Positions 1-64,000 of a stretch of DNA of 64,000 nt are shown here, in pieces (the stretch's first letter is position 1; the number at the start of each line of letters is the position of its first letter). Below the pieces are notes generated by a model. That model made no database searches and was not told the DNA's origin. It saw nothing but the letters and a program-made list of their open reading frames with translations. The translations under genes and the position numbers were made by a program. The DNA is from Amylostereum areolatum (lineage: Eukaryota > Basidiomycota > Agaricomycetes > Russulales > Stereaceae): positions 372,001 to 436,000 of the forward strand of contig SAXG01000031.1 in assembly GCA_012932865.1 (NCBI GenBank), given 5' to 3'.

Positions 1-2464
1 ATGAAACAAGTATATTGGAACACTTCACATTTGGATTTATCGAACTTGACTACACCTGGAGTGTATGATATTATGCAACATGCCCATCACCACATGTCGC
101 CGAGAAAATGCAGGCACCCTCGATAACTCCAACTCGTTGTCACGCACAAGCTCCCTAGACCTTATTCCTTAGGCCTTAAGCGCTTAAGCGCTAAGCCTTT
201 GCCATAGATGTGTTCATGCAATCGCCTTTTCCTCCATCTATTTCTGTTGAACAGTTTCCGCCCGATGTCTCGGGAATCCTTGGCCTGGTACGACTATGCA
301 GCCCCTAAGTTGTCAGCAAGTGAAGAAAGAAGGAATAACTCAGAAAGGTATACATCTACAGTGCACGTACGTGACCCGGCCTTGCACATTTTACTTGGAT
401 GTTCTGTTCACGCACTTGGGACATAAGCCTGGGTAGTTTGTGTCGTTGGGCTCGTGTTCACAGGCAGCAGAGCATACCTTGATGGCAAACATTCAGCGAC
501 GTCACCCCAGATGAACGACAATGCACCGGGAAAAGTCCTGGGTTTGTGACCATGTCTTCTCTATCTGGTGCTTCTCAATATCACTTTGCCACTCTGCAGC
601 TTCTGGTTTCTGTTCTTCCTGCGTCCACACCGAGAAGATATCATATAATAATATATCGTCACAACTTTGACCCCCTGCTCCTGTCTATCGTCAGCTGGTG
701 GGCTGATGGTAACCCGTGCGAGCGCCGCAAGATGGATTTTCTAAGGGACCCTTCTACCAGACGGGGTCTAGCTATACAGGACAAGACACAGATGAGTGCA
801 CGCCAAAGGGTTCAAGATGAGAGAAAGCTCACAGTGTTTGGAACTGGTATTTTGGCTCAAAGCTCGAGACAACCCCCATCTTGCTCTCTTGCACATTATG
901 CTCAAAACCCTCTGTCAATACTGGAACTTCTCCAGGTGAGGTTGCCATAGATCCTTAGATAAGTGGATCTGCAGCATCACTCGTCAGCAAGCAAAATGAA
1001 ACAAACGGCTCCATCAAGAAAAGACACCTTTTAAGGGCAGCTCGCAGAGCACTCAGAGGTGCATAGAATATACAAGACTTGAAGCTCAGGACGCTGGACA
1101 CACTTTCGCCAGAGCAAGATGGAGCCGGCTCCTTTTGTCCTTGGACAGAGAAGTCCACTGAGTGAGATGGGCATGTCACTGGGAGATAGCATCACTGCCA
1201 TGCAGGGCAGAGAAGCACACCTTTCGACGCAAGATCACCCATCTATCACCCAACACAACCTAATAGAGATGGCCAATAAAAACAGCGAGAGATAGCTTGA
1301 TAGTCCCAACATGAATATGCGTGGTACATGCTTCAAGAAGGCTGAGTCCACGATTCTCCAGAGAGCTCATTATGAGTGGTTACGAGCGGGCTGACTAGGG
1401 GCATGACAGTGAGCTTGTATTCAAGGCAAAGCAGAGCGCAGGCTTGAGAATTGTTCAAGCCCAAATGAAGGTAGAATAACTGCGCTGCTTCTAAAATATG
1501 CGAGCGTGAGTATTGCAGGTTTCTATTAAGTGAGAAAAGGGTATGAAGGGCATGCAATCCTTACATATTGCAGCCAAACCTATGAATCCGTCAGCATCAT
1601 TACCGTAGTAGTCATAAAAGCACCTACTTTTGTCGATTGGGTCAGAGGATGGACAGGTCTCCTTGGGACTGAGCTCCCACTAGTTGAGCAGCTTACAACG
1701 AGCCTAGGTATCACCGTAGGAAGCCGTTGAGGGTAAAGTTCTCCTTGTTGACGCGGTGGACTGCGATCATCCAATGTTAGTCTAACCTTCGCGGCAGAGA
1801 CGGAGGATGATATACTTACTCGACAAGGTTGCATAGTGGTCTTGATATTCCTCGCTGTATATATTCATCATTGATTAGTACCCGTCTCGTGTAGGCGAGA
1901 ATGGATGTACCCAATGCCATGCAGGTCATTAACATACACTATGTCAAGGTTTTTGAACTGCCAATACCCAAATATTGGACGACTGCACCGAGGGCACTGC
2001 TGTCAAGCATGACATAGTGTTTGGTCACGACCTAGCTCATTGGAGTTAGTAGCTAGATGTGGGCAGCAGAAGATGGTTATGACAGTCTCCAAAATAGCAC
2101 CACTGTGGGCACATTCATAGGAGGCGACAGATGCTGCATGCAACACCGACAGTCTTGTTGTTCTTGAAGATGACATGAGAAACACGGGTGTTGGTGGGTA
2201 AGAAGAGATCGTGTGTTGGAGGTTTATGGTGTTGTGCACGTACACTGTGAAGTTAAACCATCAAAGGAAGATACAGGGAGGAATGTGAGAGAATCACAAA
2301 CCAGTGACAGTGTCGCTGAGGCGACCTCGGTCTCGTACTTAACCTCTATGGGCTTGCCTTTCTCCAGCGCCACTACACACCACTCATGCAGATCACTCGC
2401 ATGCAGATAATAAGGGAGCAGTGTCCCACAAGCTGACATATGAACACAGTAACAACAAGGTACA
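1..2464. other. No supported gene; unassigned intergenic DNA
   Basis: I find no open frame here with recognisable domains, splice structure or length that would support a gene; the longest frame (546-950, plus) has low-complexity composition and no known motif. A small palindromic run built from TTAAGCGC lies near 165-200. The stretch may be old, decayed transposon DNA, but I cannot assign it. Confidence 0.5.
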
Positions 2465-2770
2465 TGTCACGGTTCGCCCTTTTGCTCCGCTTTTTCCTTG
2501 CTTTCTCGTGCTATCTGATCTCACACCTGTGGATCAATCCCCTTTGATGGCATCACTGATGTGCCCCTTGGTCTGTGCACATCCCCTCCCTAGTATATAT
2601 AGCTGGCCTGCATGTATCTAGTTCCTTAGTCTTTCCTCCTAGTCTTTACCGGCTTAGAGTGCAATGTACTGTTCTCCCTTTGTTCCCTGATTCCCCCTTC
2701 CTCTGAGCCACTGCCTGTGTCGCAACTTAGAAGGCTATTGGATGCATTCCTTAGTCGGTCGTTCTTGACA
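2465..2770 (+). repeat. Solo LTR of an unidentified LTR retrotransposon
   Basis: A 306-bp segment begins TGTCACGGTTCGCC and ends CGTTCTTGACA, the TG...CA ends normal for LTRs. It is flanked by a perfect 5-bp direct duplication GTACA (2460-2464 and 2771-2775), as left by LTR-retrotransposon integrases. A TATA-like string TAGTATATATAGC near 2592 sets the plus orientation. No internal retrotransposon sequence is attached, so it is a solo LTR, probably left by LTR-LTR recombination. Its sequence differs from the other LTR families in the window. Confidence 0.82.
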
Positions 2771-2956
2771 GTACAAAAGTGAGGGCAAGGATAAGGGAGA
2801 TGCTAAGGTTGGGGGGAGCCTGCGCCGCAGACTTCTGGCGCCAAACACATCCTAATAAGAAAAGGAAATCCTGCCACAGCGATACCCAACTCTCTAGAAA
2901 CCCAGTGACATATCAGCTGTTGCTAGATTTCAGCACTATTAGGAGCTGGGTGCACC

Positions 2957-4380
2957 TTAGCAAACCGGCGGCATGGCATAGCGCAAGAAGGCCCCATGGA
3001 TGGGTGGCTTTGTCTGTATCCATGGTGTGATGATTGCTGCATGCCACCGCATGTAGACCAGAAATGCATCACTTGCCCACCTGCCCTTAGCTCGCATGAC
3101 CTCAAAGGGCAAGCCGCGAATGAGGTACTCCACTGTGCCGCCGATGCGGAAGCCGTGGCACTGTTAGAAGTGAATGCCCACATCCAAGAAAGCCTTCTTG
3201 ATGCGCTTGACAAAGTGAGCCTTGGCCAGCGGCACCCACGAGCCACTAGCATCTGTATAGGTGAAGAGGTGTTCATCTACGCCAGGCGCGTTGACATAAA
3301 TATGATTTGTAAATGCAAACTCGGGGTCTGAGGGGCCATCCTAGCATACCCAATGGATGCTCTCCACCTGATTGTCCTTCATGGACTTCGAGCGGGGAAG
3401 CTTGATAGATGTGACTTTGCCCCAGTCGTCGAGAATCTCCTTCGAGATGTACTTAATAGTTGGGTTATGGGCCGCATCAAACTTGGTGGTTTTGGTGGTG
3501 AGTTCGCCAGTGCAACCCACTCCATAGAAGAGAGATGTAGCGCAGGCCCACACGGACACATCAAATGGTGAGGTGAGGTTGAGCTACTTGCGGATAGTGA
3601 CTAGGTCGGCGACCATGTACAGTTCTTGGGGCTTGACCTTGCATGCAGCTGGGGCGAGACGTGCTCCGGCTCAGAACAGGAGATCTGCATATGTGGGGTC
3701 AATCTGCCAGGGTTGATGATGCAGGACATGCCAGGCGCAGACACCAGAAGCGTAGTTTGTGATGGTACTCCTTGAGTATGCGCCAATGAAAGAGAACATA
3801 AAAACTAGAAGTAACTCTGGGCTAGCTGGGCATCGTTCATCCTCCGGTATTCCCTTCGCGTCGCACATGATGTGGAACACCAGTTAACCGGAGCCATATG
3901 TCTCTAACGTGCTCGTCTGGAACCCCTCTCCAAGGAGCACGAGAATACGTGTTATGTCCTTGTCTGTCAGAGAGCCGGTCGTGACTCCGGTGTGCGGGGG
4001 CATCCACAACCTGAGCCGATCCTGTATGAAGCAGTGCAGGTGGAGGGACAACGGCGATGGTGTGAAGCCCTGCTTGTACAGCTTTGGTTTGGTGGACCTA
4101 GCGAGCACTGACAGGGGCGGCGCTGGCTGCACCACAACACGTGCGGGGCTACGCTGGGACACCACGGCCATGAGCGGGGGAGGAGATAACACAGGGCTGC
4201 CTTGTGACATGCCAAGTACGGGGGATAGAGTGTGGGTTGAGGGGATCACGTCACCTATGCTTGATCGCATTGATGCCTGTAGTGGTGGGGTCATCAAAGC
4301 CTGCGAGGAAAGGACAGAGCGTGGGAGGGAGAGATACAGGTGGGAGGAGGAGGTGTCTTTGGGGATATAGCCCTCTGGAT
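2957..4380 (-). pseudogene. Tyrosine recombinase (DIRS/Crypton type), broken
   Basis: One reading frame on the minus strand, interrupted by at least five stop codons, translates into a phage-integrase-fold recombinase. The N-terminal core-binding part contains ETYGSG, then LVFHIMCDAKGIPEDE and the segment SRSTITNYASGVCAWH. The catalytic part contains CHGFRIGGTVEYLIRG (the H-x-x-R box) and VMRAKGRWASDAFLVYMR, holding the expected Tyr nucleophile region. Family proteins would cut and rejoin the circular DNA intermediate. The first stop interrupts the TYGSG-LVF motif (3884-3886). One later stop replaces a Gln in the C-DGPSDP motif by TAG. The frame upstream of about 4380 overlaps the RNase H frame and is probably not translated as recombinase. 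Confidence 0.75.
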
Positions 4381-5250
4381 GGGTTGTCTGCTGGGTTGTG
4401 TTCGCTACGGACGTATCACATATGAATGACGTGGTTGTCGGGAGCCAGGAGCGAGTGGATCTGCTTGAAGATGTCGTTGACTTGACACTGCCAACTACGC
4501 CCATTCCACCATCCTTCGACGACACCTTTGTTGTCTGTTGTCCCCATAAATGGTGAGCTGTGATGGAGGGGGTGGGAGCACTCATATCGATGACAGCGCT
4601 CGAACGAGGAGCTCGAAACCTACCGCTTCCACCCAGCCAATGTTGCACTCATCCACTTTCCAACCCGGTAGCAGCTGCCATGCCCTCCAACGCCCTGCGA
4701 TCTAGATACCGATGCAGATGCCGGAACTGGCATCAGAGAAAGCGTGCATATCGATGATGGTTGTAGGCATGGAGATGTTGTGTACGAGGTGCCAAGACAG
4801 GGTTTGCTGCCACCAAGATAGGTCACTCTCGGTGTTGCGGGGTGGAGTGTGGGGCTTGAGTTCAATGCCTGGTGGGAAGAAGGAGAGGAAGGCTTCAAGG
4901 TTCATGAGATACGCGTGGCCTTGTGGGACGACACAAGTGGTGTGCAGCAGCTTGCCGTACAGCTTTTGTATGTCACTGAGAACATGCGTTCAGGAACGTT
5001 GCCATTCCTAGATTGCGCCGAGATATTTCTCACGCTTCCGGTGTGGCAGGCTAATGGCTTACCACTTAAGGTCCCAATGGAGTCCAGTAAACTCGAAGGC
5101 CATCGCAAATGGCTTGTCCTTTTTGAGCTGCCATGGAATGCCAAGCTCATCGGACACGACGTCTATGTCTGCTAAGAAGCATGTAAATGCCATATCGCGC
5201 GGTAGACGGGGCGACGTGGAGGAAAGGTCTTGTATGGAAAATGCCATGTC
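4360..5250 (-). pseudogene. Reverse transcriptase C-terminal part and RNase H of DIRS-like element, broken
   Basis: The segment FLADIDVVSDELGIPWQL... with AFEFTGLHWDL followed by YGKLLHTTCVVPQGHAYL is the thumb region typical of basidiomycete DIRS-like RTs. It is followed by the RNase H acidic motifs: DMHAFSDASS (first Asp), WVEAVGFELL (Glu), LTIYGDNKGVVEGWW (second Asp) and YVRSEHNPADNPSRG at the end. In-frame stops lie after SGICIGI (4702-4704), after ALSSI and before YVRSEH, so the protein cannot be made in one piece. The RT palm with its catalytic YxDD motif is not present in the window, so the element is 5'-truncated. Confidence 0.68.
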
Positions 5251-5252
5251 AT

Positions 5253-5395
5253 TGTCACGGATCGCTCCATTCCTCTCTTCATTTGCAGACCTCGTACACG
5301 CGACACGTCACAGCACATGACTTCCCTTTTGCATCACATGCTCCAACGACATCATTGCCCGGACTTCCGAGCGGGGTTCCGCATCCTTATCTATG
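5253..5395 (+). repeat. Truncated LTR fragment of the Gypsy A/B/C family
   Basis: This segment starts TGTCACGGATCGCTCC and matches the first about 143 bases of the LTRs at 17972, 37226, 53578 and 61893. Similarity stops abruptly at CTTATCTATG (5395), where unrelated sequence starts. It abuts the truncated DIRS-like RT on the left, so it probably marks the breakpoint that removed the RT N-terminal part. Confidence 0.75.
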
Positions 5396-6180
5396 GTGTC
5401 AGACCCCATGGTGCACCAAAGTCCATCGTACACGGTGAGCGGACACGCACATTCGCCGATGGTGATGGGCGAGCGGACGTCGGCCGACGCCGCCTAGGGT
5501 TTAGATGAGACCCCGGGCGGTGTGGGGTCGGCCGACGCCGGGCTTTCCAGTGGTATACAACCGACCTCGTCACACCTTGGCCAACCGAAGGGCTGTATCG
5601 GGGCGGCCAACGCTTGGCCATCTGGCGAGGGCATCCCACCTCGTTGGGGTCGGCCGATGCGTTCACCGCATCGGGTGGGCCCATAGGGGGGATTCCCCGC
5701 GTCAGCGGGGAAATTTTGCCATTTTCTGCCTAAATACACGCAAAATTGCACCCAATTATCATACCGAGCACCTGTACCGCTCGCAGGCCAGAATTCCCGG
5801 CGGCAGCAGGGGACATTTTGCGGGTTTTTACCCTATATACGCCCAAAATTGCACCCAATTATCACACTGGGCACCTGTACCTCTCACCGGGTTGCCGTGC
5901 AGGGGGTGGTGGAGCCTCCTATTCATCGACGTGATGGGAGTACTCCGTAGAAAGTTTCGATTTCCCTCCCTCCTCCGTACGGATTGTCCTTCGCCGGACG
6001 GCAACTCTCTAGCCCCTGGGGTGTTCCCCTGGGGTGTGGCCCCGGCGTGTGGCCCCGGCGTGTGGCCCCGGCATGTGGCCCCGGCGTGTTCCCTGGGGTG
6101 TTCTTCCGGCAAGTGCCTCCCTGCCGCCCCATTTCTCCACTATAGCCACCATTTAGGACTGATGATTTGAGTCATCACAC
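5396..6180. repeat. Gene-free GC-rich stretch with a 103-bp tandem duplication and a 13-bp minisatellite
   Basis: Two diverged copies of an about 100-bp block (about 5703-5788 and 5804-5886, period 103) share AAAATTGCACCCAATTATC and GCACCTGTACC. The second contains a TATA-like CCCTATATACG. At about 6034-6085 a 13-bp unit, GTGTGGCCCCGGC, is repeated about four times with small changes. No gene is supported. The duplicated TATA-containing block could be promoter or LTR debris, but I see no defined ends. Confidence 0.5.
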
Positions 6181-6264
6181 CCCCGGTGACGTCGGTGAAA
6201 CCACACCTGAGGTTGCCCGCCAAGGACATTGATACAAGCAGACGGCAGGAGAAACACAAGTACT

Positions 6265-7142
6265 CTACAACTCTCCCTCCCTCCCCTGCAGCAAGTCGTT
6301 CCACCGCTGAGCCAATCTGGCCAACCCGTCTACAATCCTCATCCGCTCATGCACCATATTCTGATGCAATCCCCCTCCGTGAGTCCCCACGGATGCCAGC
6401 CGCTCTGCCTGCTCCTTTATCCACGCCTTCCAGGCCATCTCTTTCGCGTCACCGATTTCCTGCATTTCGACATCAGCTTTTGGGTACTGACACCCTCGCC
6501 GAGGAATGCAGACCTCGCCGAGCATTTGTTGCCAAGTGGGGAGCAGAGACTCACCTCGCCGAGCGCCATGTTGATGACCTGGGTGAACCCCTCCCGGACG
6601 TCATATTTGCCTTCGTCAATCCAGGTCCACTAGGTTGGGAGATGGAGAGCGGGGGTGGTGCTGTTGGTGCTGCCCTGCCTCGCCGCGGTTGCAGGGATAT
6701 CCGCCCAAGCCCCCTCCGCCTCGTAGAAGTAGAGGTAGACGGCGTGGAGGGTGTCGTGTACAGTGCAGGGGTAGCCCTGAAGTCGACAAAGGCTGACGGC
6801 GAGCATGCCCATATCCTGGAGGGAATGAGCGCCAGCGGGGACAGCGGGAAATCACCTTACCATTTCATACTGTACAGAGGTCTTGACGCCTCTGAGGCTG
6901 TCCCATTCCCAGGAAGAAACGATGTGCCCCGCGTTATCCATGAAGGCTTCGGGGCGAGTGAGGTGTGCGGCGGCACGGCGAATCCTCCAGTTGAAGACGT
7001 CAATGAGGACTTGGAGAAGCTCGGCGCGCTCAGTGTCATTGCTGGACATATCGGCGAAGATCTCCATTGCCTTGCTGGGCGCTCGGTGAGATGGGGCGGC
7101 CTGGAAAGGGGCGGGCTGCATCGAGTGGACGGCGATGGACAT
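6265..7142 (-). CDS. Accessory gene of unknown function (three exons, one internal stop)
   Basis: Exon 1 (7142-6861) starts MSIAVHSMQPAPF and ends VQYEM. An intron with GTAAGG and CTCCAG ends leads into exon 2 (6825-6555; DMGMLAVSLCRLQ...INMALGE). A second intron leads into exon 3 (6459-6265; EIGDAKEMAWKAWIKEQ...). Phases match at both junctions. An in-frame TAG at 6630-6632 interrupts exon 2 before WTWIDEGKYDVREGF, so the copy is probably dead unless an unseen intron removes it. No known domain is recognised; the protein would be mostly helical. It is head to head with the gene starting at 7382. Its second intron contains two copies of CTCGGCGAG, a motif shared with the other accessory genes here. 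Confidence 0.5.
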
Positions 7143-8213
7143 GTTAGGGGATTTGGCGGGGATGGCTGTGAATGGAAGGAAGGAGGAAGAAAGGAAGGAA
7201 GAAAAACGATGAATGCGGGGTGGCCTATTATCTATTGAGGGAAGAAGTTAGCCAGCGGCCAAGAGGACAAAACAGGCGAGTTCATTGTTGGCCGGGCTGG
7301 GGAGGCCGGGCCTGAATGATCTCGACGCGCGGAATCTGCCACCCATCTTCTTTCCCTCTTCCTTTCATCTCTCCTCCCCTCATGTTGCACGACCACGCAA
7401 TGCAGGAGCCCGAGGAGGCATATGTGTGGGAGGAGCGTCCCATTCTGGAGATTCTCCCCTCGGAGCCTCCTCCTCCCTACCTCCACGGTGCAGGGGAGCT
7501 TTACTACGCCACCGCGTTCCTCCGGCCGGCGGCCCAAGCAGTCGCGGCAATGTACATCATCTCGGTGGATGATCTGGTGAAGGGACTCCTCGCCGAGGCG
7601 GTGAGTTTCCAACTCGCCGATGCTTGGCTGATCTCATCATTTCTACAGAGGTACATGGTGCGCCTGAGCGGCCAGTACGCCATGTGGCACCGTGCGAGGC
7701 TTCTCCCGAACCCGGACCTCCTCTGTCATGAACGCCTCCAAATCGTATACATTGGACCTACATTTATTGTAGTTTATAGTAGTTTACCATCGGACTTCGC
7801 ATCGGCTTCGCCTCGCGTCCGGCCCTTCGGGCATACCGGACTTCTCGGCTTCCTCGGTCATGATCTAGACCTTGGAGTCATACTTACCTTGCCTCGTGTT
7901 GTGACCCACTTCATACTCCGTGGTATCCACTTCGTAGTCCGTCCTGACCCACTCCTACTCCGGCTTTGTTTGTCTTCGTTTGGGTCCTTATCCTCATGTA
8001 TATAAGGGCTCACCAATCTATGAGGAGGGGTCATCTCGACCTTCTCTATTCTCCGGCTACCTGGGGGATCTTCCCTAAGTACTGCAGGGGTAGATCTATA
8101 CCTTCATTTTACCTAGTTATTCCTCGTCCCATCCTCGTCTCCTCTCGCCTGGTACCTCGTCGCGACGCCCTGAAACCTGCGCCGCAGGTAGACCGTTGCT
8201 GATAGTCTCGGTT

Positions 8214-8262
8214 CCAGACGTTCTACTCAAACCGGCGACGCGAGGACTTGTAGAACGTCTGG
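8214..8262. repeat. 13-bp inverted repeat spanning the left end of the RecQ/DUF6589 element
   Basis: CCAGACGTTCTAC (8214-8226) is repeated inverted as GTAGAACGTCTGG (8250-8262) with a 23-base loop. The right arm includes the first nine bases of the element terminus, while the left arm lies in the flank. The flank therefore contains an inverted copy of the element tip. Confidence 0.7.
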
Positions 8263-8306
8263 GGCAGTTCGTCAATGAAATGCACCTCTGTGACTGCCCG
8301 TCACAG
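8254..8306 (+). repeat. Left terminal inverted repeat of the RecQ/DUF6589 element
   Basis: Starts AACGTCTGGGGCA and contains the subterminal palindrome CTGTGAC-TGCCC-GTCACAG at its inner end. The same layout occurs inverted at 14696-14748. The palindrome is kept while its 5-base loop differs, which suggests selection for the stem or for a protein-binding site. Confidence 0.7.
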
Positions 8307-8463
8307 GAACTGATCTGACTAAGCATACACGTGATAGAACGCGTTCACAACGCGTTCGCTATGATGTAATGTTTAATGCGTAAGGTGCCGCGACGCGAAA
8401 TTTTGAACTCTTGTCCGCAACGTCGTCGTTCACCTCCCGCCGCGCCCCCCTTGACACGACGCG

Positions 8464-11400
8464 ATGGTTTCCACCTTTCCCACACCCGAACCACTATACT
8501 ACCCTGTCACTGCAAGCTCTTCCAACCCGGCACTGGCAGTGTCTCAACAGCCGTCTCCTCCGGTGTTCTCAATTCAAACCCCACGCGACACCTCTCCTAG
8601 TCCTCAAGAAACCGAATCGGCTGAAGTTACCGCGCGTGCGCAATCTCATGAAAGAGAACGCAAACGCTGCTCAGAGCTGCTAGAAGAAGCACGCAAGTGG
8701 GCTGCGCCAAAATATGTCTCTGCAGAGGCAAGGAAGAAGATGTCCGAGGAGTGCAAGGCACGCTCGCACGGTAAGATTGTTCCCCACGAGTGGCAGCTTG
8801 ACATTGCAGAATGCCTTATTCTCGGTGTCGACTGCGAACTTATTGCGGCAACTGGCACGGGGAAGACCATACCATTCGCACTTCCACTGTTTTATGACCC
8901 CAAGAAGACAATTGTTGTCATATCTCCACTCAATGCTCTCGAGGTGGACCAGGTGCGTACCCTACATCGTGCGCTATTGAACCAGCCATTTAACAATGGT
9001 TATACATCACAGGAGCAGCGGTTTCGAGATCTTGGGCTACGCGCCAAAGCGGTCAACGGAGAAACATATACCGAACAGGTGCGCAAGGTAAGCTCTTGAA
9101 TCTACGGTGTGTACCATTTCCCTGCTGAATCGCGTGGCAGAGCATACAACGCGGCCACTTCCAGATCATCATAACGTCTCCGGAAATGTGTCTGAAACAT
9201 TCCGGCTTCCGCTCGCTGCTGGACGATCCCACCCGTGCCCTCGCAAAACGACTCGTCGCGGTGATCATTGACGAGGCCCATTGCATCACGCAGTGGGGCG
9301 ACAAGTTCCGCACGATATTCACTAAACTTGGAACCTTGCACGTGTTCGCGTCAGGCGTCCCATTTTTGGTAACCTCGGCAACGTTGACGCCCTCCGACCT
9401 AGTGGAGATTCGCAAACTGACGCATAGTCAACGCCTCAACTCGTACCATCTCAACTTAGGCAACGACCGTCCCAATATTTGCTGGAACGTGCGGGATATG
9501 AAGGCCGGTAAATCTGATCTGGATGCGCTTTTGTTCTTGCTTCCCAGCATCGAGGACGGAACGTCCCTGCAAAGGGGTATAATTTTCTTTGACGATATCA
9601 TAGTATCTATGTACGCGAAGCGGTGGTTCCAAGATCACCTTCCTCCGGCTCTCCAAGGACGAGTGGCGTGCTTCAATTCACGTCGTGGTGCAGGTACCAA
9701 GGCCAGGATAATGACGCGGTTGAAATCAAAAGATATCGATATCTTGTTCGCAAGTGAGGCGGCAGGAATGGTACGCTTATTAACCTTGTTCAGATATCAT
9801 GCTAACGCGGAGATGAACAGGGTTGCGACATTGCGGCACTGGATTTTACGGTTCAATTCATGGTGCCGAGTTCACTGTCTGTCTGGTTGCAGAGGGCGGG
9901 ACGGGCGGGGCGTGGACGGGATTGTAAAGCAAATGCATACCTTCTCATACAGCCGAGTGTTTTTCAAGAGAAGGGGAAAAATACAAGGCTCGAAGACGAG
10001 GATGTCAAATATGTGAAGGAGATAGACGACGGCCTCCGTCTCTGGATAGAAGCACCGTCATGTCGCCGGAACGTGGCAGACGAACATTTCAACAATCCTC
10101 CAGAGCGACATGGTGCGCTTTTTCCTCTCCGTTCATGTGTCGATGGCGCTGTTGAATGACGAGGGGGCAGAACCTGTCGGCGAATGCTGCGATAGATGTG
10201 TCACACGTGACCGCGCTTCTCGTGCGAACCAACAACCTTTGACACCTTCTCCGCCACCTTCAACACCGCCTCCCACCCACTCTCGCAACACATCGCTCGT
10301 CCTACATCACACGCCTAGCAAGAGGACAAACACTTACGGAAAACGGCCCATGCTCGAGCCGCCCGACGAGGCCACACTCGGACCCAAGGCGCGCCGAGAC
10401 CACTGGTTGCATGAGGTGCGTCTCGCCTTGGAGGCCTGGAGGGAGGAGACATGGGATCGGCTGTACAGTCGGCGTCGATGGGGCTCGGAGGCCCTCATGG
10501 TTCCGACGATATTGACTGCGTTCGCGAGCCACGCGCGATGGAGAACGGTGGAAGATGTGCGGAAGGGGGATTCGGTGGCGAGCTCATGGCTCTGGCTGGA
10601 CACGCACGGCGAGGAGGTCCTGGAACGTATACGGAACATCGATGTGAGGGTGTTGGACGAACGCGAGGCGAAGAAAAGGAAAGCATTGGACACAAGAAAG
10701 GAGGAGACGGCACGCAGGAACGCGGAGAAAGCACGACGTAAAGAAGACGATCGCAGGAGGAAGGTGGAAATGATGCAGCGCGCGCGCGATGAGGAAATGA
10801 GTGACGACCCAATGCACGAGAAGTCAGACCCCCCCGCCGCTGCCACAGGCAACAGTACGGAGGCTCAGGTGCGTCTTTCGATACCTTGCGCATAGGCTCT
10901 CTGACGAGATGCACCTTAGGTTGATCTTCAAGCAAACCCCCCTCAACCTCGACCTCGACCTCGACCGCGGCCGGTTCCCCGTCGGCAACAAGTCTCGTCG
11001 GCGCCGCAGACGCTCGCGGAAGATGTCGCCTCATGTGGTGGCACGGCCCCTCCGCCTCACATGCAGGGTTATCTTCAAGCGAACCCCCCTCGACCTCGAC
11101 CGCGGCCTGTTCCCCGACGGCACCAAGTCGTGTTGGCGCCGCAGACACTCGCGGAAGATGTCGCTGCATCAAGTGGGACGACCCCTCTGACGCAGATGCA
11201 ACCTCCGGCTTGGCCGTTCTTCAACGAGCCGATGCATCCAACTCACATGGGTATGTAGCAACACGGACACATCTCCTGTTTTTTACTAAATTAGTCTCTT
11301 AGGTCATTCACCCAGCGATTCAGGGCGTTCTCAACCCACCCCGCCACCTCGCACACCATCCTCCTTCTCAGAATCACCTTACGAACTGTCGCCGTTTGCA

Positions 11401-11736
11401 CCGTCGTCTTTCTCTGCCTCTCCATTCGCACCATCCCCTTTCGACTCACCTTTCACCCCGGCACGGTCTTATCACGACCGTTCCCCGTTTCCCGCACCTA
11501 TACTGTCTACACCTACCTCCGAGTCTCTCACGCGGGCGTTTCATGATGGTCCAGGTGCTACTTCTTCCTCATCCACCTTACGTCTCCCACCATGCTTTGT
11601 CGGTCATAGACCTGCCTTGCCGACGCCGTCTACGCCACGGCTTAGAATACCGATTCGTCGACCTGGGCCATCCACGGAAGGTGGCAGCAGCGCTCCGCCG
11701 AGTCATTGCTTTACACACCGATACGATACCCCGTAG
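8464..11736 (+). CDS. RecQ-like DEAH-box DNA helicase with long disordered C-terminus
   Basis: Seven exons: 8464-8952, 9013-9087, 9141-9770, 9821-10112, 10171-10868, 10920-11250 and 11303-11736. All introns are GT-AG with matching phase, giving about 982 residues without a stop. Superfamily 2 motifs are present: AATGTGKT (Walker A), IIDEAHCITQWG (DEAH box with the RecQ-type CITQWG), TSAT (motif III) and LQRAGRAGR (motif VI). Behind the helicase core are NNPPERH and ECCDRC, which may correspond to a reduced RecQ zinc region. They are followed by a charged coiled-coil stretch (REAKKRKALDTRKEETARR) and a Pro/Ser-rich tail. RecQ enzymes unwind DNA 3' to 5'. Here the gene lies within inverted termini next to a DUF6589 gene, so a role in transposition is inferred, not shown. 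A cellular RecQ or a telomere-linked helicase copy is the alternative. Confidence 0.85.
10920..11220 (+). repeat. 147-bp tandem duplication inside the RecQ-like gene
   Basis: Exon 6 carries two similar in-frame copies (from about 10920 and about 11067). Each encodes LQANPP followed by Arg-Pro dipeptides and then an APQTLAEDVA segment. The first copy has two additional CCTCGA units. It lengthens the disordered tail and does not break the frame. Confidence 0.75.
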
Positions 11737-11785
11737 CATGGCTTTGGAGAGTGAATGGAAGGGTATTATGTACATGCCATCGAAT

Positions 11786-14533
11786 TCATCCCTCAGCGAG
11801 ACCCGGTGCCGGCGTCGTTTCGTCGATGTGATCCCAGTCCTCTTCTGTCGAACGTGGGAAGGAGCGCGCCTCCCACCATCGCGCAAAGCCACCGTTCATC
11901 AACTCCTTCGCACCCTCCGTCATCACATCCTTGACACGGTCTCTTTCCGTGGGCACTTTGCGACCGTCGACCTCCACAAGCCACTTCTCATCCACGGCTA
12001 TCTGCATCTGCCGAGCCACGTCTTTGTCTTTCCCGGGGGTTGTATGCCTCGTTCCTCGCGACATTATGGTTTGATGCTGCCACTTCATGTGTTGCGCAAT
12101 TGCTCGCCAGACCGGGATACCAGGCGATAGCCTTCCGAGACGGGAAAATGTAGCATTTGGGCCAATGGACCGATAGCTGACCTATCCGTTGGTGAGTCGA
12201 TCGGACATTTCTCTGTACTGGACAACTGTACTCACTTTGATATCTTTGATGTTCTGCTCCTGCGCTTGGTCGTATGGTGTGAAGCTTTTCAGCTTTCCCG
12301 TGCGATTCACTAACCAGCAAAACTTTTTTAGAAATGCCCTAGGTTTGAAACTCGTCAACACCATTCTTGTCGGGACTTCACCGTTGCTCTCACCGCATCT
12401 CGGGGGTCAGCTCCTTCTGCAGTGCTTGAATGAGTTCCATGACTTCCTGCTTATATTTTGGATTGCCCCCTCCTGCAAAGCGGAGAAGAAGGTCCGGTAA
12501 GAGATCCTCCATCCGTCCGACGTCTCCCGACTTGATCGCTTCGCGTAGGTCAAAGTAGAGCAAGACGTCGAAGATGAACATAACAGTACGAAACTTGACC
12601 TCATCCTTGTTATCTTTTTTCCTCGCCATCTTTTCCAGGGCCGCTCGCGATGCGAACTGGTTGTAGATCTCCTCGGCCAGGAGAGCGAGCTCTTCAGGTG
12701 TCTTTGTGGTGAGTTCATCGAGCTTCTCAACCCCTGCTACCTGGATCCAACATGCGAGAATTAGACCCTCGCCGACATGCCATAACGCTTCATCTAGATG
12801 GTGCCAATGCGGTCCTTTTGCTTGCGTCTTCTGCAATCCCTTGCGATTGAGCAAGTCGAATGCACGCTGTAAGCTGGGCCCTGCTGACGTTCCACGGAAT
12901 TGGTCGAGAATCGACGCCGCTAGTGCAAAAAGGAGATGCAGCCACCCAAATACAGGAAGGATCCAGTCGAGGCGCTCGTCGCTGTTCTTGTCTTCGTGTC
13001 GAAATTTGATCAGGCCGCGCAAGCGATCCACAGTGAGTTGGTCTCCTATAAACACGATCAGGCGCTCTTGTGAGAGCTTCTCTCGCTCATCTGCACCATC
13101 CAACTTGAGCTGACGCAACCACTCCTGTAGAACTTTTAGGTTGCCCTCGTAGCTGGCCTCCTCGATGTCGGCTGTTTGCAATATGAACTGGTGTGTGATG
13201 TTCTCGGGTCCTGACGGGAGAAGTTCCACAGGCGGTGGCGGGGATAGGATGGGATTGTTACGATGCTCGTAATTTATTAGAGGTGGACTGTTGAGCAGAA
13301 AGCGTAGGATGCGGTCCTTCGCGTGGGCTTCGACTCGCTGGTCACCTTCTGCTTGGCGGGGCAGTTGGCCAACCAGCATTTTCTCGAGGCTAAACGGCTC
13401 CTTCGCCCCTTCCCTACGCTGCCTCTGGTAGTCCGCGTTCATGGCAGGTGTTAGTTCGGCATCCTTGGGAAGCACCCAGATCGTCCCGGCGCACCCGCTG
13501 TAGGAGTGGTGGTTCTTGTCTGACCGCTGCGAGAAAACTCGCATCGGGATGTTGACATTGTCGTATGTGGCGACGAAGGCTTGTTCGCGTATGATCTTGA
13601 CCACTTCTTCCATTGCAATGTCCGAGATCTTGTCCATCCTCTCTGTTGTCCATTTGATGCTCATGATCATTCCTGTGGCATGTAGGGCATCAAATGCACG
13701 GGAAGAGAGACCACACGTCTTCAGGTAGATTGCCCACAGGCCCGCAAGGCGGCTCCGTCGATGAGATCGCGTGTACGACAGCATTCCGAGTATGTTCAAG
13801 ATTACCTGGTATCGAGGCCAAGGTAAGTGTGCACTGTCGCATACGAGTTAAGAAGATGGCTCACATTTTCAGGAGACTTGTGCTTATTGCGGGATGCTTG
13901 TCGGCCGCTCCATGCAGCGGCCATGAGGATCTCCCATAACTCAGAGGCACCGTCGTCTTCACCAGTGGCCAGGGTTGTTGCGAGTTTGCCGAAGTTGAGA
14001 GATGTCAAGGACTCCATGGACATGGGATTGTCCCCGGGGGTAAAGTGGCAAGCGATCCTCTTCATCCCTCTTCGCACGAGCTCCTTTGCACAGTCGATAA
14101 CAAACCTTTTCAGGCAGGCTTGCCCAGCCTCGGCTCTTCCACCTGGAGGATGCCACCAGCGGCGAAGGATGTAAGGTAACTCTTTGCTGGTAAAAAGGCT
14201 TGTCCGTTGGAATTGTATGACACTATCGGCCGTGCATTTTTCATCCCCCCAGCTCAAGGCATCGAGAAAGAGAGCAAGATCCAAACCGAGTGCGTTGATA
14301 AGTTCGCAAATTTGGCGGACCTTTGCGTGTATGTCTATGGGAACGGTGCGCGGGCGCGTGGGGAAGTGTGGTGGTTCATCGACGTCCATATCGGAGTCTT
14401 CGCTATCAGAGGAGGAGGAGGAGGAACTGTCTTCATCTTGCATGGAGAAGTTGTCGGAGTCAGCGTAGTCAGAAAATGTACCATCGTACAGGTCTTCAAA
14501 AAATAGAGATGCTTCAGATTCATTGTCGGACAT
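11786..14533 (-). CDS. DUF6589-family protein, candidate transposase of the RecQ/DUF6589 element
   Basis: Four exons: 14533-13865, 13805-12394, 12338-12236 and 12181-11786. Introns are GT-AG, phases match, and about 859 residues are read without a stop. An alternative start lies at 14608. The N-terminus is acidic (QDEDSSSSSSSDSEDSDMDVDE). The core shows features I associate with the basidiomycete DUF6589 family: VATYDNVNIPMRVFSQRSD, then VFIGDQLTVDRLRGL, GWLHLLFALAASILDQ, HWHHLDEALWHVGEG and FCWLVNRTGKLKSFTPYDQ. The conserved Asp in YDN, Asp in GDQLT and a later Glu could form a DDE-like triad, which is an inference. The C-terminus (RGTRHTTPGKDKDVARQM...) is basic. It ends 49 bp from the RecQ-like gene, tail to tail. 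No function is established for the family. Confidence 0.8.
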
Positions 14534-14695
14534 GGTGCAAGCAGTTGTGGAGAGTAGCAAAAGAGCATATTCAATTTCGGATGGTGTAGAGGAGCCATAG
14601 GGGCTCAAGCGCTCAAGGCGGACATGGCCAAACTGGACACCGCTAGTCGGACCGGTAGTGCTATGATGTAGGTATGATGAGTAAAAATCACCTGA

Positions 14696-14748
14696 CTGTG
14701 ACCTTCTGTCACAGAGGTGCGGTGCCTTGACAAAGTGCCCCAGACGTT
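14696..14748 (-). repeat. Right terminal inverted repeat of the RecQ/DUF6589 element
   Basis: Read on the minus strand it starts AACGTCTGGGGCA and ends CTGTGAC-AGAAG-GTCACAG, matching the left end at 43 of 53 positions. It lies 163 bases upstream of the likely DUF6589 start codon (14533), so it may also hold promoter elements for that gene. Confidence 0.7.
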
Positions 14749-14880
14749 AGATAGCGAGTTGTGCAGGGGTTTTTCGAGGGTGAGTCAAGTGTGATTGTGT
14801 CATCCCATCATCATGATTTCATCATCCCATATTTCCCTCGTCCCCCGCTGAAAAACCCCTGCACAACTCGCTATCTAACG
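14745..14880. repeat. Perfect 31-bp inverted repeat (hairpin) next to the right element end
   Basis: The arm 14745-14775, starting CGTTAGATAGCGAG, is repeated exactly inverted at 14850-14880 (ending CTCGCTATCTAACG), with a 74-base spacer. Its outer CGTT overlaps the tip of the right terminal repeat. It contains no gene. It may be part of the element, a small separate insertion, or a by-product of insertion. Confidence 0.85.
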
Positions 14881-15693
14881 GCGGGAACGAGACTACGTTG
14901 CTGACATCCTCGCCATCTACGCCGTGCTTACGGGGAAGATGCGGCCACCGGACCAAGACGTCACCATTGCTGACCTCCTGCCCCTCTTACCACGGGGGCC
15001 AGACTTGCCGATCGACGATCAGCCCGACCTGAATCAGTGGTGGGATGAGAGAGGGGTGGTGGAGAAGGGCGTGCAGTCAGCGGTGCTGGATGCGGTGGCC
15101 GTGTGGGAGGAGTGTACAGTGAGTACCCTTGCCGTGCAATGCAGTATACCGCTGACCTGTCACCCTTTTGCAGCCCTCCAACGTGGCCCTGACCCGAATA
15201 CGCGCCATCAAGCGCGAAGTCGAGGACCAGCTGATCGAGGTTGACTCGGAGAGCCCCTTGCTGACAGCCCAACTCGCCGCCTCGGCGAGGGTCACCGACC
15301 TCGGCCCCACCGGCCAGACATTCGTGCGCGGGCAGATGGATGATCTGGTCAATGCGTGGAAGGCACTGGAGAACATCCGGGACATATACATCCAGCCGAC
15401 CGCACAGGGGATGGCAAGGAGGCTGGAGTCGATGGTGCCGGACCTGCAGAGACTCGCCAAGATGGACGCTGTTGCGACAGAACTGGGGGAATTGGTCAGG
15501 AGAGTCGGCGATAGTGGTGAGTCGGTCGGTGGCTGGTCCTTCCGGTGAGCGGTGATGTTTTGGTATGGGATTGTTAGGACTGTATTTTTAACATCATTTT
15601 CATTTTCCCTTTCATCTTCCACCTTTGTATATCATGAGGAGACTGTATGCTACGCCTACAAGTAGAAATAATGCATGTAAGAAACCCAGAAGG

Positions 15694-17971
15694 TCAAGCC
15701 TGCATCTCTGCCTGAAGCTGAGGCTGAGGGGAAGGTGGAAGTTTGTTAAATTTGGCCTGGGCACGCTCGGCGAGACCTGTCCACATTACGACTTGCCGCC
15801 GAGCAAAACACGCCGCCCTGGGTCTTCCGGCGAGTGCTGTCGCCGCCGCTCTGTCCGTCCATCTTCCGGCGAATGTCTTGTAACCCCTACCAGTGAGCTC
15901 CATCTCCAACTGGAGGATCTTCAGCTCTTCCGCTGTCCTGTTATACGCCATCTTTGCCGAGAGCCAGTTCACCCTGTAGACTACGGCGAATTCAGCATAG
16001 GCGATCGCCGCAGAGTGGGTTCACACTCACAGTCGAGCAGTTGCAGGTTCTTTGTGGCATCTGACTCCACATCAATGATCCAAAACCAGGCAAGCTTGGG
16101 CATCCGTTTGGAGGTATTGGCAGGGTCGACGACGGCGGTGGTGACCTTGAGGTCGTCGTGGGTGAGCCGCTGATACCGTCCCCAAACAAAGGTACCTGTA
16201 GAGAGTGCAGGCCCCGCCGATGTCGAGGCGGATGGGTCCTGGGGAGCATGGAGGGCCTCGGTGAGTCCAGGGAGGTCCGGCATACCGGAGGGGTAGGCTT
16301 GCCGCATGATGATGTTGTCGGCGTCGTCACGAGTGACTATTTCGCTCGCCGAACCATCATCGTCGGTGGGTCTTGGTGGGGGAGTGAAGAGCTCGGTGTC
16401 GGCGGGCCAGCCGATGATGTTGAGGGTGTCGAGGGAAGTGTTGTAGATTCTGGTGGTGACTCGCATGTCACGGTCGATAGCGTTGAGCTCGTCCTAGGCC
16501 CTGCCCTTGAGGCACTAAGAGTTCCTGACGTCGCGGATGTGGGTCTCGAAATGCCATGCCTTTGAACCTAGCGAGACGCGAATTTTGTGAAGGGACTCGT
16601 CAAGCACGGCGAGACACATCTCCTGCTCTAGACGAACGAGGTTGGCGTTCTCTGGCTTGGATAGCCAGGTCCGGCCCATCATAGAGGGGAGGGTAGATGG
16701 CCATCCGCTCAGGCTGAATGCTGACACCGCATAGAAGCGGTGTAATGTCCTGCCAGTCGTTGTCAGCCTCGCCGAAGCACTCGATCTCGGGGGAGAGACG
16801 TGAGGAGGAACAGATCGTCGGCGGCGGGGGGGGCGAAGGTAGGTCATGGCCTCGGCTTGGAAATTGTCGACTTCCTTGAGGATGCGCTGACGCTTGCGGC
16901 CGAGCTCGTGACTCTCTTTGGCGTTCTGGGGCATTGCCCTGATCTCGACCTGGAGCTTGATCCTGAGGTGTGCGGCGAGTCAGTCACCGATCAAGGTTTG
17001 CCGTGCACTCGCTGTGCACTCGCCGGCGGACGATTGGGGTACTCACATGCTGCTCTGGATAGATATCCCCTTTGCCATCCATGTCCCTCTCCCTAGGATG
17101 CCCTGGCCCTCGCGCTCCTCCTGCATTGTCAGTGTCTCTACCTGACTGACCGTGCGGCCTTTTTGTTGTGCGACTTCAAATATCAGCATCCTCTCGGGCT
17201 CGGTGTCCCTCAGGGCTTGGGCTTCCACAGCCTCCTTGAGCCACTCTTCTTGCCGCCATAAGGCGACCGTCTCTGATATTTTCAGGAGGGTGGCGGTACG
17301 CGCCTTGAGGTCGGTGAGCATCTTGCGCCATTTCCTGCAGAGGGTGTCGCCTTCGGCGAGTGAGCCAGCAAGCGATGCCACAGCGGAGAAGGGCTTACCC
17401 ATTCCGACCATCTTCTTCCAGTTGGAGTCGTTCATGTGGCCGTCGATGGTCTCGGCCCTGGAGCCCAAGGTCATGCCGCGGGTGCTGGTGCCGATCAAGT
17501 TCATGAAAGACCACAGGGTCTCGAGGATCTCGCCATCAATGAGGCCAATGCCGGGGATAAATATCGGCGAGAACTTCGCTGTGCAGTCGTTGACATGGCC
17601 AAAGACGTGCCATATTCCTATACCTTTGAGGAACTCCTTGAAGACGGGCATCTCGAGGAAGTCGCTGGCCTCGAATCTGTCCTTGAGATAAACACCATAC
17701 TGACACATGATGTCGTACATAAGCAGGACCCGCTGGATGCTGTCCATGTTGTGGTGCAGGGCATTGTGGACGATGTAGTTGACGTTCTTTTGCCTGAGCT
17801 CGGTGAGTAATCTTGCCGAGCGCAGAGTGCACGGCGCTTACTTTTCCCCCTTCTGCAGGTCGGCGATGCACTTGGGTACCATGCAGCCATGCCGGGCACA
17901 GTAGTAGGCGACCACGCCGGTGACGTCGAGGTTTTGCCGGTCAAGGTTGCCTTTGTTACGTGCCCAGTGGT
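15694..17971 (-). pseudogene. KDZ-type (Kyakuja-Dileera-Zisupton) transposase, C-terminal half, broken
   Basis: Exons 17971-17842, 17793-17047, 16962-16031 and 15973-15694 join in phase. Diagnostic segments of the KDZ family are VVAYYCARHGCMVPKCIADL, LLMYDIMCQYGVYLKDRF, GIGIWHVFGHVNDCTAKF, FIPGIGLIDGEILETLWS, STRGMTL and HMNDSNWKKM, then a long helical tail. These transposases use an RNase H fold to move large DNA transposons. The N-terminal half is missing because Gypsy A is inserted at 17971/17972. The remainder carries TAG stops at 16515-16517 and 16494-16496, both where Gln is likely, and frameshifts around a C-rich tract near 16830 and near 16680. Introns contain CTCGCCG-like strings. 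TET/JBP genes, one of which lies at 52447, are known to be linked to KDZ elements in basidiomycetes. Confidence 0.82.
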
Positions 17972-18391
17972 TGTCAGAAACACAGTTTATGAGACCGATG
18001 AACCGCCTAAGTCGCGACGATGGGAGGAGCGAGAAGAAAATAGATTCGAGAGTGCCGGGGTCTAGGGTAGTGCAATGTGCGCTACAGTACCGTATGACGA
18101 GATGGACAGTCTAGGGAGAAGGGAAGAGAAACACTGTCCTTATATACAAGTGGGAACGATGGTGCGATGCGATGCGATAGTGGTGCGAGCGAGGGGAACA
18201 ATAGGAAAGGAGTCATGGGGCGGAGGACAAAGGTCCGGAGCAGTGATGTCATAGATAAGGATGCGGAACCCCACTCGGAAGTCCGGGCAATGACGTCGTT
18301 GAAGCATGTGATGCAAGGGAAAGTCATGTGCCGTGACACGTCGCGTGTACGAGGTCTGCAAACGAAGAGAGAAATGGAGCGATCCGTGACA
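17972..18391 (-). repeat. LTR of Gypsy A (3' LTR)
   Basis: Read on the minus strand it starts TGTCACGGATCGCTCC and ends GTTTCTGACA. It is about 420 bp and matches the LTRs at 37226-37648, 53578-53998 and 61893-62315. A TATA-like TGTATATAAGGAC lies mid-LTR. The plus-strand flank is GTGGT, which is followed directly by KDZ coding sequence; no matching duplication is found at the far end of the A/B block. Confidence 0.88.
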
Positions 18392-18616
18392 ATGCGATGC
18401 GATAGTGGTGCGAGTGGGGGGAACAATAGGAAAGGAGTCATGGGGCGGAGGACGAAGGTCCGGAGCAGTGATGTCATAGATAAGGATGCGGAACCCCGCT
18501 CGGAAGTCCGGGCAATGACGTCATTGAAGCATGTGATGCAAGGGAAAGTCATGTGCTGTGACACGTCGCGTGTACGAGGTCTGCAAACGAAGAGAGAAAT
18601 GGAGCGATCCGTGACA
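18392..18616 (-). repeat. Truncated second LTR copy in tandem with the Gypsy A 3' LTR
   Basis: The first about 225 bases of the same LTR are repeated directly upstream of the full LTR. The copy starts exactly at the LTR tip (TGTCACGG, 18616) against pol sequence and ends inside the CATCGCAT run, where the full LTR begins. Confidence 0.85.
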
Positions 18617-18707
18617 GCCTTCCACTTGTTGCCTTCCTTGATGCGGACATTGTTGTATCTCCAGCAGACGTCCATCTTGGAGAAGATCTTTGCACCTTTG
18701 AGGCGGT
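18617..18707 (-). pseudogene. Gypsy A reverse transcriptase fragment (distal side of the hAT insertion)
   Basis: About 90 bases encode RLKGAKIFSKMDVCWRYN and VRIKEGNKWKA, which continue the RT frame found at 34550-34827 on the other side of the hAT. After WKA the sequence jumps to an LTR tip at 18616, so everything from mid-RT through integrase is deleted in this copy. Confidence 0.85.
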
Positions 18708-18922
18708 TAGGCAGGGACACGGGTCTGCCGACCCGTGGCGGGTCACGGGTACGGGTCACACGGGTATGGGTGCGGGTCCATCTGTCGGAACCCGTGGCCT
18801 CCCGCGGGGACCCGCACCAACCCGTACCAGATTTGGACCCCGGAGGCCAGTGTCCAAGCATCAGCAGATAGATAAACAGGCACATTGATAGTGAATACTA
18901 TATACATGAAGTAAATAACAAA

Positions 18923-21116
18923 TCAGGGACAGTGAGCATGACAAGTAAACACATGGTGGGAGGGAGAGGGAAGGAGGGGGATTGGAATCACGCCCTTCTG
19001 GAATCGGGTAAAGATCCAGCATTGGAGAAGTGCATGCTCGTACTGGTCTAACAACTTCATGTCCTGGATTGTGTCAAAGTCAACCCCGTCTAAGCCCCAG
19101 CCCTCCACCATCCCCGCAAACCCATCAAAGTCCTTGTACACTGTGCGGTGATATCTAGACAAGTAGTCCCGGACCGCCTTAACCCACCCTCGTCGATATT
19201 CCACCTGGTCCAACTCCCATCCGCGCAGTGTGTACCAACCGTGGTACCAGACAACGCGCTCAATGGCCTCCATCAGGTCGTGTTGATCCTGGTTGTAGTC
19301 GTACTTGTCCTTGTTGTGGAAGTCAAGATAGTTGCCTACAAGCTCAAGCAGAAGTTCTTCCTCGTTTGCACGGTACAGGATGATGTACCGAAGCTCCTCA
19401 TCTTCTTCGAGCATTGATGTGGTGAGCAGGCACTCGCACTGGAGGCCACCGAGTGTGGGGCTGGGATAAGTGCCCGCCACAATCTGCGCGCTGACTTCCG
19501 AACCAAAAACTTCAACTCCGCCGTACTTATAGAACAGGTTGGGATCAAATGCGGGGTCGACGGTGGAATTAAAGGCTTTGCCTGCACGGGGCCAGCACTG
19601 ATCCTTCCAATAGAAGTCACTCAGCAGGCTGCGCCACTCTTGCGTCGACAGAAGTGTGACTTTTGGGTCAGAGTCAAGAAGGGAAATACGCCGGAGAAGA
19701 TGAGGCCAAAGCTGGACAAGATGAAGATAAAACAAGGTTTGTTTTGAAGGGGCGGGGCCCCAAAGAAGGTGAATCGGCGGCAGCAAGGAGCAAAAGAACG
19801 TGTTGTCGGAAGGTTTGAAGTGGCCAGGGTCGACATCCTGGAATGCACGGGTGAAGCAATCTGAAGGGGGCTTAACATAAGATGGACGAGGCTTTGTGTT
19901 AAAGACACAATGAAATTTGTCTCTCCAAAATGCGAGTTGACCAGCCTTGAAACCTTGGAGTAGCAGGTGCTTTCGTTGAAGACGTGCACGCTCTGTTGGA
20001 CCATCAGTATGAGTGAATTTTTGAGAATGTGATAGCGAGCATGTACCCGCTTCGTCCCGAGCAGCCTGAGCCTTCTTATTCTCCGACTTGCGCGACAGGA
20101 CATGGGGATCCTCGCGCGGCATCGAACCATGCACCTGTTTTTCGACGTCGTCGTTGAACACCCACGAAGGGGGGTAGTACCATTGCTTGAGTCCTTTGGG
20201 ACGGTCCTCGTGCACTGCAACGAATAGTCAGTTGTGGAACGGACGGAAAACATTTCGAACACTTATATATCAAGGGCGTCGAATCTGTCCTACATCGCGG
20301 CCGGCTGGGGCCATGCGCCTCCTTGCGCTCATTAAGGATCCATCGCCAAGGACGATCTAGAAGATATGTTGGGACCCCCGCCTTGATGTATGCAGAGAAC
20401 GCAGCGAAATCGATGGCGGATCGATGGAGGAATATTGTACCTCGGAAGACATGAGAAGAGGCGGTGAATGGGTTCGCTGGGGAGGATACCCATGGGCGTC
20501 GAGTCCACCATTCGAAAAAGGCGGAGATCTTGAGAAGAGACCGCTGGAGGCTGCGAAGGGCAAGGACAAAGTCCGCCCACAAGTCGACGCCGGTAATGAG
20601 CTTGCCGTAGGCATCGGTCGCACGATTGAGAGCAAGTTGGGGCAGGATAACTTGAACCAATGCCGGATCTTGACGAGCTTGCGGAAAAACTACGGCAGCG
20701 CGCACCTTAGCTTGGTCAAGTGCAGTGCAAAAAACCGGACGAAGAGTGGGCTTGAGGATACGTTCGTCGCCGCTGTCTTGCCGGAGCTCCCACATGGACC
20801 TATCAACACTGTCGAGGAGGAAGTCGTTCATCGCCGGGCGAGGAACACGCATGTAGGCAAGCCATGGCGCGGTTTTGTCATATTCTTGAGGCTCTTGAGA
20901 CCATTCGTGGACGCCGAGGTAGCCGTCGGTGCGGGCGAAAATGGAACCAAGGGGTTGTGGAAGGCGATATGTTGGCATATATTCGGTATTGCAGGCCACG
21001 AGACACCACCTCGCCGAAAGCTTCAACCAGCGGGTGTATGGAACGGGGAACGGCTGAGCGTGCGCCAAGCTCTGAGCAGGCGCCGGGCTCGAAGAAGCAC
21101 CGGGATGTGAGTCCAT
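18923..21116 (-). CDS. hAT passenger gene of unknown function (704 codons, intact)
   Basis: Exon 1 is 21116-20294 (MDSHPGASSSPAPAQS...) and exon 2 is 20214-18923, joined by a GT-AG intron in phase, giving 704 residues with no stop. I know of no catalytic motif in it. Visible features are FFEWWTRRPWVSSPANPFTA, RPWRWILNERKE, KGLKQWYYPPSWVF, a basic stretch (RKSENKKAQAARDEAGT) and a Trp/Tyr-rich C-terminal half (VVWYHGWYTLRGWELDQ). Similar proteins of unknown function are, to my recollection, common in agaricomycete genomes. It lies wholly inside the hAT termini, head to head with the transposase gene about 1.5 kb away, so it travels with the transposon. It is better preserved than the transposase, which argues that it matters to the element or the host. 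Confidence 0.75.
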
Positions 21117-21118
21117 GA

Positions 21119-22340
21119 GGGAAGGAGCCGTCGTGAGCAGCGAGGAGGAAGAGGAGACCAGAGCACACGTTGAGAGCGCACAAATCGTGTAGCTCAGTTG
21201 CAGTGCGAAGGCTCGGAAAGTGGTATGCTGGAGCAGCGGGAGCTGGCTTGAGCAGCGAGGAAGAGGAAGAAACAAGCCGTGTTACGAGCACACGGATCGT
21301 GTCGCTCGGCGCAGCCTGATTCCTCGGAAGGTGGGATCGGAAGGGAGGCGGTGAGGCGAGGCCTGCGGGATCAGCCAAAGTCTGATCTGTAAAGGGGAAA
21401 CACGTTAGTGAATGCATCAGGGCGCGCACGCAACAACGCACCTTATGTTTCGTCGTCCGTTTAGACGGACGAGCGGCAAGTGTGTGTGGACGGCGGACAG
21501 GTGTGGGCAGCGTGGGCAGCGGACGTGTGTAGAGGGTGGATTCGGCGGATGCGTGTTGGGCGGACGCGTGTTGATAGATGGGCGGCGGCCGTGGACGGAC
21601 GCGTAGGGTGTGGGTGGATGGGTGGCGACACCAGCGCAGGGCGGCCATGGACGGCCGCATAGTGTGTGGGCGGATGGGCGGATGGGCGACAACACCAGCG
21701 GAGGGCGGACGGGCGGCGGACGGGCGGACGTGTGTGGACGCGTATGGACGCGTGTGGGCGGATGGGCAGCGGAGACGCGACTGGCGGGCGAACGGACAGC
21801 GGAGAAGCGAGTGAACTTGGGTCTTGAAGTGTGGGGTGAGGGGAAGAGGAGGCGAAGGGAAAAATGCGGGGAGCCCGAAGAAATTCAACGTTCAACATTG
21901 AATACGCAAGGCAAACCCGAGTATCCCACATCGAAAATCCGGTGGAGCTTGCTGCCTCGTCGAGCGCCGAGTTGCAACTAGCCAATCAGAGTTTTGGGAC
22001 GCCCTGTCCCAAAGTCCAACTGCCAGGCTCCAGCTGGCGACGTCTTCGTGGAATCGTACGTTTCTCGTCTCTCTTTTTCTCAACTTATTATGGTTTCCAA
22101 GTTTTTAGGTCCCTCAGGAAACTCCCACTCTCCCAAGAAGTGTTTGTCACCGTGAGCTACACAATCCATGCGCTCATTGTGTGACTTCGTTCTTCCTCAT
22201 TGCGCCCCCTCCTCACGGACGGGCTCCTGCTGCTCCAGCCATCCACTCTCCCGAGGAATGCGAGCCTTCGCAAGCTACACAGTCTGTGCGCTCGTTGCAA
22301 GGTTCCATTCTTTCTCCTCGTGTCCTTCCTTGGAAGGGCA
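21119..22340. repeat. Inverted duplication and G-rich repeats between the divergent hAT genes
   Basis: Four related copies of a roughly 110-bp unit carry variants of GAGCTACACGATTTGTGCGC. Two lie at about 21119-21340 (minus orientation) and two at about 22110-22340 (plus orientation). They face each other around a G-rich block (about 21465-21800) built of GGCGGATGGGCGG and GGACGCGTGTGG motifs. The block sits between the passenger-gene start (21116) and the transposase start (22651), so it may be a duplicated two-way promoter. No protein-coding exon is supported here. Confidence 0.6.
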
Positions 22341-24311
22341 TCTGCTGTTCCAGCTCCAGCACTTCAATATTCAATCTTCAAGTAGTCACAACGAAGATGG
22401 CCTGGTGCTGGTAAGTTCAAATTCTCTGATTTGTCAACGAGGAACGGCCACCGACTTAGGCCGATAGAATTTCTAGCGCGGTCAATCATCGCGGCCAGGC
22501 AGCCGTCAAAATGTCTCACTCGTCTCCACGGGTGCCTCACGTCCTTCAGAACATATAACTGAGATGCGCGAGCCGCCTTTATCCCCATCTTTCTCTCACA
22601 TCCACATCTTACATTGCCGCCTTCCGTCCCCCTTCTCATTATGTGCGTTCATGCCTCCAGATCCCAACCCCGAGCCTGACTCGGCCGCGAAACGCAAGCC
22701 AAGACCTTCGATCAAGCGCAAGCAGGCGGAGCAGGAGCAGGCGGCAAAAGCAACCAAGAAACTACGAGGGGGCACGGTAGCGGCGAAGCGAAGCGTTCAA
22801 CGTGCCGCTGACACTACCGCTAACACTGCCAAGGCCGCCACTCGCAAAGTCGTGTCGGTTCTCACTCGCAGGCCCTCTGTTGCTTCTGCCTCTGCAGTGT
22901 CATCTCAGCCTCCCTCTCCTGCCCCCTCTCGCACCAGCTCGTTGACATCCTTCTTCACCCGCCGATCTCGCCGGAGTCCCGAACCTGCATCCCTACCTCC
23001 ATCTTCTCCAGGCCCTTCCAGTCACGTGTCTTCTCCTGCACCTGGCCCCTCCAACGTGTCCGTTCCCTCCCAACGTTGTTGACCCGTGGAGATTGAAGAG
23101 GTCGAAGATGAAGACTCTGACTTCGCGCGTACAGGAATTCAGATTCTCGGCGATGACTCCTTGGCCATTCTCGATGACGACACCTCACCCGAACCCATTA
23201 CAAAACAGTCTAACAGCGACGATGATGAATTAGGTTTGCCTCCCTGTTCTGCTTCCATCTTCTGCATCGCTGACTGTGCTCTGTACTAGCCGATCTCATG
23301 AAGCGCTGGTGTTCCCCAATCTATGCGTTTTACGAGCCCAAGCCAATGATCAAGTACAACGAGGGCCACAAGTATCACAGCTTCAAGTGCTCTGCCAATC
23401 GATGCAAGTATACAGTCAAGCGATACCTCGATCGGAAGGACGCAAACTCGACCAGCACACTTCGTAAACACGCAACCCGGTGTTGGGGTGAAGATGCTGT
23501 GGCGAATATTGATCAAGCAAAGGATGTTGTGGAAGGTCGCAAGGCCTTGAGCTCGTACAAGCTCAACAATGGCAAGATCACGGCGATGTTCGAACGGAAA
23601 GATGGTAGCAAGGTGACTTATTTGCACACGCAATATACCTCCACAGAAGCAATGTTCGTATCAGTTCTCTTTGTTGTGTCCGCTGTAATTCAACTTATTT
23701 TTAGGACCGAAATCGTGCGATGGGTATCGGAAAGCATGCATCCTTTCAACATTGTCAAGGATCGCGGCTTCCAATGTTTGATGAAGACCGGACGACCTGG
23801 ATACAAGATACCTTCACCAAAGACTGTTTCTCGAGATGTCAAGACCGTTTTCGCACACGCGCGGCAAAGGATCGCCACTATGCTACAGGTACGATACCCA
23901 TGGTTCAGAGAGTCGATATACTAATGTTAGTGAACAGGAATACAAAGGAAAGATTAACTTCTCGACGGACACTTGGTCGTCCCCAAACCACAGGGCCTTC
24001 ATTGCGATCACCGCCCACTTTGAGCACAACGGAGTTCCCATCACCATGCTGCTAGACATTGTCAAACTCCCAAGGGTACGTGTAACTGTATTATCACCTC
24101 TCCGCCATAATCTCTGACCTCACGAAGTCCCATTCCGGCGTCCATCTAGCAGAAGTGTTTGCGGAAATTCTCGAGGAGTTCAAGATTTTAGATAAGGCGT
24201 GTATGACTTAGATTGTCTTGTTCCTTCCTATTTGTCTCACACATGTATAGATTTTGAGCATTACATGCGACAACGCAACGAACAATGACAGCATGATTCT
24301 CACCCTCGCTA

Positions 24312-24929
24312 TGTCATGAACGGTCTATAATTTTCTTTTTACTTTACATCGGTTACACGCCTTAGGACTTATCGGCTTATCGCCGGTCCGGCTCCACTTC
24401 AGCCCGGACCCGGTTCATCTACATCCCGCCTGGACCCACGTGACTCGTCTTGGCCCGGGTCTGACTCCTCTCTCTTGACTCATGCTGTACAATGTCATGA
24501 ATGGCCTATAATTTTCTTTTTACTTTACATCGGTTACACACTTTAGGACTTATTGACTTATCACCGGTCCGGCTCCACTTCGGCCCGGACCCGGTTCATC
24601 TATATCCCGCCCAGACCCACGTGACTCATCTCAGGCCGGGTCTGACTCCTTTCCCTTGACTCATGCTGTGCTCTTTTACATACGACTGCTTACTTATACT
24701 AGGTCTGCTTACTGATCACCGTGTATTGGTTGCTTACCTAAGTCTCTCTCCTCTTGTGTATATAAGGCTTGCTCTTGCTGTACATATCCCTTATCTCGAG
24801 CTAGTCAATTCTACCGACTTTGCTTGCTTTCCCTTGTCTGTCGCCGTATCTGATCGGCTCCCCTCTGTCGTCCTCTTCCTCTGTCAGCTTTGTCGTAACT
24901 TGGTGCTGTCGCACTAGTTGTTGCTGACA
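24312..24929 (+). repeat. 5' LTR of Gypsy D with a 181-bp internal tandem duplication
   Basis: Starts TGTCATGAACGG and ends GTTGCTGACA. The first 181 bases (24312-24492) are repeated with changes from 24493. A TATA-like GTGTATATAAGG lies near 24757. It is 618 bp against 457 bp for the 3' LTR. Confidence 0.9.
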
Positions 24930-25403
24930 TAAGCTCGAGATCCATTCACTCTTGCACCACCCTACGACTGTCCCTACGTACTGTAGTGTAGTAGTAGTAG
25001 TAGTACCCGTCTGGTACTGACCTTGTTCTTCCCCCATGCCGCCCTAGACCGTTGCCCCCAGAGTACGCGACTCGTTACCCTGACATTGTGGTCGTGCACA
25101 CGTATACCGGTGCCGGCTTGATGTTTCCTCGAAACATTACACCTACTCGAGACTCTCCAAAACCAGGAGTTGAAAGCTCAGAGGTGACAGTAGAAGGTGC
25201 ACCTTTGGTGTAGGAAACGAGTAAAAGCGGCGAAAGGAAAGCGGTTTAGGAAGTCTTTGGGCTCGTGTCCCCTAGACAAAGAGACAGCCAACAGGTCAAG
25301 AAGACTGAGGCAGACCGTCTTGCGATCTCATAACAGAACCACCTTCCCTCGACAAAATCTTCCCTTGCCGCACAGAGTAACCATTTCGACTGGGGGCTCG
25401 TGC
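24930..25403 (+). other. Gypsy D leader region
   Basis: About 470 bases between the 5' LTR and the first gag Met, with a short GTA trinucleotide run near 24990. A primer-binding site should begin just after 24929 (TAAGCTCGAGATCC), but I could not match it to a tRNA with confidence. Confidence 0.45.
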
Positions 25404-27371
25404 ATGGAAGATTGGCGCTCACAAGTACAAGAATCCATCCCCATCAGTGACGATACTATCATCTCCCTCATCAACAAGTCTAAAGACCCTTGGGCCTGGC
25501 ACAATTGGAAGGTCGCCCTCGGCATAGAAGAACTTGAAGACTCCGTCATAGATGTCCACTTCTATCGCCTCAAAATAAGCGAACAAGAAAACGGAAACCT
25601 CTACGTCTACTTCTGCCCATACGTCACCTACCGCTACAAACTCGAGCAACCCCCAAAGTCCTTCTACGTGCCCAACGAGAAAATACCAGTTGACACTCGA
25701 CACACCCACCGCCTCCTTACACCAGACAACACCCCCAGCCCCACACCAGAGCCAGAGGTCATCAACCTCACCCAGCCAGAGGTCATCGACCTCACCCACT
25801 TATAAACAATTCCCTCGTTCGGACTCAACGGTTCCGACTCCAGCTCCGAAACAGGCTCTGACACCAACATTGAGAACTGCTGCATCTTCCCCCTCCCACT
25901 AGGCTTCACCCAAGAAGACGACGACCTCTTCTTTGCTCGACTTGGAGACACCACCCAAGAAGTTGCCTTTGTAACCACTGAGCTTAGTGGCATGATCTGG
26001 TACTTCACCGACGGAGACCAACCCAACCTCACTGAAGCTGACTTCGACTTCATCGCTGCCTCCGCCCTACCACCTGTTACCAACGAAGACTTCTCTGACC
26101 TTGACGAACCAGTCATGGCCGCCCCATGGATTCGCACCGACCCCCAACCCCCTCTCCTCACCGAACTCGCCAACTGCACCAAAATTGGTGGAATATGGAA
26201 CATCGTCATTGGCCAATCCGGCTCCCCCATCCAACACATGAATAACGGCACAGACAACGCATGGCTCATGGAAGTAAACGGTCAATGGGTTGTCATTCCT
26301 GCCGTGCTTGTTTCTGCCCTCAACCTGCCACCCCCCACTGTCAATGTCACCGCTCCTCCCATCACTGTCAACCCCCCGGCTGTCACCGTTAGCGCCCCAG
26401 CTGCTGCCGCCGCCAGACCCCCTCAAAAGAAGGTCCACGCAGAAACTCCTGAAGGCTTCTCTAGAAAACGAGAGGACTTCAATGACTGGATGCGGTCATG
26501 TGAGGAATACATGCGAGCCGCTGAGGATGACCCCGTGACGGACAAGGACAAAGTCCTCTTCATCCTCACCTACATGACGGGGGAGGCAGCACGCACCTGG
26601 AAGGCCGAGTACGAGGATGCACACCTGGCCAATGGAGCCATGGTCACCTGGGTGGACTTCCACAAGGCACTCAAAGGGGCCTTCACTGACGTCAATGAGC
26701 AGCACCGTGCCGCAGTCGAACTGGACGTATTCAAACAGACGAAGGGTACCACTGCCCATGAATACTTCGCCAAGTTCGAACAACTGGCAAGGAAGGCAGG
26801 ATACTCCACAGCGCCGGACCCTATCCACCTTATGCAGCTGCTCAAGCACAACGTCTACTACCGGACCATCGACTCCATCTATGACAGTGGTCACGTCCCT
26901 CAGAAATATGAGGACCTCAAAGAGCGCATCATCCTGATTGACGGTCTGCGACAGGAGCGGGAGGACCTAAAGACCCAGTGCAGAGGACCCGCGCAGAACC
27001 AAAAACCCAAAGGACAGGGATCGTCCAATGGGCAACAAGGAGGGCAGGTCCCATGGCGCCGCGATGGAACCGGCACGGTGCACGGTGGCAAAGGTCAGCT
27101 GATGGACATCAACCGTGTCGACATCAAGGGGCGATGCTTCCGCTGCGGACAAAATGGCCACCAAGTGCGGGACTGCAGAGTGGATGTGAAGAACATCCGA
27201 GACATGTGGGGGAGGGACCGGTACACGGAACCACCAAAGCGGGAGGCTCGAGCACAGATGTTTGAAATGCCCACCGCTTGGGCTAGGATCCTGTCGGCTG
27301 AAGACCGGAAAAGCGTGATGGAGGCGCTTCAAGCTCAGCCAAAGGTGGAGGAGAAGAAGGAGGGTTTTTGA
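25404..27371 (+). pseudogene. Gypsy D gag, one internal stop
   Basis: The frame starts MEDWRSQVQESIPISDD at 25404 and runs to 27371 with one TAA at 25803-25805. After the stop it continues in the same frame, so this is one gag gene. An N-terminal region with WAWHNWKVALGIEELED precedes a retrotransposon-gag domain (VTWVDFHKALKGAF, HEYFAKFEQLARKAGY). The zinc knuckle CFRCGQNGHQVRDC (C-x2-C-x4-H-x4-C) follows. Gag forms the particle and packages the RNA. The part after the stop, 459 residues from the Met at 25992, could still be made alone. Confidence 0.85.
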
Positions 27372-27859
27372 GGGGGCTGACAATGTACACGGCATCTGAA
27401 GCCCAAGTTTCTATTTCTCGCTCGTCTGGTTTTGTTGCGCCTCAGTGGCCTGGTTCTCGTTTGCATACGCGCATTGTTGATTCGGACTGTACTACTACGG
27501 GGGATATCCCCATTATGACCTCTCTTATGGACTCTATCGGTACGGGCATGTGTCTTGTTGTTATTTTAGATACTCAGGCTTCGATTTGTGAGCCTTCGGC
27601 TTTGGATACGGCATCGGTTTCAGCTTCGGTTTTGGATACAGCTTTGGATACGGACTCGGTTTTGGTCATGGACCCTGTGAAGTCAGGGACAACACCGTGC
27701 GATGGAAGGGGCATGGCGCCCAAATCATGTTATATGGCACCTGGAACGGCTCAATGGACGCTTCGTCGCTTAAGGGAAGACAAACCTGAAAGCGGGATTG
27801 CAATCCTTCACATCTGGACACACCATTGACGCTGCGACGAGGCTACTTATGAAGCCATC

Positions 27860-30800
27860 AAGGAGATAACTGGCATGGAAGATGAATTAGCATGCCAAGC
27901 TCTACTAGAGCTCGCCACTCCCATGCAGTTCATACGCTCCTCGAGCGCTAAGGAACAAACGGTCATTCCCACACAACTTGTGGTAGATTCCAAGCGCATT
28001 GTCAAAGCTCTCGCACTCCTGGACAGTGGTTGCACTGGCTCGTGTATCGACACAAAGTTCGTGCAGGAAAATCTCATCCCCACGCGACGGACTGCTCGCC
28101 CAATCCCAGTACGAAATGCAGACGGCACACTCAATGCAGGAGGTCCCATCACGGAATATGTCACGCTTCGTCTAACCATTCAAGACCATGAAGAAAACAT
28201 CGACCTCGCGGTCTCCAATCTAGGAGATACAGACCTCTTCATCGGACATGAGTGGCTGAAAAAGTACAATCCTCGCATCGACTGGAAATCAGGGATCGAT
28301 TGAATTCGACGTGCGCCTGCAAGCTGCCTCGTCCCCCTCCCTTCTCAATATTGATGATGACAAAGAAGAGGAGGAAGAGGCAGTCCACATGGAAAAGGAT
28401 GAGCAGCTGTTGCTTTCGACTGGGACAGTTACAAGACAACCTACCATGTCGGACCCATGCATCAGACATTGCAATCGAGGAGCATGCTAAGAAAAAGGAA
28501 CAGACACTTCTCGGAGCGGGTCCCAACAGTGTACCATGAATTCAAAGACATCTTTGACAAAGAACGATCGACAAGCTTCCTGAGCGACGCCCATGGGACC
28601 ACACCATTAACTCACTCCTAACTTCAAAACGGTCGATTGCAAAGTTTACCCCCTTACATTGGACGAGCAGAAGCAACTGGACACATTTTGGGAGAGAACC
28701 TGAGATCGGCCGGATTCAGCTGTCAAATCACCCATGGCCTCCCCATTCTTCTTATCAAGAAAAAAGACGGCTCGCTACATCCGTGCAGGACTATCGAAAG
28801 TCAATGAGATGACGATAAAGAACGTTACCCACTCCCACTCATCCAAGAGTTGGTTGATAAGTTAAGGGAGCACGGCACTTTACCAAGCTCGATGTCCGAT
28901 GGGGGTACAACAATGTTCGGATAAGAAGGAGACGAATGGAAAGCGGTGTTCCGCACGAACAAAGGCCTTTACGAGCCTACGGTCAGTTCTTCAGACTCAC
29001 CAACTCCCGTCCACGTTCTAAGCCATGATGAACGACCTGTTCAAAGACTTGATCCACCAAGGAGTCGTGGTCGTCTATTTGGACGACATCCTCATCTTCA
29101 CGCATACGCTAGAAGAACATTGTCGGATTGTTAAGGAGGTCCTCCGGATCTGCGAGAAAACAAACTCTATCTGAAGCCAGAAAAGTGGAGGTTGAGAAGG
29201 CAGAAATTGAATACCTGGGCATGATTGTCGGCGGATGAAGGTTCGCAGGATCAGCAAAGGTTGCAGCAATCACCAATTGGCCAGCCCCCAAAACGAAGAA
29301 ACAACTTCAATCGTTTGGGCTTTTGCAACTTCTACCGTCGCTTTATCAAGGACTTCAGTGGCATCGCTCACCCAATGACTAAGCTCACAGGGAAGACGGA
29401 GTGGGTTGGGACACCCGCAGGAGGAGGCGTTCAAGGAACTCAAGTGACATATAACATCGCAGCCGGTTCTGCAATCCCTACAGATAAGGACAGTTCCGTG
29501 TTGAAGCGGACTCCTCTGACTATGCCACGGGCGCGGTACTTTCGCAACAACAGGACAATGGCAAATGGCACCCGGTCGCCTTCCTCTCAAAGTCTCTCAG
29601 CGAAGTGAGAGGAGATATGAGATTTATGACAAGGAATTACTGGCTATCATGACGGCGCTAGAGGAATGGAGACAATACCTCATGGGAGCACAACAGGAGT
29701 TTGGAATTGGTCGGATTATCGCAATCTCACGTACTTCCGCAAGGCGCAGAAGCTAAATCGGAGACAAGCACGGTGGCTAACGGAGCTACAAGAATATCAT
29801 TGTACACTACTCCACAAGCCTGGCAAGACAATGGATAAACCCGATGCTATTTCCCGACCAGCGGGCCTTGAGAAGGGGGAGAAAGACAATGAAAACATCG
29901 TCCTCCTGAAACCAGAACTCTTTCGCGCCCTCAACCATGTAGGAATTGTAACCAATGGACCTGACAATCTCTTCATTGAGCGGATTCAGGAGGCTACCTT
30001 AATCCAAGACCATGCAGTAGAGTGCGCCTTAGCACTCAAAGTGAAGGGATGGCTGGAATACGCAGACGGAACGGTCACCTGGCAACACAGACTCTACGTC
30101 CCAAGAGACAAAGGACTCCGTGCAGACATCATCCAAGCTCATCACGACGGCCCGCTTGTCGGTCATCCAAGACAATACAAGACCCACGAGCTCATCACAC
30201 GCAACTACTGGTGGCCTGCCATTAGAGACGATGTCCGGAAATATGTCGAAGGATGTGAGACCTGCCAACGTACCAAGATTAGACATGATTGTATTGCCGC
30301 TCCACTCCACCCACATGACCCGCCACAAGCACCTTGGGAGCATGTATCCATTGACTTTGTCATGCCACTCCCGGTCTCAGATGGAAAAGACGCCATCTGC
30401 AATGTGAACTGCATGGGTACCAAGCAGGTTGTATTCTGGGCCACGACCAAAGACCTAACGGAGGATGAACTCGCCTTCGAGTACCTATGCGAAGTGGTCC
30501 CCCATCATGGAATTCCTAGAACAATCGTCAGCGACCGCGGCAGTGTGTTTGTCTCCAATGCCTAATAGTTGGAACAATGCCATGGTGAACTTGAAGGGAA
30601 TCCGTCCACGGCGTACCACCCTCAGACGGACGGACAGACCGAACGCTCCAACATAACCATGGAAAACTACCTTGGCATCTTCATCAATCAACGACAGGAC
30701 AATTGGACACGTTACCTCCCACTTGCCATGACCGCGCTCAACTAGAGCTCTTCACGAGTGGCTATACTCGTGAGTACCTGTATGAGTACCTGTAAGGCAC

Positions 30801-32176
30801 ATCCGTGGGTATTTCCATCCGCGGATACGAGTACTCGTGTGCCTGATACTCGTGAGAGTACAGGTATGACTTTTGAGCTCACAGGTTACCTGTGCAAGTA
30901 CCTGTCAAATACCTGTCAGGTACTTTGGCAGGGTTGATCTTGATATAATTACAGATAATAGCTGTTGGATTGATATAAGCATTCTTTCTTGCAGATCCTT
31001 ATGTACTGTTGTTTCTATTGTGGCCCCTTTCTCATCTATTTCCTCTCCTCCCCTCACATATATCGCTGAAAGCCTTGTGTGGTATGCTGTATCATCCTCT
31101 GATACATGTTTACCTGTACTTAAATGTTACTAGCATTATCCTTGCCTTGAAGATGGAGTGTCAATATGCCTAACAGAGCTTCCAAGATGAGTCTAAGAAG
31201 GCCACTACTGCTGCTTGTATCATATTTTCTAGGAACAACAGGTACTTGTCATACCTGTGTATCCACGAGTGGGAGTATCCATGCCACAGGTACCTGTGTG
31301 CCTGATACTTGTGAGAGTGGGAGTATAAGATCTGGAGCCACAGGTACCTGTCTCAAGGTTGCAGGTACCTGTAAGAGTGCACTCGTGAAGAGCTCTACGC
31401 TCAACAACATGGTCCGCAGTTCGATTGGAATGTCTCCCAACTTTGCCAACTATGGTCAAGAACTCTACCTGGGGACAAACCCTCGACGCGAGACAGACAA
31501 CCCATTGGCAAACAAGTTTGCACAACACCTGCGAGACATCTATGAGGAAGCCCGCTCTGCGCTAAAGGCAGCACAGGACGACCAAAAGTGCTTTTATGAT
31601 CGCAAGAAGGACGAACCAATAGATTACAAAATTGGCGACTTCGTCTGGCTGGAAGCCAAGACAAGAGATGGCCAAACTGTAATCAAAACGGCACGTCCTA
31701 TGCAAAAGCTAGATGACAAGCGCTTTGGTCCTTTCGAAATCCTGGAAAAAGTCGGAGCATCGGCTTACAAGCTTCGCCTCCCTGCATCTTGGTCACCAAA
31801 ACATCCGGTCTTCAATGAGTCCCTCCTATCTCCACATAATGGTCCCGCCTTTGACAACCAGAAAGCACCTGCACCCCCTCCCCCAGAGTTAGTCCAAGGA
31901 GAGAAAGTCTATGAGGTCGAAAAAATTATAGACTCTAAGAAGGTTGGTCACGGCTTCAAGTACCTTGTCAAATGGAAAGGCTACCCAGACAATGACAATA
32001 CTTGGGAGCCTCTCGCCAATCTCCAGAATGCCAAGAAACGTATCGACGACTTCCACCGTGAACATCCAGGTGCCCCAAAACCTGCACGCCTTAATCGTTG
32101 GGAACTCCTGTCGGAAGAAGAAGCTGGGTCTGATTACGACGAGGACGTCGAATCTAAGGAAGGGGTGATGTCATGA
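27860..32176 (+). pseudogene. Gypsy D pol (protease, RT, RNase H, integrase, chromodomain), broken
   Basis: The protease segment 27875-28303 holds LLDSGCTGSCID and DLFIGHEWLKKYNPRIDW. RT (about 28540-29200) is scattered over several frames; its active site VVVYLDDILIFT is at about 29067-29102. RNase H and connection follow (KWHPVAFLSKSLSE, RRYEIYDKELLAIMTALEEW). The integrase, 29666-30565, has the zinc motif HHDGPLVGHP...CETCQRTK, catalytic Asp in HVSIDFVMPLP and Asp in IVSDRGSVF, with the Glu region (AYHPQTDGQTERSN) displaced by a frameshift. The MITE at 30743-31397 follows TALN. Beyond it are GIGDFVWLEA-like integrase C-terminal sequence and a chromodomain (YEVEKIIDSKKVGHGFKYLV, WKGYPDNDNTWEP) that would guide insertion to marked chromatin. 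Confidence 0.87.
30743..31397 (+). mobile_element. 655-bp hAT-like MITE, copy 1
   Basis: Ends are TAGAGCTCTTCACGAGTG and its exact inverse, flanked by the 8-bp TSD CGCTCAAC (30735-30742 and 31398-31405). The interior has many ACAGGTACCTGT-type palindromes and CTCGTGAGAGT motifs and no transposase. It interrupts the integrase of Gypsy D. An internal open frame starting MPNRASKM recurs in all copies but has no similarity I know of and is probably chance. Confidence 0.92.
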
Positions 32177-32625
32177 ACGGTCTATAATTTTCTTTTTACT
32201 TTACATTGGTTATACGCCTTAGGACTTATCGGCTTATCGCCGGTCCGGCTCCACTTCGGCCTGGACCCGGTTCATCTACATCCCGCCTAGACCCACGTGA
32301 CTCGTCTTGGCCCAGGTCTGACTCCTCTCTCCTGACTCATGCTGTACAATACTGACTCATGCTGTGCTCTTTTACATACAACTGCTTACTTATACTAGGT
32401 CTGCTTACTGATTGCCGTTATCGGTTGCTTACCTAAGTCTCTCTCCTCTCGTGTATATAAGGCTCGCTCTCGCTGTACATATTCCTTATCTCGAGCTAGT
32501 CAATTCTACCAACTTTGCTTGCTTTCCCTCGTCTGTCGCCATGTCTGATTGGCTCCCCTCTGTCGTCCTCATCTTCTAGTCAGCTGTATCGTAACTTGGT
32601 GCTGTCGCACTAGTCGTTGCTGACA
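32169..32625 (+). repeat. 3' LTR of Gypsy D
   Basis: Starts TGTCATGAACGG directly behind the pol stop region (GGGGTGA) and ends TGACA next to the TSD CGCTA. It lacks the second 181-bp unit but keeps its last about 20 bases (ACTGACTCATGCTGTGC after TGTACAAT). This suggests it once had the duplication and lost most of it. Confidence 0.9.
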
Positions 32626-34329
32626 CGCTACCCTCCTTTCCGACTTCTCGGGAGCTGCCAACCAGACGCGCTGCTTCGCGCACATCATCAACCTGGTTTG
32701 TAAGACAATCCTTCATGAATTCGACCTGCCAAAGAAGAAGGGTGAGGAAGCTATGGCCAACTTGGACGAACAACTCAAGAAACTCGGCGAGGACATTGAA
32801 GCTGAGGAGATGGCCACGCGCAACGAGATGGATGATGATGCGGAAGACGATGACATCGAGGGCTGGATTGATGAGCTGGCGGAGATAAGCAATACGGAAC
32901 GTGATGACCATGATCAAGCTGTTCGTCCTCTCCGGCTGGTACTTGTTAAGGTGAGTATTGCGCTCCATTTCCTGAAGTGTCACCCTAACTCGCTATTGCA
33001 GATCCGCAAGTTTGCATATGCCGTTGTCCATTCCATCACCATCCTGATACCCCTTTGGAAGAGTGTCGTCGCCGAAGTTGATCTGAACGAGCGTATCATG
33101 CCTAGCGATGTTTCAACACGCTGGAATTCCACCTTCGACATGCTTGACTTTGCACTTCGGTACCGTCCCACAATCGACAAGATGTGTGAGAAGAAGGAGG
33201 GTGGGATGCGTGTATACGAACTCTCGAATGATGAGTGGAAGCTAGTTCGACAACTCCGGAATGTACTCAAGGTACGAAGCATTCTAATGTTCTCTCCTGT
33301 GTCTCTGACATTGTAGCTCAGATCTTCAAGGATGCCACTCTGAAGTTCTCGCGAGATCAACCTCAGCTAGCTGCCGTCATCCCTGTCATGGATTTTATCG
33401 ACGAGCAACTAGCAACACGAAGTCTTGACACAAAAAAATACATGCCCGCTATTCGCGTCGCTCTTGGCCAAGCCCGCAAAACCCTCAACCGCTATTACGA
33501 CAAAAACGATCAGTCCGAAGTATACTGTGTTGCGATGGGTGTGTGTGTCGGCTTCATCTATCGTTCAGAGTTGATAACAGTTTCACCAGTTCTGCATCCT
33601 CGATACAAGCTCACATACTTCAAAGATGCCGGTTGGGAGGCCGAATGGATCCAGGCTGCTCACAATATTGTGCAAGATGAGTACGACCGCTCATACCGAG
33701 GACAGTTCGGAGACAGCAATCGTGATGAGGTGGATGAGGTTCTGGATGACACAATGGTACATTTGTATTGCATCCAACTCCTTGGTTTGTATATTGATGC
33801 GGGATCTGCAGGACATTGACGACAAAAATATAAACATCTTTGACACCCTCCCAGTGCTTGCGCCATCAAAACAACTTCACGACGAGTTGGATGTCTACCT
33901 CAGCACGGATCCTGAAGTGGTAGATGACCCCATTCTTTGGTGGCATGAACATCGTCGGCAGTACCCCTGTCTCTTGCGCATGGCCCTCAATTACTTGACA
34001 ATCCCTGGTACGTGACCAAGCAGCAATCGTCATTTTGCTCTACTAAGATTAAGGTATATCTAGCCACATCTGTTGCGGTCGAGCGCGTGTTCAGTCGGGG
34101 ACGACTTCTGCTCAGTCACGTTCGTAGCCAGCTCTCTGCACAGAGCACCCATGCCTTGCTTTGTCTGGGAACCTGGAGCCGCTTAGGTTTTGTTCATGAT
34201 AATGATACCAAGGTAGTTGCACGGCTTCCCGAGCTCAACAATGATGGCTCCGATGTGGAGATGGAGGAAGGATTTGATGCAATCCTTGGCTATGATATTG
34301 ACCGTGATGCAACGGATGACGACAACTAG

Positions 34330-34541
34330 TTTACATGTATTGTCTGTGTTATACTGTACACTACTTCATTATTCTGAATGATAGGCTCTTTAGTGTGCCC
34401 TCAATGGGGTACGGGTACGGGATACCCACGGGATACCCCATACCCGCGTTCAACCCACACCCGCCCTTACGGGTACGGGTTTCCACGGGACGGGTGCAGG
34501 TCAGCTCTGGGGACCCGCGGGAGTACCCGTGTCTCTCCCTA
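34330..34541 (+). repeat. hAT 3' subterminal region
   Basis: Between the transposase stop (about 34329) and the right terminus lie GGGTACGGGTACGGGATACCC-like direct and inverted repeats. They mirror those at 18718-18850. Such clusters in hAT elements usually bind transposase. Confidence 0.7.
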
Positions 34542-34549
34542 GAGGCGGT

Positions 34550-35882
34550 CGACAATTTCTGAGATCAGCGGCAAGGGATACTCATTCTTGACGGTACCCT
34601 TGTTCAGCTCTCAATAGTCCTGTACAGGCCACAGCTTCCCATCCTTCTTTTTGACAAAGAAGAATGGACTTGCCTGCGGTGACTTCGACGGGTGGATGTA
34701 GCCCTTTCTCAGGTGGTCGTTGAGGAAGGTATCGAGCTCGATCTGCTTGGAGGGGGAGAGCAGATAGATCTTGCAGGGCTTGGGTTCGAAGCCGTCCTTC
34801 ATGTTGATGGCATGATCCCATGGTCACCGGTCGGGTAGTCGTTCAGAGGTTTTCTTGTCGAAGATGGGTGCAAAGTTGCGGTATGGAGGAGGAACCAAGT
34901 TTTCGAAGGTTTGCGGGCGTGCATTTTCCTTCGAGTGCTCTGCAAGCTCTTGCGCCTTGGTGAAGCCCGCACGGATTGGTACTGCCTCCGGGTTAGAGCC
35001 GTCAACTTCTGGAAGGATCCTAGCACGACGTAGGCCATTGATCTCCCAATCTCGGAAGACCCTGGGTTGTTCATCGTCATCTTCAGTGAAGAGCCGGGCA
35101 GGTAGAGGTGAGAGATAGAATGTGCGGATACGAACACCTTTGACCCTGTGCACAGGGATAACATACATAGGGATAGGGGCCCAGGAGACATACACTGGTT
35201 CTGGGAAGGGGTCGTCCGGGACTAGAGGTACCTTAGGGGCCTCGTCAACTCGAACCTTTCGCTGTGATTGGGTCGATGATGGTGTTTGCGGCTTTGTTGC
35301 AAGGTTTGTCACGGTCAGCTCGGAGAGGGTGTAGGAGGGAGGGCAGCGAAGCATGTCAACATGATCTTGCTGCCAGTCTATAGTGGGGTTATGCTCATCA
35401 AGCCAGTCTGTTCCAAGGATCATATCGTGATCACCGATGTTGGTGATGAAGAACTCAGCTTCTTCCTCATGGTATGCCTTTGAGTCTTGCGAGTATATCC
35501 GGATCCGCTGGGTCGTTGTATCACGTACCCAGCCCATGATATTCTCGGTGTCATCCACATTACGCACAGGGAACGGGTTTTCTAGTTTTCTCATAATCAG
35601 CTTCTTGCGTTCAGTGAAGCTTCGGTTGATGATGATTCCTTCTACACTGCTGTCAAGTAGTGCATCTGCGTCGATTTGTCGGCCTGTCGCTCGTCCAATC
35701 ATTTTGACCTTGAGTGTTATCGAGGGTGTCTGCCTGTTCTTCGTGACAGTAGAGAGGTGCACACACAATGGATACAATTGCTCACATGAGGTCATAGATG
35801 ATAGTACAGAGAAGCAATTGTAAGATGCTGATGATATAAGTCCTTTGCCTCCACCAGACAACGCAACTGGGGGGTGTTTCAA
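34550..35882 (-). pseudogene. Gypsy A protease and RT N-terminal part
   Basis: The frame 35882-34824 encodes a retroviral-type aspartic protease region (DADALLDSSVEGIIINRSF, where copies B and C have DSGAEG, and DHDMILGTDWLDEHNPTIDW), then a linker to VPPPYRNFAPIFDKK. After a stop, the next frame (34827-34582) has [16 protein letters not shown] and [16 protein letters not shown] of the RT fingers. The Ser in place of the usual Gly in DSG suggests a dead protease. The gene is cut at 34550 by the hAT. Confidence 0.87.
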
Positions 35883-37110
35883 AAATCCTGCGACTCCAGG
35901 ATATCCTTCAACAGTGCCACTGCCTGCTCCTTACCTTCCGCGTCCAGATCCTTCAGCTGGTGGGTGATCGCTGCAATGGTTTTGGATGGGTCAAGGGCTG
36001 CTTTTGCAGTGGGCAAAGCCGTGCTCGCTGGCGGGGAAGGAGTCTTGGATCCAGTCTCCACTGCGCCCACCCGTTGCGCGCTCGAGTCGCGGTTGGGACA
36101 GTCGCGGGAGATGTGACCAGCTTGTTGACACATGAAACACTTGCCTTCACGCATCATCTTGGCCCGTTCATCATCTGTCAGCTTTGCAGGGCGGGTCGTG
36201 GTGTTGGTGAAGGTGCCAACTCGGCGCGACGAGGAGTTGTTGGCAGAACCGTTCGAGGTGAGCGTGACAGCCCCCTTGGACTGACTGCTCTTCCTCTCCA
36301 GGTTCTCTTCAAGCCATTGGTGGTTGACATGGTGGGCGCGCTCCTTCCACTCTGCAAGGTTGGTAGGGAATGGGTATGACTGGGCCACCTGCTTGCCAAG
36401 GTCGCACTGAAGTCCCTTCTTGAAAAAGTGGATTAGCGCCTCGTCGTTGTACCCTGACATGGTTGCCAGCATCTCAAACTCGGTGATAAAGTCGGTGATG
36501 TCCCAGGTGGTCATTGCGAGCCCGCCCATCTTGCGCTGAGCCTCTATCTTCGGATCAACGGGCACAAAGTCTTTACCGAACCTCTCAAAGAGCTCTTTTC
36601 AGGAGTTGTAGTGGAGCGTCGGAGGCTTGAGGCCGAGGGCTTTGGCGTCTTCCTTCCTGTCTTCATCGTCAAAGAGCTCCATGTGGCAATGTGTGGCCCA
36701 GGTTTTTGCTGTGTCATCCTCCATCAAGCTGAGGAGGAGCATCATCTTGGCATCATCTGTGGCATAAATGTCCTTGTTAACGCGCAGGAACATACAGAGC
36801 TTGAGGGAGAACTGGAGGGTGTCGCATCTATTGCCTTTGAATGGCTTTGGCTTGGGGCCGATCTCCTACTTGGAGACGGCAGGTTTGGATTCGGCGTCGG
36901 ACATCTTGTCGGAGGGGAGGGGGACGGTGAGGGATTGGGCGAGTTCTTGATCAAGGCGGCGTAGGGTTTCTCGTTGGTGTTCTTCTGCTTCTTCAACTTC
37001 GTCCTCAACTTGTTTTGCGATAAGGAAGTCGGCGGGGGTGAGGAATTGCTGGTTATGATGCCACGACCAGTGATCTTGGACGGAACTGAATGAAGTGGGC
37101 TGCCACTCAA
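35879..37110 (-). pseudogene. Gypsy A gag, frameshifted
   Basis: Fragments in changing frames cover gag. The N-terminal part lies around 36742-37110. MFLRVNKDIYATDDAKMMLL follows (36599-36793), then the main part 35879-36565 with TTWDITDFITEFEMLATMSG, a Ser-rich linker and the zinc knuckle CFMCQQAGHISRDC. It ends AVALLKDILESQDF. The same layout is found in copies B and C. Confidence 0.85.
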
Positions 37111-37225
37111 CTACTGATCATCCTGGGGTTCCGTTCTTGTTTCATCTATAGGCGTACCACTGTCCAATTCTTCAACATAGGGTTGTTCGTCGCGGTCGTC
37201 GAAGTACCAGTCTTGACGTTGCGGG

Positions 37226-37648
37226 TGTCAGAAACGCAGTTTATGAGACCGATGGAACCGCCTAAGTCACGACGATGGGAGGAGCAAGAGAGAACAGATG
37301 GACTCGAGAGTGTCAGGCCTAGGGTAGTGCAACGTGTGCTACAGTACCGTATGACGAGATGGACAGTCTAGGGAAAAGGGAAGAGAAACACTGTCCTTAT
37401 ATACAAGTGGGGACGATGGTGCGATGTGATGCAATAGTGGTGCGAGCGGGGGGAACAATAAGAAAGGAGTCATGGGGCGGAGGACGAAGGTCCGGAGCAA
37501 TGATGTCATAGATAAGGATGCGGAACCCCGCTCGGAAGTCCGGGCAATGACGTCGTTGAAGCATGTGATGCAAGGGAAAGTCATGTGCCGTGACACGTCG
37601 CGTGTACGAGGTCTGCAAACGAAGAGAGAAATGGAGCGATCCGTGACA
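37226..37648 (-). repeat. LTR shared by Gypsy B (3' LTR) and Gypsy A (5' LTR)
   Basis: A 423-bp LTR, TGTCACGG to GTTTCTGACA on the minus strand. Directly upstream (37649-37665) is the purine-rich tract AAAGGGGGGGTAA of Gypsy B, as expected before a 3' LTR. Directly downstream is Gypsy A's leader, as expected after a 5' LTR. Confidence 0.9.
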
Positions 37649-37650
37649 TT

Positions 37651-39194
37651 ACCCCCCCTTTAAGACGCGCTTTCACCTGGAGCGCGATGTCATCTGCAAG
37701 CGTAGATACGAGAAAATCATCAAAGGAGATACCGAGGGAACGCACAGGGCGGGGCACGTTTGGATGGTGTTTGTGGAAGGCGTCAATCATGTTGGTGACC
37801 TTTGAGAGCGAGGAGCGAGGGAGCCAGGTATTCTCAGAGTCAGGATAGCCTGCCCACTTGACGAGGTATTGTATGCCTTTCTTGTTGCAGGTTGGCTTCG
37901 AGTCGATGATGTCTTCAACGTCATATTCTTCTTCGTCATCAACGAGGTCAGGCGGCGGTTGTTCATAGTTTGGACCGTGTGCCGTTGTCTCCTTGTACGC
38001 GGTGAGCAGCGAAGCATGGAAGACTGGGTGGATTCTCCACGTCTTCGGCAGCTTCAGGCGGTAGTTCACTGGGATAATGACATCAACGATCTCGAAGGGT
38101 CCAAATCATTTGGCAGCAAGCTTAGCTTTCGGCCTCGTCGTCTTCAGGTTTTTGCCTTCGAGCCAGACCTTGTCTCCAATGGCGAACAGTGTCGATTTGC
38201 TGATCGTGTCACCATTGTAGTGCTTCATTAAGTCGGATGCGAGGGCAAGGCTGGCCTTGATCGCCTGTCGGACTTCTTGAAGTTGACGGAGGCGTTCTTC
38301 AACTGCAGGGACCTTTGAGGACGGGTTTACGGATGGGTAAATCTTGGGGAGGAAACCGTAGAGGACTTCAAAGGGAGCCTTTCCAGTAGCTGCATGGGTG
38401 CAGGAGTTGTGAGAAAACTCGAAGAAGGGCAACCACTTCACCCAGTCATCTTGATGGTAGTTGCAGAATACTCGCAGGAACTGCTCAAGGTTCTGGTTCT
38501 CGTGTTCGGTTTGGCCGTCTGTCTGTGGGTGATACGCTGTGCTAAGGGCAGACTTGATCCCGAGCTTCTCATTGAGTGTACGCATTACCTGCCCAGCAAA
38601 TTGGGGTCCACGATCCGAGATGATCTTGTCCACTAAGCCGTAGTGTCGGTATACCTTATCGAAGAGAATGTCGGCCGTGCCATCACTGGTGATCTTCGTT
38701 GTACATGGGGTGGTAACCACCATCTTGGTGAGGCGATCAACCATGACATTGACGGCATTATAGCCTTCGCAGTCAGGGAGCTCGACAATGAAGTCGGTAG
38801 AGATGACGCCAAATGGTCGGTCGGGTACTTCGTTCGGGATCATGTCGACGTGGGGTCGGCTGCTCTGTGTCTTCGTCGACTGGCAGGTTGCGCATCCTGC
38901 TACAAAGTCGTGGACAAAGACAGACATGCCAGGCCACCAATATTCACGACTCACAAGTTCGTAAGTCTTGAAGCGACCAGGGTGTCCAGCCAGGGGCGAT
39001 TCATGGTACATTTTGACAATGTCACGTCGCAACTTGTCGTCTGCAGGGACATATACCTTTCCTCTGAACAGGACCAGGCCTCCTTCGTAGTTCCACTCTT
39101 GAAGGTTCTTGACGAGTGTACGTGGTCCGTTTCGTAAGATGGCGTCCAGGGCTTGAACGACCTCGATGTCCTTGGTTTTGCAGTCGCGGATACG
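37651..39194 (-). pseudogene. Gypsy B integrase and chromodomain, one internal stop
   Basis: Open from about 39032 to a TGA at 38106-38108, then open again into the LTR. The zinc-binding part is HESPLAGHPGRFKTYEL and CATCQSTK. Catalytic residues lie in VISTDFIVELPDCEG (Asp), KIISDRGPQFAGQVM (Asp) and DGQTEHENQNLEQF (Glu). After the stop come FGPFEIVDV-type sequence and a chromodomain: YDVEDIIDSKPTCNKKGIQY, LVKWAGYPDSENTWLP. The region ends at the polypurine tract before the 3' LTR. Confidence 0.88.
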
Positions 39195-40169
39195 TCATTG
39201 GAGTTCGACATCACCGAGGGAGGTTACTGCTCCTGGCCTTGTTGCGCGTACTTGGAAGTACTTGGGGTCAAGCAAGACGCGCTCCTTGTTGTCGTTTTCA
39301 ACACCATCCTTGTGATCGGGTCGTCGAGACATTGGATCCGGGCGGTGGGAAATTCCTGGTTTATGAACGAGCAAGAAGTCAAATCGAGTGAGGAATAGAG
39401 CCCAACGTGCCTGTCGGCGGCTCAGCTTCTGTGCCGTCTTGAAGTGCTCCAGGTTCTTGTGATCTGTCCAGATTTCGACGGTGTCGGGGGCGCCTTCGAG
39501 GTAGTGGCGCCAGGCTTCAAGCGCACGGATGATCGCAAGCAGCTCCTTGTCGTAGATGTCGTAGTTCCGTTCCGGTTCCGATAGGGCCTTGGACAGATAC
39601 GCCACTGGATGCCAGTGACTGTCGTCGCCTTTCTGCGAGAGTATACCTCCAGTAGCAAAGTCCGGGGCATCGACTTCAACGAGGTAAGGCTTCTTTGGGT
39701 CAGGCATGACCAAGACGGGGGAGGAAGTAAACACAGCTTTCAGTGCGTCAAACACAGTTTGGCAGTCCGTCGACCAGTCCCATGTGCAGTCCTTCTTTGT
39801 CAGGTCACATAGGGGTCGTGCAACCTTGGAGAAGTCCTTGATGAAACGTCGGTAGAAGTTGCCAAAGCCGAGGAAGGATTGCACATCTTTGACCGTTTGT
39901 GGTGTCGGCCAGTCCTGAATACCTGCTACCTTGACGGGGTCCATAGCGATCTTGTCGTGCGAGATGATGAGTCCGAGGTATTCGACAGAGTCTTGCTCAA
40001 AGACGCATTTCTCCGGTTTGAGGAAAAGGTCGTTGTCTTGCAAACACTGCAGAACCTGCCGCACTATGGCACGGTGTTCGTCCATGGTGCGAGTGAACAC
40101 CAAGATGTCGTCCATGTAGATGATGACCTTGCCCGAGTCGATGAGATCCTTGAACAGTTCATTCATCAT
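39195..40169 (-). CDS. Gypsy B RT C-terminal part and RNase H
   Basis: Continues the same frame after the shared amber codon: VIIYMDDILVFTRTMDEH (catalytic YMDD), FLGFGNFYRRFIKDFSK (connection), ATGGILSQKGDDSHWHPV, YDIYDKELLAIIRALEAW and EIWTDHKNLEHF of RNase H. It ends at TGA (39195-39197), which in copy C is CGA, a C-to-T change at a CpG site. Confidence 0.88.
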   Translation of the reverse strand: MMNELFKDLIDSGKVIIYMDDILVFTRTMDEHRAIVRQVLQCLQDNDLFLKPEKCVFEQDSVEYLGLIISHDKIAMDPVKVAGIQDWPTPQTVKDVQSFLGFGNFYRRFIKDFSKVARPLCDLTKKDCTWDWSTDCQTVFDALKAVFTSSPVLVMPDPKKPYLVEVDAPDFATGGILSQKGDDSHWHPVAYLSKALSEPERNYDIYDKELLAIIRALEAWRHYLEGAPDTVEIWTDHKNLEHFKTAQKLSRRQARWALFLTRFDFLLVHKPGISHRPDPMSRRPDHKDGVENDNKERVLLDPKYFQVRATRPGAVTSLGDVELQ

Positions 40170-40172
40170 TGC

Positions 40173-41672
40173 CTAAAATGTCGCAGGGGAGTTCATAAGC
40201 CCGAAAAACATCACCGTAGGTTCGAAGAGACCGCGATTCGTCTTGAACGCAGCCTTCCACTCGTCGCCTTCCTTGATGCGGACATTGTTGTAACCCCAGC
40301 GAACATCCATCTTTGAGAAGATCTTTGCATCTTTGAGACGGTCGACGATTTCAGAGATCAGTGGCAAGGGGTATTCATTCTTGACAGTGCCCTTGTTTAA
40401 TTCTCGATAGTCCTGTACGGGACGCAGCTTTCCATCCTTTTTCTTCACAAAGAAGAACGGACTCGCCTGAGGTGACTTCGATGGGCGGATATAGCCCTTC
40501 TTCAGGTGGTCGTCGAGGAAGGTGTCGAGTTCGATCTGCTCGGAAGGTGAGAGGGGGTAGATCTTGCACGGTTTGGGTTCAAAGCCGTCTTTCATGTCGA
40601 TAGCATGGTCCCATGGTCGTCGGTCAGGAAGTCGCTCGGAGGTTTTCTTGTCGAATACAGACGCGAAGTCGCGGTATGGAGGGGGGACTAAGTCTTCGAA
40701 GGTTTGTGGGCATGCGTTCTCTTTTGAATGCTCTGCAAGCTCTTGCGCTTTTGTAAAGCCTGCGCAGATGGGTACTGCATCTGGATTAGGACCATCAGTT
40801 TCAGGGAGGATTCCGGCGCGGCGTAGTCCATTGATCTCCCAGTCTCGGAATACCATGGGCCGCTCGTCGTCGTCTTCAGTGAGGAGTCGTGCGGGTAGAG
40901 GGGAGCGATGGACCGTGCGGATGCGAACACCTTTGACTCTGCGTGCAGGGATAACATAAGTGGGGACTGGGGTCCAGGACACATATGTCGGCTCTAGGAA
41001 GGGATCGTCCACGACGAGAGGTGTCCTTGGGGTTTTACCTGCTTCAACCTTACGCTGTGATTGGACCGATGATGGTTTCCGTGGCTTGGTTGCAAGGTTC
41101 GTCACAGGAGGTTTGGACAGAGTGCATGAGGGAGGGCAGCGGAGCATGTCAACACGGTCTCGTTGCCAGTCTATGGTGGGATTGTGCTCGTCGAGCCAGT
41201 CTGTTCCAAGGATCATGTCATGATCGCCGATGTCAGTGATGAAGAACTCAGCTTCTTCCTCATGGTACGCCTTTGAATCTTGCGAGTATATCCGGATCCG
41301 CTGGGTCGTTGTGTCGCGTACCCAGCCCATGACGTTCTCGGTGCCATCCACATTACGCACGGGGAACGGGTTTTCTAGTTTTCTTGTGGTGAGCTTCTTG
41401 CGTTCAACGAAGCTTCGGTTCAGGATAATTCCTTCTGCGCCGCTATCAAGCAGCGCGTCTGCGTCGATTTCTCTTTTGGTAACTCGTCCAATCAGCTTGA
41501 CCTTGAGCGTGATCGATGGTGTTTGCCTGTTCTTGGTGACGGTAGACAGATACAAATACGGGGGATACAATTGCTCACAGGTATGCATGGATGATAATAC
41601 AGCGAAACGATTCAACGATGATACCAAAAGTCCTTTGCCTCCACCAGACGACACAACTGGGGGGTGTTTCAA
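40173..41672 (-). CDS. Gypsy B protease and RT N-terminal part (open, ends at an amber codon)
   Basis: An open frame of 499 codons. Protease motifs are DADALLDSGAEGIILNRSF and DHDMILGTDWLDEHNPTIDW. RT fingers and palm include [38 protein letters not shown] and IFSKMDVRWGYNNVRI (first catalytic Asp). The frame ends at TAG (40173-40175) just after GLMNSPATF, where related RTs usually have Gln, and the same frame goes on with AMMNELFKDL. The identical stop occurs in Gypsy C at 57731-57733. Confidence 0.88.
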   Translation of the reverse strand: MKHPPVVSSGGGKGLLVSSLNRFAVLSSMHTCEQLYPPYLYLSTVTKNRQTPSITLKVKLIGRVTKREIDADALLDSGAEGIILNRSFVERKKLTTRKLENPFPVRNVDGTENVMGWVRDTTTQRIRIYSQDSKAYHEEEAEFFITDIGDHDMILGTDWLDEHNPTIDWQRDRVDMLRCPPSCTLSKPPVTNLATKPRKPSSVQSQRKVEAGKTPRTPLVVDDPFLEPTYVSWTPVPTYVIPARRVKGVRIRTVHRSPLPARLLTEDDDERPMVFRDWEINGLRRAGILPETDGPNPDAVPICAGFTKAQELAEHSKENACPQTFEDLVPPPYRDFASVFDKKTSERLPDRRPWDHAIDMKDGFEPKPCKIYPLSPSEQIELDTFLDDHLKKGYIRPSKSPQASPFFFVKKKDGKLRPVQDYRELNKGTVKNEYPLPLISEIVDRLKDAKIFSKMDVRWGYNNVRIKEGDEWKAAFKTNRGLFEPTVMFFGLMNSPATF

Positions 41673-42506
41673 AAATTCTGCGATTCCAGGATGTCCTTCA
41701 ACAGTGCTACTGCCTGCTCCTTGCCTTCCGCGTCCAGATCCTTCAGCTGGCGAGTAATCGCCGCGATGGTTTTGGATGGGTCGGGAGTGGCTTTCGCAGT
41801 GGGTGGAGCCGTGCTCGTCAGCGGGGGAGGGGCCTTAGATCCAGTCTCCACTGTGCCCACCCGTCGCGCGCTCGAGTTGCGGTTGGGGCAGTCGCGGGAG
41901 ACGTGACCGGCCTGTCGACACATGAAGCACCTGCCCTCACGCATCATCTTTGCGTGCTCGTCGTCTGTCAGCTTTGCAGGGCGGGTCGAGGTGTTGGTGA
42001 CGGCGCCGACTCGGCGCGATGAGGAGTCGTTGGCCGAACCGTTCGAGGTGAGCGCGACAGCCCCCTTGGACTGACTGCTCTTCCTCTCCGGGTTCTCCTC
42101 GAGCCATTGGTGGTTGATGCGGCGGGCGCGCTCCTCCCACTCTGCGAGGTCAGTGGGGAATGGGTACGACCAGGCCACCTGCTTGCCGAGCTCTCGCTGC
42201 AGTCTTTCTTGAAGAAGTGGATCAGCGCTTCCTCGTCGTACTCCGTCATAGTTGCCAGCAGTTCAAACTCGGTGATGAAGTCAGTGACGTCCCGAGTAGT
42301 CATCGTGAGCTCGTTGATCTTACGCTGGGCCTCCATCTTTGGTTCGATGGGTACGAAGTCCCGACCAAACCTGTCCGAAAGCTCCTTGTAGGTGCTGTAG
42401 TGGAGCTTTGGAGGTGTTTCGCCGGAGTCCTCAGCTTCTTCCTTCTTGTCCTTGTCGGCAAAGAGCTCCATGCAACGGTGCGTGGCCCAGGAGTTCGCCG
42501 TGCCTC
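41669..42506 (-). pseudogene. Gypsy B gag, truncated and frameshifted
   Basis: The frame 42471-41968 starts inside gag (MELFADKDKKEEAEDSG, TMTTRDVTDFITEFELLATM). A frameshift near 42180 leads into 42178-41669, which has the Ser-rich linker and zinc knuckle CFMCRQAGHVSRDC and ends AVALLKDILESQNF. The N-terminal region present in copy C is absent. Confidence 0.87.
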
Positions 42507-45141
42507 ACTCAGCTCATACATGGTGAGCCAAGCGGCCTTGTAGCGCGCCATGGTGGCGTCCGCTTCGGCGTCGAGGGCGACGAGGTCATCGCCGGGGCCC
42601 GCGTCCTTGCGCTTGTCCCGCGTAGCGCACACCTCGTCGAAGGCGGCGAGCTCAACAGCCTCAGCGGCGTCTCGAGCTGCTGCCGAGATGGGGGACCAGG
42701 GCGGGGAGGGGGTTGGCACGGTGATGCGCGCGGTCCGCGGGGAGTGCCTGGGGGTCCGGCCCTCCTTGGTGTCGACGTCGCCGGGTGCGAGAGGGAGGGT
42801 GCGGCCGGTGGACCAGGGACCACGGCGCCGAGCGTGCCCTCCTACGCGCACGCCGCGGGAAGAGCCAGCCATGGGGGCACTGTCCGCTTGAGGTACGGCG
42901 GGGGGGAAGATGGGGGCGGCGGGGAGGGCAGGGGCGGCGGGGAGGCAAGGGGCGGCGGGGAGGCAAGGCAAGGCGGGGAGGCGAGGGGACCCAAGTGGGA
43001 AGACGTCCATGGCGGGGCAGGGCTCGCCGGAAGGCACACCGGCGCCGTCCTCGACTTCATCGGCATCAGGGTCCAGCGCCATCTCCTCCCCCTCTGCTCG
43101 CCGCTCCATGTCCTCCATGGCGATGTCGCCATCGCCAATGAGGTCAGCGGCGAGGGGCACCGATGTGGCGGGCTCGGCAGCTGGCATCGGCGAGGAGGGC
43201 GGGGAGGCACGCTGTGTTAGAGCGGGGGTGGGGGATAGCGCGGGGGGGGGGCGGGACTCGGGCCGATGGCCAGGGAGGCGGGGGCGACTGCGTGGGAGGT
43301 GGGGGCGACAGCGGGGGAGGTGGGGCTAATGGCGGGGGAGGTGGGGCTGACGGCGGCGGCGACGGCGGGAGGCGCCGGGGCAAGGCGGGAGACGGCGGGG
43401 CGAGGGTGGGCAGGACGCCGGGGGACTCCTCCCGGGTGTGCGACCTCGGCGCTGAGATCGCACTGATCGGAGGTGCCTTGATGCCGACTCCGCGTCCAGA
43501 GGGGGAGGGCGTTGCCCTGTGGGCGTACACCATCGGTTCGCTGGCGGCGGAAGGGGTGCCGAGGCCTTGGACGAAGTCGGGCCACCGGAGCCCCGACAAG
43601 CTCACCTGGCCTTGAAGCTCCAGCACGATCTGCTGGATGGCCTCGGCGTCGACCGCCTCGCCGACGCCCATGAAGGCATCCTGGGGACGCGACGACGACG
43701 CCCGAGCCTGCGTGGGGCCGGCGAGTCCGGACTGAGATGCCGCCGAGGCACGGAGAGTGCGGGGCGTGCGGGGGCCAAGGGACTCGAGGGGCATGGGCGG
43801 GGCGGCGAGGGAGGGGTTGAAGCTCGCCGGTTGCAGCGGCTCCATGCCGAAGGGGAAGGCCCCCATTTGGCCAGGGAGGGGGAGGGGGAGGGTCTCGTAG
43901 ACCCGGGTCTCCACGTTCATCATCCGCTGCGAGATGCCGCCCATGTGGGCGGTCATCTTTGCCATCTCGCGGGCGAGCTCGCCGACCGGGCCACAACTCG
44001 GCGTGGGGAGGAGGCCTCCCTTGTCAAGGGCGGCAATGAGGGCGGGGACGATCCCATCCAGCGCCGTGTGCAGCCCCCCGATTTCCCGCATTGCCTCCTT
44101 GTGGGTGGTGTCCGCATGCAGCTGCTCGATCTCCAGTCGCAAGTCGAGCAACTGCTCGAAGTCGGCGAACATTCGCCGGCCGCTATGCTCTTTGTGGTCG
44201 TGGGCGCCGCTCGTCACAGGGGTGGTGGGGGGGAGGGGTGAGCCGCGGAAGGGCTGGGGAAAGGCTGAGGAAAATGGTTAGCTACGCGCAAGGGTGAGGA
44301 GGGGGGACGCACGCATGGGGCCCAAGGTTGGAAGACGGCGGGGGTCTGTCGCTCGCGTGACTTCTCCTTCCGCAAAGTGGCCCTTTCGCCGCCAGGCTGG
44401 TGGGTGCCATCTTCATCGTCCACGTCCATTGGAGCCACGGCGGCGGGTTGGGCAGTGGCGGGCGGGGCGATCGCGGGTTGGGCGGTGGCGGGTGGGGCGA
44501 CGGTGTGCAGGGGTGGGGAGAGCGGCGAGGGCGGCGGCGGGCACGGCGGCGGCGGCGGCGGGCAGAGCGGCGGCGACGGTGGGCAGGGGGGCAGTGGCTG
44601 GGGGGAGGGCGGAGGGGCCAGGGGCAAGGTTGGGGTGAGCGGCCGCTGAGGCTGACACGACGGGGGGGAGGTGCACTGCGTGCGGAGTCAGTAACGGGGT
44701 TCGCCGATAGGGGTGAAGGGCATGCACCGAGGTTGGGCCACCAGATCTCTGGCCCAAGGTCGGGAGCATTGGCGGGGACTTCACCTAGGTATGGCGAGTC
44801 ATGCCAGAGCTCGGCGACCCGCCCCATGTTCACTTGCCCACCTGCAGACGCGGGCTGCACGATGGTCTTGTGGAACCACCGGAAGAAGGTTGACTTCGGC
44901 ACAAAGTTGCGTGCGATGTGCTAGAAGGGGAACGTTAGCGCTGTGAGAGGTGGAGAGGGATGGGGAGACGCACCAGCTCATCCATCATGGGGGCGAGGGC
45001 ATACTCGGCGAGAGTGAACGCCATTGAACTTTGAAGCACCGTGAAGACGTGGTAGGGGCGGCAAGCGGCGACAGCGGTGGCACGCGAGGGGGGCAGGGGC
45101 GCGAGGAAAGCACGGAGGTTGGCTTGAAGGTGCTCGGACAT
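42507..45141 (-). CDS. Accessory gene of unknown function, Pro-rich with coiled coil, 3' end lost
   Basis: Exon 1 (45141-44974) reads MSEHLQANLRAFLAPLPPSR and ends MMDEL. An intron with GTGCGT and TTCTAG ends joins in phase to HIARNFVPKSTFFRWF, then QVNMGRVAELWHDSPYL. Further exons, whose limits I cannot fix because the sequence is C-rich in several frames, give a Pro/Ala-rich stretch and APMDVDDEDGTHQPGGE. A likely coiled coil follows (MFADFEQLLDLRLEIEQL, about 44150), and an acidic part (MEDMERRAEGEEMALDPD). It runs to YKAAWLTMYELSEA at the junction with Gypsy B (42506), so the 3' end is lost. I recognise no family. It is head to head with the gene at 45578. Confidence 0.5.
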
Positions 45142-45577
45142 TGCGGTTGTTGAGGTTGAGGGTGAGGTGGAAGGTGAAGGCGAGGATGAGGGGTGAGTGG
45201 CGTGAACGCGTGAGCGAAGAGGAAGAGCGAGACGGAGAAGTCGAAGGTCAAGACACGCGAAGTTCGGCGTGAAAATGGGACTCCGACTGGTAATTGCCTC
45301 GCTGTGATATCTCGCGCCGATCATCTGATCTCCCCGATTGCATTGTGTCACTTCGCCGAAACTGTATTGTTATCCTGTTCCGGACATAAGCCCCGCTTTT
45401 CAATTGTCCCCCCCTTTATGTTCACAGCGCTCAACGCGTCTTCCTCTTCCTCCCTTCCCTTCGACATTGACTCTGCGCTTCCGCACGACATCAAAACATG
45501 TGAGTCTTCTTACACTATGCACCTTAACGCGCTCAACTTGATCAGTGTCCCGCATCTGCCTCCCTTGCCGCAGAATC
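45142..45577. promoter_or_regulatory. Divergent intergenic region between two accessory genes
   Basis: The 436 bases separate starts at 45141 (minus) and 45578 (plus). It has pyrimidine-rich tracts towards both starts and should hold both promoters; no TATA box or defined operator can be picked out. Confidence 0.35.
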
Positions 45578-46871
45578 ATGCCGCCCCGCGTCCCCGACCT
45601 CAGTTTCAACGACGACATCGATATGGACCATGCTCCCCCAGTCGCCCCTCCTCTTGCCGTCCCCGCTCGCCGCCCAGTTGATCTGGTGTTCGATCCGGAT
45701 ACAACGCCCCCCCCTTCGCCCCCCCTACGCCTCCCCTGATTCAACGTATGGTCGACCTGTCCTTGGACCTCGACACGCCGCCATTGTCGCCGACTCCCGC
45801 CCTCGCGCCATTGCCCCCTTCCTTCACCTTCCCTCGCCGTGCCCCCAAGCTTACGCTCGATCTCGCCGATGACATGGCAGCCAGGCCCACTCGCGCCATC
45901 GACCTCTCTTTTGATCTCGTTGACTCACTGCCCCTCGTGCAACCCAGGGCGGTGGACCTCACATTGCCGCCCCTCACGCCCAGCCCGCCCCTGTCTCCAG
46001 GAAGCGACGTGTCACTCCCCCCGGGGTCCCCAATTGAAGCAGTCGGCGAGAGCGATGAGGACGGCGAGGCGAATGAGGAGGACGGCGAGGCGGATGAGGA
46101 TGAGGACAATGAGAACAATGAGGACGGCGAGGACGGTGATGGTGCCAAGGCCGCCGTCACCACTCAGGACAAAGGTAAGGGTCAAGCAGTTGAGGTCGCC
46201 AGCGGTGATGCTGCACTCGCCGACCGCGAGGTAGGCATCACAGTGCCGACCAGCACAGTCCCCCAAGGCATCCCAGCCCACCCGCCGTTCAACCCGCACG
46301 ACCTCCCCCTCCGCCCCATCCGCTTCTGGGACCTTGACCTCCACGACGAGTACGGTCTCCGTGACAGCGTCGCTCACAAGGTCGTCCAATGCCTACGCCG
46401 GCCGCCCTTCGAAAAAAGTGACCAGACGGTTGCCCTCGGTGAGTATCTCTGGTGACTAACATCTCCAGGGGAAGCCACTGCAGTTGCCGTGCATGGGTCG
46501 CCGTTGGTCGATGAGGTTGGACGCCTTGCGCGTTATCCAGGTGAGAACTCACTGAATCGCTTACCCCTTTGCTGATCCCTCGCCGAGCAGAGACCGCCGA
46601 CCTGAACAGTTGGCTCACCTTCGTGGAGGCGACCGGGGGTCGGGCTCCCTGCCTTCCACGTGGAGCCGCAGCAATGCTGACCCAGGAAAGCATCACGCAG
46701 CGGCAAGAACTCATCGAGGACACGTACGAGCTCGCCGGCCAGCTCACCATGTGGGACTCGGCAGCGAGGTCGCTCACCACCGCCATGGACGCCGTGAACA
46801 GGGCGTACGGGCTAGCGTCGGCAATCGCCGACACCCAGCAAACGATCGAGGAGGCGTCATTCAATGAGTAG
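45578..46871 (+). CDS. Accessory gene of unknown function with DLSxDL-type repeats
   Basis: Starts MPPRVPDLSFNDDIDMDH. A frame change occurs in or near a run of eight C (45706-45714), either an indel or a missed intron, after which MVDLSLDLDTPPLSP (45748) continues to 46438. Then come two introns (46439-46468, only 30 bases, and 46541-46590) and a last exon to the stop at 46869-46871, all in phase. The N-terminal half repeats a short motif (VDLVFDPD, VDLSLDLD, LTLDLADD, IDLSFDLV, VDLTLPP) and is followed by a very acidic run. The C-terminal part is helical (QRQELIEDTYELAGQ). No known domain. The second intron contains CTCGCCGAG. Confidence 0.5.
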
Positions 46872-47444
46872 TTTTCTGTGTAGCTTCTTGTTCATTCCAA
46901 AGTCCCCAGGGACCGCCTCCCTGCTTTATTTAAAAACAAAATTATTTATTGTGAAATGAATGGGCCAGTTTCCCTCGCCGTAGAATTGTGCTCGCCAAGC
47001 CTCGACCCTCTTAGCGGTGTGATCGGGTCTCTTGCCAGTCGTCGGCAAAAACTTATCCTCTCCCTCTAGTCATTACGATCAGGTATTTCACCGATTGGCG
47101 GCAAGAATATATTATAGTACATGAACGGCAATATGGTAATCGGCAAGCGCAGACAAAAAGAACTACATATTAAATGCAAGGGGGAACGAGGCCCTTCCCG
47201 CTCAACCTCGCCAAGGTCTCTTCCTGGGGGGAGCAGGGCTCGGCGAGGCCTTGCGTTTGGACCGGGTTCTTGGTCCGACCTCGGCGTGTGCAGGTGGCGG
47301 CTGGCAGGGAGGCACAGCTTTCGGCTTGGGTTTGGGCTTGGGCTTGGGCTTGGGCTTGGCGGGTGAGGGAACTGGGGCCTGCAACTCAGAGGAGGGTTGA
47401 GGCGGATGTCAGCGAATGAGAACCATCCTGGCCTTGGGGCAACC
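46872..47444. other. Intergenic region with a Lys-Pro coding repeat
   Basis: On the minus strand, 47384-47202 encodes a short frame with a KPKPKPKPKPKPK run (DNA GGGCTTGGGCTT-type repeat, about 47325-47362) and RTRSKRKASPSPAPP. It could be a last exon of the large gene at 47445-51684, since a TTGCAG acceptor precedes it, but that gene has a stop codon just before. Otherwise nothing is supported. Confidence 0.35.
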
Positions 47445-50400
47445 TCATTTGGGAGGGGCAGGTGGCTCAGCGGTGGGCTCCGCGGTGGCCTTGGCAGCGG
47501 CGGGCTCACTGGCGGTAGGCTCACCGGCGGCAGGGACCTCCAGCTCCGCGACGTCATTGGTTGCCTTCCGTCGAGCACGAGTCTGTCGCCGAGGCAATGG
47601 ATCCTCCTCGGCAGGGTCTTCATCTTCACCGGTGTCTTCACCAGTGTCCACGTCGGTATCTTCATCTGACGACTGCACTGTCCTTTTCCTCTTCCGCCCT
47701 GCACCCCCTCTTTTTGCCCTTAGCTTTTTGGGTGCGGCCGCCATGCCTTGTTTCACAGGCGCTTTCTTCCTCTTTGTCATTGGGCTAGCACCTGCCACCC
47801 TCTGTGCAACCAGTGGCGGAGCGTTGAGGGACAAGGCAAAGGAGACAGCCGGAGGCCTCGACGCCGGCGAAGGACTCGTCGCTCCGGTGAGCAGCTCATG
47901 CATGGTCGGCATGATCGGCGAAGGAGGCTGCACCATAACATCCTCTCTGTTGCTGTCACCGTTCTCCCGCTCAACCGAGGGTCTTCCCTCAATGGTGGCC
48001 TGGTCGTCATCATCATCCTCTTCACTGCCTCACCAAGTTGCCTTCCTCACCTCCCAGTTGGACCTGACCTGGTCATTTGCCTGAGCCTCTCGCCGAAGCT
48101 GTGTGCTGAGCTGGGGAATGTCTCTTGTTGCTGGCCGAACCCCGGCAACGAGACCGGCAACATCCACCAGGGATCTCTCACCGGGAGGAGCGGTCCCAGC
48201 GAGGGGCTCAGCGGAACGGAGATCGGCGAGCATAAGTTCCCAGCCCTGATGCAGCTTGCCGAGCGCAGAGTCCTTCGGAATGGTGGACTCGAAACACTCA
48301 AAGACCCAGTAGGGGGCGTTGTCGGCGGGACACCCACCGGCTTTGGCTTTGGCAATGAGACCACAGTCATGGGAAAAAATGCCCAAGCTCAATAGGCTCT
48401 GGCTGGCAAGCTCCCACCCGCCATAACAACCTTCGACCCGCCATGCATCGCCGCGGGTGAACTTGCGCAAGAAGGTGGCTCTGCCGGTCTGGTGCATCTG
48501 AAGGGGCAGGCCAGCCCAGCGGTACGTCCAGCTTCCCAACTCGCCGAGCTGAGCGGACCGTTCTTCCAGGACTTCCTCTGGTGTGTAGAGATCCTACTGA
48601 GTGTCAGAGAACTCCAGGTGGGTCGGCGGAAAGCGACTCGCCTTCCGTGCAGACGCCTTGGCGAGAACCTGCTGGAAGATGGGCTCATCGGTGAGCCTGG
48701 CAAGATAGTCCTCTTGAGACTTGCCCTGTAGGAAGAGCGGGGGCTGTCCCTTCCAAACCATCTGCTTTGCCATATGCTCGAGCGTCTCGGCAAATGTTAT
48801 CCAGATGGCGCGCAGCTCTCGAATGCCCTTGGCGAAGGGCACATGCTTCGACTAGAGCTCTTCATGAGTGCACTCTTACAGGTACCTGCAACCTTGAGAC
48901 AGGTATCTGTGGCTCCAGATCTTATACTCCCACTCTCACGGGTATCAGGCACACAGGTACCTGTGGCACGGATACTCCCACTCGTGGATACACAGGTATG
49001 ACAAGTACCTGTTGTTCCTAGAAAATATGATACAAGCAGCAGTAGTGGCCTTCTTAGACTCATCTTGGAAGCTCTGTTAGGCATATTGACACTCCATCTT
49101 CAAGGCAAGGATAATGCTAGTAACATTTAAGTACAGGTAAACATGTATCAGAGCATGATACAGCATACCACACAAGGCTTTCAGCTATATATGTGAGGGG
49201 AGGAGAGGAAATAGATGAGAAAGGGGCCATAATAGAAACAACAGTACGTAAGGATCTGCAAGAGAGAATGCTTATATCAATCCAACAGCTATTATCTGTA
49301 ATTATATCAAGATCAACCCTGCCAAAGTACCTGACAGGTATTTGACAGGTACTTGCACAGGTAACCTGTGAGCTCAAAAGTCATACCTGTACTCTCACGA
49401 GTATCAGGCACACGAGTACTCGTATCCGCGGATGGCAATACCCACGGATGTGCCTTACAGGTACTCATACAGGTACTCACGAGTATAGCAACTCGTGAAG
49501 AGCTCTAGCTTTGACCTAAACATCTCCTTTTTCCATTCGGGCGCGGCAAAATGGGGGGCCTTCTTGCCGAGAGTGCTCGCTGCATGCATGTCATGGCAAT
49601 ATATCGCTGAGGCAAGCAGGAACATCTCTGCGGTCTTGAACCCGGCATACCTTCTCTCTCCCTCGATGTCGGCCATCCAGGGCTGGCTGTCGATCCAAGT
49701 GAAGGTCGTCTCCACCTGCACGCTGGGGTCGGCGACCTCGGCAGGCATCCATGGCTGACTCAGCAGCCAGGTGGCCCAGAGCGGCGTGCCCAGGACCTCC
49801 TGCACCATGTCGTCGTAATCTGATTCCTGTTCGGCGAGCAATGTTAGACCTCGCAGAAGAGGTCGGCTTGTCGCAGGCAACTCACCGGCATGCCGAGAAG
49901 GGCCCTGTATGCCCGAATGAGGTTGGCGTCGTTTCCGGTGAGAGCCTGAGCGTACTTCAGGCATTCGAGGAAGTGGGGCCCCACCTCGGAGGGACTCTTT
50001 CCTGGCCAGTGCCTGTCCCCGCCGGTGGGCACCAGGCTCCCTGGAATCCCGTCGCCGGTGCCGGCCTTGGCTCCCTGAGCGGTGACCTGTGTTGCCACGT
50101 ACTTTGCTCGCTGAGCGGTGTTGATCTCGTTGCGCTTCTCCTGCTGCAGGGCGACCTTTGCCGCCTCGACCTCGGTGGGATTGCACACCCAGGCTCGCTT
50201 ATTCATAGGCTCCGCCGGGCGGAACCCTGCCTTGTGGTATCCCAGGCAATAGAACACGTCACCTTCCAGGGGAAGTAGCTCACGGAACGCAGCGCTGAGC
50301 TCTTCGGCGACCATCTTGCTGGGATCGCCCATGACTTGGCCATCGGTCCACAGCGTGCCATCTTCCTTTTTCCACTCCCTGTACTCAAGCGGGAGATACA

Positions 50401-51684
50401 TGTGGATGTTCCCAGCAAGATCCGCCCACCCCGGCGTGATTACTGCCTCCGGCGAGACCAGGCCTGGTGGCAAGTCAGTTCGCCGTGTCCCCTGACGAAC
50501 ATGCCGCTCACCCATGGCCACCTTCCACAGCTGCCGCATGTAGTTCTTCTTCCCCTCGAGCTTCAGGGTCTTCCAGGCGAGGTGGGATTTCCGGGTCGGG
50601 AAGTACAGCTTTCCTTCCCTCGTCTCAATTGCCAGTGGGCTCTCCTTGCTTCGCCGAGCTACCTGCTTGTTGTCCATGGGCTTTGAAGTCAAGTCATCTG
50701 GTGATGTCAGCGGGCACCGAATTCGATTCGTTTTGGACCCACCTAGATCTTTCTGCACAAAGTCGAGATGACTGCTGCCCAGCGCAGTCACCGACACCGT
50801 GTCGGTGAACTTCTTCTTGGTCAGGCCGATGTCCTTGCTCAGATCGTACCTGTTCGGCGAGAGGGAGGTGAGAGGAGGGTCGGCGAGCGAAGGGTGCGGC
50901 GAGGGGAGATGATGTACTTGTAGCTCACGAGCTTGCCGTTGGAATTGGGCTCAACGGTGAGAGCCAAGATGTATGGCCCGCACTCCCTCGCCACCCACTT
51001 GCTCATCCACAGCATCGCCGACTCCATCTTCTTCGACACATTCCTGATACACGATAAGCAAGCGTCGGTGGTGAGACGCCAAAGGACTCACTTTTGCACA
51101 ACTTCCTTCGGCGGCCCCTCCTTGTTCCACCGCTTGGCTTCCTCCTCCAGCAGAGCCTGGTCCACAGTCTCCAGGCATCCAAATGCAAGGGCGATAGTGC
51201 CTCGCAGGGCGATGAACTGCCGCAACTGTCGCTGCTTCGCCGTCTCACCTTCCGGGGGAGGGGAAACCTTGTCGAGCACCGCTGCAACCTGGTCCGGCAT
51301 AAGCTTGTTAAACACGTCCTGCCCAGTCCATCGCCGACCAAACTTGATGATCTCGGCAGGCAGGTAGACCTTGCCATGCCTGAAGAAGAAGGCGGTCATG
51401 GTCTGCAGAGTGGTCAGGCAATGAAACCGAGGAACTAGCGGTGGACTCACCCCTAGAACATCATGAAACTCCTGGTTATCCTCGTACGACGGATCATCAG
51501 CCTTCCAGTCCCAGTTGGGGTATCTCACCGTCCAAAGGTCCTTGAATTTGGCCTCAACAAAGGTCTGCTTTGCGTCCCCGGTGAGTTCAGCGTAATCAGG
51601 GATATGATCCTTCAGACTGATGACCTCTTTGGGTAAGAGCATGGGCTTGTGAAAGTCGTTGTGGGCGGCGAGGGCGTCCCCCAT
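47445..51684 (-). pseudogene. Large accessory gene of unknown function, broken by two stops and a MITE
   Basis: Exons 51684-51451, 51402-51092, 51043-50918, 50849-50743, about 50698-49886 and from 49826 join in phase. The last is interrupted by a 655-bp MITE (48853-49507) and resumes at 48852. Two in-frame stops follow: TAG at 48594-48596 (a likely Gln) and TGA at 48030-48032. The frame stays open to 47445. The protein starts MGDALAAHNDFHKPMLLPKE. It includes FGRRWTGQDVFNKLMPDQV and YILALTVEPNSNGKLVSYK, and it has helical, Trp-rich segments. It ends in a basic and acidic nuclear-looking tail (KKLRAKRGGAGRKRKRT, DEDTDVDTGEDTGEDEDP). No enzyme motif is recognised. Introns 3 and 5 contain CTCGCCGA. 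It is head to head with the TET/JBP-like gene. Confidence 0.65.
48853..49507 (-). mobile_element. 655-bp hAT-like MITE, copy 2
   Basis: Same length, ends and interior as copies 1 and 3, in inverted orientation. The 8-bp flanks are GCTTCGAC (48845-48852) and GCTTTGAC (49508-49515), one C-to-T difference. It lies inside a coding exon, whose frame continues on both sides. Confidence 0.92.
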
Positions 51685-52446
51685 AGAGGGAGGATATGGG
51701 AGGTATGGGGGGATGGAGGTAAGATTACCATGTCAACGGGGATGACCAGAGTGCTAAACGCAATGCAAATCTGGTTCACGCATGTGGTACCTCAACTCAT
51801 CCTTCACCCTTTTCCCCAACCTACAACATGATCAAGGACGCCGACCAAGGATCGGACAACGGCAATGTCAGGGGGCACGTTACAGCATCGTGATCCCCAA
51901 GATTGGAAGGCAGGAGTCAACGGCGAGAGAAATTTCCTCGTCGTTTCATGGAATTTACCCTTTCGCATGCGATGACAGTCGGCAAGGGGCACAAAAAAGG
52001 TGTGTTACACTCGCCGGTGAACACCGATCAACACCAGGAAGGTGGGCGGCATTGCCAAAATGAGATGTCATTGTTTCCCCAACTGGATAGAAGGAAGAGA
52101 TGCTGGGGAGGGTGAGGTATGTGGATTAGATGGAGTGGAAAGGATGATCCTGCAGACGCGTCAAGCAGAACACGGATTGCATTGCAACACTACACTCGAC
52201 TCACTGTTTCGTCCCCCTCTAGCTTTATACATGGCCTCTGCTGCGCTCAAATTGTCTCAATTTCCTGCAGCCTGTGCTGTCCGCTATACTGGTGCATTTA
52301 TGGGTTGATCTCGACTACAGGGCTCAACACGCACAAACAACAATGAACATGGGCGGCAAATGCTCCCATTCACTTGTTGCTCTTGTTACTCTTCACCCCG
52401 TCCACCTTTCCCCACTCGCTCTATTTCTCTTACTAGCCGGTCACCC
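51685..52446. promoter_or_regulatory. Divergent intergenic region of the large accessory gene and the TET/JBP-like gene
   Basis: The 762 bases separate starts at 51684 (minus) and 52447 (plus). The right half has pyrimidine tracts and TCTAGCTTTATACATGG near 52216-52232, a possible TATA-type element. No gene is supported here. Confidence 0.35.
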
Positions 52447-53577
52447 ATGGCATCAGGAAACCCCTTCAATTCTGAGCGGGCACTGGATCTCATGGATGCG
52501 GCGGCGGTGCTCATGCGCGACTGCTACAATCTCGAGCTTGCAGCTCGTCTGGGCTCACCGCCACCCCCGGTTCTGCCTCCTTCGCCGCTCCTATCACCGC
52601 GTTTGGTCGCCGAGATTAGGAGAATGGCCGTGGTGATGTTGCTCGCCATCCTGAATTCGAGTGAGTCCAGGGGAAACCACACCAAGCCCCGCTGAAACCT
52701 GCCTGCTCAGTCCAGATCCCCTGGGTCATGGAGCACCACAACGACCTGCTTCATGGAGGGCAAGACGGCGGGGTGCTGGTCAAGGAGGCGGACATGAAGC
52801 TTCAGTTTCCGCCCCTCGACCCGCCTCTCACTGTCTGCGACCCCGCCGTCATCATTGACCCAATTGACAGGCTCCTGACTTGGTATCTACCCCAGATACT
52901 GTCCCCCGAGCTGCAGGTAAGTCCTCTGGGGTCGCCACCGGCCACATTTCTCACCGGTAAGCTCACCTCGCTGACCTGAACACTCCCCGGCCTGCAGGAA
53001 GAGGTGATAGACTGGGTCGGGATCATGGACACCGCACTGCAGGCTCCGCCGATTCACACCACCTTCATTTGCAGCGACAAATGGCGGTCGGACGGCGTAT
53101 GGTACAACGAGCCTTCCCTGGACGATAGGGTCAGCGCTGGACAAGTGGAGCTCTCCCTGGGCTGGTTTGCCCAGGCTCACGAGGTGAGTGGCATCTCGCC
53201 GTGCCGTTCGCCGGCGAACTCATCGGCGACTGTGTTGGAGTCCCACAGAAGGCCCACGAGCATTTGCACGTCTCGAAGCACTTACACATGCCGTGCTGCC
53301 AGGAGTTCATCGGGACAATGTCTGAGAACGGCGCAATCATCAGTGCCGTACTTGCCATTGCTCACCCCGACATGTTCGAGGCGGGGCGGCAGGTCCTACT
53401 GAAACTCAGCGAGTGCCCCGGGCACGAGGTTCTCGCGGCCCAGTTCTCGTTTATCACGCCGGTCATCTCCGTGATCACAAATAGGGAGACCCCGGCTCAC
53501 CACGACACCCAGAGCAGCCACTTCCCGTGGTTCGACTGCCTCGCCACCTTTGGCGGGGACGCCGACACCACCCTCGG
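52447..53577 (+). pseudogene. TET/JBP-like 2-oxoglutarate/Fe(II) dioxygenase, cut by an LTR
   Basis: Exons 52447-52660, 52711-52916, 52998-53183 and 53249-53577 are joined by GT-AG introns in exact phase, about 311 codons without a stop. The N-terminal helical part (MASGNPFNSERALDLMDAAA) leads to AIISAVLAIAHPDMFEAGRQ, then VISVITNRETPAHHDTQSS with the H-x-D iron ligands, and FPWFDCLATFGGDADTTLG. This order matches basidiomycete TET/JBP proteins, which oxidise 5-methylcytosine and are often linked to KDZ transposons. The second half of the double-stranded beta-helix (distal His, 2-oxoglutarate-binding Arg) is missing because a Gypsy LTR starts at 53578. I do not find it beyond that element. 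The fragment cannot be active. The third intron contains CTCGCCG-like strings. Confidence 0.75.
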
Positions 53578-53998
53578 TGTCACGGATCGCTCCATTTCTT
53601 TCTTCGTTTGCAGACCTTGTACACGCGACGCGCCACGGCACATGACTTCCCTTCGCATCACATGCTCCAACGACGTCATTGCCCGGACTTCCGAACGGCG
53701 TTCCGCATCCTTATCTATGACATCATTGCTCCGGACTTCCGTCCTCCTCCCCATGACTCCTTTCTTATTGTTCCTCCCGCTCGCACCACTATCGCATCGC
53801 ATCGCACCATCGTTCCCACTTGTATATAAGGACAGTATTCCCTTTTCCCTTTTCCTCAGACTGTCCATCTCGTCATACGGTACTGTAGCGCACGTTGCAC
53901 TACCCTAGACCCCGGCACTCTCGAATCTATTTTCTTCTCGCTCCTCCCATCGTCGCGACTTAGGCGGTTCATCGGTCTCATAAACTGTGTTTCTGACA
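53578..53998 (+). repeat. 5' LTR of Gypsy C
   Basis: TGTCACGGATCGCTCC to GTTTCTGACA, with TGTATATAAGGAC near 53821 as likely TATA region. It cuts the TET/JBP-like gene. Confidence 0.9.
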
Positions 53999-55600
53999 CC
54001 TGGACAGTCTACCCCTACGCCTACCTCGCACCCCTCTCTCCATCTACCTCTGCCGTCTCTACGACGTTAAAAACTCCCACCACGGACCTCCCGAACGCAC
54101 CGGTCTTCCTCCCGTTCAACGGAAAGCCGATCACCCCCCGCGACGACGCACCACTCCCCTACCCTTGGTCCGACGCCGTCACCGTCAACTGCCTCGTCTC
54201 CTGTACAGAACCTCTGCAAGAAAGATCCCTGGACCGCGCACGGCCTCAACTTCCGCATCTTCAAGTGGAGGTGGCACAAGGATCACGGTACTGTCGTCCT
54301 CGCCCTATACGTCCGGATCACTACGTGCATCAACGTAGATCTCGAACGCCTTGAATTCACCCTCCACGCCCCCACCTACCACACATACCTCATCCAGGAC
54401 GCCCCCAACCCGATCCTCCAAACCAGTTTCACCTCTGTCTCCCAGTTTAACCGCCGGACTCCCGAATCCACCCCGCCACCAGTCCTCCGTCCCACCATCA
54501 AGGGTAAGACCCTTCGTCGCCGCCACCACGAACATAAGATCCGCCAGGCAGTAAAAGCCGGCTACCTCACCAAGAAACTCCTCGGCCGTCGCCCCATCGC
54601 GGCGGACTTCTTCTAGACCATCATCACGTCCTCCACAGCCCCTCGTCCCCCCACTCCGAACCTCCCCCCAGGTGTTTTTCGAGACTACTGTCCCGAAGAA
54701 TACTATATCCTCACCTCGCAGCAGACTAAGGAATCCGTACGTTGGCTGCACGACGAACCAAACCGACAACGTCGAGACTGTTACTTCGACGACCGCGACG
54801 AACAACCCTACGTCGAAGAATCGGATTTTGCCACCACTGCGGACGTTCTACAGCGCTTCCTGAACCCCCCTCCGACCAACTCGCCCCCACCCCGTCGACG
54901 TACTGTAATCGAAGTCCCAGAAGGGATCAACCACAACGACACAACTGGGAAGTGGTACGCCTATAGACGGAACAAGAATGGAACCCCAGGACGATCAGTA
55001 GTTGAGTGGCAGCCCACTTCGTTGAGTCCCGTCCAAGATCACTGGTCGTGGCATCATAACCAGCAATTCCTCACCCCCGCCGACTTCCTTGTCGCAAAAC
55101 AAGTCGAGGACGAAGTTGAAGAAGCAGAAGAACACCGACAAGAAACCCTACGCCGCCTTGATCAAGAACTCGCCCAATCCCTCACCGTCCCCCTCCCCTT
55201 CGACAAGATGTCCGACGCCGAATCCAAACCTGCCGTCTCCAAGCGGGAGATCGGCCCCAAGCCAAAGCCATTCAAAGGCGATAGACGCGATACCCTCCGG
55301 TTCTCCCTCGAGCTCCGCATGTTCCTGCGCGTTAACAAGGATGTTTATGCCACAGATGACGCCAAGATGATGCTCCTCCTCAGCCTGATGGAGGACGACA
55401 CTGGCGAAAGCCTGGGCCACGCATCGCCGCATGGAACTCTTCGCCGACGAAGACGAGAAGGAAGACGCCGACACCCTCGACCCCACGCCCCCAACACTCC
55501 ACTATAGCTCCTACAAAGAGCTCTTCGAGAGGTTTGGCAAAGACTTCGTGCCCGTCGATCCGAAGATAGAGGCTCAGCGTAAGATCAACTGAGCTCGCAA
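53999..55600 (+). pseudogene. Gypsy C leader and gag N-terminal part, broken
   Basis: A long frame can be followed with interruptions: FLPFNGKPITPRDDAPLPYP (about 54110), then WTAHGLNFRIFKWRWHKDHG in a shifted frame, a TAG at 54614-54616, and YVEESDFATTADVLQRFL and WSWHHNQQFLTPADFLVA. The frame 55022-55507 carries MSDAESKPAVSKREIGPK and MFLRVNKDVYATDDAKMM, then shifts. The W-A/T-H-x-x-x region parallels the gag N-terminus of Gypsy D, so the long N-terminal domain is a shared feature. Confidence 0.7.
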
Positions 55601-56240
55601 TGACCACCCGGGACGTCACTGACTTTATCACCGAGTTTGAGATGCTGGCAACCATGTCAGCGTACGACGACGAGGCGCTAATCCACTTTTTCAAGAAGGG
55701 ACTTCAGCGTGACCTCGGCAAGCAGGTGGCCCGGTCGTACCCGTTCCCCACCAAGCTCGCGGAGTGGAAGGAGCGCGCCCACCGCATCAACCACCAGTGG
55801 CTCGAAGAGAACCCGGAGAGGAAGAGCAGTCAGTCCAAGGGGGCTGTCGCGCTCACCTCGAACGGTTCGACCAATGACTCCTCGTCGCGCCGAGTCGGCG
55901 CCTTCACCAACACCTCGACCTGCCCTGCAAAGCTGACGGACGACGAGCGCGCAAAGATGATGCGCGAAGGCAAGTGCTTCATGTGTCGACAAGCCGGTCA
56001 CGTCTCTCGCGACTGCCCCAACCGCGACTCGAGCGCGCGACAGGGTGGGTGCAGTAGAGACTGGGTCCAAGGCCCCTCCCCTGCCGACGAACACGGCTCC
56101 GTCCACTGCGAAAGCAGCTCCCGACCCATCCAAAACCATCGCGGCGATCACTCGCCAGCTGAAGGATCTGGACGCGGAAGGCAAGGAGCAGGCAGTAGCG
56201 CTGTTGAAGGACATCCTGGAATCGCAGGATTTTTGAAACG
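55600..56240 (+). pseudogene. Gypsy C gag C-terminal part with zinc knuckle, frameshifted
   Basis: TTRDVTDFITEFEMLATMSA, EWKERAHRINHQWLEENP and the zinc knuckle CFMCRQAGHVSRDC are intact. A frameshift at about 56041 follows CPNRDSSAR; the last part (AVALLKDILESQDF) is in another frame and ends at about 56236. Confidence 0.87.
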
Positions 56241-57733
56241 CCCCCCAGTCACGTCGTCTGGTGGAGGCAAAGGACTTTTGGTATCATCGTCGAATCGTTT
56301 CGCTGTATTATCATCCATGTATACCTGTGAGCAATTGTATCCCCCGTGTTTGTATCTGTCTACCGTCACCAAGAACAGGCAAACACCATCGATCACGCTC
56401 AAAGTCAAGCTGATCGGACGAGTTACCAAAAGAGAAATCGACGCAGACGCGCTGCTTGATAGCGGCGCAGAAGGAATTATCCTGAACCGAAGCTTCGTTG
56501 AACGCAAGAAGCTCACCACAAGAAAACTAGAAAACCCGTTCCCCGTGCGTAATGTGGATGGCACCGAGAACAGTCATGGGCTGGGTACGCGACACAACGA
56601 CCCAGCGGATCCGGATATACTCGCAAGATTCAAAGGCGTACCATGAGGAAGAAGCTGAGTTCTTCATCACCGACATCGGCGATCATGACATGATCCTTGG
56701 AACAGACTGGCTCGACGAGCACAATCCCACCATAGACTGGCAACGAGACCGTGTTGACATGCTCCGCTGCCCTCCCTCATGCACTCTGTCCAAACCTCCT
56801 GTGACGAACCTTGCAACCAAGCCACGGAAACCATCATCGGTCCAATCACAGCGTAAGGTTGAAGCAGGTAAAACCCCAAGGACACCTCTCGTCGTGGACG
56901 ATCCCTTCCTAGAGCCGACATATGTGTCCTGGACCCCAGTCCCCACTTATGTTATCCCTGCACGCAGAGTCAAAGGTGTTCGCATCCGCACGGTCCATCG
57001 CTCCCCTCTACCCGCACGACTCCTCACTGAAGACGACGACGAGCGGCCCATGGTATTCCGAGACTGGGAGATCAATGGACTACGCCGCGCCGGAATCCTC
57101 CCTGAAACTGATGGTCCTAATCCAGATGCAGTACCCATCTGCGCAGGCTTTACAAAAGCGCAAGAGCTTGCAGAGCATTCAAAAGAGAACGCATGCCCAC
57201 AAACCTTCGAAGACTTAGTCCCCCCTCCATACCGCGACTTCGCGTCTGTATTCGACAAGAAAACCTCCGAGCGACTTCCTGACCGACGACCATGGGACCA
57301 TGCTATCGACATGAAAGACGGCTTTGAACCCAAACCGTGCAAGATCTACCCCCTCTCACCTTCCGAGCAGATCGAACTCGACACCTTCCTCGACGACCAC
57401 CTGAAGAAGGGCTATATCCGCCCATCGAAGTCACCTCAGGCGAGTCCGTTCTTCTTTGTGAAGAAAAAGGATGGAAAGCTGCGTCCCATACAGGACTATC
57501 GAGAATTAAACAAGGGCACTGTCAAGAATGAATACCCCTTGCCACTGATCTCTGAAATCGTCGACCGTCTCAAAGATGCAAAGATCTTCTCAAAGATGGA
57601 TGTTCGCTGGGGTTACAACAATGTCCGCATCAAGGAAGGCGACGAGTGGAAGGCTGCGTTCAAGACGAATCGCGGTCTCTTCGAACCTACGGTGATGTTT
57701 TTCGGGCTTATGAACTCCCCTGCGACATTTTAG
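56237..57733 (+). pseudogene. Gypsy C protease and RT N-terminal part, frameshifted
   Basis: Protease motif DADALLDSGAEGIILNRSF, then a small frame change near 56570. From 56580 the frame is open through DHDMILGTDWLDEHNPTIDW, the linker, and RT motifs [16 protein letters not shown] and IFSKMDVRWGYNNVRI to TAG at 57731-57733 after NSPATF. Sequence and amber position are the same as in Gypsy B. Confidence 0.88.
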
Positions 57734-57736
57734 GCA

Positions 57737-58903
57737 ATGATGAATGAACTGTTCAAGGATCTCATCGACTCGGGCAAGGTCATCATCTACATGGACGACA
57801 TCTTGGTGTTCACTCGCACCATGGACGAACACCGTGCCATAGTGCGGCAGGTTCTGCAGTGTTTGCAAGACAACGACCTTTTCCTCAAACCGGAGAAATG
57901 CGTCTTTGAGCAAGACTCTGTCGAATACCTCGGACTCATCATCTCGCACGACAAGATCGCTATGGACCCCGTCAAGGTAGCAGGTATTCAGGACTGGCCG
58001 ACACCACAAACGGTCAAAGATGTGCAATCCTTCCTCGGCTTTGGCAACTTCTACCGACGTTTCATCAAGGACTTCTCCAAGGTTGCACGACCCCTATGTG
58101 ACCTGACAAAGAAGGACTGCACATGGGACTGGTCGACGGACTGCCAAACTGTGTTTGACGCACTGAAAGCTGTGTTTACTTCCTCCCCCGTCTTGGTCAT
58201 GCCTGACCCAAAGAAGCCTTACCTCATTGATGTCGACGCCTCGGACTTTGCTACTGGAGGTATACTCTCGCAGAAAGGCGACGACGGTCACTGGCATCCA
58301 GTGGCGTATCTGTCCAAGGCCCTATCGGAACCGGAACGGAACTACGACATCTACGACAAGGAGCTGCTTGCGATCATCCGTGCGCTTGAAGCCTGGCGCC
58401 ACTACCTCGAAGGCGCCCCCAACACCGTCGAAATCTGGACAGATCACAAGAACCTGGAGCACTTCAAGACGGCACAGAAGCTGAGCCGCCGACAGGCACG
58501 TTGGGCTCTATTCTTCACTCGATTTGACTTCTCGCTCGTTCATAAACCAGGAATTTCCCACCGCCCGGATCCAATGTCTCGACGACCCGATCACAAGGAT
58601 GGTGTTGAAAACGACAACAAGGAGCGCGTCTTGCTTGACCCCAAGTACTTCCAAGTACGCGCAACAAGGCCAGGAGCAGTAACCTCCCTCGGTGATGTCG
58701 AACTCCGACGACGTATCCGCGACTGCAAAACCAAGGACATCGAGGTCGTTCAAGCCCTGGACGCCATCTTACGAAACAAACCACGTACACTCGTCAAGAA
58801 CCTTCAAGAGTGGAACTACGAAGAAGGCCTGGTCCTGTTTAGAGGAAAGGTATATGTCCCTGCAGATGACGAGTTGCGACGCGACATTGTCAAAATGTAC
58901 TAG
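57737..58903 (+). CDS. Gypsy C RT C-terminal part, RNase H and integrase start
   Basis: An open frame of 388 codons: VIIYMDDILVFTRTMDEH (YMDD), FLGFGNFYRRFIKDFSK, DVDASDFATGGILSQKGD, YDIYDKELLAIIRALEAW, EIWTDHKNLEHF, then VYVPADDELRRDIVKMY at the integrase zinc-domain start. It is stopped by the MITE at 58901. Unlike copy B it keeps CGA codons where B has a TGA stop. Confidence 0.88.
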   Translation: MMNELFKDLIDSGKVIIYMDDILVFTRTMDEHRAIVRQVLQCLQDNDLFLKPEKCVFEQDSVEYLGLIISHDKIAMDPVKVAGIQDWPTPQTVKDVQSFLGFGNFYRRFIKDFSKVARPLCDLTKKDCTWDWSTDCQTVFDALKAVFTSSPVLVMPDPKKPYLIDVDASDFATGGILSQKGDDGHWHPVAYLSKALSEPERNYDIYDKELLAIIRALEAWRHYLEGAPNTVEIWTDHKNLEHFKTAQKLSRRQARWALFFTRFDFSLVHKPGISHRPDPMSRRPDHKDGVENDNKERVLLDPKYFQVRATRPGAVTSLGDVELRRRIRDCKTKDIEVVQALDAILRNKPRTLVKNLQEWNYEEGLVLFRGKVYVPADDELRRDIVKMY

Positions 58904-59555
58904 AGCTCTTCATGAGTGGCTATACTCGTGAGTACCTGTATGAGTACCTGTAAGGCACATCCGTGGGTATTGCCATCCACGGATACGAGTACTCGTGTGC
59001 CTGATACTCGTGAGAGTACAGGTATGACTTTTGAGCTCACAGGTTACCTGTGCAAGTACCTGTCAAATACCTGTCAGGTACTTTGGCAGGGTTGATCTTG
59101 ATATAATTACAGATAATAGCTGTTGGATTGATATAAGCATTCTTTCTTGCAGATCCTTATGTACTGTTGTTTCTATTATGGCCCCTTTCTCATCTATTTC
59201 CTCTCCTCCCCTCACATATATAGCTGAAAGCCTTGTGTGGTATGCTGTATCATACTCTGATACATGTTTACCTGTACTTAAATGTTACTAGCAGTATCCT
59301 TGCCTTGAAGATGGAGTGTCAATATGCCTAACAGAGCTTCCAAGATGAGTCTAAGAAGGCCACTACTGCTGCTTATATCATATTTTCTAGGAACAATAGG
59401 TACTTGTCATACCTGTGTATCTGCGAGTGGGAGTATCCATGCCACAGGTACCTGTGTGCCTGATACCCGTGAGAGTGGGAGTATAGGATCTGGAGCCACA
59501 GGTACCTGTCTCAAGGTTGCAGGTACCTGTAAGAGTGCACTCGTGAAGAGCTCTA
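58901..59555 (+). mobile_element. 655-bp hAT-like MITE, copy 3
   Basis: Flanked by a perfect 8-bp TSD, AAATGTAC (58893-58900 and 59556-59563). Its interior is nearly identical to copies 1 and 2. It sits between KMY and the integrase zinc motif of Gypsy C. Confidence 0.93.
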
Positions 59556-60283
59556 AAATGTACCATGAATTGCCCCTGGCTGGACACCCTGGTCGTTTTA
59601 AGACCTACAAACTTGTGAGTTGCGAATACTGGTGGCCCGGCATGTCTGTCTTTGTCCGCGACTTTGTAGCAGGATGCGCAACCTGTCAATCGACGAAGAC
59701 ACAGAGCAGCCAACCCCACATTGATATGATCCCAAACGAGGTACCCGATCGACCATTCGGTGTCATCTCCACCGACTTCATTGTCGAACTCCCTGACTGT
59801 GAAGGCTATAACACTGTCAATGTCGTAGTCGATCGCCTCACCAAGATGGTGGTTACTACCCCATGCACGACAAAGATCACCAGCGATGGCACGGCCAACA
59901 TCCTCTTCGACAAGGTATATCGGCACTATGGCTTAGCAGACAAGATCATCTCGGATTGTGGACCCCAATTTGCTGGACAGTTGATGCATACACTCAACGA
60001 GAAGCTCGGGATCAAGTCCGCCCTCAGCACAGTGTATCACCCACAGACAGACGGCCAGACCGAACGCGAAAACCAGAACCTCGAACAGCTCCTACAAGTA
60101 TTCTGCAACTACCGACAAGATGACTGGATGAAGTGGTTGCCCTTCTTCGAGTTTTCTCACAACTCTCGCACCCACACAGCTACTGGAAAGGCTCCCTTTG
60201 AAGTCCTCTACGGTTTCCTCCCAAAGATGTACCCATCTGTCAACCCGTCCTCAAAGGTTCCTGCAGTCGAAGAACGCCTCCAT
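59556..60283 (+). pseudogene. Gypsy C integrase core
   Basis: Resumes after the MITE with the zinc motif (HELPLAGHPGRFKTYKL, CATCQSTK) and core VISTDFIVELPDCEG, KIISDCGPQFAGQLM and DGQTERENQNLEQL. The Asp-x-Gly neighbour is Cys where copy B has Arg (CGT to TGT, a CpG change). It is cut at 60283 by a TIR element. Confidence 0.87.
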
Positions 60284-61253
60284 CATCAGCAAAGTCGGCT
60301 GAGCATGGGTGCTTGTGTCCAGCACCGGTCCAGCTGGCCAAGCATGGTCATGCATCGGGAAACACGGCCAGGCGGCCTATAGGCCGTCGCCAGACCCGAT
60401 ATTTGCTCCAGCGGTCACGTGGTGCGTCTCCCATGAAACGCGCGTTGCTCAATCGCGGAGTTCAAAACGTCTCTTGACCTCGACCACCGTCATCCCCTCA
60501 TTTCCTCTCGCGTCAGCCTTTTTTACTCCGTCAAAACGATCAAAGTATGTGTTATTGTATTATGTCTGTGCAGTTTAACCTTCTCACCCTAAAAATTCCC
60601 GCTAGCTTTAGAGAATGAGAACATGCCCTGGACTTGAAGGCTGTCCGCACAAGACTGTCCGCGCTTGCTGGATTGGAGGTACCCGCATTCACGACAACTT
60701 GAGGGAAGGTTTCTAGTTACGGCTGAGTTTTCAGTGGGTCTGCGGCCAAAAAATGGTGAGTATTCTCTGTATCAATTGCACTGTTATTAACCCATTTTAC
60801 TCCCTTCAGCACCGTTGGGTTTCATACTTCGTAAGGGTGAGTTCTCATATGCACGCATATATGCACCGCAAGCATGCTAACTGGTCGGATTACAGTGCTT
60901 GTGGCGAAAATTCCGTTGGAAATGGCGAGCGTGCATGCACAACATGTGGTGCTCTATCCTATTCACTACGCACGCACCGTTGTTTTGTACATCACATGTA
61001 TATCCCTCGTAGTAGTGAAATAAAATACATTTTTGTGGCCTACCTGCTTCTGACAAAGCTAGACCATGCCTCGCGAAGCCAGCCCATGCTGGTAGAATTT
61101 CACCATATTGGTGGAATTTGGCAAGGATGGTGGAACCGGCAGGTGCACCATTGGGGCATGGTGGGATGGTCAGCGCAAGGTGGCATGGTGGGTATTGCGA
61201 TGCATCACGAGGCCCTGGCCATGCATCGTGAAGCTCAGCCGACTTTGCTGATG
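60284..61253 (+). mobile_element. 970-bp non-autonomous element with perfect 21-bp terminal inverted repeats
   Basis: The left end, CATCAGCAAAGTCGGCTGAG plus C (60284-60304), is exactly inverted at 61233-61253. The interior has no recognisable transposase. The right third is rich in ATGGTGG and GGCATGGTGGG repeats, and CATGCATCG motifs occur near both ends. Comparison with Gypsy B shows uninterrupted pol there, confirming an insertion. A TSD is not clear (AT on the left, GT on the right), so the superfamily is unknown. The internal frame 60753-61313 runs through the right end and is probably chance. Confidence 0.8.
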
Positions 61254-61892
61254 GTCAACTTAAAGAAGTCCGACAGGAGATCAAGGCCAGCCTCGCCCTC
61301 GCATCAGACTTGATGAAGCACTACAATGGCGACACGGTCAACAAATCAATACAGTTTGCTGTCGGAGACAAAGTATGGCTAGAAGGCAAGAATCTGAAGA
61401 TGACAAGACCGAAAGCTAAGCTCGCCGCCAAACAATTTGGACCCTTCGAGATCATTGACGTCGTCAGCCCAGTCAACTACCGCTTGAAGCTGCCGAAGAT
61501 GTGGTGAATCCATCCAGTCTTCCATGCCTCGTTGCTCACCGCGTATAAGGAGACAGCCGCTCACGGGCCAAATTATGAACAGCCGCCACCCGACCTCATT
61601 GATGATGAAGAAGAATATGATGTTGAAGACATCATTGACTCGAAGCCGACCTGCAACAAGAAAGGCATACAATACCTCATCAAGTGGGCAGGCTATCCTG
61701 ACTCCGAGAATACCTGGCTCCCTCGCTCCTCGCTCTCAAAGGTCACCGACATGATCAATGCCTTCCACAAATGCCATCCAAACGCACCCCGCCCTGTGCA
61801 TTCCCTCGGCATCTCCTTTGACGATTTTCTCACATCCACCCTTGCAGATGACATCGCGCTCCAGGCAAAAGTGCATCTTAAAGGGGGGGTAA
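61254..61892 (+). pseudogene. Gypsy C integrase C-terminus and chromodomain, one internal stop
   Basis: Resumes VNLKKSDRRSRPASPS- and MMKHYNGDTVNKSIQF-type sequence. A TGA lies at 61505-61507 after KLPKMW, where B has KTWRIHPVF. It continues with YDVEDIIDSKPTCNKKGIQY and IKWAGYPDSENTWLP of the chromodomain, and ends with the purine tract AAAGGGGGGGTAA before the 3' LTR. Confidence 0.87.
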
Positions 61893-62315
61893 TGTCACAG
61901 ATCACTCCATTTCTCTCTTCGTTTGCAGACCTCGTACATGCAACGCGTCACGGCATATGACTTTCCCTTGCATCACATGCTTCAACGACATCATTGCCCG
62001 GACTTCCGAGCGGGGTTCCGCATCCTTATCTATGACATCATTGCTCTGGACCTTTGTCCTCCGCCCCATGACTCCTTTCTTATTGTTCCCCCCGCTCGCA
62101 CCACTATTGCATTGCATTGCATCATCGTTCTCACTTGTATATAAGGACAGTGTTTCTCTTCCCTTTTCCCTAGACTGTCCATCTTGTCATACAGTACTGT
62201 AGCGCAAGTTGCACTACCCTAGACCCCAGCACTCTCGAATCTATTGTTTCTTCTCGCTCCTCCCATCGTCGTGACTTAGGCGGTTCCATTGGTCTCATAA
62301 ACTGCGTTTCTGACA
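61893..62315 (+). repeat. 3' LTR of Gypsy C
   Basis: A 423-bp LTR from TGTCACAGATCACTCC to GTTTCTGACA. Compared with the 5' LTR it has many CG-to-TG or CA changes in the first 120 bases, so the pair is old or of different origin. Confidence 0.9.
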
Positions 62316-62394
62316 GCGAAGTCCAATGCGAGGTCCGATGGTAAACTACAGTAGAAGTAGGCTCGATATATATAATTAGGAGGCGTTCATGACA
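62316..62394 (-). repeat. Fragment of the second LTR family
   Basis: On the minus strand it starts TGTCATGAACGCCTCC (62394) and matches the first about 80 bases of the LTR at 7724. It is cut off at the end of the Gypsy C 3' LTR, so Gypsy C or a rearrangement removed the rest. Confidence 0.75.
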
Positions 62395-62800
62395 GCTAGA
62401 GACCTGACACTGGAGCTCGAGAGCGGCGGCGGCAAGTGTGTCGGATGTTGGACAGTGTCACGGTCACATCCAATCAGTGATGATGGTAACGGTTCGTCAG
62501 GCTGGTCACGGTCACGGAAGAGTGCCGATCCGTTTTAAATGGTACAGTACCTTACTGTAGCGTCTCACTAACTTGCATAAGGTATAATACATAACTCGAA
62601 GTATCCCTTCGACTGAGTGTCTCACTAACTTGCATAAGTCTGTTCAACAACAGTGCATCACAAAACCTCACACCCCACACCCAGGACAGTATAAGGCCTG
62701 CGAGTATAGCTTATAGATACATAAGTGGACATAAGATAAAAATGAGAAAATTTAACGCAAGCTGAGCGCACACGAGTTCTAGCTAGCCACAAACATACAA
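62395..62800. other. Intergenic region downstream of the release factor gene
   Basis: No gene is supported. A direct repeat of TCTCACTAACTTGCATAAG occurs twice, near 62563 and 62619. The right part lies downstream of the release factor stop and should contain its 3' UTR. Confidence 0.5.
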
Positions 62801-64000
62801 TTATGCCCTAACTGTTAGCTTCTCTTCTAGTAAGTCTGCCTTATGTTTCTGGTCAAGGTCATCTATGACAACTTCAAGCCCATCACCTTCAAGGACATCA
62901 TCCCAAGACAGATTTTGCTTTCTCAAACGGTGATCAGTAACACGATCCTATACTTTTGTTTCAGTATAAACACAACGTATAGTGAAAAGATAACCCACCT
63001 GAGAATAGTTGTAGGTTCGGATTTTCTCACTGCGGTCAGCGGTACGAACCAGGCTTTTGCGAGCAGCACGATGGTCAATCTGATCCTGGATAATTTTTCT
63101 GTCCATGAGCCTGGCGCGGAGGATTTGAAAGGCACGACGTCGGTTCTGTCCCACAGACATGAGTCAGAATGAGTCGCAAGAGGGCAAATGACGTACCTGA
63201 TGCTGACTGCGTTCGTCTTGCATGGACACACTGATGCCCGTAGGCATATGCGTCAACCGCACAGCGGACTCCGTTTTGTTGACGTGCTGGAGATCAGTGT
63301 GTTAGACGAGACCGCTGCATGACTGGTATGACCCTTACCTGGCCGCCCGCGCCGCGAGCGCGCATAACCTCCACGCGAACGTCTTCCATGTTGAACAGGT
63401 CGTCTTGTCCCTCTGATGAAGGTTCCTCCGATAGCGGCAGGACCTAATGCCATGTCAGTCACACGGGAAAGAAATCTGTGGGAGACAACGCACCACGACG
63501 GCGACAGTGCTCGTATGCACGCGTCCACTAGCCTCGGTTGCCGGAACCCTTTGCACTCGGTGCACACCGCTCTCCCAGCGCAATGCATCGTACGCACCCA
63601 CGCCTTTGATCTCCAACACGCTGTCTTTAATTCCGCCGCTGTCGCTCTCGTTGCTGGCCACGACGGTTGGCACCCAGCTTTTGCTGAACGCGAAGCGCGT
63701 ATATACCCGCATTAACTCGGAGAGAAAAAGCGAGGCTTCCGAACCGCCCACACCCGACTTGAGCTCCATGAGTGCCGACATATCCGCCGTGTCCGACGGT
63801 GGAATGACGATTGAGGGAAAGTTGTCGGTGACGAGCTGTTTCATGTCGCCCAGCAGTTCCTGAGATTCGGACTCTGCTAGTTCGGATAGTTCGGGGTCAT
63901 CGAATAGCGGGAGGGTGTCTGTCAGAGCCTAGTGCAACGTCTCCGTGAGTAGGTAGCAGCGAAATTACGAGCACCCTGGCTGACAGCTTTCTTTTGGAGC
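62801..64000 (-). CDS. MRF1: Mitochondrial peptide chain release factor 1 (5' end outside the window)
   Basis: Exons 64000-63969 (partial), 63928-63494, 63443-63339, 63286-63197, 63145-62999 and 62947-62801 have GT-AG introns, and the complete ones are all multiples of three. Class I release factor motifs are [33 protein letters not shown] and [14 protein letters not shown]. The catalytic GGQ lies in [19 protein letters not shown], split by an intron after the Gln codon. The GGQ loop enters the ribosome and releases the finished peptide. The RF1-type form and the eukaryotic intron-bearing gene point to the mitochondrial factor. The stop-codon-reading (PxT-type) motif should lie in the exon 2 to 3 region, but I could not identify it surely. 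The gene is intact in the window and ends 62801. Confidence 0.92.

Follow-up and report, generated by a model that had tools for sequence, protein, structure and literature searches.

The window, a stretch of 64,000 nucleotides from the basidiomycete Amylostereum areolatum, contains one gene coding for a RecQ-like helicase and another for a protein of the DUF6589 family, both lying between inverted repeats. An earlier note on this DNA had taken the unit for a candidate new class of transposon. The locus therefore raises the question of whether the two genes travel together as one mobile element and, if so, which protein acts as the transposase and to which lineage the element belongs.

Ends and insertion site of the element

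Repeat comparison and a genome count place a 53 nt inverted repeat, 81% complementary, at positions 8254-8306 (plus strand) and 14696-14748 (minus strand). This repeat is far above chance level. Its first 13 bases occur exactly 51 times in the 57-Mb genome (24 forward, 27 reverse), versus 1+1 occurrences for a reversed control. The repeat that the earlier note took for the termini is thus real, but it is subterminal. Likeness among copies runs outward to TAGTCTCG on each side, from where the flanks diverge, and the true ends lie further out, by 51 bp on the left and 147 bp on the right. The whole transposon accordingly spans positions 8203-14895 (6,693 bp, TAGTCTCG...CGAGACTA, no strand assigned), and comparison of the flanks reveals the 9-bp target-site duplication CGTTGCTGA on both sides, at 8194-8202 and 14896-14904.

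The insertion point falls inside a copy of a long terminal repeat (LTR), 2 bp short of the LTR end. There are 39 other matches to this LTR in the genome, three of which were read at the insertion site. Copies L085 and L087 carry the uninterrupted sequence CGTTGCTGACA, and L086 carries a one-base variant, CATTGCTGACA, that is likewise uninterrupted. The insertion into the LTR, the 9-bp duplication and the related copies at other places all bear out the view that the unit is a transposon and arrived in one piece.

A count of paired ends in the genome yielded 27 units, 16 of which, including the window element, have both flanks readable. The 9-bp duplication is exact in 14 of these 16, carries one mismatch in one copy (C45) and is absent from one (C1:2770881). 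The 15 duplications in this family are each of a different sequence. Most paired ends are less than 3 kb apart, which leaves no room for both genes, and many of the short copies that keep both ends measure about 1-1.3 kb. A 96%-identical copy is present in halves, the left on C138 (49523-52532) and the right on C146 (about 207515-210170), which meet at window position 11193, give or take about 3 bp, as in a split or translocated copy. An 11.5-kb unit with like ends and an exact 9-bp duplication is located at C2:659728-671211. Units of 97-197 bp carry like end motifs in inverted order at C13:148707-148894, C38:67009-67194, C101:176031-176127, C101:442188-442384, C135:252114-252299, C147:47958-48133 and C170:8489-8676.

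Both ends are predicted to fold into hairpins as DNA. The left hairpin (8203-8266, plus strand; arms at about 8214-8226 and 8250-8262) has a folding energy of -14 kcal/mol and a z-score of -2.98, equalled by 1 of 200 shuffles. The right hairpin (14736-14880, minus strand; arms at about 14745-14775 and 14850-14880) has a folding energy of -43 kcal/mol and a z-score of -9.38, equalled by none of 200. Among 13 variants of the right end, nine of the 22 pairs have changed in both arms, whereas shuffles give 3.3 and slid controls no more than 2; this count leaves out four columns per side where the alignment shifts, kinship can push such counts above shuffles, and gene conversion between the arms could also maintain pairing. 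In one copy (L007:1582-1645, on C181) the left hairpin has a loop that is reverse-complementary to that of the other copies with its 64-nt end type, suggesting that the hairpin exists in living cells. The loop looks like the product of a hairpin that was opened and then rejoined in the opposite direction. The DUF6589-side end of another family, F6, starts with TAGCCTCG and contains nested inverted repeats. Neither the strong hairpins of family F1 nor the nested one of the F6 end was seen at the ends of families F5 and F7, where short inverted repeats alone were found.

The helicase and DUF6589 genes and their association

The gene models were guided by relatives, and their introns were inferred from the GT-AG rule using DNA alone. 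The RecQ-like helicase gene (8464-10159, plus strand), located by tblastn with relatives, has exons at 8464-9087, 9141-9770 and 9821-10156, followed by a stop codon at 10157-10159, and encodes 530 amino acids. The DUF6589 gene (11786-14533, minus strand), identified by Pfam and its spliced frame, has exons at 14533-13865, 13805-12394, 12338-12236 and 12181-11786 (including the stop codon) and encodes a predicted transposase of 859 amino acids. The five inferred introns all have GT-AG borders, and once they are removed both frames are free of internal stops, as had been claimed for these two multi-exon genes.

The helicase carries the motifs GTGKT, DEAH and RAGRAGR. A single open stretch matches the NCBIfam model TIGR00614 (recQ_fam, E 6.9e-17) and DpdF (E 6e-17), both below the curated whole-protein cut-offs; the recQ_fam score of 61 bits comes from one unspliced open stretch, and its cut-off of 219.8 applies to a whole protein. 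There is also a match to the WRN family (E 1.2e-11). Because the relative P0140 has an additional tblastn alignment at 10365-10643 (37% identical), the gene may include a further exon or end more distally. The open frame of the second DUF6589 exon matches Pfam PF20231 with an E value of 5.5e-89, its 299 bits passing the gathering cut-off of 27. The closest matches of the two proteins are both from Amylostereum chailletii, each on a contig of 9,273 bp.

A search of the genome with PF20231 gave 112 matches. Part of these, with repeats within entered loci omitted and three loci from another search added, make up a set of 59 DUF6589 loci. Thirty-eight of the 47 helicase matches have such a locus within 5.5 kb, against 0.57 under uniform placement. 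The 38 pairs are not 38 independent events, as some families contribute several copies. Thirty-one pairs are convergent, the tail-to-tail arrangement named in the earlier note, and seven are divergent (C145, C128, C170, C94, C70, C111:360012 and C66:430061). At this distance, nine helicase matches and 21 of the DUF6589 loci remain unpaired; some partners could have been missed because the helicase query represented one family only, and some unpartnered DUF6589 loci are short matches. In public data, 11 of 119 DUF6589 proteins for which a contig size is given reside on a contig exactly equal in size to that of a helicase match, versus 0.48 on average at 100 shifted sizes; equal size does not prove that the contig is the same, nor does a shared long contig prove adjacency. 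Inverted ends also frame the pair elsewhere, since full-length pairs occur within like ends at C45 (8 of 9 duplicated bases) and at C119 (9 of 9), where the protein is 59% identical.

Two further families differ in their duplications. The F5 protein is about 28% identical to the window DUF6589 protein over the aligned part. Its six copies, at least 99.6% alike over the compared parts, have TAGTCT at both ends, and exact 8-bp duplications, compared by eye, flank the five copies in which both ends are readable. Family F7 is represented by two oppositely oriented copies (C1:2627026-2633274 and from C1:2635412) whose 8-bp duplications, cctgtgct and gatgcggg, are exchanged, a pattern as after inversion between both copies.

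DUF6589 as a predicted DDE transposase

The earlier note had proposed DUF6589 as the transposase, with the Asp of YDN, the Asp of GDQLT and a late Glu as its catalytic residues, and this proposal is supported by the predicted fold and by the conservation of D, D and E. AlphaFold models of DUF6589 resemble RNase-H/DDE transposases (Hermes, P element), and include the RNase-H-type DDE fold with helical insertion that is characteristic of the hAT, P and MuDR group. By sequence, the DUF6589 profile gave no match to solved transposases up to E 10, including the Drosophila P element (PDB 6p5a/6pe2). The predicted DDE centre comprises D305 (YDN; codon 13560-13562), D478 (GDQ; 13041-13043) and E721 (DxxQE; 12257-12259), all on the minus strand. 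In alignment A1, 107 of the 111 non-gap rows have D at D305 and the other four have N, and D stands at D478 in 117 of 118 non-gap rows. E721 is E in all 48 non-gap rows of alignment A2 and in all 16 loci of the same genome with a readable position. The three residues lie at the places expected of a DDE triad and are conserved wherever readable, with one exception.

Two other glutamates were considered for the last position. From the 485-aa exon alone, the first choice had been the glutamate of KYxxE, numbered E468 in the exon and E676 in the homologue. It was rejected because the full-length model puts the matching position near homologue residue 720, where DxxQE is the better fit; the KYxxE position is K or Q in two divergent loci (L045 and L068). 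E353 was discarded because it is absent from divergent families.

Between the second D and the last E, alignment A2 has a single invariant His, which is preceded at position -3 by Gly in 52 of 52 rows (GxxH); in the three further columns that are mostly His, that position is mostly N, P or A in place of C or D. The C/DxxH signature, given for hAT, P and MuDR as well as for Kolobok in the portion of the source consulted (PMC9587614), is therefore not conserved in this interval of DUF6589, in which it differs from the hAT transposase Hermes (PDB 8sjd) and from KolobokH. All 54 family members scanned with Pfam match DUF6589, and of the 23 other Pfam families found in them (one or two members each, best E 0.0043) none bears the name of a transposase. 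A search for distant relatives returned 29 proteins, fungal in every case with a named organism, and reached no animal Academ relative.

Lineage of the element and possible roles of its helicase

A new class is unlikely, as helicase-carrying fungal transposons, AcademH and KolobokH, are already published and AcademH combines a helicase with 9-10-bp duplications and Basidiomycota hosts. AcademH was reportedly described by Kojima in 2020 (Mob DNA 11:15). In the parts of the descriptions available to us, AcademH is a DNA transposon with a helicase (PMC10045372, PMC10799480) that makes 9- or 10-bp duplications, AcademX making 3 or 4 (PMC10045372), and is found at low copy number in Basidiomycota, Ascomycota and Mucoromycota (PMC10799480). 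The RecQ-like gene, the 9-bp duplication of the window element and its family and the basidiomycete host all agree with these excerpts, and the 8-bp duplications of F5 and F7 differ from them. On the strength of helicase, duplication length and host range, the element likely belongs to AcademH, a filing by description. With a probability of about 0.7, we regard 8203-14895 as a DNA transposon that makes a 9-bp duplication, encodes a RecQ-like helicase and a predicted DDE-type DUF6589 transposase, and is likely of the AcademH lineage. A search of one literature library, the scope to which this statement applies, found no mention of DUF6589, and its identity as a transposase seems to be the unpublished part.

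It is rather unlikely, given how well the helicase, 9-bp duplication and probable basidiomycete host match the partial AcademH descriptions, that DUF6589 elements instead form a separate superfamily that acquired RecQ independently and kept an unchanged cut-and-paste mechanism. The 8-bp duplications of two families, the Pfam results for the 54 members and the GxxH signature would nevertheless suit such an origin. We are more doubtful still of a cut-and-paste superfamily of its own in which an obligate RecQ helicase processes terminal hairpins, the loops flip on movement, and hairpin ends rather than a long plain inverted repeat serve as the recognition signal. A purely accessory DUF6589, with a different enzyme moving the unit, is very improbable because the predicted fold and residues suit a DDE enzyme; in the region between the genes (about 10160-11785), Pfam was run on two open stretches and found no family over its cut-off. 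Identity with KolobokH deserves still less weight. According to the section consulted (PMC9587614), KolobokH likewise encodes RecQ and is confined to fungi as far as is known, but Kolobok makes 4-bp TTAA duplications, and the 9- or 8-bp duplications found here, which vary in sequence, contradict this, as GxxH differs from C/DxxH. Finally, two host genes lying by chance between ends of an unrelated small element can be dismissed, for even though most paired ends are too close together to hold both genes, the pairing recurs across families, full-length pairs lie within like ends at C45 and C119, and the C119 copy, with its diverged protein and exact duplication, contradicts coincidence.

In the preferred reading of a likely AcademH element, the DUF6589 transposase would bind the ends, excise the element and join the ends to the target with a 9-bp stagger, or with an 8-bp stagger in F5 and F7, and the same enzymes may mobilize the short copies that keep both ends. 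The helicase might unwind the hairpin-forming ends, or might assist in restoring the element to the gap by copying from a sister chromatid, as BLM does after P-element excision in flies. The P element is not known to encode a helicase and makes an 8-bp duplication. Drosophila lacking the RecQ helicase BLM show poor P-element gap repair and more flanking deletions, according to the portion of the source consulted (PMC8951532). By analogy, an element-encoded RecQ could favour copying of the transposon back into the gap, with hairpin ends as a second substrate; the data favour neither role.

The only description that DUF6589 carries so far is that of a family without known function. Should it prove to be a transposase, the hypothetical proteins from mushroom-type fungi that turned up in these searches, well over a hundred in number, become transposon genes, as do many RecQ-like genes near them. 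The element would also provide a test case for why a transposon carries its own RecQ helicase, its covarying hairpin ends offering a tangible substrate.
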